Of a stretch of 37,810 bases of DNA, positions 1-37,810 are shown piece after piece. The notes below the pieces were generated by a model that saw nothing but the letters and a program-made list of their open reading frames with translations, did no database searches and had not been told where the DNA came from. A program made the position numbers and the translations under genes. Positions within the stretch are counted from its first letter, which is position 1, and the number at the start of each line of letters is the position of its first letter. The stretch comes from Deltaproteobacteria bacterium (lineage in GTDB: Bacteria; SAR324; NAC60-12): positions 1-37,810 of the forward strand of contig JABGPG010000153.1 in the NCBI GenBank assembly GCA_018645085.1. Direction: 5' to 3'.

Positions 1-7
1 TTATCGT

Positions 8-1099
8 TTACGAAGCAGGAACTAAAATCGCGCGGCGCTGTAATTTATGCGCGTGACCTGCAGCAAATATTTCATTGATCGAGTCCAGCGGATGTTGCTC
101 AATAAACGGAGCTAACTGTACTTTTCCGTCCAGCACTAAATCCAGAGCAGCGCCATAAAGTTCAGGTGCGCAGCCCCAGTTTCCGAGGGCCCTTGCGTCA
201 AAGGCCATCAAATTAGAAAGCCGCATTTCCGTTTTTTCCATCGTAAAGCCGAGCACACTCAGAGTTGCACCATGAGTGAGCAGATTAAATGCAGTGGCTT
301 GTCCGGCACCTGTTCCGGAACATTCATAAATAAACCATTCCTGAGAAGGCAAACCTTGTTCTTTAACAAAATCACGAATCTTTTTTTTCAATTCACGCGC
401 ATCATATTCTTTTGAGTTAAGCGTGAGCGAGACTCCGTAATCTTTAAGTGCTGACAATTTTTCAGCATCCACATCAATCGCAATCACTGTCGCACCGAGT
501 GCCGCATTAATCTGCACCGCATATCCACCTATTCCGCCGACACCTACTACAATCGCTAAATCACCTTCTCCAACTCCGGCCCGAACTGCTGCCTGATATG
601 GAGTTGTTACCGCATCGGCAATCACTGAAACATCAGCCAGTGTCAGCTTTGCTTTTTCCAAACGTACTTCATCCACCAGACATAAGCCTTTTGCGGGTAC
701 AACTATATGAGAAGCAAATCCGCCCTGAATATCATTTCCGGGCATTTTCTGACTCCGGCAAATTGAGCTGCGTCCTTTTTTACAAAGTTCACATTCTCCG
801 CAGGGCATAACTGCGGGAACAATCACCGCACGACCCAGCCATTCTTCAGATCCGGAAGAAGTTTCAACTACGCGTCCGCTTATTTCGTGGCCCAAAGTAA
901 GTGGTAAAGGATGGTTAGTGCGTACTCCATCATAGTAAAAACCCAAATCGGTGTGACATACCCCGCAACCTGCGACCTTTACCAAAACCTCACCTGCTGA
1001 AATCTGAAATTCAGCATTGGAAGTCAATGGATCAATTTCTTCTTTTATTAAAGGCCTTCCGACCTCCGTCATCTGCCAATGGAAAAAAGATTGTTTCAT
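8..1099 (-). CDS. had: Zinc-dependent alcohol dehydrogenase, 6-hydroxycyclohex-1-ene-1-carbonyl-CoA dehydrogenase (Had) type
   Basis: This is a 363-residue medium-chain dehydrogenase. Visible motifs are GCGVCHTD with catalytic-zinc Cys48, GHE (His71-Glu72), the structural-zinc cysteines C100, C103, C106 and C114, and a Rossmann GVGGIGG at 186-192 followed by Asp209, which favours NAD over NADP. The stretches [13 protein letters not shown] and [17 protein letters not shown] are, from memory, typical of Had rather than of ordinary alcohol dehydrogenases. Had oxidises 6-hydroxycyclohex-1-ene-1-carbonyl-CoA to the 6-oxo compound in bcr-type benzoyl-CoA degradation. The divergent neighbour korAB fits, because 2-oxoacid:ferredoxin oxidoreductase supplies reduced ferredoxin in that pathway. 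The gene reads toward the left edge, so any further pathway genes in its operon would lie outside the window. Zinc dehydrogenase is near certain; the Had substrate is inferred. Confidence 0.75.
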
Positions 1100-1150
1100 A
1101 TTTATTTTTTATATTTAATTTGCATACAAGTACTTTAATATGTATTTAGA

Positions 1151-1184
1151 CTTGACTCTACATAGCCGCTTAGTTAAAGTCAAG
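1151..1184. promoter_or_regulatory. Overlapping divergent promoters in a symmetric dyad between had and korA
   Basis: A perfect inverted repeat CTTGACT / AGTCAAG sits at 1151-1157 and 1178-1184. On the plus strand TTGACT (1152-1157), a 17 nt spacer and TAAAGT (1175-1180) form a sigma-70-like promoter toward korA. On the minus strand TTGACT (1183-1178), 17 nt and TAGAGT (1160-1155) form the matching promoter toward had. The -35 of each overlaps the -10 of the other, so both could not be occupied at once. A second imperfect dyad, TTAATATG...CATATTAA, flanks it (1135-1147 and 1195-1212). The function is inferred. Confidence 0.5.
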
Positions 1185-1243
1185 CATAAATTTTAAAAAT
1201 ATGCATATTAATACCTTTTTACATATTTAAAAGAGAGTTAAAC

Positions 1244-2980
1244 ATGACATCCTCACAAAGCGGAAAGATTAAACGAATAGCAATTGCAGTCGTCGGCAGC
1301 GGCGGAAGCGGTGTAATGACGGTGGGAGATTTATTGCTGCGCTCCGCAGCTAAAGCCGGATGGTATGGAATGATGCGTCGCTCTTCCGGTCCGCAAATTC
1401 GTGGCGGAGAAGCTGCGGCTTACGTCGAATTATCAACAAGCCCTCTTGAATCACCCTGTGAATATTTTAATATTTTGCTGGCTCTTGACTGGAAAAATGT
1501 TGAGCGTTTTGCCTCAGAAATAGCTTTAGATAAAGATAGTGTGGTGATCAGTGGAGAAGCCGGGGTAGAATTTCCGGAGATGGTAACAGATTCCGGTGCA
1601 AAGATTTGGGATGTTGATCTGAAAGCCATGCTGAAAAAACTTAAAGGCGGACGCACAAATATTGCGGCTTTGGGATTGTTGGGAAAATTGATCGGCTGCC
1701 CTGCTAACATTGTACGGAATACGTTGGAAAACAAATTTTCGGCTAAAGCGTTGGATCCGGAAGTAAGTTTTGCTGCACTGGAGCTTGGAGTACAGGCTGC
1801 TTCGCAAGTCGAATTAATAATGGAACTCGCACCTCCCGCCGCAGATGCAGAGGAGCGCTGGGCCATTACCGGCAATCAGGCAGCGGGACTTGGAGCCTTA
1901 CGGGCTGGAGTAAGATTCGTGGCCGCATACCCAATCACTCCTGCTACTGAAATATTAGAATGGATGTCACCGCGTTTGAGAAAAGTTGGTGGTTTTTTAC
2001 TGCAGGCAGAAGATGAACTCGCATCCATCAACATGTCCATCGGTGCTTCCTATAGTGGTGTTCCTGCTTTAACTGCTACATCCGGACCTGGACTTGCCTT
2101 AATGTCAGAATCATTAGGCTTGGCCGTTGCAGCAGAGATTCCGCTGGTGGTGGTCAATGTAATGCGGGGCGGCCCATCCACCGGAATTCCTACCAAGTCT
2201 GAACAAACTGATCTCAACCTCGCCGTTCACGGTCTTCACGGTGACGCACCCCATTTGGTACTTGCTCCTCATTCGATTCCGGATTGTTTATGGACTACGC
2301 AATGGGCAGTAAATCTCGCAGAAAAATTACAAACCCCTGCTATTGTCTTATCTGATCAATCTTTAGGACAGACCCTTGCCGTTACTAAACGTCCGCGGGA
2401 TTCTACAATAAAGGCGGAGCGTGAGGTTTTAAAGAAAGTTACCGAAAAATATAAACGCTATGCTCTGACCGATTCCGGAGTTTCCCCGATGACTTTACCT
2501 GGAACTCCGGATGGTCAATACACAGCAGACGGTCTTGAACACACGCCAGAAGGAACACCATCCAGTATGGTTGAGGATCATGACGCGCAACTAGAAAAAC
2601 GTGACCGGAAATTGAGAAATTTTGATTACGGTGATGACTGGGCCGAAATCACTGGGGACGGTAAAATCGCGGTTATTACCTGGGGTTCAACCGGTGGGAC
2701 AGTACGTGAAGCAGTCAGTCAAATTGATCCGGAGGGTAATAAAATCCGGCTGATGGTAATACGCCTGCTCTCTCCGGCGCAACCTGATATTTTTAAAAAA
2801 GCACTGGAAAATGCAGAAAGAGTTTTGGTTGTAGAGCAAAGTTACGGTGCGCAGTTTTACCGCTATCTGCGTGGCTATTTTGAATTGGACGAGCGCGCTG
2901 AATCCTTTTCCAAACCCGGACCTTTACCCATTTCTTCCACAATGTTACGTGACAAACTTCAAGAATGGACAACTGTATGA
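1244..2980 (+). CDS. korA: 2-oxoacid:ferredoxin oxidoreductase, fused gamma-alpha subunit (KorA)
   Basis: The 578-residue protein has an N-terminal gamma domain (about 12-195, with GSGGSGVMT at 18-26 and the SSGPQIRGGE block) fused to an alpha pyrimidine-binding domain (about 208-390, YPITPATE at 229-236 and TSGPGLALMSE at 279-289). The C-terminal transketolase-like domain follows after a poorly conserved linker. This is the KorA layout of two-subunit 2-oxoglutarate-type oxidoreductases, which convert a 2-oxoacid and CoA to acyl-CoA, CO2 and reduced ferredoxin. It overlaps korB by an ATGA. A GAGAG sits upstream of the ATG. The exact 2-oxoacid (2-oxoglutarate or an aryl pyruvate) cannot be read from sequence, but proximity to the Had-like gene favours a ferredoxin-reducing role in ring reduction. 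Confidence 0.9.
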   Translation: MTSSQSGKIKRIAIAVVGSGGSGVMTVGDLLLRSAAKAGWYGMMRRSSGPQIRGGEAAAYVELSTSPLESPCEYFNILLALDWKNVERFASEIALDKDSVVISGEAGVEFPEMVTDSGAKIWDVDLKAMLKKLKGGRTNIAALGLLGKLIGCPANIVRNTLENKFSAKALDPEVSFAALELGVQAASQVELIMELAPPAADAEERWAITGNQAAGLGALRAGVRFVAAYPITPATEILEWMSPRLRKVGGFLLQAEDELASINMSIGASYSGVPALTATSGPGLALMSESLGLAVAAEIPLVVVNVMRGGPSTGIPTKSEQTDLNLAVHGLHGDAPHLVLAPHSIPDCLWTTQWAVNLAEKLQTPAIVLSDQSLGQTLAVTKRPRDSTIKAEREVLKKVTEKYKRYALTDSGVSPMTLPGTPDGQYTADGLEHTPEGTPSSMVEDHDAQLEKRDRKLRNFDYGDDWAEITGDGKIAVITWGSTGGTVREAVSQIDPEGNKIRLMVIRLLSPAQPDIFKKALENAERVLVVEQSYGAQFYRYLRGYFELDERAESFSKPGPLPISSTMLRDKLQEWTTV

Positions 2981-3828
2981 ATAATATCCTCGTTCCACCG
3001 ACAATTCCGGTGAATACTTTTATTCCGAAAGATTACAAATCCTCCATTAAACCAGTCTGGTGTCCCGGTTGCGGTGATCATACCGTACTCATGGGCTTCA
3101 CAAAAGCTATGGCGAAATTGGGTTTAAATCCGGAGGATGCCGTGGTAGTTTCCGGAATCGGCTGTTCTTCACGAATTCCGGCATATACAAAATGCTATGG
3201 ATTTCACGGAGTTCACGGTCGTTCTTTACCGATTGCCGCCGGAATTAAACTGGCGCATCCGGAACTCTCAGTGCTTGTTTTCAGCGGTGACGGTGATGGC
3301 TACTCGATAGGTGGAAATCACTTTTTGCACGCCTGTAGACGCAATATCAATTTAACCTATGTGGTGATGGACAATCAAGTTTACGGGATGACAAAAGGCC
3401 AACCATCACCAACAACTGAGCCTGACTGGGACAACGGGATGGCTCCCGGCGGAACAAATCTGCGTCCGTTTCAACCGCTGGTAATTGCTTTAGCTGCCGG
3501 TGCTAATTTCATTGCCCGCGGTTTTTCCGGAGATTCAAACGGAACAGCTGATTTAATCGCTGAAGCAGTCACTCATCCGGGATTTTCTTTTGTGGAAATC
3601 CTCAGTCCGTGTGTCACCTTTCGTCCGGAACAACGGGCATGGAAGGATATGGTACGGAGCGCACCGGTAAAAACTACTTTCGATAGAGGTCAGGCTGCAC
3701 GTCATCTGGCAACCGATGATGGTTTTTACACAGGCGTTTTGTTTCGTGACACACGACCGGCTTTTGAACCACCAAAAGCTAAAACGCAAGTTGAAGTCAG
3801 TGACTTTAATCAGGAATTTATCGTTTGA
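2977..3828 (+). CDS. korB: 2-oxoacid:ferredoxin oxidoreductase, beta subunit (KorB)
   Basis: This is the thiamine-diphosphate and [4Fe-4S] subunit that partners KorA. The start at 2977 forms an ATGA overlap with the korA stop, which is usual for coupled subunits; an in-frame ATG at 2965 would add only four residues. With this start the protein has 283 residues. CPGCGDH (C29, C32), C63 and a Cys near residue 200 (ILSPC) are the likely cluster ligands. GDGDGYSIGGNH at 104-115 and the DNQVYGMTKGQ block form the thiamine and magnesium site. The length matches short beta subunits without an extra ferredoxin domain, so electrons must leave to a separate ferredoxin not encoded in this window. Confidence 0.9.
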   Translation: MNNILVPPTIPVNTFIPKDYKSSIKPVWCPGCGDHTVLMGFTKAMAKLGLNPEDAVVVSGIGCSSRIPAYTKCYGFHGVHGRSLPIAAGIKLAHPELSVLVFSGDGDGYSIGGNHFLHACRRNINLTYVVMDNQVYGMTKGQPSPTTEPDWDNGMAPGGTNLRPFQPLVIALAAGANFIARGFSGDSNGTADLIAEAVTHPGFSFVEILSPCVTFRPEQRAWKDMVRSAPVKTTFDRGQAARHLATDDGFYTGVLFRDTRPAFEPPKAKTQVEVSDFNQEFIV

Positions 3829-3858
3829 AAACTTGATTTGAATAATTCTACTTTTTGT

Positions 3859-3888
3859 GAGGATTAGCTGATTAAGCAGTTGATCCTC
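3859..3888. other. Stable hairpin downstream of korB
   Basis: A 12 bp stem starting GAGGAT and ending ATCCTC, with two G-T wobbles and a 6 nt loop ATTAAG. It begins 31 nt after the korB stop. No T-run follows in either direction, so it is not a canonical intrinsic terminator. It might protect the korAB mRNA 3' end or act as a binding site. Confidence 0.4.
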
Positions 3889-3971
3889 CAGGAGTACTAG
3901 TAAACTCACTAAAAAGCGGATAATTCTGTAATCCCTCCGTAATTATCTGAGAAGTATTTCAAATCTTAATC

Positions 3972-3977
3972 TATAAT
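3972..3977 (+). promoter_or_regulatory. Possible -10 element for the RidA-like gene
   Basis: A perfect TATAAT lies 25 nt before the ATG at 4003. No convincing -35 is found at 16-18 nt upstream, so this is a weak call. It suggests the RidA-like gene can be transcribed apart from korAB. Confidence 0.3.
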
Positions 3978-4002
3978 CAATAAATCTAAAGCAGAAAATA
4001 TT

Positions 4003-4398
4003 ATGAATGTTATACTACCTGAAGGTTGGGCTCCGCCGATTGGTTATTCCAATGGAATTGCTGTGGATGCCGGACGTATTGTTTTTATTGCCGGACAAGT
4101 AGGTTGGGATGCCCAGCAAATTTTCCGCAGCGAAGAAATTGCTCCACAATTTGAACAGGCATTACTTAATATTTTGGCGGTGCTTGAAAAAGCAGGTGGA
4201 AAGCCTGAACACATTTGCCGGATTACCGCATTTTGTATTGACAAACCCGCGTATTTAGCCGCACGCTCAAAGCTTGGAAAAATATGGAAGAATGTGATGG
4301 GGCGCCATTTTCCTGCAATGAGCATGATCTTTGTCGCAGACTTACTCGATACTCCCGGTAAAATTGAACTTGAAGCAACTGCGGTGATTCCTCAATAA
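4003..4398 (+). CDS. RidA/YjgF family protein lacking the deaminase arginine
   Basis: This 131-residue protein has the RidA fold signatures: an early FIAGQVGWD block where the family has the ISGQ-type turn, the helix around LNILAVLEKAGG, and the C-terminal IELEATAVIP. RidA enzymes hydrolyse reactive enamine/imine intermediates. The catalytic Arg, normally in a PAR-S motif, is replaced: here the segment reads FPAMSMIF. This places it outside canonical RidA, with subfamilies seen in catabolic clusters whose function is mostly unproven. It lies between korAB and the transporter genes, so a role in the same catabolic pathway is a reasonable guess but not shown. The ribosome binding site is weak. 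Confidence 0.8.
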   Translation: MNVILPEGWAPPIGYSNGIAVDAGRIVFIAGQVGWDAQQIFRSEEIAPQFEQALLNILAVLEKAGGKPEHICRITAFCIDKPAYLAARSKLGKIWKNVMGRHFPAMSMIFVADLLDTPGKIELEATAVIPQ

Positions 4399-4429
4399 AC
4401 TGGTAAACAGGAGTAACTTTATTTTTTTG

Positions 4430-4458
4430 TTGACAGCTAAAGAAGTATGAGCTATCTT
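4430..4458 (+). promoter_or_regulatory. Sigma-70 promoter for the ABC transporter binding-protein gene
   Basis: TTGACA (4430-4435, perfect -35), a 17 nt spacer, and TATCTT (4453-4458, four of six matches to TATAAT). The predicted transcript would begin near 4465 with a leader of about 70 nt containing the 4481-4499 palindrome. Confidence 0.65.
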
Positions 4459-4480
4459 CTAAGTTTATTTTTTAGCAGAT

Positions 4481-4499
4481 TTTCCGGACTGTCCGGAAA
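4481..4499. promoter_or_regulatory. Perfect palindrome in the leader of the binding-protein gene (candidate operator or leader hairpin)
   Basis: TTTCCGGA and TCCGGAAA form a perfect 8 bp inverted repeat around CTG. It lies just downstream of the predicted start site, where a repressor would block transcription, and is also able to fold as an RNA hairpin. Its core TCCGGA is unusually common in this whole window, which weakens the case for a specific operator. Confidence 0.45.
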
Positions 4500-4533
4500 T
4501 AATGTATTAACTAACTCAACATAAGGAGAAATG

Positions 4534-5706
4534 ATGAAATTAGGAATATTGGGTACACTTACCCTCGCTGTAATGCTGAGCAGTCAGCTTGCATTTGCAG
4601 AAACTGTAAAAATTGGATTTGTGACAACTCTTACTGGTGGAGCAGGTGCAATTGGCAATGATATGCGGGATGCAGTTGAACTTGCACTCGATCATCTCGG
4701 CCGAAAAATGGGTGGCTCAGATGTAGAAATGTTTTATGAAGACGACACCTTTAAGCCTGCAGTCGGAAAACAAAAAACAGAAAAATTGGTAAAAAAAGAT
4801 AAAGTCCATTTTGTAGGCGGTTACATCTGGAGTCACGTGCTGATGGCTTCAAGAAATTCCGCTGTCGGTAAAGGACCGTTTATGATTACCTCAAATGCAG
4901 GTCCAGGTCCGGTTGCAGGAAAACTGTGCCACGAAGATTTTTTCTCAACTTCCTGGCAGAATGATCAAACCACGATGGCAATGGGTGAGGTGTTGAACCA
5001 GCTTGGAGTTAAGCGACTCTACATCATGGCACCAAATTACACTGCAGGCAAAAGCATGGTCAAAGGAGTTTCCAGTACTTTCAAAGGTGAAATTGTTGGA
5101 AAAGATATGACCAAGTTTCCTGCACAACTGGATTTTTCCGCAGAATTGGCGAAGATTCGTGCAGAAAAACCGGATGCAGTTTTTATCTTTTATCCAGGTA
5201 AGCACGGACTTCAGTTCTTCAAACAGTATTCTCAGGCCGGTCTGAAAGACACAATTCCATTGTATTCGGCTTTCACAGTCGATTCCTTGAGTCTGCCACG
5301 TATGAAAGGACTGGCAGAAGGCAGTTTGATGACCATGTTCTGGGCACCGGACTTAGACAATGCGGTAAACAAACGTTTTGTGGCGGATTACCGTAAAAAA
5401 ACAGGAAGATTTCCTACATTTTACGCAGCTCAGTCTTATGACACAATCATGTTGATTAACAGTGCAGTAACTGCTGTTGGTGGCGATTTGTCAAACAAAG
5501 ACGGAATGCGCGACGCCATGCGTAAAGCAGATTTTCCTTCAGTACGTGGACCGTTCAAGTACGGTAACAATCATTTCCCTATTCAAAATTTCTACTTGCG
5601 AAAAGCAGTGAAAGACGCTGACGGGAATTATACCACTAAAATTGTGAAAACTGTTTATACCAACCATCAGGATCCATACGCTAAAGATTGCAAAATGTCC
5701 TGGTAA
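4534..5706 (+). CDS. Periplasmic substrate-binding protein of a Liv-type ABC importer
   Basis: The protein (390 residues) has a Sec signal peptide ending AFA before ETVKIGF, then a type I periplasmic-binding fold of the LivK family (VKIGFVTTLTGGAGAIG, SNAGPGPVAGK, FFSTSWQNDQT). Two ATGs are adjacent at 4531 and 4534. The second is chosen because AGGAG (4524-4528) lies 5 nt from it and only 2 nt from the first. The SWQNDQT type of binding protein is common near aromatic-acid catabolic genes, so an aromatic carboxylate is a candidate ligand, but branched-chain amino acids, amides or others cannot be excluded. Its own promoter and a downstream terminator suggest that it is made in excess over the membrane parts. 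Confidence 0.9.
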   Translation: MKLGILGTLTLAVMLSSQLAFAETVKIGFVTTLTGGAGAIGNDMRDAVELALDHLGRKMGGSDVEMFYEDDTFKPAVGKQKTEKLVKKDKVHFVGGYIWSHVLMASRNSAVGKGPFMITSNAGPGPVAGKLCHEDFFSTSWQNDQTTMAMGEVLNQLGVKRLYIMAPNYTAGKSMVKGVSSTFKGEIVGKDMTKFPAQLDFSAELAKIRAEKPDAVFIFYPGKHGLQFFKQYSQAGLKDTIPLYSAFTVDSLSLPRMKGLAEGSLMTMFWAPDLDNAVNKRFVADYRKKTGRFPTFYAAQSYDTIMLINSAVTAVGGDLSNKDGMRDAMRKADFPSVRGPFKYGNNHFPIQNFYLRKAVKDADGNYTTKIVKTVYTNHQDPYAKDCKMSW

Positions 5707-5717
5707 CATTTCCGCTT

Positions 5718-5752
5718 ATGGAGGGACTCCGAGTCCCTCCATTTCCTTTTCC
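5718..5752 (+). terminator. Intrinsic terminator/attenuator after the binding-protein gene
   Basis: A perfect 11 bp stem (ATGGAGGGACT, 5718-5728, with its complement at 5732-5742) around a 3 nt loop CCG is followed by the T-rich TTCCTTTTCC. It starts 12 nt after the stop codon. It would end or attenuate transcription before livHMGF, giving more binding protein than permease. Confidence 0.75.
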
Positions 5753-5797
5753 TGCCGTCATGATGAAAATCTGAAAATTACAGCAAAATGTAAAATT

Positions 5798-5818
5798 AGC
5801 TGAATTTCACTTTCAGCT
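5798..5818. other. Inverted repeat upstream of livH
   Basis: AGCTGAA (5798-5804) and TTCAGCT (5812-5818) are a perfect 7 bp inverted repeat with a 7 nt spacer, in the 235 bp gap between terminator and livH. It may be an operator for a second promoter; no clear promoter boxes are seen nearby. Confidence 0.3.
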
Positions 5819-5941
5819 GATAAAGGTCTTTTAATTCTCTGACTTTTCTGTAAAACTTTGGTCAAACAGCAGATAAAGCCGTTAAAGACTGATCTGTAAA
5901 ACATCAACAAAATTTTTCTCACCTAGTGCAAATAGGTTCAT

Positions 5942-6865
5942 GTGAACTGGATTCTGCTTTTGGAGCAAACCCTTAACGGGTTTCAACTCGGTATATTATT
6001 ATTTCTGCTGGCAGCCGGCTTGACGCTGATTTTTGGTATCATGGATTTGATCAACCTGGCCCATGGTTCACTGTACATGATGGGTGCCTACTTTGCGGCG
6101 ACTTTCACCCAATGGACAGACTCATTCCTGCTCGGAGTTTTACTTGCTCTTCCGGCTTGTATGTTGTTTGGAGTAATTCTCGAGAGAATCGCCTTACGTA
6201 CACTTTATACACGCAGTCACCTTGATCAAGTGCTGGCGACCTTTGGGCTAATTCTTTTTTTCAATGAATTTGTCAGACTGATCTGGGGACCGATCGGTCT
6301 CGACATTCCATTGCCTGAGCTACTCAGCGGCAGCGTTGAACTATTCTTCGGCATTCGTTATCCTGCGTTTAGACTGGTCATTATTGCGGTAGGAATCATG
6401 GTGGCCTTTTTACTTTACCTGCTGGTTTCGAAGACAAAAATTGGGATGCTGATCCGTGCGGGAGCGAGTAATCGTCAAATGGTGAGTGCACTTGGAATAA
6501 ACATCAACCTGCTGTATACAGTTGTCTTTGGACTTGGCACCGCCCTGGCAGGATTAGCCGGAATGATGGCCGCCCCGATAATGACAGTTGAAATTGGCAT
6601 GGGTGAAGGAATCTTGATTATTACTTTCGTGGTAATTGTAATTGGTGGTGTGGGGTCTATAAAAGGGGCATTTGTGGCAGCGCTGATAGTAGGTTTTATT
6701 GATACAGTCGGCCGTTCTTTCCTGCCGGACATTTTAGGACTTTTTGTTTCTAATGACATTGCCGACACCGCTGCGCCCGCTATTTCATCGATGCTGATCT
6801 ATATTTTGATGGCCCTCATTTTGGCAATCAAACCTCAGGGACTTTTCCCGCCTAAAGGAGCTTAG
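5942..6865 (+). CDS. livH: ABC transporter permease, LivH family
   Basis: A 307-residue hydrophobic protein with about eight membrane segments. The N-terminal block AGLTLIFGIMDLINLAHGSLYMMGAY and the cytoplasmic loop SKTKIGMLIRAGASNRQMVSALGIN are the LivH hallmarks, the latter being the ATPase-contact region. The start is a GTG at 5942 preceded by AGG; the overlapping ATG at 5940 is out of frame, and no nearby in-frame ATG would keep the first helix intact. The next gene starts immediately after the stop codon. It forms the inner-membrane channel with LivM. Substrate identity depends on the binding protein and is unproven. Confidence 0.92.
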   Translation: MNWILLLEQTLNGFQLGILLFLLAAGLTLIFGIMDLINLAHGSLYMMGAYFAATFTQWTDSFLLGVLLALPACMLFGVILERIALRTLYTRSHLDQVLATFGLILFFNEFVRLIWGPIGLDIPLPELLSGSVELFFGIRYPAFRLVIIAVGIMVAFLLYLLVSKTKIGMLIRAGASNRQMVSALGININLLYTVVFGLGTALAGLAGMMAAPIMTVEIGMGEGILIITFVVIVIGGVGSIKGAFVAALIVGFIDTVGRSFLPDILGLFVSNDIADTAAPAISSMLIYILMALILAIKPQGLFPPKGA

Positions 6866-7867
6866 ATGAAATTTTCTCCACGTATCAGTATTATCACGCT
6901 CTTGATGCTCGGTTTAGCTGCTGTCCCTTTGATAGCTGACAGTATCGATGAACCATTCTACACAGTTCTGTTTTCACGCATGTTGATTCTTTCAATTGGT
7001 GCAGTCAGTCTAAATTTTATTTTAGGCTTTGGCGGAATGGTAAGTTTTGGACATGCTGTATACCTCGGAATTGGTTCATACGTTGTCGGTATTGGCACTT
7101 TTCACGCAGTTGAAGACGGTGTTGAGTGGTTGGGAAACGGTTTCGTTCACATGGCGGTTGCAGTAGCAGTTTCTGCTCTTGCAGGACTTATCATAGGCGC
7201 TATTTCATTACGGACGCACGGAGTTTATTTCATTATGATTACGCTGGCGTTTGCTCAGATGTTTTATTTTATTGCAGTCGGTAATGAAAACTACGGTGGT
7301 GATGACGGGCTAAGTCTTTATATGCGTAGCGATTTCTCAGGTTTACTCGATCTATCAAATGACAACTCACTCTATTATCTCAATTTCGGCTTTTTACTGG
7401 CAAGTTTGTACATTTCCCACCGTTTGACAAATTCACGTTTCGGCATGGCTCTCCGCGGAACAAAGTCTAATGAACAAAGAATGAAATCTATCGGCTTTCC
7501 TGTTTTCCGTTACCGACTGGTGGCTTTTGTGATTGCTGGAGCAATTTGCGGATTAGCCGGAGTTTTATCTGCCAATCAGACTGATTTCGTCAGTCCTGCC
7601 GTTATGCACTGGACACGTTCCGGTGATTTGATCATTATGACAGTCCTGGGAGGAATAGGAACACTTTTTGGTCCTGTGATTGGTGCAATAGCTTTTCTTC
7701 TCCTGGAAGAGCTTCTATCAGGTATTACAGAATATTGGCAATTGTTTTTTGGTCCGATGCTGGTACTGGTAGTAATTTTCGCACGCGGAGGTATAGACGG
7801 AATGCTAGCTGCTTTGGACCGCTGGTGGATTCAGTTTTCCCCCAAAAAGAATCCGGAGGGAGACTGA
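6866..7867 (+). CDS. livM: ABC transporter permease, LivM family
   Basis: A 333-residue membrane protein with the LivM signature LNFILGFGGMVSFGHAVYLGIGSYV near 48-72, a central loop NSRFGMALRGTKSNEQRMKSIGF that contacts the ATPases, and the C-terminal GGIGTLFGPVIGA segment. It starts directly after the livH stop, with AAAGGAG as ribosome binding site, so the two are translationally coupled. It pairs with LivH in the inner membrane. Confidence 0.92.
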   Translation: MKFSPRISIITLLMLGLAAVPLIADSIDEPFYTVLFSRMLILSIGAVSLNFILGFGGMVSFGHAVYLGIGSYVVGIGTFHAVEDGVEWLGNGFVHMAVAVAVSALAGLIIGAISLRTHGVYFIMITLAFAQMFYFIAVGNENYGGDDGLSLYMRSDFSGLLDLSNDNSLYYLNFGFLLASLYISHRLTNSRFGMALRGTKSNEQRMKSIGFPVFRYRLVAFVIAGAICGLAGVLSANQTDFVSPAVMHWTRSGDLIIMTVLGGIGTLFGPVIGAIAFLLLEELLSGITEYWQLFFGPMLVLVVIFARGGIDGMLAALDRWWIQFSPKKNPEGD

Positions 7868-7868
7868 A

Positions 7869-8615
7869 ATGTTAAAAGTAAATTCTCTTGTCAAATCATT
7901 TGGTGGCTTACTCGCCACCGACAATCTTTCTTTTGAGGTTGAAGCAGGAAATATACACGCAGTTATCGGTCCAAACGGCGCAGGTAAAACGACTTTGATC
8001 AGGCAAATTACTGGAGAAACAAAACCGGATTCCGGAACAGTTATCTTTGATGGTGAAGATATTTCGGATGTTCCTGTTCATTTACGTTCTGCACGTGGAT
8101 TAGCACGTTCCTTTCAGATTACAAATATATTTCCTGACATGACGACCTGGGACAATGTCGCTCTAGCAGTACAAGCACAAGCCGGACATTCATTTCATTT
8201 TTGGAAAGACGCCAGAAAGGATCCTCTTTTACGCGAACCTGCTTTAGTCTTTTTAGAGCAAGTGGGATTGGCAGAACGTGCCGACATCGTGGCAGGACAA
8301 CTTTCTCACGGAGAACACCGTCAGCTCGAAATTGCAATGGCACTGGCAACACGTCCTAAAATGCTGCTGCTTGATGAACCGATGGCCGGAATGGGTCCTG
8401 AAGAATCAAAAGCCATGGTAGCAATACTTCAGGGACTGAAACGTAAATTGACCATCCTGTTGATTGAGCATGATATGGATGTTGTTTTTACACTTGCAGA
8501 CCAAATCACTGTTTTGGTCTATGGACGAGGAATTGCGACTGATGCTCCGGAAGCCATTCGTAATCATCCGGAAGTCCAGGCTGCATATCTTGGTGAGGAG
8601 GAAGTAAGTGCTTGA
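7869..8615 (+). CDS. livG: ABC transporter ATPase, LivG family
   Basis: This 248-residue cytoplasmic ATPase has Walker A GPNGAGKTT, a Q-loop near SFQITNIFPDMT, the signature LSHGEHRQLEIAMAL (the family often has LSYG), Walker B MLLLDEPMAGMG and the switch histidine in IEHDMDVV. The long insert between Walker A and the signature (about 90-130) is usual for LivG. It begins 1 nt after livM and overlaps livF by 8 nt. It powers uptake with LivF. Confidence 0.93.
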   Translation: MLKVNSLVKSFGGLLATDNLSFEVEAGNIHAVIGPNGAGKTTLIRQITGETKPDSGTVIFDGEDISDVPVHLRSARGLARSFQITNIFPDMTTWDNVALAVQAQAGHSFHFWKDARKDPLLREPALVFLEQVGLAERADIVAGQLSHGEHRQLEIAMALATRPKMLLLDEPMAGMGPEESKAMVAILQGLKRKLTILLIEHDMDVVFTLADQITVLVYGRGIATDAPEAIRNHPEVQAAYLGEEEVSA

Positions 8616-9309
8616 ACTTAAAAAAGTTGAAACTGCATACGGTCAGAGTCAGGTACTGTTTGGTGTTGATCTGCAGGTAAATGATGGAGAAGTGGTGACA
8701 TTGCTGGGACGTAACGGCATGGGAAAAACAACCACCATTCATTCGATCATGGGCTTAGTAAAAGCACGTTCCGGAGAAATAATATTTGAGGGTAAGCACG
8801 TCCATGAATGGCCTGCATACCGTGTTGCAAGGGCTGGAATAGGTTTAGTTCCGGAAGGCCGACAGATCTTTCCGAATTTAAGCGTAGTCGAAAACCTGGT
8901 GGCAACTGCTGCTAACCGCTTAAAAAATCTTCATCCATGGACTCTGGAGCGTGTTTTTGAGCTTTTTCCGCGTCTGCCTGACCGTGCGCAAAACATGGGT
9001 AATCAACTTTCCGGAGGAGAACAACAAATGCTGGCCATTGGCAGAGCCTTGATGACAAACCCTAAACTATTAATTTTGGACGAAGCTACCGAAGGTCTTG
9101 CTCCTTTAATCAGAATGGAAATTTGGGAATGTTTGAAAGGCTTGAAATCTTCCGGACAGTCTATTCTCGTAGTAGACAAAAACATTGAAGCGCTAACCCG
9201 CTTCGCTGACCGGCATTATATAATTGAAAAGGGACGTGTTGTCTGGACTGGTGACTCAAAGCTGTTGAGTACAAACAAAGAAATTCAACATCGATATTTG
9301 GGTGTTTAG
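8608..9309 (+). CDS. livF: ABC transporter ATPase, LivF family
   Basis: A 233-residue ATPase with Walker A GRNGMGKTT, GLVPEGRQIFPNLSVVENL, signature LSGGEQQMLAIGRAL and Walker B LLILDEATEGLAP. The H-loop position reads VVDKNIE, with the usual switch histidine (VEHN or VEQN types vary in LivF) replaced. The start is GTG at 8608, inside the livG 3' end, with GAGGAGGAAG as a strong ribosome binding site. It is the last gene of the transporter operon and converges on the flagellin gene. Confidence 0.93.
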   Translation: MLELKKVETAYGQSQVLFGVDLQVNDGEVVTLLGRNGMGKTTTIHSIMGLVKARSGEIIFEGKHVHEWPAYRVARAGIGLVPEGRQIFPNLSVVENLVATAANRLKNLHPWTLERVFELFPRLPDRAQNMGNQLSGGEQQMLAIGRALMTNPKLLILDEATEGLAPLIRMEIWECLKGLKSSGQSILVVDKNIEALTRFADRHYIIEKGRVVWTGDSKLLSTNKEIQHRYLGV

Positions 9310-9327
9310 CAAGTTCTAAAACAGACC

Positions 9328-9357
9328 TTCAGGCTGGAAATTTTTCACCAGCCTCAA
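9328..9357. terminator. Convergent stem-loop between livF and flagellin
   Basis: AGGCTGG (9331-9337) pairs with CCAGCCT (9348-9354); the stem extends by CTT/AAG past a C-C mismatch. The loop is AAATTTTTCA. T-runs after the stem are poor in both directions, so if it works as a terminator it is a weak, two-way one between converging genes. Confidence 0.4.
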
Positions 9358-9359
9358 GT

Positions 9360-10967
9360 CTAGTTCTGCAACAGTTGCAAAACGTTTTGCGGTAACTGAT
9401 TCGCTTGTGCCTGCATGGACTGACTGGCGGACAGTAAAATCTGACTGCCTGTCAATTTTGACATCTCTGCTGCCATGTCTGTATCACGTATCGTTGACTC
9501 ACCTTGAGTAATGTTTTCATCTGCAATTCTCAATGAATTAAGATTGCTTTCGACTACGTTTTTCTGGAAAGCACCAATTGCAGCACGGTAAGTTGATATT
9601 TCGTCTATTGCTTTATTAATAAGTCGGCCTGAATCGTTTGCACCTTGTTTACTGGTCAAATCAATATCAAATAGACTTCTATATTCACTTTCATTTTCCA
9701 CTCCTTGCCCCAGATTACTTGTGCGGATGCTCTTAAAAGAGAAACCGGCTTCCATCCCTGGTTCAGGACCTAGATTCACATTTTTTGTCTGTTGAGACAA
9801 GTGCACAAAACCTTCGATACGTGGATTATTAGGTGAACCAACTATTTCCGCCTGTGACTCTTCCACAAATTCTGTACCGATCACATCTCCTTGTTCATTT
9901 TTTACAGGAACCTCCTTCAGTCCGATTGTACGATCAAACTGTATGGTAATACCTTTTGCCGGCGAAGCACCTTTGATTGCAGTTAAATACTGACCTTTAC
10001 CATTTGCAACTGTTCCACCAATTCTACCTGCCACATCCAAACCTTCTTCCGATATTTCTGCAACATTTGCATCTTTAGTCAATAAACCTGAAATGTTAGA
10101 GGTTACAGAAAAAGAGGAATCTGCGCCAAAACTTTTGTGCCGTATGTAAAATGCTTTTTCCGGAGTTTCAAATGCCTCCAGAGCCAAACCACTTTCTGCA
10201 ATGCCTGCTATCATGCTTTGCATAACTATTCCACGAATATCCGCTGATGCCTGATCTGCAGGAAAACGTGCTGGATCCTGTCGGTGGTTTGCTAAAAGCG
10301 ACTCAATGTTTTCTTTTTCCTGACCCATTCTCGTGTCAATTTCAACATTCCTACCACCTTCACTTAATAAGATGGTTACTCCTTCTCCAATATTATTTAC
10401 TGTCAAAGGCAAGCCACCTTTTTTAAATGCCTGTGTTGCAACTTGTACAATATCAACTTCATAACCTTCTGTTGGAGAATCTTCTGTCCAGGTTTCAGCA
10501 TTGACGAAACGCACATTATCACCGACTGCAGCTCCGTTTGCTCCTAAACTACCGTCAAGCATACTTTTACCGTTAAACCTTGCTGTATCTACAATTCTAT
10601 CAAGGGTTGATAGCAAATTATCAACTTCCTGTTGATCTGCAGCCAGCATGGAATCATCGTTTACTGCTTCGTTGGCAGCATGAACTGAGAGCTGTTTCAG
10701 ATGCAGCAGAATATTGCTGAACTCACTTAAAGCTCCCTCAGCCGTTTGAAACATGGCAACAGCACTTGCGTTATTACTGTGAGCCTGTCTCAATCCAGCT
10801 ATTTGCCCTCTCATACGTTCAGAGGCAATTAACGAAGCCGGACCGTCTGCGGCACTATTTATTTTTGTTCCAGAACTTAATTTTTCTATGGAACTTTTTA
10901 CTTTATTTAAATTGTTTTCTGAGTGCCTTAATGTATTCAAAGATGTAGCGTTACTTCGAATTCTCAT
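9360..10967 (-). CDS. fliC: Flagellin, filament subunit
   Basis: The protein has 535 residues. The N-terminal D0/D1 helices (about 1-140; MRIRSNATSLNTLRH, LSSGTKINSAADGPASL) and the C-terminal D1/D0 helices (about 440-535; NLNSLRIADENITQGESTIRDTDMA, then the Q/A-rich end) are the conserved flagellin parts. The central part is variable and about 300 residues long, implying extra surface domains. It is secreted by the flagellar type III apparatus, so no signal peptide is expected. The gene is monocistronic: a sigma-28 promoter lies upstream and GGGAG lies 8 nt before the ATG. No other flagellar gene is present in the window. Confidence 0.96.
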   Translation of the reverse strand: MRIRSNATSLNTLRHSENNLNKVKSSIEKLSSGTKINSAADGPASLIASERMRGQIAGLRQAHSNNASAVAMFQTAEGALSEFSNILLHLKQLSVHAANEAVNDDSMLAADQQEVDNLLSTLDRIVDTARFNGKSMLDGSLGANGAAVGDNVRFVNAETWTEDSPTEGYEVDIVQVATQAFKKGGLPLTVNNIGEGVTILLSEGGRNVEIDTRMGQEKENIESLLANHRQDPARFPADQASADIRGIVMQSMIAGIAESGLALEAFETPEKAFYIRHKSFGADSSFSVTSNISGLLTKDANVAEISEEGLDVAGRIGGTVANGKGQYLTAIKGASPAKGITIQFDRTIGLKEVPVKNEQGDVIGTEFVEESQAEIVGSPNNPRIEGFVHLSQQTKNVNLGPEPGMEAGFSFKSIRTSNLGQGVENESEYRSLFDIDLTSKQGANDSGRLINKAIDEISTYRAAIGAFQKNVVESNLNSLRIADENITQGESTIRDTDMAAEMSKLTGSQILLSASQSMQAQANQLPQNVLQLLQN

Positions 10968-11053
10968 TTTTTTCTCCCATTATTAATCATGTGTTAGGCT
11001 TCCGCAGGCAGTTGACTCTTTTTTTTAACCGGCGGGTAAAACCCTTGTCTAGC

Positions 11054-11080
11054 TTTTCGGCTCCCTGAAAAAAAACTTTA
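11054..11080 (-). promoter_or_regulatory. Sigma-28 (FliA) promoter of the flagellin gene
   Basis: On the minus strand, TAAAGTTT (11080-11073), exactly 11 nt, and GCCGAAAA (11061-11054) match the FliA consensus TAAAGTTT-N11-GCCGATAA in 15 of 16 positions. The distance to the flagellin ATG is about 87 nt, leaving a leader with a small GGGT/ACCC hairpin. It places flagellin in the late flagellar class. Confidence 0.85.
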
Positions 11081-11110
11081 TCATAATTATGAAAAAAATT
11101 AGCAGTGTTG

Positions 11111-12334
11111 TTATTTTCTACAAGACTCCGGCATTAGTTCGACTGTGATTCTGTCTGCGAGCAACATTCCTTTTGCTGTTAAACATAAGTACTGACCTTT
11201 CCAGAAAGCTCTTCCTGCAGCACAAAGTTCGTTGACAAGATCAAGCTGCTGTTTTTCCCACTGTAATCCATAGCGCTTCTGCCATTGCTCTATATTAACT
11301 CCTTCCGGTTGACGTAAAGCCAGCATCAGGGATTCAGCAGCCTGCTCATTCACCTGCAACTGCTCTTCAAAATCAACCGGCCAGGTATTTTGCTCAAGAT
11401 GTTTGAGGTAAGTCTTTAGTGAGCGCTTGTTGCCCCAACGGGTTTGACTGAGATAGGAATGTGCACCAACTCCGAATCCTAAATATTCATTTCCGGACCA
11501 GACCAGTAAGTTGTTCCGGCCCTCTTTAGTTTTTAAGGCAAAGTTCGAAACTTCATATTGAATTAAACCTGCTTTTTCCAGACGTTCCGTTGCCCACAAA
11601 TACATATCTTCGAATTGCTGCTGATGTTCTGAGTCCCATTTACGGATCTGCTCATTTTGCCCAAATGGTGTCTTTTCATGAATTTCCAGTCCATATAATG
11701 ATATATGTGAAGGATAATAAGAAAGCGCTTCCTCAACATCTTTTCTGAACATCGAAATACTTTGTTCCGGAATACCGAACATTAGATCAAGGTTCCAATT
11801 ATCAATTGCTGAATCAGCAATCGCCTTGAGCGCTTGCCGTAATTCTAAGCCGGAATGAAACCGGCCCAACTTCTTTAAAGTTGCTGCCTGGAAACTTTGA
11901 CCTCCCAGACTAAGCCGGTTTACGCCTATTTCCGCAAGACCACTCAGATAATCTGGGTTCACATCTTCAGGATTCATTTCAAAGGAAATTTCTAGTTGAT
12001 CAGAGCAGGGGAAACAATTCCTGACTTGACTCAGTAACAGCTCAATTTCCGGAATCCTGAGACTGGATGGTGTACCTCCACCAAAATATATTGACTCAAG
12101 CATTTTCTGTCCGGATAGTTTTGCGCCACGATCAATCTGCTTTTTTTCCTCTAACCATGCTGCACGTCTAGTTATTTCATCAAGCATTCCAAGGATATAT
12201 TTTTCATGCAATTCCGCTCTGTCGCGTCTAACAGCAAAGGAACAAAAAGGACAAATATGCCTGCAAAAAGGAATATGAAGATAGACGGCAGGCACAGGAC
12301 TATTTTTTTTTGGCTTTTTGTGTGCTAATTTCAT
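11111..12334 (-). CDS. hemW: Radical SAM heme chaperone HemW
   Basis: A 407-residue radical SAM protein with the cluster motif CRHICPFC (C24, C28, C31). Position 33 is Phe, whereas coproporphyrinogen dehydrogenase HemN has a fourth Cys there; this distinguishes HemW. GGGTPSSL follows as the SAM-binding glycine motif, and the HemN-type C-terminal domain (about 320-400) is present. HemW binds heme and is proposed to insert it into respiratory enzymes. A lysine-rich N-terminal extension of about 14 residues precedes the barrel. No clear Shine-Dalgarno is seen before the ATG, only an A-rich tract. It lies upstream of flagellin on the same strand but flagellin has its own promoter. Confidence 0.93.
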   Translation of the reverse strand: MKLAHKKPKKNSPVPAVYLHIPFCRHICPFCSFAVRRDRAELHEKYILGMLDEITRRAAWLEEKKQIDRGAKLSGQKMLESIYFGGGTPSSLRIPEIELLLSQVRNCFPCSDQLEISFEMNPEDVNPDYLSGLAEIGVNRLSLGGQSFQAATLKKLGRFHSGLELRQALKAIADSAIDNWNLDLMFGIPEQSISMFRKDVEEALSYYPSHISLYGLEIHEKTPFGQNEQIRKWDSEHQQQFEDMYLWATERLEKAGLIQYEVSNFALKTKEGRNNLLVWSGNEYLGFGVGAHSYLSQTRWGNKRSLKTYLKHLEQNTWPVDFEEQLQVNEQAAESLMLALRQPEGVNIEQWQKRYGLQWEKQQLDLVNELCAAGRAFWKGQYLCLTAKGMLLADRITVELMPESCRK

Positions 12335-12559
12335 TTTTTTTTACTTTTAATATCAGTAAACTAATTGTTGATCTTTGATTTAACAGGAGAACTTTTTTGT
12401 TGATTTTATGAGCCAGTTGAACTACATTATCAAACCCAGATCAAGTTAGAGATTTTGTCAGTATAAGCATTATGGCTGAAGTTCTTGCATAGCACAAATA
12501 TTCTCTACTGTACGGTTCCAAAAGAGATGTTATCTCACTGATATAACGATTTATATTTA

Positions 12560-12595
12560 TATCAATAGAGCACATGAGCATGTGATTTATTGATA
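12560..12595. promoter_or_regulatory. Nested 36 bp dyad upstream of nrdJ
   Basis: Outer arms TATCAATA/TATTGATA (8 bp, perfect) and inner arms CACATG/CATGTG (6 bp, perfect) are separated by symmetric 3 nt steps (GAG and ATT) around a 2 nt centre. Fourteen base pairs in exact symmetry are unlikely by chance in AT-rich DNA and suggest a regulator site or a cruciform or RNA hairpin. The regulator is unknown. Confidence 0.5.
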
Positions 12596-12671
12596 ATATG
12601 TGAAGCTAAAATACTTAAGTTACAAGCTTTTTTGCGCAGTCCAGGATTGATTTTTCCAAAGGACGGCAATT

Positions 12672-12699
12672 TATGCAATATTTTCATGATTATTGCATA
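12672..12699. promoter_or_regulatory. Inverted repeat TATGCAATA / TATTGCATA upstream of nrdJ
   Basis: The two 9 bp perfect arms (12672-12680 and 12691-12699) are separated by 10 nt, placing their centres 19 bp apart, about two helical turns. It lies about 85 bp upstream of the nrdJ -35. It is a candidate dimer-binding operator. Confidence 0.45.
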
Positions 12700-12782
12700 C
12701 AGAATACTGGATTAAATTTAAGAATCCGGCCTTTAAGTTTTACGCGTTTAAGTATACTTTAATCAGTGAAGGAAACCATGGA

Positions 12783-12811
12783 TTGGCTAAACTTCATTTT
12801 TATTTTATAAT
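12783..12811 (+). promoter_or_regulatory. Sigma-70 promoter of nrdJ
   Basis: TTGGCT (12783-12788), 17 nt, and a perfect TATAAT (12806-12811). The predicted start is near 12818, leaving a leader of about 15 nt with AAGG before the ATG at 12833. Confidence 0.65.
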
Positions 12812-12832
12812 ACAAAACACTAAAAGGCATAC

Positions 12833-15800
12833 ATGAAAATTAAACGCCTCTTCACCATGGAAGGTGAGAGTCCATATCAGTCGATGGAATTTGAAAACCG
12901 CAGTTCCATCATCCGCAATCCTGACGGCTCAGTAGTCTCAGAGTGGGAAAAAGTTTCTGTACCAACAGATTGGTCTCAGGTAGCAACTGACATCATGGCC
13001 CAGAAATATTTCCGCAAAGCCGGAATCCCCAAACATCTCAAAGTAGCCAAAGAAAGAGGAATCCCCGCATGGCTGCAACCTTCTCTACATGATCAGGCAA
13101 AGCAGGAACAGGAAGCCGCAGAAGCAAAAACTTCCGGAGATGATTCCACCACTTCGGAAACTGACGCACGTGAGGTTTTTCACCGGCTTGTCGGCTGCTG
13201 GACGTATTGGGGTTATAAGAACAACTATTTTGATACAGAAGAAGACGCCCGCGCATTTTATGATGAATTATGCCACATGCTGGCCAACCAAATGGCAGCG
13301 CCAAACTCTCCTCAATGGTTCAATACTGGACTAAACTGGGCGTACGGACTTAACGGTCCTGCACAGGGACATTATCACGTTGACCAAAAAACCGAAGAAG
13401 TCATCCCTTCCAAAGACGCCTATACACGTCCACAGCCTCATGCGTGCTTTATTCAGTCAGTCAAAGACGATTTAGTACGTGAAGGCGGCATCATGGATTT
13501 GTGGACACGTGAGGCCCGTCTTTTCAAATACGGCTCAGGAACAGGCTCCAACTTTTCTGATTTACGCGGAGATATGGAACCACTGTCTGGAGGAGGTGTA
13601 TCTTCAGGACTGATGTCATTTCTCAAAATTGGTGATTCTGCAGCCGGCGCGATCAAGTCCGGTGGAACTACTCGCCGTGCGGCAAAGATGATCTGTATTG
13701 ATGCCGATCATCCCGATATTGAAAAATTTGTTAACTGGAAAGTTCATGAAGAGCAAAAAGTCGCAGCCCTGGTGGCAGGTTCTAAAACGATTAAAGAACT
13801 GATTAACGAACTATTCACTGCGATTCACAGCTGGGGAGTTGAAGCTGAAAAGTTTGACCTCAAGTTGAATAAAGACCTGCGTAAAGTCGCCAAAAAAGCC
13901 CGACTGGCACAAATGCCTTTCAGCTATGTTCACCGTATCATCCATTTGGCACAGCAAGGTTACACAGATGTTTTGTTTGAAGAATACGATACAGACTGGA
14001 ATTCTGAAGCATATCAAACTGTTGCAGGACAAAACGCCAACAATTCAATCCGTCTTAGTAATGACTTCATGGAAGCAGTTGAGCAGGACAAAGACTGGAG
14101 TCTTTTCTGGCGTGTTGAAAAAGTAAAAGCCAAAAAGGAAGGTAGAAAACCTGTTCCGTGCAAGACACTCAAGGCAACTGAACTCTGGGAAGAGATTGCC
14201 TATGCGGCCTGGGCCTCAGCAGATCCGGGGATTCAGTTTGATACAACAATCAATGAATGGCACACCTGCCCCGCTGATGGACCGATTCGGGCATCAAATC
14301 CCTGCAGTGAATATATGTTTTTGGACGACACTGCGTGCAACTTGGCTTCCCTGAATTTGATGCGTTTCCGTGATCCTAAAACCGGCGAACTTGATATTGT
14401 AAAATTAAGGCACGGTTCAAGGATTTGGACAATTGTTTTAGAAATAAGTGTGCTGATGGCGCAGTTTCCAAGTAAGAACATTGCCAAGCTTTCCTATGAT
14501 TTCCGAACACTCGGTTTAGGTTATGCAAATTTGGGAACGTATTTAATGGTTAACGGAATTCCTTATGATTCTCCGGAAGCCCTTGCTATTTGCGGTGCAG
14601 TGACTTCCATCATGCATATGACTTCTTACTCAACTTCCTCGGAAATGGCAAAAGAGTTAGGCACATTTGCCGGTTATGAGAGAAACAAAGAGAATATGCT
14701 GCGGGTACTCCGTAATCACCGGCGTGCCGCTTTTCGTGCTCCGGACAGTGAATATGAAGGTTTGACCATCAAACCTATCGGAATCGACAGTCAACATTGC
14801 CCTCCTGAATTACTCAAAGCAGCTCAACAAGATGCAAATCAGGCTTTGAAACTCGGAGAAAAACACGGTTTCCGTAATGCACAGGTCACTGTGATTGCAC
14901 CCACCGGAACCATCGGTCTGTTAATGGATTGCGATACAACCGGAATTGAGCCGGACTTTGCGCTGGTTAAATTCAAAAAACTGGCCGGCGGTGGTTATTT
15001 CAAAATCATTAATAATTCCATCCCATTAGCTTTAAAGAAACTTGGCTATACAGACCCAGAAGTTGCTGATATTGTGCATTATATCAAGGGCTATGCACGT
15101 TTAGAAGGAAGTCCCTGCATCAATGCAAATGTTTTGCGCAGCAAAGGTTTTACGGATGAAGTACTCAAGCGCATAGAAGAACAGTTAGCAACCGCATTTG
15201 ATATCAGTTTTGTTTTCAACCTCTATACACTTGGAGAATCATTCTGCAAGGAAACACTGGGTTTGACTGATGAGCAGCTTGGAGATTTTGATTTCAGCAT
15301 CCTCAAGCATCTCGGATTCACTGGCAAGGAAATAGAAGCAGCCAATGATTATATTTGCGGAACTATGACCAGTGAAAACGCTCCGCATCTCAAACAGGAA
15401 CATTACAGTATTTTCGACTGTGCAAACAAGTGCGGACGCAATGGTAAGCGCTTTATTGCAGCTGATGCACACATCCGGATGATGGCGGCTGCGCAGCCTT
15501 TTATTTCCGGTTCGATATCTAAAACCATCAACATGCCGGGCGATGCTAATGTGACCGATATTAAGCAGGCATTTTCCACTTCCTGGCACAATGGTTTAAA
15601 ATGCAACGCACTTTACCGGGATGGTTCAAAACTCAGTCAACCGCTTAACGTCAGTGTAGAAGAAGATTTGTGGGACGAAGACGAGGCAGAGGAAAGTATC
15701 GCAGCTGTACAACCGGCGCAAATCAGAATTGCGGAAAAAATTATTCACCGCTACATCGCCAAACGCAGAAAATTACCGCACCGCCGTAACGGCTACACAC

Positions 15801-16531
15801 AAAAAGCGGTGATTGGAGGACACAAGCTCTACCTGCGTACCGGTGAGTATGAGGACGGTACAATAGGTGAAATTTTTCTCGATATGCACAAAGAAGGTGC
15901 GGCGTTCAGAAGTTTGATGAACAGTTTTGCGATTGCCATTTCACTAGGACTGCAGCATGGTGTGCCGCTGGAAGAATTTGTGGAAGCCTTTATTTTTACC
16001 CGTTTTGAACCAAACGGGATGGTTGCCGGAAATGATAATATCAAAATGAGTACTTCCATCATTGATTACGTTTTCCGTGAACTGGCAATTTCTTATCTGG
16101 GTCGTAACGATTTGTCACATGTCAATTCAGATGAGTTGCAGGCAAGTGCTGTACATACCCAGAATGAGTCTGAACCTGAGTTTGACAATGAACAGGTGGT
16201 TTCAGAAAGAACTCTCAGTACTGAAGAAAGCCAGGCCTTTCTGGAACAGGAGGACAAAGATTTTAAAGGAGTTGATTTTGCACTCTTGAAAAATTCAGCA
16301 CCGGAAACAGAACAGGCACAGGCGGATTTTGCGGGCAATACAGATTTTGCTGCAAATTCTTCCAGCGAAAGTTGGGAAGCACAGGAACGCTCCACAACCA
16401 GCCTTGTTCAGGAAGCACGGATGAAAGGTTATGAAGGTGAGTCATGCCACACCTGCCAGCAGTTCACTATGGTACGTAATGGTTCATGTCTCAAGTGTGC
16501 CTCTTGCGGTGCTACCAGCGGTTGCTCATGA
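12833..16531 (+). CDS. nrdJ: Class II (adenosylcobalamin-dependent) ribonucleoside-diphosphate reductase
   Basis: A 1232-residue protein of the large bacterial NrdJ type. The active-site finger loop NPCSE is at 489-493 (Asn489, thiyl Cys491, Glu493). Cys205 and Cys502 are the redox pair: the 11-residue spacing from Cys491 to Cys502 equals C408 to C419 of the Lactobacillus enzyme. PTGTIG and the cobalamin-side [14 protein letters not shown] follow. The C-terminal 30 residues hold a cysteine-rich tail (CHTC, then CLKCASC) for re-reduction by thioredoxin. It makes deoxyribonucleotides with or without oxygen and requires B12. No intein is seen. The gene is monocistronic, with its own promoter and terminator. 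Confidence 0.96.
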
Positions 16532-16544
16532 TCATGATCATGAT
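16527..16544 (+). repeat. Triple CATGAT repeat at the nrdJ stop: three in-frame TGA codons
   Basis: Three direct copies of CATGAT span the stop codon. In the nrdJ frame this gives TGA TCA TGA TCA TGA at 16529, 16535 and 16541, so termination is backed up twice. It may be simple repeat slippage or selection against readthrough. Confidence 0.6.
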
Positions 16545-16615
16545 ACTGGCATTTTGAGTTTGTTTTGCTTTACGCCATGTAGACTGAGGTTGTTATAAAA
16601 AATATGTGAGGTAGT

Positions 16616-16664
16616 GTCTGCCGGGAAACAAAATATCGTTTCCCGACAGACTCTTGCCTTTTTT
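16616..16664 (+). terminator. Intrinsic terminator of nrdJ
   Basis: The stem GTCTG-C-CGGGAAAC (16616-16629) pairs with GTTTCCCG-A-CAGAC (16638-16651), 13 pairs with one C-A mismatch and an 8 nt loop. A T-run (16659-16664) follows 7 nt later. It lies about 85 nt after the stop codon. Confidence 0.8.
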
Positions 16665-16733
16665 AAGACATTTGCTGCTGTAAACTTTGATCGGCAGGTT
16701 GAAATGTAAAAGCCTGTCTTCAAAGCATTAGTC

Positions 16734-17990
16734 ATGTCTCACCTCCCTGTGTCCCCACCTTCTTCCTCAAAGACAACTTCACAACGTGGAATTGCCTTAC
16801 TGATTACTCTGGTTATTTTGGCTCTGCTTGCGGTTTTCATGACAGAGTTTTCTTTTGAAACCAAACTTGAAACTCGGGGAATTCATAATTACCAAGCTTC
16901 ATTCAAAGCTAGAAATGCCGTTAAATCCATGTTCAAGGCAGTTTTAGAAGGTTTAAAAGGACAGGATGAGGTAAAATTTTTCACAGTATATTTAAAGGAT
17001 TTATTAAGACTGGGTGCTACAAGCAATGAGATATCTTTTTTGAATCCACCCCAACCTGTTGGCTTGCCTGCAGGAGTAATTGCAGATTTTCCGGAAGTTT
17101 CTTTTTATACACCGGTCATCCGACCTATTGATCATCTTTATAACCTGAACCGGATACAAACGCCACCGTTTAGAACAGTTAATCCTGAGATGAAAGGGGA
17201 CGTCCGGCTGGCAAATCAATTCATTAACATTCTCAAAAAGTGGAATAGCGCAACTACATATCAGCCTGGAAGCAGTGTTCCATCATATAATATTCAATTA
17301 AACACCAATGATATCCTGCCAATTTATGCGGCAATTTTCGATTGGCTGGATAAAGATGAGGAAATTTATGATTCATCCATCTACGGTACAATAGGTGCGG
17401 AGAAAAATTCATATATTTCAGCAGATCCGTATTTTGAAATAAAAAACGGTTTCCTCGACAAGTTGAGTGAAGTCCAACTAATCAGCGGGGTTAAAGGTAA
17501 ACGGATTCCGCTCGATCAATGGAAAAAGGGATTCACCACCTTTCCTGTAGGTAACAAGTATGAAACTCAGGCAGATTTTTCTAAAATTAAACCACGTATA
17601 AATGTCAACTTGGCGACTTTTGAAGAAATTGAGCAGTTCCTTGAACAATTTGATCAAAACACAGCATATTTTATAAACTACTCAGCAAAAAGCTACGATG
17701 ATATTTATGCACAGGATTATTTTGAAAAAAGAGAAGAAATTGCGGCAGAACTTACAAAACAACCACGTTCTAAATTGACAAGTGAAGACATAAAAAATAA
17801 GCTAAGCAATATTACTCAATACGACAGATCCCGTGATTTTTTCATTCCCTACAGTTTCTGGTATGAAATCTTGCTCATGACTGAAATAGATAACGTGAAA
17901 GCCGAAGTGAGAGCTGTGGTCTCAGTTGACAGAAATGCCGCAACCGGTAAAGTTACAAATTTAATTATTCACAATTTCTTCTTACGTTAA
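16734..17990 (+). CDS. gspK: Type II secretion minor pseudopilin GspK
   Basis: The protein has 418 residues. A prepilin peptidase site QRG | IALLITLVILALLAVF follows an 18-residue basic, serine-rich leader, and position +5 is Ile, not Glu. Lack of Glu5 is the mark of GspK, which caps the pseudopilus tip. The middle and C-terminal parts contain the paired SAM-like regions (NLNRIQTPP, then INVNLATFEEIEQF). It is longer than typical GspK (about 320-350), mostly in the periplasmic part. No other gsp gene is in the window: it is an outlier placed 4 nt before birA. The ATG has no clear Shine-Dalgarno. Likely anchored in the inner membrane with its body in the periplasm. Confidence 0.85.
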   Translation: MSHLPVSPPSSSKTTSQRGIALLITLVILALLAVFMTEFSFETKLETRGIHNYQASFKARNAVKSMFKAVLEGLKGQDEVKFFTVYLKDLLRLGATSNEISFLNPPQPVGLPAGVIADFPEVSFYTPVIRPIDHLYNLNRIQTPPFRTVNPEMKGDVRLANQFINILKKWNSATTYQPGSSVPSYNIQLNTNDILPIYAAIFDWLDKDEEIYDSSIYGTIGAEKNSYISADPYFEIKNGFLDKLSEVQLISGVKGKRIPLDQWKKGFTTFPVGNKYETQADFSKIKPRINVNLATFEEIEQFLEQFDQNTAYFINYSAKSYDDIYAQDYFEKREEIAAELTKQPRSKLTSEDIKNKLSNITQYDRSRDFFIPYSFWYEILLMTEIDNVKAEVRAVVSVDRNAATGKVTNLIIHNFFLR

Positions 17991-17994
17991 CAGA

Positions 17995-18846
17995 ATGTCT
18001 GAAACAATAGGCAAAAGAATTATACGTCTGAGCGAAGTTGGTTCAACAAATACATATTTGAAAGACAATAGTGAGTTGCTTAAAGAGCACGGATTGGTTG
18101 TCATTGCAGAAATGCAAACTTCAGGACGAGGAAGAGCCGGAAGGAAATTCGTATCACTTCCGGACAAAAATGTAACCTTTTCGGTTGTCCTGCATCCAGG
18201 CTTAGCGCTTGGAGAAGTGCAGGTATTTGCTTTACTGGCCGGAATTGTAGTCGCTCGTGTTCTAGAGAAATATATAAACGGAGTCCGCCTTAAATGGCCG
18301 AATGACGTACTGGTGAACGGGAAAAAGATCTGTGGAATTTTGCTTGAAACAATCACAATTCCGCAACAGAATTTTCCTGTATTGATCCTCGGAATAGGCT
18401 TAAACACTAAAGGTTTTCTCAAAGAATATCCGCAAGAACTACAGAAAATTGTGACTACTCTGGAAGCAGAAATTTATCAAAACTCAAATGTGATTAATGG
18501 AACAGAAGATCAACCTGCTCTTGAAAATGAAACAGTATTTCAGTTGCTTTTAAGTGAATTGGAATGTTGTTTTGCAGAATTCAGTAATAATACTACAGCA
18601 AACAGGGAAGCTGGCTATCTAATAAACGCACGCAGCGCACTGCTGAATGAATGGTTAAAACGCTCGCAGGCAAAAGGCAGGAAGGTACGTAGTTTGAATA
18701 ACATAGAAGAACAGACAAAAGGCTCAGGAACTGTAGGTACTATTGTAGGATTAACGAAGGAGGGATATTTGCAGATCCGGACAGAAACAGGAGAGATCAT
18801 GACGCATGTTTCCGGAGACATTCTTGAAATAAGAGAGGAAGAGTAA
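17995..18846 (+). CDS. birA: Biotin--[acetyl-CoA-carboxylase] ligase
   Basis: A 283-residue biotin protein ligase. STNTYLKD begins the catalytic domain; GRGRAGR (44-50) is the ATP/biotinyl-AMP loop, KWPNDV (100-105) with Lys111 the active-site strand, and the C-terminal SH3-like domain ends the protein (about 235-283, GTVGTIVGLTKEGYLQI). There is no N-terminal helix-turn-helix, so it is a monofunctional ligase that does not act as the biotin repressor. It biotinylates carboxylase carrier domains. The gene lies 4 nt after gspK and its TAATG overlaps coaX, so these three are likely one transcript. Confidence 0.94.
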   Translation: MSETIGKRIIRLSEVGSTNTYLKDNSELLKEHGLVVIAEMQTSGRGRAGRKFVSLPDKNVTFSVVLHPGLALGEVQVFALLAGIVVARVLEKYINGVRLKWPNDVLVNGKKICGILLETITIPQQNFPVLILGIGLNTKGFLKEYPQELQKIVTTLEAEIYQNSNVINGTEDQPALENETVFQLLLSELECCFAEFSNNTTANREAGYLINARSALLNEWLKRSQAKGRKVRSLNNIEEQTKGSGTVGTIVGLTKEGYLQIRTETGEIMTHVSGDILEIREEE

Positions 18847-19637
18847 TGATTATAGCCGTAGACATAGGTAACAGTAACGTAGTACTTGGCTTAGTCAAAG
18901 ATTCAAAAATATTACAGAGTTGGCGCCTGCATACCGGTATTCATCAGAGTGTCGATGAATATGAAATACTTGTTCGGGGTATGCTTTTCGCATGCGATTT
19001 CAGTTTGCAAGAGGTGCAAGTCGCAGTGCTTAGTTCAGTAGTTCCTGAACTGACAGAAGTTTTTATGATACTGCTTGAAAATTTGACGGGAAAACCTCCA
19101 ATCAAGGTCAGTCACGAACGTAATCTTGGTATTGAAATAAATACTGAAACACCGGCTATGGTCGGTGAGGACAGACTGATTAATTCCTCAGCCGCATACC
19201 AGCAATATAAAACTTCACTGATCATCATTGATTGTGGTACTGCAACTACACTGGATGTAGTCACTGCGGAAGGAGTTTTTCAGGGAGGTGTGATTTGCCC
19301 AGGATTATTAATTTCTGCTGATGTGCTGTTTTCAAAAGCCGCACAACTGTCTCAAGTAAATCTTGAAATGCCGGAAAATGTAATCGGAAAGAATACGACT
19401 GACAGTATTAAATCCGGTCTAATCTACGGTTACGGCGGAATGATAGATTCGTTGATTAAAAGAATAACAAATGAAATAGAACAACAAGGCCAACCGACAC
19501 CGACAGTTGTAATCACCGGTGGTTTGGCTGCAAAAGTTTTACCGATTCTGTCAAACGTTATTTATCATGAAGATTTGACTTTGCGTGGTTTATACCTTTT
19601 CTATCTGCTCAATAAAACAGATACTAGTGGGAAGTAG
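18846..19637 (+). CDS. coaX: Type III pantothenate kinase
   Basis: A 263-residue ASKHA-fold kinase: N-terminal phosphate motif VDIGNSN (5-11), GEDR (107-110) with the catalytic Asp109, and DCGTATTLD (129-137), the second nucleotide motif. Type III enzymes start CoA synthesis, need a monovalent cation and are not inhibited by CoA. The start overlaps the birA stop (TAATG). The birA-coaX pairing is widespread among bacteria. Confidence 0.95.
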   Translation: MIIAVDIGNSNVVLGLVKDSKILQSWRLHTGIHQSVDEYEILVRGMLFACDFSLQEVQVAVLSSVVPELTEVFMILLENLTGKPPIKVSHERNLGIEINTETPAMVGEDRLINSSAAYQQYKTSLIIIDCGTATTLDVVTAEGVFQGGVICPGLLISADVLFSKAAQLSQVNLEMPENVIGKNTTDSIKSGLIYGYGGMIDSLIKRITNEIEQQGQPTPTVVITGGLAAKVLPILSNVIYHEDLTLRGLYLFYLLNKTDTSGK

Positions 19638-19698
19638 CTCTGATTTGCTAAAACAGGAAAAATTAATGCACCAAAAACATTACAACTGCAAGTGAAAC

Positions 19699-20808
19699 AT
19701 GGCTGAAGAAAAAGTTGACGGACTGGAAGGTCTGGACGATTTTGGTGACGATTTTGGGGAGCAGCTCGACTCTTTCATGGAAAATGATGGAGAGCAGGAG
19801 AGTGACAGTGAATTGGATTCATTTTTCGAAGATCTTTCTACAATCGATGATCTCGAAGGTGACGATGACAGTGAGGCAGCAGAAGATAAAAAAGAAGAGG
19901 AAAAGACTGCTGAAGTAAAAAGTGATGATGATGACGATGAAGAAGATGGATATGTTGATGAGGAGGAGGATGATGACGATGATGATGATGAAACTGAAGA
20001 GGATCAGGAGGATGATGACGATTACGATACAGCACTTGAAGATGAGTCAGAGGGTGAGGATGATGCTACTACAAATGATAAACAGAAAAAAAAGAAAGGT
20101 CTGTCACTGAAAAATATTCCCTTAAAGCCGCTTATTATTTCCAGTGTTACAGGTTTACTTTTGGGAGTTATCACTGTTGTAGTACTTTATTTTTTTGCAA
20201 CTCCTGCTGAAACAGATTTACCTGAAACAGTTGTAGCAATTCCTGCTGAAGCTGTCCCAACACCAAAAGTCAGCAAGCCTGAACCAAAAAAGCCAAAGAA
20301 AGCTAAAGCTAAACCCAAAACAACCAGCTATTACGTACAGGTTGTTTCCTGTATTTCCCATGAATGCGTTGACGAAACTCGTCTTCAATTAAAAACTTTA
20401 GGTTATAAATCACGTGTCCGTTCTTCAAATGAAAGTTCCGGAATATCGGAGGTGCTTTCCACCAAGGTTTTTGGTGAAGAGCATTCTGCAAGAATGGTTA
20501 AGATAATTAACAACAATAATCCGTTGGCTGGTCATGCTTTTCGCAAATCAATGGAAAATGGATACCAAGTATCACTGGGTTTCTTTCCGGAATTAGAAAC
20601 TGCAAACAGAGTTAGAACTTATTTAAATCAGGCTTTCAAGGAAGAAATTTTCTTTAAAATTCAGCGTACTACTCAGAAAATTCGTTTTCAGGCTGTACAA
20701 ATTGCGGGCTTTAAATCAAGAAGAGACGCAGAAAAGTTACGTGATAAATTGAGGAAGAATAATCCCAATTTTAAAAGCGCATTTGTTAAAGCAGTTGTAA
20801 AACCTTAA
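19699..20808 (+). CDS. Single-pass membrane protein with extreme acidic N-terminus and SPOR-like C-terminus
   Basis: The protein has 369 residues. Residues 1-126 are dominated by Asp and Glu, including near-continuous acidic runs at 76-110 encoded by a GAT/GAC/GAG-rich tract (about 19922-20050). A KKKK cluster (130-133) precedes one membrane helix (about 144-167), then a Pro/Lys-rich linker (185-208). The rest has two or three SPOR-like units (YYVQVVSC at 211, YQVSLGFFPELETANRVRTYL at about 289, FQAVQIAGFKSRRDAEKLRDKL at 330). The orientation is probably acidic part in the cytoplasm and SPOR part in the periplasm, as in FtsN. SPOR domains bind denuded peptidoglycan at division sites. The cytoplasmic role of the acidic tail is unknown. 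Confidence 0.8.
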   Translation: MAEEKVDGLEGLDDFGDDFGEQLDSFMENDGEQESDSELDSFFEDLSTIDDLEGDDDSEAAEDKKEEEKTAEVKSDDDDDEEDGYVDEEEDDDDDDDETEEDQEDDDDYDTALEDESEGEDDATTNDKQKKKKGLSLKNIPLKPLIISSVTGLLLGVITVVVLYFFATPAETDLPETVVAIPAEAVPTPKVSKPEPKKPKKAKAKPKTTSYYVQVVSCISHECVDETRLQLKTLGYKSRVRSSNESSGISEVLSTKVFGEEHSARMVKIINNNNPLAGHAFRKSMENGYQVSLGFFPELETANRVRTYLNQAFKEEIFFKIQRTTQKIRFQAVQIAGFKSRRDAEKLRDKLRKNNPNFKSAFVKAVVKP

Positions 20809-20904
20809 CCCATATTTAAAGTGGTTTTTCGCAGGAAAATAACTTACAGCTTTTATTAGCGTGGACTTCTGAAAATGTTTTTTCTTAATTTCACAAATTT
20901 AAGT

Positions 20905-20933
20905 TTGGCTTTTGCTGATTAATAAAATAAAAT
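20905..20933 (+). promoter_or_regulatory. Promoter for the 37-codon membrane gene
   Basis: TTGGCT (20905-20910), 17 nt, and TAAAAT (20928-20933, five of six). The -35 hexamer is identical to that of nrdJ. The predicted start is near 20940, 38 nt before the ATG at 20978. Confidence 0.5.
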
Positions 20934-20977
20934 TAATGCTCAAATTCATAGTATAACCATCATTAAGCGGAGCATTT

Positions 20978-21091
20978 ATGGGACTGAGTTGGACAATAGT
21001 ATTTATCGTTCTGGTCATAGGATTCATCATCATTCCAGGATCAGTTTTCCTGTCAAACATTAGCCGGATCCGCAAAGAAAAAGCACAATAA
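20978..21091 (+). CDS. 37-residue single-span membrane protein
   Basis: The ATG at 20978 has GGAG 8 nt upstream and its own promoter-like boxes. The product starts MGLSWTIVFIVLVIGFIII, has one hydrophobic span (about 5-25 including PGSVFL), and ends with a strongly basic tail (SRIRKEKAQ) that would stay in the cytoplasm. A probable intrinsic terminator lies 38 nt after the stop. I do not recognise a family. A gene of this size is easily missed by gene callers; the ribosome site, promoter, terminator and clean topology together support it. Confidence 0.6.
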   Translation: MGLSWTIVFIVLVIGFIIIPGSVFLSNISRIRKEKAQ

Positions 21092-21129
21092 CTGCTGCTT
21101 TGCACTGAGCATATTTGCTATATTGAGAG

Positions 21130-21158
21130 TTTTCCTAAGGTCTTCAGGGAAAATTTTT
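21130..21158 (+). terminator. Weak intrinsic terminator after the small membrane gene
   Basis: TTTTCC (21130-21135) can pair with GGAAAA (21148-21153), with further pairing inside, followed directly by TTTTT. The stem is AT-rich, so strength is modest. Confidence 0.4.
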
Positions 21159-21269
21159 CGTCTTGTCCAATCAAAGTTTAAAAGCAAATAGTCTATTTAT
21201 AGTTCCCCACATCAAACTCTCTGTAAGAGACTTCGTGTAACAGTCAGTCAATCATCTTTGTGAGATATT

Positions 21270-22637
21270 TTGAAAGTTAAACTCTGCCTGTTGCCTGCAA
21301 AAGGCAGGACTTTTTTTCTCTACAGACTGTGCTCAGTCAGTCTCTTATCACTCATCCTCTTCTTCTCTGTAACTCAGCTTTATGCAAAAGATAATTCGAT
21401 TCCTGCAAAATCACAATTTGATCCTGCACTGACTGCTGTTGCTAAAGTTGAAAATTCAATTCCTAAAGCAGATTTTTCAAAGATATTCAGCAGTTATGCA
21501 GTAGTTACTGCTTCTGCATTAAATTTACGTTCCAGTCCCAACACCAAAAATCCTCCCATAAACGTTCTCCACAAAGGCACACATTTATTGAGTTTATCAG
21601 CACCGCATAAAAAATGGCTTAAAGTTAAATTACCACAAGGTATCCAGGGCTGGGTAGCTCAAGCACATGTCAAATTTTATCTACCTGTAGGATTGCCTTA
21701 TTATGCAGGAAAATTTAACTCGACACCCTTCACTTCATCACTGGAAGCAAGTATTCTGCAGTACATGAAAGAAGCCTATACCAAAAACAAACTCAAGAGA
21801 AATGATAAACTTTCAGTCGTTGTGCAAGATCTTACAACTGGTGAATTACTGGTTTCTTTAGGATCTAGAAAAAGTGTTAAATCAGCCAGTACCATCAAGG
21901 TGCCAATACTTCATGCATACATGATTCAGCGTTTTAAAGGCAAGATCATAGAGACCCCAAATCACAAAAAGCTGATTGAGGAAATGATCCGTTTCAGCAG
22001 CAATTCCAGCACAAATACTATTATTGAATTGTTAGGTGGTACTGAAAATATTCAACGCATACTTAACAACACAAAATTGTATAAAGAATTGCGTTTGCTA
22101 GAAACTATCCCGGAAGACGGACGTACATACAGGAATAAAATTTCTGCTGCAGATTTAAATCAGCTATTGCTCAAGATTTGGTTTAAACGTGTAATCAGTG
22201 CTAAATACAGTGCGCAAACAAACAAAGTTGCGGCAAAGGAAATGCTCTATCTACTTGGCCTTCCCGGTCATGCCTGGTTGAAAGACAGGATTAAAGCGGG
22301 CACCTGTTTTTCGGCTAATAAATCAGTCAAACTATGGGACAAAACCGGATTTGTAAAAGGCGTAAACGGCAACGCAGGTATTGTAGAAATTGATACTCCT
22401 CATGGAAGAAGAGCTTATACACTTGTAATATTCATGGAACGTGAAGATTATCTAACAATCGAAGGAGATGCATCCAGCTGGTCTGAACGTATGAGCCTGC
22501 ATATGCGTAAAATTTCTGAGCTTAGTTACGCTTTTATTTCCAACCGCTACAATAGTTACAATGAGTGCGGACATTCACAACTCATTCGTTATACAAAACT
22601 GGCTCTCGCACCGCGTCCTCTACAAGCCTCTCTCTAG
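21270..22637 (+). CDS. Exported SH3b-domain protein with class A beta-lactamase-like serine hydrolase domain
   Basis: The protein has 455 residues. A basic start and a hydrophobic stretch ending QLYA|KD at about 39 form a signal peptide. Residues 75-136 match a bacterial SH3 domain (ALNLRSSPN, GWVAQAHV). The hydrolase domain (about 155-425) has S207-TI-K210, S243-S-N245 in the place of class A SDN, and K358-T-G360. A class A Glu166 equivalent may be Glu273, but the LN170 asparagine appears replaced by Leu. SH3 plus this fold points to peptidoglycan binding and a D,D-peptidase or cell-wall role rather than resistance. The start codon is TTG at 21270 with a weak GAG upstream; no ATG is available before the signal peptide. 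Confidence 0.8.
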   Translation: MKVKLCLLPAKGRTFFLYRLCSVSLLSLILFFSVTQLYAKDNSIPAKSQFDPALTAVAKVENSIPKADFSKIFSSYAVVTASALNLRSSPNTKNPPINVLHKGTHLLSLSAPHKKWLKVKLPQGIQGWVAQAHVKFYLPVGLPYYAGKFNSTPFTSSLEASILQYMKEAYTKNKLKRNDKLSVVVQDLTTGELLVSLGSRKSVKSASTIKVPILHAYMIQRFKGKIIETPNHKKLIEEMIRFSSNSSTNTIIELLGGTENIQRILNNTKLYKELRLLETIPEDGRTYRNKISAADLNQLLLKIWFKRVISAKYSAQTNKVAAKEMLYLLGLPGHAWLKDRIKAGTCFSANKSVKLWDKTGFVKGVNGNAGIVEIDTPHGRRAYTLVIFMEREDYLTIEGDASSWSERMSLHMRKISELSYAFISNRYNSYNECGHSQLIRYTKLALAPRPLQASL

Positions 22638-22706
22638 TTTTATTCGGCTGAAAAATAGTATGTCAGCTAATACCAGTATTTATCAGTCACTAATAAGCAC
22701 CGAATT

Positions 22707-23414
22707 ATGAACCTGGAAAAACGTCTACAATGGTTTTTTGAGCGAAAGTTGATCATGCTCTTTCTCTGTGAAGAACGTTTTTTAAACCCTTTGATTGCTG
22801 ATGAACTGCAGCGCTTAACAACTTCGGGTCTGCTTGAAGATGAGCAAATTCTGCTGGTGTTGGATGAAGTTCTGCCTGAATTTATAACTCAGTTGCCGAC
22901 AGGTATGTATTTCCCTGTGCCTATCTCAAGAGCGCTTAAACAGGAAAATGATTTTACCAGCGAACTAGCAATGCGCTTTCACTATGACTTTATCCAGGTT
23001 GATCAACATCAAAAATGGAGTTTGCGTGAAAAATTTATCAGCGGAAAGGTATTAGCACTTTTTGAATCAAATCTGTTTTTTGAAAAAGAAACTGAACTTT
23101 ATTTTGTTGAGTATTGGAGTGATAACCGCTGGGACAAATGCTACCTTGAATGTGAAGTGACACCGATGCGGGCCTTGGCCTTAGAGCAAGTTCAAGAGGA
23201 ATTTAAACTGCAGCTTAATAATCAGCAAACTGATTCACTCGATCTCCAAAGCTTCCGTATCGATAAAAAGGAGAGATGTTTTGTGCATTCCCAAAACTAT
23301 GGCGAAGTCATGCTTGCGGATGCTCCAAGATTTTGGCTGTTGAATCATTTGGATGATTCCGGTTCATATTTTGTGTTTGGCGAGAAGCATTTTCCACTGA
23401 CTTTTTCCGGATGA
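22707..23414 (+). CDS. Hypothetical protein, 235 residues
   Basis: I do not recognise the family. It is a soluble-looking, mildly acidic protein with no signal peptide or membrane span, rich in aromatic residues (many Phe, Tyr and Trp), with three Cys. The N-terminal half is helical with leucine-rich stretches (LNPLIADELQRLTTSGLLEDEQILLVLDEVL); the C-terminal half looks like alternating beta strands (TELYFVEYWSDNRWDKCYLEC, CFVHSQNYGEVML). Coding is supported by its length, an ATG start, and lack of a better frame. It sits alone between the SH3 hydrolase and the secreted pair. Confidence 0.7.
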   Translation: MNLEKRLQWFFERKLIMLFLCEERFLNPLIADELQRLTTSGLLEDEQILLVLDEVLPEFITQLPTGMYFPVPISRALKQENDFTSELAMRFHYDFIQVDQHQKWSLREKFISGKVLALFESNLFFEKETELYFVEYWSDNRWDKCYLECEVTPMRALALEQVQEEFKLQLNNQQTDSLDLQSFRIDKKERCFVHSQNYGEVMLADAPRFWLLNHLDDSGSYFVFGEKHFPLTFSG

Positions 23415-23594
23415 AGTGACTCATACAAAAAACATCACTGGTTTATAAATTTTACGACAATCCTCAATAAACTCTTCAGTAACTTACAATTCAGCTAAAT
23501 TCTTTGATAATACAGTAAATTTAGGCTATGATAGTTCTTATTTTTTACGGTAAGTGGAGCTGACGTTTTTTTAAAATGAGCAGACTCAAGCAGT

Positions 23595-24023
23595 TTAGGG
23601 GCGTAGTTCAAACACATAACCGTAAGTTATGGAGTATCTTTCTCCTTTATGAGAAATATTACGGGAACGTGAATATTCAACTTGCTGCATTATTTCCTGG
23701 CGATTTTTTTCACTTCGCTTTTCCGGACTTTCAATTGATTCCAGACGCAATCTCTTTTTTGCCTCTAAAATAGCACGGCGGGTTGCGGCTAGTTCTTTAG
23801 CGTATTCCAGAGAAGAGTCTGTACGCTCTTTGATAAAACATTCGTAACGGGCTTGTACAGATACGTTGCAGGCAATGTTTTTCGCAGTTAATTTTTGAGC
23901 TGAGGCTGAGGTGGTTCCCAAAATAGCAGACCAGCAAATCATCATAACAGGCACTAAAAAGCTGAAACGAGGTCGTTTCAACAAACTTGCTTTTGCGCTT
24001 TTGCTAATGTTCTGTCTCTGCAT
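23595..24023 (-). CDS. Small secreted protein, overlapping antisense with the next gene
   Basis: The protein has 142 residues. A basic N-region (AKASLLKRPRF), a hydrophobic core and SASAQ|KL form a textbook signal peptide, cut near residue 43. The mature part has two Cys (IACNVS, YECFIK), a long charged helix (ELAATRRAILEAKKRL) and a Tyr-rich end (GERYSITYGYVFEL). The family is unknown. Its first 113 bp overlap the start of the plus-strand gene at 23911, so both signal peptides are coded from the same DNA on opposite strands. No Shine-Dalgarno is seen before the ATG, so the exact start is uncertain, and one of the two overlapping ORFs could be shorter than given. Confidence 0.55.
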   Translation of the reverse strand: MQRQNISKSAKASLLKRPRFSFLVPVMMICWSAILGTTSASAQKLTAKNIACNVSVQARYECFIKERTDSSLEYAKELAATRRAILEAKKRLRLESIESPEKRSEKNRQEIMQQVEYSRSRNISHKGERYSITYGYVFELRP

Positions 24024-24483
24024 ATTTCAATTAAATTTAGGATTTGCTCAAACTGAAACTACCAATACTGAAGAAGAAAAGAATAATCAAGATCCTGCTG
24101 AAAACAACAGCTTAACTAATGAGACTAAGGATCAAAAAAACGAAAGAGTGCTTGTGATTACGGCAGACAACGAATCAATCATAGACCCTCAAGAAGAAAA
24201 AATCAGGCGAAAAGCAATGGCAATGATCCTGAATATTTCTAAGGCTAACAATCCTTTGACAAAAACACAGGCTGCTTCAAGCTTTAACTTGAATGAACAA
24301 AAGCAGAAAGACCGGAAAAAAGGCAAACGTGAACTTGCAGCTTATAATCAAAGAAACGACAAGAAGATCAATGATTTTTTTCAACGTTTCCAAAAGAGAC
24401 GTTATCAATCCGTCAACTACAGCGGCAAACATTACGATTACACAAGTTACATCCAAAACTTTCAGGCAAACAGCAGTCGATAA
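23911..24483 (+). CDS. Small secreted charged protein
   Basis: The protein has 190 residues and starts with GTG at 23911, supported by GAGG 5 nt upstream. KKLKRGRFNK, a hydrophobic core and LGFAQ|TE (about 47) form a signal peptide after an unusually long N-region. The mature part is hydrophilic: an acidic Asn/Glu-rich stretch, then a basic Gln/Lys/Arg-rich helix, then a Tyr-rich end (KRRYQSVNYSGKHYDYTSYIQNF). The end resembles in pattern the end of the divergent neighbour (N-S-G-Y-T-Y-F spacing). It has no known domain. A 66 bp gap leads to mnmA. Confidence 0.6.
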   Translation: MVPKIADQQIIITGTKKLKRGRFNKLAFALLLMFCLCIFQLNLGFAQTETTNTEEEKNNQDPAENNSLTNETKDQKNERVLVITADNESIIDPQEEKIRRKAMAMILNISKANNPLTKTQAASSFNLNEQKQKDRKKGKRELAAYNQRNDKKINDFFQRFQKRRYQSVNYSGKHYDYTSYIQNFQANSSR

Positions 24484-24546
24484 CAAATAATTCTGCAGAA
24501 TGTATTTTTTGTCTACTAGATCCTTAACTGATTAGATGCAATATTT

Positions 24547-25620
24547 ATGGCACGTGTAGCAATGGCGATGAGCGGCGGCGTTGATTCGTCAGTTGCCGCT
24601 GCTCTGTTGAAGGAGCAGGGTCACGAAGTTATAGGGCTTCATATGAAACTTTATCACGGTCCTGAGAATGAATCGCGACAAAAAAGCTGCTGTTCACTTG
24701 ATGAAGCAATCGACGCGCGTTCCGCTTGTCATCGGCTTGACATACCTTTTTATGTGCTTGATTATCAAAAAGAATTTAGAGAAACAGTGATTGATTACTT
24801 CATCAATGAATACTCAAACGGTCAGACACCTAATCCGTGTGTGATGTGCAATAAAAAAATTAAAAGTGATTTATTGTTAAAAAAAGTAGATGAACTGGAT
24901 TGTGAATTCCTGGCAACAGGACACTATGCCCGGGTTTATAATAATCCGGAAAACGGACGTCCACAATTAGCACGTCCTCAGGATTTACGTAAAGACCAGA
25001 CTTATTTTCTACATGGTATTCCGGCAGATGAACTACCGCGTTTGATGTTTCCTTTGGCAGAAATAATTAAACCTGAAGTCAGGAAGATTGCCGGCAAACT
25101 TAATTTGTCCGCCGCAAAAAAACCTGATAGTCAGGAAATATGTTTTGTACCAAAAGATTATAGAACTTTTTTGAAGCAGGAAATGAAGACTGCACCTGTA
25201 CCGGGTGAGTTTATCAGTCTTTCCGGAGATGTCCTGGGAGAGCACGCAGGTCTGCCTTTTTATACAATTGGTCAACGCCGCGGACTTGGACTCAGCGACA
25301 CGACACCATATTATGTTGTAAAAATAGATAAAGCCCAAAACAGAATTGTGCTGGGCAAAGAAGATGATTTATATTCACCAGCTATTCAGGTTTCCGGCGT
25401 GAACTGGGTGTCAATACAAGCACCCGAAAAACCGATCCGTGTATCCGCAAAACTGCGTTATGCACATCAGGGCGCGTTTGCCACTGTTTTTCCCGAGCCC
25501 GGAAATCAAGTCCGGGTGGAATTTGACTCTCCGGAACGTTCAGTAACACCCGGACAAGCTGCTGTATTTTATCAGGATGATATCCTCCTCGGAGGAGGAC
25601 GTATCGAGAATTCACCTTGA
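24547..25620 (+). CDS. mnmA: tRNA-specific 2-thiouridylase MnmA
   Basis: A 357-residue enzyme with PP-loop SGGVDSS (9-15), catalytic Cys98 in NPCVMC, and the second catalytic Cys199 in SQEICF, the same pattern and spacing as E. coli (C102 and C199). It thiolates U34 in tRNA Lys, Glu and Gln using persulfide sulfur. The region at 45-62 (KSCCSLDEAIDARSAC) carries three extra Cys; a CCS-type variant of this loop occurs in other bacteria. No TusA or IscS gene is nearby. Confidence 0.95.
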   Translation: MARVAMAMSGGVDSSVAAALLKEQGHEVIGLHMKLYHGPENESRQKSCCSLDEAIDARSACHRLDIPFYVLDYQKEFRETVIDYFINEYSNGQTPNPCVMCNKKIKSDLLLKKVDELDCEFLATGHYARVYNNPENGRPQLARPQDLRKDQTYFLHGIPADELPRLMFPLAEIIKPEVRKIAGKLNLSAAKKPDSQEICFVPKDYRTFLKQEMKTAPVPGEFISLSGDVLGEHAGLPFYTIGQRRGLGLSDTTPYYVVKIDKAQNRIVLGKEDDLYSPAIQVSGVNWVSIQAPEKPIRVSAKLRYAHQGAFATVFPEPGNQVRVEFDSPERSVTPGQAAVFYQDDILLGGGRIENSP

Positions 25621-25645
25621 ACATTTTTAAAATCGACCTCAGACA

Positions 25646-26167
25646 ATGAATATCCTTTTGACTGGCTTTATGGGTGCAGGAAAGACCACAATCGGGCGTA
25701 AGTTAGCCAAATTGTTGGAATATTCTTTTATTGATACCGATAATGAGATTGAAGAAGATCAGGGCTGCAGCGTCACAGAAATCTTTAAATATGGTGGCGA
25801 AGAGTGTTTTCGTGAAATGGAAACCCGTCAGTTGGAAAAATTAAAAAGTGTAGATAATTCTGTGATTGCAACCGGCGGAGGGATTATTTTACGCAAGGAA
25901 AATCGGGATATGCTTCAGGAAATAGGCAAAAGAGTTTATTTGAAGGTACCTCAGGCAGAATTGCTGCAGCGTTTGAAAAACGACCGTAACCGTCCATTAT
26001 TGAAGGAAAAAGATCCAGAAACTGTCTTAAATGAGATGTTTGCAGAACGAGGTTTGCTTTATGAGCAAGCAGAGTGTATTATAGAAACAGGTCAACAATC
26101 TCCGCAACAAATTGCTTCAGAAATAATACGCCAACTATGCAATGAAGACGCAGACCACAACTTTTGA
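25646..26167 (+). CDS. aroK: Shikimate kinase
   Basis: The protein has 173 residues. It has Walker A GFMGAGKTT (7-15), Asp32 in IDTDNEIE, Arg56 in CFREME, the GGG triplet at 77-79, and the lid arginine near 116 (NRPLL). It phosphorylates shikimate at the 3-OH with ATP in the aromatic amino acid pathway. The 3' end overlaps xseB by 26 nt, so they are co-translated. No other aro gene is in the window. Confidence 0.94.
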   Translation: MNILLTGFMGAGKTTIGRKLAKLLEYSFIDTDNEIEEDQGCSVTEIFKYGGEECFREMETRQLEKLKSVDNSVIATGGGIILRKENRDMLQEIGKRVYLKVPQAELLQRLKNDRNRPLLKEKDPETVLNEMFAERGLLYEQAECIIETGQQSPQQIASEIIRQLCNEDADHNF

Positions 26168-26372
26168 ATCAGCACTACAAAAACTTGAAGAAACGGTTGA
26201 TAAGCTGGAAGAAGGAGCTATCCCTCTTGATGAAGCATTAACCACTTTTGAATCAGGTGTTCGCTGGAGTAGGGAATGCAACAAATTCCTCGAAAACGCA
26301 GAGCAACGTATAGAAAAAATATTAAAGAATGAAAATGGTGAGTACGAACAAAAAGAATTTGTACTCGACTGA
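26142..26372 (+). CDS. xseB: Exodeoxyribonuclease VII small subunit
   Basis: The protein has 76 residues, the usual size. The pattern TFESALQKLEETVDKLEEGAIPLDEAL followed by TTFESGVRWSRECNKFLENAEQRIEKI is the XseB helical hairpin. It forms the large complex with XseA that degrades single-stranded DNA; xseA is not in the window. It starts inside aroK. Confidence 0.93.
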   Translation: MKTQTTTFESALQKLEETVDKLEEGAIPLDEALTTFESGVRWSRECNKFLENAEQRIEKILKNENGEYEQKEFVLD

Positions 26373-26650
26373 AGAACACGGTTTGCGGAAAATGTCCGTA
26401 AATCAAAACTAATATTTCAGAGATGTTCTGTCTCCCCTTGATGGAAAGAAAGAATGGGGGATGCTGATTTCTGATTACTGAATTCTAGAAAATAAAACTG
26501 CAAGTCTACGCAAGCTCAAGCGAATGCTGGGTTGTACTGTTCAATGTATAAGTAATTGCGTCACTACGGTTCCTCTTTTCGATTTCTGATCTGTAAATCA
26601 AATATTTGTCAGAACATCCTGATTTTAAACTCATAAAAATCAGGTAAAAA
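26373..26650. other. 278 bp region between xseB and rng, possible long leader of rng
   Basis: No gene is seen. It can form a stem between TCCCC (about 26430) and GGGGGA (about 26456), and short repeats such as GATTT/AAATC flank GATCTG near 26585. In enterobacteria the rne 5' leader is used for autoregulation; a similar use here is only a possibility. Confidence 0.35.
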
Positions 26651-29158
26651 ATGACAGAAGTAGATAATAAAATCCTCATCAATGTAGAGGATGACGAAAC
26701 CAGAATTGCGTTATTACACGGCAATAAGCTGGATAACCTTTACATTGAACAAACTCACCGCTCCCAAAAAGTTGGTAATATTTATTGCGGTAAAGTAATA
26801 AAAGTACAACCTTCCTTTCAGGCGGCCTTCATTGATTACGGTGAAGAACGTCACGGTTTCCTTTCCCTTTCCGATATAAACTTCCAAGTCTATAAACCAA
26901 ACCGTGAAGGACGCGGACGGCCTTCCATCACACAGGTTCTTAAACCCGGACAAAAAATTCTGGTTCAGGTAATCAAAGATGAAATTGGACACAAAGGCGC
27001 GTCAATAACCACAAACATTTCTTTGGCGGGACGTTTTCTTGTTTTTATGCCGGACAGTGACCGTGGCGGTGTTTCCAAAAAAATTGAAGATGAAGACCAA
27101 AGGGCGCGTTTGCGTCACTTACTGAAAGGTCTCGGAAGTGAAAATTCATCAGCTATTATCCGTACGGTTGGAGTTGATCGTTCGCTCACTGAATTGAAAC
27201 GTGACTACACGATTTTACGCCGTACCTGGAATGAAATCAAAGACGAGTACGAAGAGCAATCAACTCCTGGCATACTCTATCAGGAAGAAGACGCGATGCT
27301 GCGGATGATCCGTGATTATTACAATGACAGTATTTCGGAAGTTGTGATTGATGAACCGGTTGCATTTCAACATGCCTTGGAGTTTTTTAAAACTCATATG
27401 CCGGCAGAACAAAATAAGCTGCAGCTTTATCTTGGCGAAAAATCTCTTTTTTCAACTTATGATATTGAAGGCCAAATTGAAGTACTGCATCACCCGCAGG
27501 TTCCTTTGCCTTCAGGCGGTTCATTAGTCATCATGCCTACAGAAGCACTTGTGGCAATTGACGTCAATTCCGGAAGATCCACTCAAGAAAGAAACGTTGA
27601 GGCAACCGCATTACGTACAAACCTTGAGGCTGCAGATGAGGTTGCAAGACAGTTACGTTTAAGAAACCTCGGTGGTTTGATTGTGGTGGATTTTATCGAT
27701 ATGGAAAACTCTAAAAACCGCCTTGCTGTAGAACAATTAATTGAAGAAGAAATGTCTTCAGACAAGGCCAAGACTTCGTTTGGCATAATTTCCAAATTCG
27801 GATTATTGGAATTAAGTCGTCAGAGAATTGCCAGCAGCTTGTCACTTAATTCTATTGAAATCACTTTAGCAAACAGGATTTTACGGAAAATTCATGATTC
27901 CGCAATTGAACAAAAAGTGATGCAGATTTACCTCAGACTGCCTTTAAAATTGGCGACCCATCTGCTCAATATTAAGCGCCAGCGTTTAACTCAAATGGAA
28001 ATGGATTACGGAATCCGCATTTCAATAACTCCTGACACTTTACTTGGAGTTGAAGAAATTCCGGAAATGGAAGTTACTTTAAAAGGACAGAGCGGAGGAG
28101 AAACCAGAACATCCGTGCCAATTTCCGCCTCTGATATGCGTGACGATAAACCAGGCAGGAAAAAAGGTCGTGCTAAAAAAGAGCAGGACAAAAAAGAGTT
28201 TGATAAAAAGGACGATTCCGTAACTGTTAAAAGTTCTCCGGAAAAGAAAACAGCGGATGAACAGCCCAAATCAACAGAAACTCCTGCAAAGACTTTGTCG
28301 AAAAATGAAGAGCTAAAGTCCGCTAAAGAGTCCAGAGTGAAAACTGAACTTCCGGATACAACTGCTGAAGCGAAAAAGGGCGCTGAAGAGTCATCAATAA
28401 AGGATCCGCAAAAAACTGCTGAAACCGATAAAAAACCAGCAGGAATCAGCAAACCTTCAACAGCAAATGCAGAAAAAACAGAAGAAACGGTAGTACTTTT
28501 TAAGAGTAGCCATGAACCTGTAAAAGCAGAGGTTGCTCCGAAAAAGATCATCTCAACTCAGGAAAAAATTGCTGAGAACAAGGACGAACCTACTGTTGCA
28601 ACTTATACAAGTGTTCACCTCGAAGATCAGCAGAATTTAACAGAGAAAACTAAAATTGTTGCTGCTAATAAAACAGTAAAAGAAGATACTGCAGAAACAC
28701 CAATGTTCAGTAGTGTTCATTTAGGCGATGCAGAAAAAAAAGCCAAACAGCTTGCTGCAAAGCAGGACTCTAAAGCTCCGGCAGCAGCAGATAAAACGGC
28801 GCCAGTTACGGATAAAAAGTCTGTAAAATCTGCTCCGCGTAAATCAACTGCAAAAAAACCTATCGCTAAAAAGACGGATTCCGCAAAAGTCTCCACAAAA
28901 GCACAACCCAAAAAAGCGAAAGTAGATTCTGCTGAAAAGTCCGTAGCAAAACCTAAATCTGCTCAAAGCAAAGTCTCTGCTGCAAAAAAGGATTCTGCAA
29001 AATCAGCAACTCCAAAACGTGCAGAACAGGATAAGAATTCTCCTGCGAAATCGCTTAAAACCACAAAACCTAAGCCAAAGGCAAAAATTCCTCAGCAGCA
29101 GCAAGATAAGCCCGTAACACCGGCTGCTGCTCCCAAAGCAGAAGAGTCTGCTGCTTAA
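26651..29158 (+). CDS. rng: Ribonuclease E/G without the zinc-link cysteines
   Basis: The protein has 835 residues. The catalytic part (about 1-480) has the S1 domain (about 40-120), the RNase-H-like part, and the magnesium ligands Asp304 (AIDVNSGR) and Asp347 (VVDFIDM), equal to D303 and D346 of E. coli. The CPxC zinc link that should follow SRQR is absent: the segment reads IASSLSLNSIEITLANR, and the whole protein has a single Cys (C46). The C-terminal tail (about 480-835) is Lys/Ala/Ser/Thr/Pro-rich low-complexity sequence, suited to RNA binding or scaffolding. It cleaves AU-rich single-stranded RNA and matures rRNA. selA follows after 27 nt. Confidence 0.92.
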   Translation: MTEVDNKILINVEDDETRIALLHGNKLDNLYIEQTHRSQKVGNIYCGKVIKVQPSFQAAFIDYGEERHGFLSLSDINFQVYKPNREGRGRPSITQVLKPGQKILVQVIKDEIGHKGASITTNISLAGRFLVFMPDSDRGGVSKKIEDEDQRARLRHLLKGLGSENSSAIIRTVGVDRSLTELKRDYTILRRTWNEIKDEYEEQSTPGILYQEEDAMLRMIRDYYNDSISEVVIDEPVAFQHALEFFKTHMPAEQNKLQLYLGEKSLFSTYDIEGQIEVLHHPQVPLPSGGSLVIMPTEALVAIDVNSGRSTQERNVEATALRTNLEAADEVARQLRLRNLGGLIVVDFIDMENSKNRLAVEQLIEEEMSSDKAKTSFGIISKFGLLELSRQRIASSLSLNSIEITLANRILRKIHDSAIEQKVMQIYLRLPLKLATHLLNIKRQRLTQMEMDYGIRISITPDTLLGVEEIPEMEVTLKGQSGGETRTSVPISASDMRDDKPGRKKGRAKKEQDKKEFDKKDDSVTVKSSPEKKTADEQPKSTETPAKTLSKNEELKSAKESRVKTELPDTTAEAKKGAEESSIKDPQKTAETDKKPAGISKPSTANAEKTEETVVLFKSSHEPVKAEVAPKKIISTQEKIAENKDEPTVATYTSVHLEDQQNLTEKTKIVAANKTVKEDTAETPMFSSVHLGDAEKKAKQLAAKQDSKAPAAADKTAPVTDKKSVKSAPRKSTAKKPIAKKTDSAKVSTKAQPKKAKVDSAEKSVAKPKSAQSKVSAAKKDSAKSATPKRAEQDKNSPAKSLKTTKPKPKAKIPQQQQDKPVTPAAAPKAEESAA

Positions 29159-29185
29159 GGCCACTGATAAAGTTTCCAGGGCATA

Positions 29186-30580
29186 ATGTCTTACCAAAAC
29201 CTTCCGTCCATCACAGAGTGTGATGCGTTTCTCAAGGAACAAAAGCTCCCTCACGGCAAAGCAGTCAGGGAGCAGGTAAACATCGTGCTGGATCAGCTAC
29301 GATCAGAAATTTCCAAAAATCCACACAAAGCTGTTTCAACTGCCAATGCAGAAATATTGGAGCGTGTTGCAGCACAAGTCCGCAATCAATCTCAGACCAC
29401 CCAAAGAGTAATCAATGCAACCGGCGTTGTAGTACATACTAACTTGGGCCGAGCTCCTTTGTCCGAAGTTTTGTTACGCAAAGTATTACCCGGCATGAGT
29501 TCCTACTCTACCTTGGAATTTGATCTCAGCACGGGAAAACGCGGTTCACGCGATGCAAAAATCCGCAAACTGCTGCGTACCCTTTCTGGTGCAGAAGATG
29601 CGATGGTGGTTAACAATAATGCCGCTGCTGTGTTTTTAATGCTAAAGGCATTGAACGGAAATGAGACTGAAAACAAAAAACCTGAGGTTATTGTCTCCAG
29701 AGGAGAGTTAGTAGAGATTGGTGGATCTTTCCGGATTCCCGACATAATGCGTGAAGCAGGAGTCAAACTGGTAGAAGTTGGTACGACTAACCGCTGCCGG
29801 CTTGCGGATTATGAACAGGCCCTCACAGAAAACACCGCTGCTCTGTTAAAAGTACATCCTTCAAATTACGAAATCCAAGGCTTTACGGAAGAGGTTTCCG
29901 TTGAAAAAATGGCACAGCTCGCACACTCAAAAGGTCTGCTTTGCTTTCATGATTGGGGAAGCGGCAGTTTTTACAAGTTCCGCCAACGTGGTTTGAGTGA
30001 GTATTCAACTGCGGAACAGGAACTCTCAGCCGGTCCTGATTTGCTGGCCTTCAGCGGTGACAAATTGCTCGGTGGAATACAGGCTGGTGTGTTACTTGGA
30101 AAAGCTGAAAATATTCAAAAACTGCGTCAGCATGCTCTCTATCGAGCATTACGTTTAGACAAAGTGACACTTGCTTTGTTTGAAGCAACTTTGGAAGCAT
30201 ATCTTGATTTAAAAACTCTAGCGGAAAATGTGCCTACTGTCGGACTGCTTGAACTGACACGCGAAGAAATTCGAGAACAAGTAAATGACTTTCTTAAACT
30301 ACTCAACTTAGCTGACAATACAGCCTGGACATGCGAACTCCGCGAAACTGAATCACGTACCGGAGGTGGAGCTTTACCGGAACTTCCAATTGAGTCGGCT
30401 GCACTTGTTTTGTCACATCCGGAAAAGTCCGCAAATGAGTTACAGAATTGGTTTAGATCACAAGCTGTCCCCGTTATCGTCAGGATCCACGAAGATCAAA
30501 TTTGGCTCGATTTCCGCACAATTCTTCCACAGGATAAAGAAGTACTGCTGAGGGTCCTCTCGCTACTGATTTCTAGCTGA
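29186..30580 (+). CDS. selA: L-seryl-tRNA(Sec) selenium transferase
   Basis: A 464-residue PLP enzyme. The conserved NATGVVVHTNLGRAPLS block is at 77-93, GSGSFYKF-type contacts follow HDWGSG (255-260), and PLP-binding Lys293 lies in FSGDKLLGG. The N-terminal tRNA(Sec)-binding helices (about 1-65) are present. It converts Ser-tRNA(Sec) to Sec-tRNA(Sec) with selenophosphate, so the organism should read some UGA codons as selenocysteine. SelB, usually next to selA, is not present here. The start ATG lies 27 nt after rng, making co-transcription possible. Confidence 0.95.
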   Translation: MSYQNLPSITECDAFLKEQKLPHGKAVREQVNIVLDQLRSEISKNPHKAVSTANAEILERVAAQVRNQSQTTQRVINATGVVVHTNLGRAPLSEVLLRKVLPGMSSYSTLEFDLSTGKRGSRDAKIRKLLRTLSGAEDAMVVNNNAAAVFLMLKALNGNETENKKPEVIVSRGELVEIGGSFRIPDIMREAGVKLVEVGTTNRCRLADYEQALTENTAALLKVHPSNYEIQGFTEEVSVEKMAQLAHSKGLLCFHDWGSGSFYKFRQRGLSEYSTAEQELSAGPDLLAFSGDKLLGGIQAGVLLGKAENIQKLRQHALYRALRLDKVTLALFEATLEAYLDLKTLAENVPTVGLLELTREEIREQVNDFLKLLNLADNTAWTCELRETESRTGGGALPELPIESAALVLSHPEKSANELQNWFRSQAVPVIVRIHEDQIWLDFRTILPQDKEVLLRVLSLLISS

Positions 30581-30773
30581 ACATTAATTGTTTATCAGCA
30601 CCCCCAACCTTTTTTAAGTTAAGCAAATTCCTGTCTGTTTAAGCTACTCCTGTACAAAGCTCTAAAAGGTCTTTTTCTTGCTTGGTCAAAGAAGCATTAA
30701 AAGCTTCATCAAGAAATTATCAAACTTAAGCTCTAGTCCTATTTTCAACATTCAATTAAATTTTTCCTGCAGT

Positions 30774-32057
30774 ATGAATTTGCCATTGTTTATCAGGAAA
30801 GTGTTCCTGCTCTGTTTCAGTTTTCTATTTTTTAGTTCTGCAAGTTGGTCTCAGTCCAATAATTATCAAGGAAACGGCAGCAATTTAGAACTGACACAAC
30901 TCAGTGGATTCAGTGATGATGAACGGATAAAATTATTATTACTGAACCTCCTTCCTTCAGGCATGACTGAAACTGCGGCAGTTGAAATTGGGAAAGCACT
31001 CCAACTAAATATCTACAACACTAACCATTTTACAGTGGTTGGTCCAGCAGAATGGAACGTGGAAATCAGAGATCAGGATCCCACACTTGCGGACTGCCAT
31101 GACATTGCTTGCGGAGCAATGATCGGTAAATTATTTCATGCAGACAAAGTGTTGGTCGGCACCCTTCATTCAGAAATAATGCTTAATGAAAACGCTGAAG
31201 AGGAATCGAGTTTTGTGCTTTCCATCAGAATGGTCGATACACGTACTAACATCACAGATTTTAGCGATGAAGTTCAATTCACTGATCTGCAAATGCATGA
31301 TGAATTATTCCGTTTGGCGGCAAGGGTTTCAGATAACACCTTGTTAGTTGCGAATGTACTGAACACAAAACCTTCAGGAATCACCCTTAATTTAGGTCGG
31401 GCACAGGGAATAAAAACCGGACAACAGCTTGTTATTTCACGGAGGACATCTGTTAAATCAGTATCTGCAGATAAGGTTCAGCAAACAATTTACCAAAATA
31501 TTGCCTTAGCAGAAGTTGTTCAAGTGAGTGATTTGTCTGCAGAGGCAGTTATTGTGCAGAAAATTTCTTCAGTTGCACGAGGGGATCAGGTTCAAACGTA
31601 CATTGATAAAGAAAAATTAATCCGCCTGATCAGTCAAACCCGCAAGGAACTTGATACTCAAAAAAGATTGAAGCCCAAAAAACGTGTCATCCGCTTAGAA
31701 CCGAAAGTAGGAAAGGTGAGTACAGATTATTCACAATGGTCCTACCGCTATCAACAAACGAAAGCACAGCACGACCGTTGGCTTTTTTCTACTGCAGGCG
31801 CCGGCGGAGCAACTATCCTGTTTCTCAGTGGAGTTATCCAGATGAGTGGGGTTTTGAGCGTTTTACCATGGATAGCTGGTGCCGGAACAGTTTACAGCGG
31901 AATCCGTTATTTCCATTATCGTGATTTGATGAGTGAACTTTCCACTGAAGGCCGCTCCCAGGGTTTTATTTCCAGTTCACTCACACCTCAACCTTCAGGA
32001 TGGCAGTTGAATCCTGTGCCTAAAGGATTCCAGCTAAACTGGATAAAACGTTTCTGA
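30774..32057 (+). CDS. Exported protein with CsgG/FlgT-like regions and a C-terminal membrane hairpin
   Basis: Taken from ATG 30774 (427 residues), because MNLPLFIRKVFLLCFSFLFF...WSQ is a clear signal peptide; the frame is open to a TTG at 30678, but the extra 32 residues would spoil it. Residues about 45-190 resemble CsgG/TolB-like N-domains (KALQLNIYNTNHFTVVGP, IACGAMIGKLFHADKVLVGTL, VDTRTN). The next part (about 205-290: ITLNLGRAQGIKTGQQLVISRR) looks like the beta domain at the FlgT C-terminus. A Lys/Arg-rich linker, then two hydrophobic segments (about 345-395), end the protein. It may be an envelope assembly factor. The family assignment is tentative. Confidence 0.65.
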   Translation: MNLPLFIRKVFLLCFSFLFFSSASWSQSNNYQGNGSNLELTQLSGFSDDERIKLLLLNLLPSGMTETAAVEIGKALQLNIYNTNHFTVVGPAEWNVEIRDQDPTLADCHDIACGAMIGKLFHADKVLVGTLHSEIMLNENAEEESSFVLSIRMVDTRTNITDFSDEVQFTDLQMHDELFRLAARVSDNTLLVANVLNTKPSGITLNLGRAQGIKTGQQLVISRRTSVKSVSADKVQQTIYQNIALAEVVQVSDLSAEAVIVQKISSVARGDQVQTYIDKEKLIRLISQTRKELDTQKRLKPKKRVIRLEPKVGKVSTDYSQWSYRYQQTKAQHDRWLFSTAGAGGATILFLSGVIQMSGVLSVLPWIAGAGTVYSGIRYFHYRDLMSELSTEGRSQGFISSSLTPQPSGWQLNPVPKGFQLNWIKRF

Positions 32058-32387
32058 AGCTGATCGTATAACTTCAAATCCACTCCTTCTCAATGCTCTT
32101 ACTTCCTGCTGCAAATATCTCCTCTGCAGGATAAGTTTTTCTTAACTCAAATAGCTACACCACACTTGGTGTTGAATTATCAACTTGAGTTTAAGCCTGA
32201 AAACTTGGAAAATGTGTCACGTCTTTCTTGCGTTAACTTAAATTTCACAACTGAAATATTATCACAATATATTTCTGCATAATTGCATCAACCCCTCTAA
32301 ACTACAGTAATATGACGAAGGGTCATCCAATCATCATTTGTTTGAAAAAGCAGCTTGAGGAAATTTTCTCTGAAATAAAAGGTTAAA
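32058..32387. promoter_or_regulatory. 330 bp gap upstream of ptsP with two inverted repeats
   Basis: No gene seen. GTTGA-ATTA-TCAAC (32171-32184) and GAAATAT/ATATTTC (32253-32259 and 32269-32275, 9 nt spacer) are perfect inverted repeats. A possible promoter is TTGCAT (32283-32288) with TAATAT at 32308-32313, spacer 19, which is weak. AAAGG precedes the ptsP ATG. Confidence 0.35.
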
Positions 32388-34697
32388 ATGTCTGCGGCTG
32401 AAACACAAGAGCAGCTTTTTTTTGCGCTTCAAACTTTCACGGAAGTTAACCGTATCATTACTTCATCTCATAATTCTGATGAGACACTGGCGAGGACCGC
32501 CACAATGATAGCAAAGCGGATTAAAGTTGATGCATGTTCAATCTATATTTTTGATGCAGACCAGTCAATTTTGATCCTCAAAGCAACTCACGGACTTGAT
32601 CCATCGACTATTGAGAAAGTACGGATGCTGCCTTCAGAGGGTTTGGTGGGCTTAGTACTTGAGCGCTCTGCTCCTGTTCAGGAGTCAAAGATGCAGGAGC
32701 ATCCACGTTTCAAAGCATTTCCACAAACTAAAGAAGATTCCTTTTCATCTTTCCTGGGAGTTCCGCTGATCGAGCACCGCAAATCTTTCGGAGTACTGGT
32801 AGTCCACACAATTGAACCACGTACATTCTCTCCGGAAGAAGTGCAATTACTGAGTTCGATTGCCACTCAAATCTCCAGCCTTGTTTCAAAAGCTCTGTTG
32901 CTCAAACAACTTGATACAGCAACTCAGGAACCTGTCACTCAGCCTAAAAGCGAGGGTAGCTCACTTCACATGACAGGTCAACCTGTAGCATACGGTGTAG
33001 CGCTTGGAAAAGCAGTTCTCCTCAAACAATCTGATATAGAAGTTCCTGAAAAGACAAGTTCCCGGACAGTTGACCTGGAAATGTCGGACTTTCAGGCTGC
33101 AATGGATCATACAATTTCCGATACTTTGAAATTGATCGAAAAAGTCACGGATCGTGTTGGAACAGAGGAAGCATCTATTTTTCATGCTCACTTAATGTTT
33201 TTGGAAGATCAGCATTTTCAGGATAAAATCAAACTGCAAATAGAATCCGGAAATACTGCAGCATGGTCAATCTACCATACAGTTCACGAATATCTTGGAG
33301 CCTTTGAAGAAATTAAGGATCCTTATCTGAGTGAAAAAGGTGCTGATTTAAAAGATGTAGGTTACCGGCTTTTACATTATTTAGGACACGAGGTCCTCTC
33401 TGTAACCAAAAAGACAGGCATACTTATTGTCAGGCAACTCCTTCCCGGAGACATCGCTAGACTGGATACAACACGCATAAAAGGTATTATTCTGTCTAGC
33501 GGAGGTATTGTTTCGCACGCCGCTATTCTAGCTCGTTCCCTGAGGATTCCTGTTGTTTGTCTTGAGGATCATGAATTAGATCAAATAAAGGACGGTTCAC
33601 CAATCGCCATAAATGGTGATACCGGCTTTGCGGCAACATATCCGAATAAAGAGGTTCTGGCGGAATTTAAGCAATTGTTGCTCAAGCAACATACTTATTA
33701 TGAACACCTTGAAGAATTCCGTGATATTCCATGCAAAACCAGTGATGGCGTTCGCATAAATTTATTGGCTAACGTTGCTCTTGGCGGTGATGCAATTCAG
33801 TTGATCAGCTATGGTGCGGAAGGAGTTGGACTGTTCCGTACAGAAATTTATTTCCTCTCACTCGACCGTTATCCTGACATTGATGAGCAGTCAAAAGTAT
33901 ATCGTGATTTACTGGAAAGTATTCCAGAAGATAAACCAGTGGTTTTCCGGACGCTCGACGTTGGTGCAGACAAAGCTGCGCCTTACATGGGTTTTCAGGA
34001 TGAAGACAATCCGTTTCTCGGTTACCGTGCTGTACGACGTCAGTTGAAAGAAAAAAAAGTTCTCAAAGAACAATTATGTGCATTGCTGCAGGCTACCGGA
34101 ACACGCCCTAACGTACGCTTACTTTTTCCGATGATTACAAATGTAATTGAAATCAAAAAAGCCAGAGCATTATTTGAAGAGTGTAGAAAAGAAATGGAAG
34201 CAAGCGGAAAAACGTTTGCAAAAATTGAAGTAGGGATGATGTTTGAAGTTCCAAGTGCCTTTTTGATTTGTGAAAAATTTATGCCGGAAATAGATTTTTG
34301 TTCTATCGGCAGCAATGACCTCACTCAGTACGTGTTGGCGGTTGACCGTAATAATCCGCAAATTTCAGAGCTATACGACCCTTTACATCCTGCAGTTCTA
34401 CAATTAATACACAAGCTGGTCAAAACTGCGGCTGAGCATAATAAGCCGGTTGAATTGTGCGGTGAAATGGCTTCTGACCCTGACGGTTGCGTGATTTTGG
34501 TTGGACTTGGAATCGACTCTCTCAGCATGAACGCACCTTTAATTCCAGTGGTGAAAAAACGTCTGTCTGGAATTTCACTTGCCGATGCGCAATCTCTTGC
34601 CAAAAAAGCGCTGGATGCTTCATCACCAGTAGAGGTTCGTAACATTATTCGTGAATGTTTTCCAGATTCTCATTCAAAAGAGCAACATAAGACATGA
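32388..34697 (+). CDS. ptsP: GAF domain-containing phosphoenolpyruvate--protein phosphotransferase (EI-Ntr type)
   Basis: A 769-residue protein. An N-terminal GAF sensor domain (about 15-175) is fused to enzyme I. The phosphoryl-acceptor His377 lies in GGIVSHAAILARS, the PEP-binding TIM barrel follows from about 455 (EGVGLFRTE, GSNDLTQYVLAVDR), and the active-site Cys is in CGEMASDP near 704. It starts the nitrogen-type PTS relay to NPr and EIIA, which senses nitrogen or carbon state; in E. coli the GAF domain binds glutamine and alpha-ketoglutarate. No ptsO or ptsN is in the window. It overlaps holA by 4 nt. Confidence 0.95.
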   Translation: MSAAETQEQLFFALQTFTEVNRIITSSHNSDETLARTATMIAKRIKVDACSIYIFDADQSILILKATHGLDPSTIEKVRMLPSEGLVGLVLERSAPVQESKMQEHPRFKAFPQTKEDSFSSFLGVPLIEHRKSFGVLVVHTIEPRTFSPEEVQLLSSIATQISSLVSKALLLKQLDTATQEPVTQPKSEGSSLHMTGQPVAYGVALGKAVLLKQSDIEVPEKTSSRTVDLEMSDFQAAMDHTISDTLKLIEKVTDRVGTEEASIFHAHLMFLEDQHFQDKIKLQIESGNTAAWSIYHTVHEYLGAFEEIKDPYLSEKGADLKDVGYRLLHYLGHEVLSVTKKTGILIVRQLLPGDIARLDTTRIKGIILSSGGIVSHAAILARSLRIPVVCLEDHELDQIKDGSPIAINGDTGFAATYPNKEVLAEFKQLLLKQHTYYEHLEEFRDIPCKTSDGVRINLLANVALGGDAIQLISYGAEGVGLFRTEIYFLSLDRYPDIDEQSKVYRDLLESIPEDKPVVFRTLDVGADKAAPYMGFQDEDNPFLGYRAVRRQLKEKKVLKEQLCALLQATGTRPNVRLLFPMITNVIEIKKARALFEECRKEMEASGKTFAKIEVGMMFEVPSAFLICEKFMPEIDFCSIGSNDLTQYVLAVDRNNPQISELYDPLHPAVLQLIHKLVKTAAEHNKPVELCGEMASDPDGCVILVGLGIDSLSMNAPLIPVVKKRLSGISLADAQSLAKKALDASSPVEVRNIIRECFPDSHSKEQHKT

Positions 34698-35752
34698 CGA
34701 ATCAAAATCTTCCTCATAAAATCTGCTTGATTTACGGTAACCAGCAATTATTGGTGGAAGAAACTACTAATAGTTTAATAGACCAGCGTTTGGAAGGTCG
34801 TGAACATGAGTGGAGTCTGGAACGCTTCAATGCGCAGGAAATGCTTAAACCGAGCGGTGACTCGGCTAAAAACTGTGTTGATGATTTTTTGATCAGTTGT
34901 GAAACATTACCGATGCTAAGTGATCGTAAAGTAATTCAACTGGATAATTTTGAACTGATTAAAAAAGCAGTTAAAAAAAATGACAATTCAGCAGCAGCCA
35001 GGCTTTTTGAAGCAGTGCAAAATATTATAAATAAGCCGCCGGAAAGCTTATGGTTTATCTTCACCAGTCCGGCAATGCGTGAGCAAGATTTCAGCAAACC
35101 GCTTTTCCGAAGCATCAAGCAAGGCGGTCGCATCCAAAAGTTTGTTGCCTACGATAACAGTTCACCTTTTAACTGGGTTGTTCAACGGGGAGAAAAAAAG
35201 GGTTTGCCGCTTTCTGCAGATGCTGCTCGCCTGATGATAAATATCGTTGGTAATGATCTGACAGATTTAGACCATGAACTGGAAAAACTTAGTCTCTACT
35301 TGTCAGGAGCGCCTATTACAGAAGAACTGATCAAAGAACATATACGCGGTCACAAACATTTTTCTGTTTTCCGCATGACGGAAGCCCTGTCACGTAAAGA
35401 ATTATTACCTGCGCTGGAAATTCTTGATCAACAGCTTCAGGCTGCTCCACGTGAACATGTTCGGCTCTTTGCACTCATTATCATGCAGTTTAGACGGCTT
35501 CTCATCATTCACAGTATGCTGTCACAATTCTATAAAGAAGCAGAAATATTAGCTAAAATATCTCTACCACCTTTTCTAGGCAAACAGGTTCTGGGCCAGG
35601 CCAGAAATTTCAGCAGTCTTGAAATGCAAAATATTTATGCAGAACTTGCTAAACTGGATTTACGGGTTAAATTTAAAAGTTCACTTGCTCCGTTACTTCT
35701 TCAAGACCTCTTTCAGCGTATTTGTAACGGACAGTTTAAAACGACTGCTTGA
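34694..35752 (+). CDS. holA: DNA polymerase III delta subunit
   Basis: A 352-residue clamp-loader subunit. The N-terminal ATPase-like fold (KICLIYGNQQLLVEE, about 9-24; TLPMLSDRKVIQLDNFELIKK, about 73-93) lacks a working Walker A, as expected for delta. The lid domain (DLTDLDHELEKLSLYL) and C-terminal collar helices (FSVFRMTEALSRKELLPALEILDQ and LFALIIMQFRRLLIIHSML) follow. It opens the beta clamp. Its ATG overlaps the ptsP stop (ATGA), so expression is coupled. Confidence 0.92.
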   Translation: MTNQNLPHKICLIYGNQQLLVEETTNSLIDQRLEGREHEWSLERFNAQEMLKPSGDSAKNCVDDFLISCETLPMLSDRKVIQLDNFELIKKAVKKNDNSAAARLFEAVQNIINKPPESLWFIFTSPAMREQDFSKPLFRSIKQGGRIQKFVAYDNSSPFNWVVQRGEKKGLPLSADAARLMINIVGNDLTDLDHELEKLSLYLSGAPITEELIKEHIRGHKHFSVFRMTEALSRKELLPALEILDQQLQAAPREHVRLFALIIMQFRRLLIIHSMLSQFYKEAEILAKISLPPFLGKQVLGQARNFSSLEMQNIYAELAKLDLRVKFKSSLAPLLLQDLFQRICNGQFKTTA

Positions 35753-35835
35753 TCAACTTCTGCGTAGATTGAAAATAATTTTCCAGCCTGCAACATGTTC
35801 ACAGGTGTTTCAACCGTTTTTCCACTTTTATTAGG

Positions 35836-37810
35836 ATGAGTAAAAACGAATATTTCCCCCAGCTTTTTTCGCCAATTGAAATTCGTGGCCACACGCTGCG
35901 TAACCGTATTGTTTTTGGAGCACACACGGCCAACATGTCAGAGCAGGGACTTCCCGGTGAAAGGCATCTTGCTTATTACCGTGAACGGGCAAAGGGCGGT
36001 GCAGCAATGCTGGTCATCGAACCGATGCCTGTGCATCCGGCGGCAGTTTTGACACGCGGAAATTTCCGGCACAGTACAGATGAAGTCATTCCCCACTTTA
36101 GGAAAATCACGGATGCGGTTCATGCTGAAGGTGCCTTGATCCTGCAGCAGCTTTATCACGTGGGACAGCACGGTGATTCTGACAATTCCTATCACGCCAA
36201 TTGGTCACCTTCCGGATTACCGAGTTACCATGATTCGGACGGTAGTCACACAATGCTCGAAACGGAAATTGAAGAAACCATCGAAGGTTTTGTTCAAGCG
36301 GCCAGAAGATGCAGGGATGCTGGTTTTGACGGTGTGGAAGTTTGGGCAGCTTATCACGGACTGGTAGATCAGTTTTGGACTCCGTGGTCAAATCTGCGTA
36401 CTGACCGTTGGGGAGGGTCCCTTGAAAACCGCACCCGTTTTTCAAGAGAAATTATCACCCGTATCCGGAAAATATGCGGTGAGGATTTTATTGTTGGTAT
36501 TGCGGTCAATGACGAACCGGATTTTGAAGTTGCACTTCAACGTGAATCGCTTGCAGAAATTATTTCAGCACATGACAAAGATCATCTGCTTGATTATGTA
36601 ACCTGCGGTACCGGAAGCTATTTCGATTTCTACAAACTTATGCCAACCTTCCTCTACCCTGAACGCTTGGGTGCAGATTTGGCGGAGGTACTGAAAGGCG
36701 CAGTCTCACATGCTTTGGTAATCGCGGAAAGCCATATCCGCACTCCGGCGAATGCGGAAGCCGTACTTTCCGCTGAGCAGGCAGATCTGGTTTCCATTGT
36801 GCGTGGACAAATCGCGGATCCGCATTTGTCAAACAAAGCTCTTGAGGGACGTGCTGAAGACATCCGTCCCTGCCTTTCCTGTAACCAGATGTGTTGGGGA
36901 AGACGTGGCCGTGACTATTGGATTTCATGTCTCGTCAATCCTTCTGCAGGACGTGAATTTGAATGGGGTGGAGATCGTTTTATAAAAACAAAATCACCCA
37001 AAAAAATACTTGTAGTAGGCGGAGGCCCTGCAGGTCTGGAAGCCGCAAGGGTATCAGCGGAACGTGGACACGAAGTTACTCTTGCAGAGGCAGGAGACCG
37101 TCTCGGTGGACAATTCAGCTTAGCCGGAATGCAGCCCAGACGTGGACAAATTATCGATCTGCTCGACTGGTACGCCAGGCAGTTGTCTCAACTTGGTGTA
37201 GAGATACGTCTAAATGCTTTCCTTGAAGCAGAAGAAATAATAGAATTTGCGGCCGACAAAACTGTACTGGCAACAGGTTCATTTCCAACTGATACAGGAT
37301 TTCAGAAAGCAATTCCGCATGTTGAAAAACTGCCCGGAATTGAACTTGGAGGTGTCTTTTCAGCTGAAGATGTGATGGCACGCAGGGCTCGTCCTGGAAA
37401 GCGTGTAATCCTGCTCGATGAGGGTGGAAACTGGAAAGGCTGCGGAACCGCCTGGAAACTGGCTGAAGATGGTCATCAAGTGATTCTCGTCACTCCTGAT
37501 CCACTCATTGGCAAGGAACTTCAGCGCACTGCTGCAGACTATCCACTGCGGCAGCGTCTGGCAAAACTCGGTGTGCGTTTCATTTTGGAATCCGCAATTA
37601 CAAAGTGGAGTAAGGAGGGTGCGGAAATTCTTTGTTTTCTCGACGGAAATACACAGTTCATTGAGGCAGATTCACTGGTGTTTGCTACACCAAACATTGC
37701 TGTAGATTCTCTCACTCTTGAACTTCAGAATTCCGGACTGGACCTAATCAATATCGGTGACAGCGCGGGACCGCGACAGGCACCTTTCGTCATCTACGAA
37801 GGACGACGCA
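35836..37810 (+). CDS. FMN/[4Fe-4S]/FAD oxidoreductase of the trimethylamine dehydrogenase and 2,4-dienoyl-CoA reductase type (3' end cut by window)
   Basis: Open from ATG 35836 to the window edge, 658 codons with no stop. An Old Yellow Enzyme barrel (about 5-340; LQQLYHVGQHG, HGLVDQFWTPWSNLRTDRWG, then GSLENRTRF) is followed by [4Fe-4S] ligands C346, C349, C353 and C365, and an NAD/FAD domain with VVGGGPAGLEAA (393-404). The CxxCxxxC with ISCLVNPSAGRE is closer to trimethylamine dehydrogenase and N-demethylase relatives than to FadH, so a methylated amine or betaine is a candidate substrate; reduction of an unsaturated CoA ester is the alternative. An AGG abuts the ATG. It lies 83 nt after holA. 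A few more residues are expected beyond the edge, as relatives have about 650-730. Confidence 0.85.
   Translation, partial: MSKNEYFPQLFSPIEIRGHTLRNRIVFGAHTANMSEQGLPGERHLAYYRERAKGGAAMLVIEPMPVHPAAVLTRGNFRHSTDEVIPHFRKITDAVHAEGALILQQLYHVGQHGDSDNSYHANWSPSGLPSYHDSDGSHTMLETEIEETIEGFVQAARRCRDAGFDGVEVWAAYHGLVDQFWTPWSNLRTDRWGGSLENRTRFSREIITRIRKICGEDFIVGIAVNDEPDFEVALQRESLAEIISAHDKDHLLDYVTCGTGSYFDFYKLMPTFLYPERLGADLAEVLKGAVSHALVIAESHIRTPANAEAVLSAEQADLVSIVRGQIADPHLSNKALEGRAEDIRPCLSCNQMCWGRRGRDYWISCLVNPSAGREFEWGGDRFIKTKSPKKILVVGGGPAGLEAARVSAERGHEVTLAEAGDRLGGQFSLAGMQPRRGQIIDLLDWYARQLSQLGVEIRLNAFLEAEEIIEFAADKTVLATGSFPTDTGFQKAIPHVEKLPGIELGGVFSAEDVMARRARPGKRVILLDEGGNWKGCGTAWKLAEDGHQVILVTPDPLIGKELQRTAADYPLRQRLAKLGVRFILESAITKWSKEGAEILCFLDGNTQFIEADSLVFATPNIAVDSLTLELQNSGLDLINIGDSAGPRQAPFVIYEGRR

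Follow-up and report, generated by a model that had tools for sequence, protein, structure and literature searches.

In E. coli RNase E, the Zn-link is a conserved motif required for tetramer formation and full activity (PMC2631609). The rne gene at positions 26651–29158 of the window, the whole 37,810-nucleotide stretch of DNA that was analysed, encodes an enzyme in which the initial annotation recognised no CPxC Zn-link, and it raises the question of how RNase E protomers can be joined without a shared zinc.

The rne gene and its shortened hinge

The gene lies on the plus strand, as do all of its features described below, starts with ATG and forms an intact open reading frame of 835 aa for an E-type endoribonuclease of the RNase E/G family; its nearest named relatives are SAR324 cluster or Candidatus Lambdaproteobacteria records. 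The product belongs to the family according to TIGR00757 (Rne/Rng family, 458.3 bits, cut-off 325.95), and it matches Pfam RNase_E_G (PF10150, E = 2.5e-95, 319.4 bits, cut-off 25.5). The match to NF008074, the E. coli-type RNase E equivalog, stayed below its cut-off (403.4 bits against 908) and covered only residues 7–464. At E up to 0.001, RNase_E_G, RNase_E_G_Thio and S1 were the only Pfam domains found. RNase E types have reportedly been classified by Ait-Bara and Carpousis (2015). By sequence, the closest solved structure is 2bx2, from the E. coli enzyme (E = 6.2e-109).

Sixteen positions were mapped with E. coli rne from NC_000913.3 as the reference. Eleven are identical, including the catalytic D303, N305 and D346, which correspond to D304 (27560–27562), N306 (27566–27568) and D347 (27689–27691), and R169 and T170 of the 5′-sensor, which correspond to R171 and T172; V128 aligns with V131. 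The catalytic Asp pair therefore aligns one-to-one with E. coli, as had been claimed. Three positions are altered (R141 to K143, R373 to K374 and K433 to E420), and two, C404 and C407, have no partner. Ahead of the hinge lie an S1 RNA-binding domain (approximately residues 39–120, 26765–27010; Pfam S1 at 39–109 and alignment), a 5′-sensor domain containing R171 and T172 (approximately residues 121–216, 27011–27298; mapping to E. coli and a structure match to 4oxp) and a DNase I-like domain with the three catalytic residues (approximately residues 281–395, 27491–27835), the last placed by residue mapping, an AlphaFold2 model and a structure match to 6x2d_A (108 residues superposed at rmsd 1.1, Z 20.8).

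Alignment to E. coli confirmed the absence of the Zn-link. A block of 14 residues corresponding to E. coli C404–E417, the zinc knuckle with C404-P-R-C407, has no counterpart between I404 and T405 (27862/27863), and the motif CPxCxGxG was not found between the DNase I and small domains. The hinge is thereby reduced to residues 393–404 (27827–27862; alignment, with model pLDDT below 50 at 396–400). The small domain begins right after the gap and is retained (residues 405–477, 27863–28081), as indicated by Pfam RNase_E_G_Thio (PF20833) at 406–467, by model elements from H400-419 to E474-477 and by constraint. Besides the 14-residue block, no further loss was seen in the catalytic half. The whole protein has, as noted earlier, a single cysteine, C46 (26786–26788), which lies within the S1 domain.

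Distribution and origin of the loss

Among 52 SAR324 genomes surveyed, 49 had a TIGR00757 match, and profile end positions were counted by hand. Sixteen of the 46 E-type proteins with a readable hinge lack the block, their matches stopping at profile positions 386–391: 13 come from the genus of the window (g1), two from a sister genus (g4) and one from another (g8). The other 30 keep the region (match to at least 410), meaning that the segment is there and not that both cysteines are implied; ten are from other genera of the window's family (f1), nine from family f2 and 11 from f3/f4. Direct reading of the E-type loci L002–L036 found CxxC at the hinge absent in 15 and present in 20, and likewise absent in L072 and present in L073–L076. 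Two named loci, L081 and L083, share contig coordinates with matches in genomes G013 and G001 and are not independent cases.

The initial annotation proposed to check whether the loss is fixed in the lineage. It is fixed as far as the hinge can be read in the window's genus (13/13) and in the two sister genera (3/3), but not across SAR324, where 30/46 keep the region. The survey covered 17 genomes of the genus, and in the remaining four it met either the gene tail alone at a contig edge (G010) or no E-type gene (G007, G009 and G015). The rne tail piece in G010 adjoins the start of an ORF (locus L194) similar to the one at 29186–30580 that directly follows rne in the window. This ORF resembles bacterial SelA (selenocysteine synthase). 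Elsewhere in the window, at 12833–16531, lies the gene for a B12-dependent ribonucleotide reductase of class II, which is 1232 aa long and contains a TSCPD domain.

Beyond SAR324, CxxCxG was present in 68/68 loci (L093–L160) titled other than SAR324 among the best 80 relatives listed, some of the titles giving just 'Proteobacteria' or 'Deltaproteobacteria'. In 100 Pseudomonadota genomes, 147/147 above-cut-off matches among those listed reach at least profile position 406 by hand count, and three listed matches below the cut-off were partial. In 59 Desulfobacterota genomes, 77/80 above-cut-off matches reach at least 408; one of the other three ends at 402, and two end at 397 and 374, both at contig edges. 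Reaching the profile end means that the segment exists and does not prove both cysteines. The borderline rows G186 (ending at 402) and G058 (ending at 406) both carry CPxC on reading (CPYC and CPHC). No other Zn-link loss was seen in the surveyed Pseudomonadota and Desulfobacterota, the two phyla covered besides SAR324. A search of open-licence PMC literature, including passages of PMC3997798, PMC6538622, PMC4435900, PMC10783494, PMC10989914, PMC12510024 and PMC2631609, found no description of an RNase E without the Zn-link, and no literature on SAR324 RNase E was found in open-licence PMC text.

The origin of the loss was traced on a 61-row tree built only from the large domain: the 16 Zn-link-less proteins, 23 E-type proteins with the Zn-link, 15 of the 35 G-type loci and seven of the 68 outgroup loci. 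The Zn-link-less proteins need one change on this tree (support 85/65), arise only once in 87% of the 200 bootstrap trees and form a clade nested inside the Zn-link-bearing members of their family. The gap boundaries are identical in all 16, which also favours one event. The data are most simply explained by one in-frame deletion in the ancestor of the three genera, with modest tree support. As judged from sequence, the catalytic half is otherwise kept while the 14-residue knuckle is absent in three related genera, and the Zn-link-less RNase E is a real, clade-wide variant of a known enzyme.

SAR324 genomes also contain a short, RNase G-like G-type enzyme of about 490–520 aa. Its matches reach the Zn-link columns in 42/42 full matches (hand count), and CxxC is present in 35/35 G-type loci read, two of them partial (L070 and L071). 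A full G-type match accompanies the Zn-link-less E-type in 14 of the 16 genomes; G013 has a G-type fragment at a contig edge, and none was found in G000, the genome of the window, probably owing to assembly incompleteness (the draft is 88.16% complete, in 294 contigs). In genome G016, contig C54 carries two G-type genes or pieces about 12 kb apart, L053 in full (12298–13482) and L070 in a 225-aa open frame near the contig end (24380–24928).

The small domain and a proposed assembly without a shared zinc

The fold was predicted with an AlphaFold2 monomer model from a 54-row alignment of the window's protein and related loci (mean pLDDT 87.6, pTM 0.83), in which the small domain is folded and the hinge is uncertain at 396–400. 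A model of the Zn-link-bearing sister L085 has the same elements plus strands 402–404 and 413–415 at the knuckle site. Against 2bx2_L, the SAR324 model aligned over 2..480 (446 residues at rmsd 14.7, Z 38.5) and the L085 model over its whole length (466 residues at rmsd 15.1); the high rmsd probably arises because the domains of a modelled monomer are free to orient. The structure-match listings were dominated by S1 domains, so that families sharing only the small domain could go unlisted.

Selection on the two domains was then compared. Divergence in the small domain, taken as a ratio to that in the large domain, was 1.31 over 113 Zn-link-less pairs and 1.74 over 20 Zn-link-bearing pairs of the same family; the pairs are non-independent, and those differing by at most 5% in the large domain were dropped (120 to 113 and 21 to 20, respectively). 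In the Zn-link-bearing families f2 and f3 the ratio was 1.22 (36 pairs) and 1.18 (6 pairs), below that of the Zn-link-less proteins, so conservation of the small domain is not exceptional: it is no more relaxed than in Zn-link-bearing relatives of its own family, yet not more conserved than in f2 or f3. Over nine pairs from the window's genus, dN/dS was 0.05–0.13 in the large domain (9/9 pairs) and 0.02–0.38 in the short region of hinge plus small domain (0.02–0.17 in 8/9), with one pair reaching 0.38 and one pair showing saturated synonymous change, in each case in the small domain. Given these low values, we read the enzyme and its small domain as being in use and under purifying selection.

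In E. coli RNase E, contacts between DNase I domains dominate the dimer interface, small-domain contacts join the dimers, both kinds are hydrophobic, and the junction of large and small domains is flexible (PMC2631609). Activity of the E. coli enzyme is preserved after Zn-link disruption when the tetramer is artificially maintained, and a double-cysteine mutant in Caulobacter shows slower ctrA mRNA decay (PMC12510024). With the DNase I and small domains kept and constrained, the enzyme may adopt an E. coli-like arrangement that lacks the metal pin, or it may form a dimer. The statement in the initial annotation that the enzyme must assemble differently goes further than these data. We favour, with a probability of roughly two in three, a working E-type RNase E/G that lost its knuckle in one ancestral deletion, is held by two metal-free interfaces and uses its tail as a docking arm. 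Like its E. coli counterpart, the enzyme would sense RNA 5′ monophosphates and use Mg2+ for cleavage, and its copies would be held by DNase I–DNase I and small domain–small domain contacts across a shorter hinge, sharing no zinc.

The alternative that survives best, though we hold it to be doubtful, is that the enzyme stops at a DNase I-mediated dimer, with the small domain serving RNA binding or packing within that dimer. E. coli Zn-link mutants do not form tetramers (PMC2631609). Flanking residues have also changed: the 16 proteins have neither K402 nor R415, both fixed in 9/9 Zn-link-bearing family members examined, and E452 is replaced by D in 16/16. A fragment without the tetramer domain reportedly retains core catalysis (Caruthers 2006). 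Against this stand the divergence ratios and dN/dS values, in which the small domain shows no decay, and the hydrophobic rather than metal-based nature of the E. coli small-domain contacts (PMC2631609). Only P54, E148, I410, D452 and E468 are fixed in the 16 proteins and absent from the nine Zn-link-bearing family members compared, and five signature residues are too few for compensation to be argued from them.

It is very improbable that ocean bacteria shedding dispensable zinc sites discarded the Zn-link among them. Zinc can be scarce in sea water, and the named relatives are presumably sea-water organisms (titles such as ALOHA), but the G-type paralogue of the same genomes keeps CxxC, ribosomal protein L31 has four Cys in 21/21 copies read (22 found; L211, off the reading pattern, was left unread), and L36 has CxxC, a third Cys and a His in 23/23 read (28 found; L241–L245 likewise unread). 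The copies read include those of Zn-link-less genera. Since these zinc sites are intact where read and the G-type CxxC is kept, zinc saving is unlikely.

Slightly less credible again is a replacement link, in which the joining would fall to a different set of metal ligands or to the G-type paralogue as a partner. In its favour, all 16 Zn-link-less proteins share H437, and the seven Zn-link-bearing relatives compared mostly have another residue there (Q, F, H, Y, F, Q and F). A column-by-column check of the Zn-link-less proteins, however, found no conserved Cys/His cluster at the hinge, so that the cysteines at an alternative link position which would have undercut the initial annotation did not appear; two of the three genera have Q in place of H415, and two have F or R in place of C46. 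Moreover, the shared zinc of E. coli needs a motif from each protomer, and the SAR324 protein has none.

That the gene is a paralogue in decay or without activity, or that the gap is an artefact of assembly, can in practice be set aside despite the incomplete draft and one in-frame TAA within the Zn-link-less RNase E match of a relative (G004, L009), because the same gap in 16 SAR324 genomes, including that of the window, is no assembly accident, the catalytic residues are kept and large-domain dN/dS is low in every pair.

The C-terminal tail and comparison with known systems

From about residue 466, overlapping the end of the small domain, the protein continues into a low-complexity tail rich in Lys, Ala, Ser, Thr and Pro (28046–29155), characterised by its composition (K 0.20, A 0.13, S 0.10, T 0.09, E 0.09, P 0.08) and by dN/dS (0.37–0.84 over nine pairs from the window's genus). 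Tail alignment revealed three copies of a motif [FY]xSxH: FKSSH (residues 617–621, 28499–28513), YTSVH (residues 652–656, 28604–28618) and FSSVH (residues 686–690, 28706–28720), the first and third also found by a count of the stricter pattern [FY][SAMNKQV]S.H and the second outside it. A longer form, [VILMT][FY]xSxH, occurs in 2–3 copies, often spaced by about 35 residues, in the RNase E tails of family f1, whether or not the Zn-link is present, and in 5/9 tails of f2.

The stricter pattern was counted 31 times in 12/12 tails of the window's genus (0.09 expected by shuffling), six times in 3/3 tails of the two sister genera (0.01 expected) and 16 times in 8/8 Zn-link-bearing tails of the window's family (0.04 expected); as the motif had been chosen by eye on the aligned tails, this enrichment within f1 is post hoc. 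It occurred six times in 5/9 f2 tails (0.04 expected; two of these tails are short) and in 0/6 f3/f4 tails, 0/5 G-type tails and 0/68 non-SAR324 tails, the f2 and outgroup counts being only partly independent. Tails cut by contig ends (L007 and L017) and L076 were left out. Its presence in enzymes with and without the Zn-link suggests that the motif is probably older than the loss. It is possible that [FY]xSxH is a degradosome docking site, and the tail would then be the lineage's own docking arm, acting through its repeated motifs. The description of the tail as a long Lys/Ala/Pro stretch that replaces the degradosome scaffold holds for its Lys/Ala-richness, but replacement was overstated: RNase E usually has a long disordered tail, and a conserved, repeated motif is present in this one.

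Taken as a whole, we regard the chances as evenly balanced that the three SAR324 genera represent a zinc-free RNase E lineage whose oligomer is independent of shared metal, whose G-type enzyme keeps its zinc site and whose tail docks partners via the new [FY]xSxH motif. If so, two enzymes of one cell would differ in their response to zinc or oxidative stress. The clade would be a natural experiment on which contact (DNase I, zinc or small domain) RNase E needs, and one cell with both Zn-link-bearing and Zn-link-less RNase E/G would allow the role of the metal to be separated from that of the fold.

Among known systems, RNase W/FAU-1 (8rza and 8wo8) resembles the SAR324 protein in its S1/5′-sensor fold (Z about 17, rmsd 2.4 over about 150 residues). 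The Pyrococcus enzyme is reported to have been purified as a monomer, and RNase W is described as lacking an RNase domain of the kind found in RNase E (PMC11602121), whereas the SAR324 protein has RNase_E_G. Identity with RNase W/FAU-1 was rejected, since the DUF402-type RNase domain is absent from the Pfam matches and RNase_E_G is present. The SAR324 G-type paralogue is of the same family but keeps CxxC, is almost tailless and branches apart as a clade of its own (100/100). E. coli RNase E (2bx2) shares domain order, the catalytic D/N/D, the 5′-sensor R/T, the small domain and a long low-complexity tail; the SAR324 enzyme differs in having no CPxCxGxG, a hinge 14 residues shorter and a repeated tail motif of its own, absent from 68 non-SAR324 tails. 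The cyanobacterial RNase E (Anabaena) likewise lacks one of two oligomerisation devices and has a lineage-specific tail, but it is the mirror case, keeping the Zn-link and having no small domain, according to PMC10989914. This reverse case means that evolution can separate the two devices, and the SAR324 clade would have taken the path opposite to that of the cyanobacteria, relying on two protein–protein interfaces.
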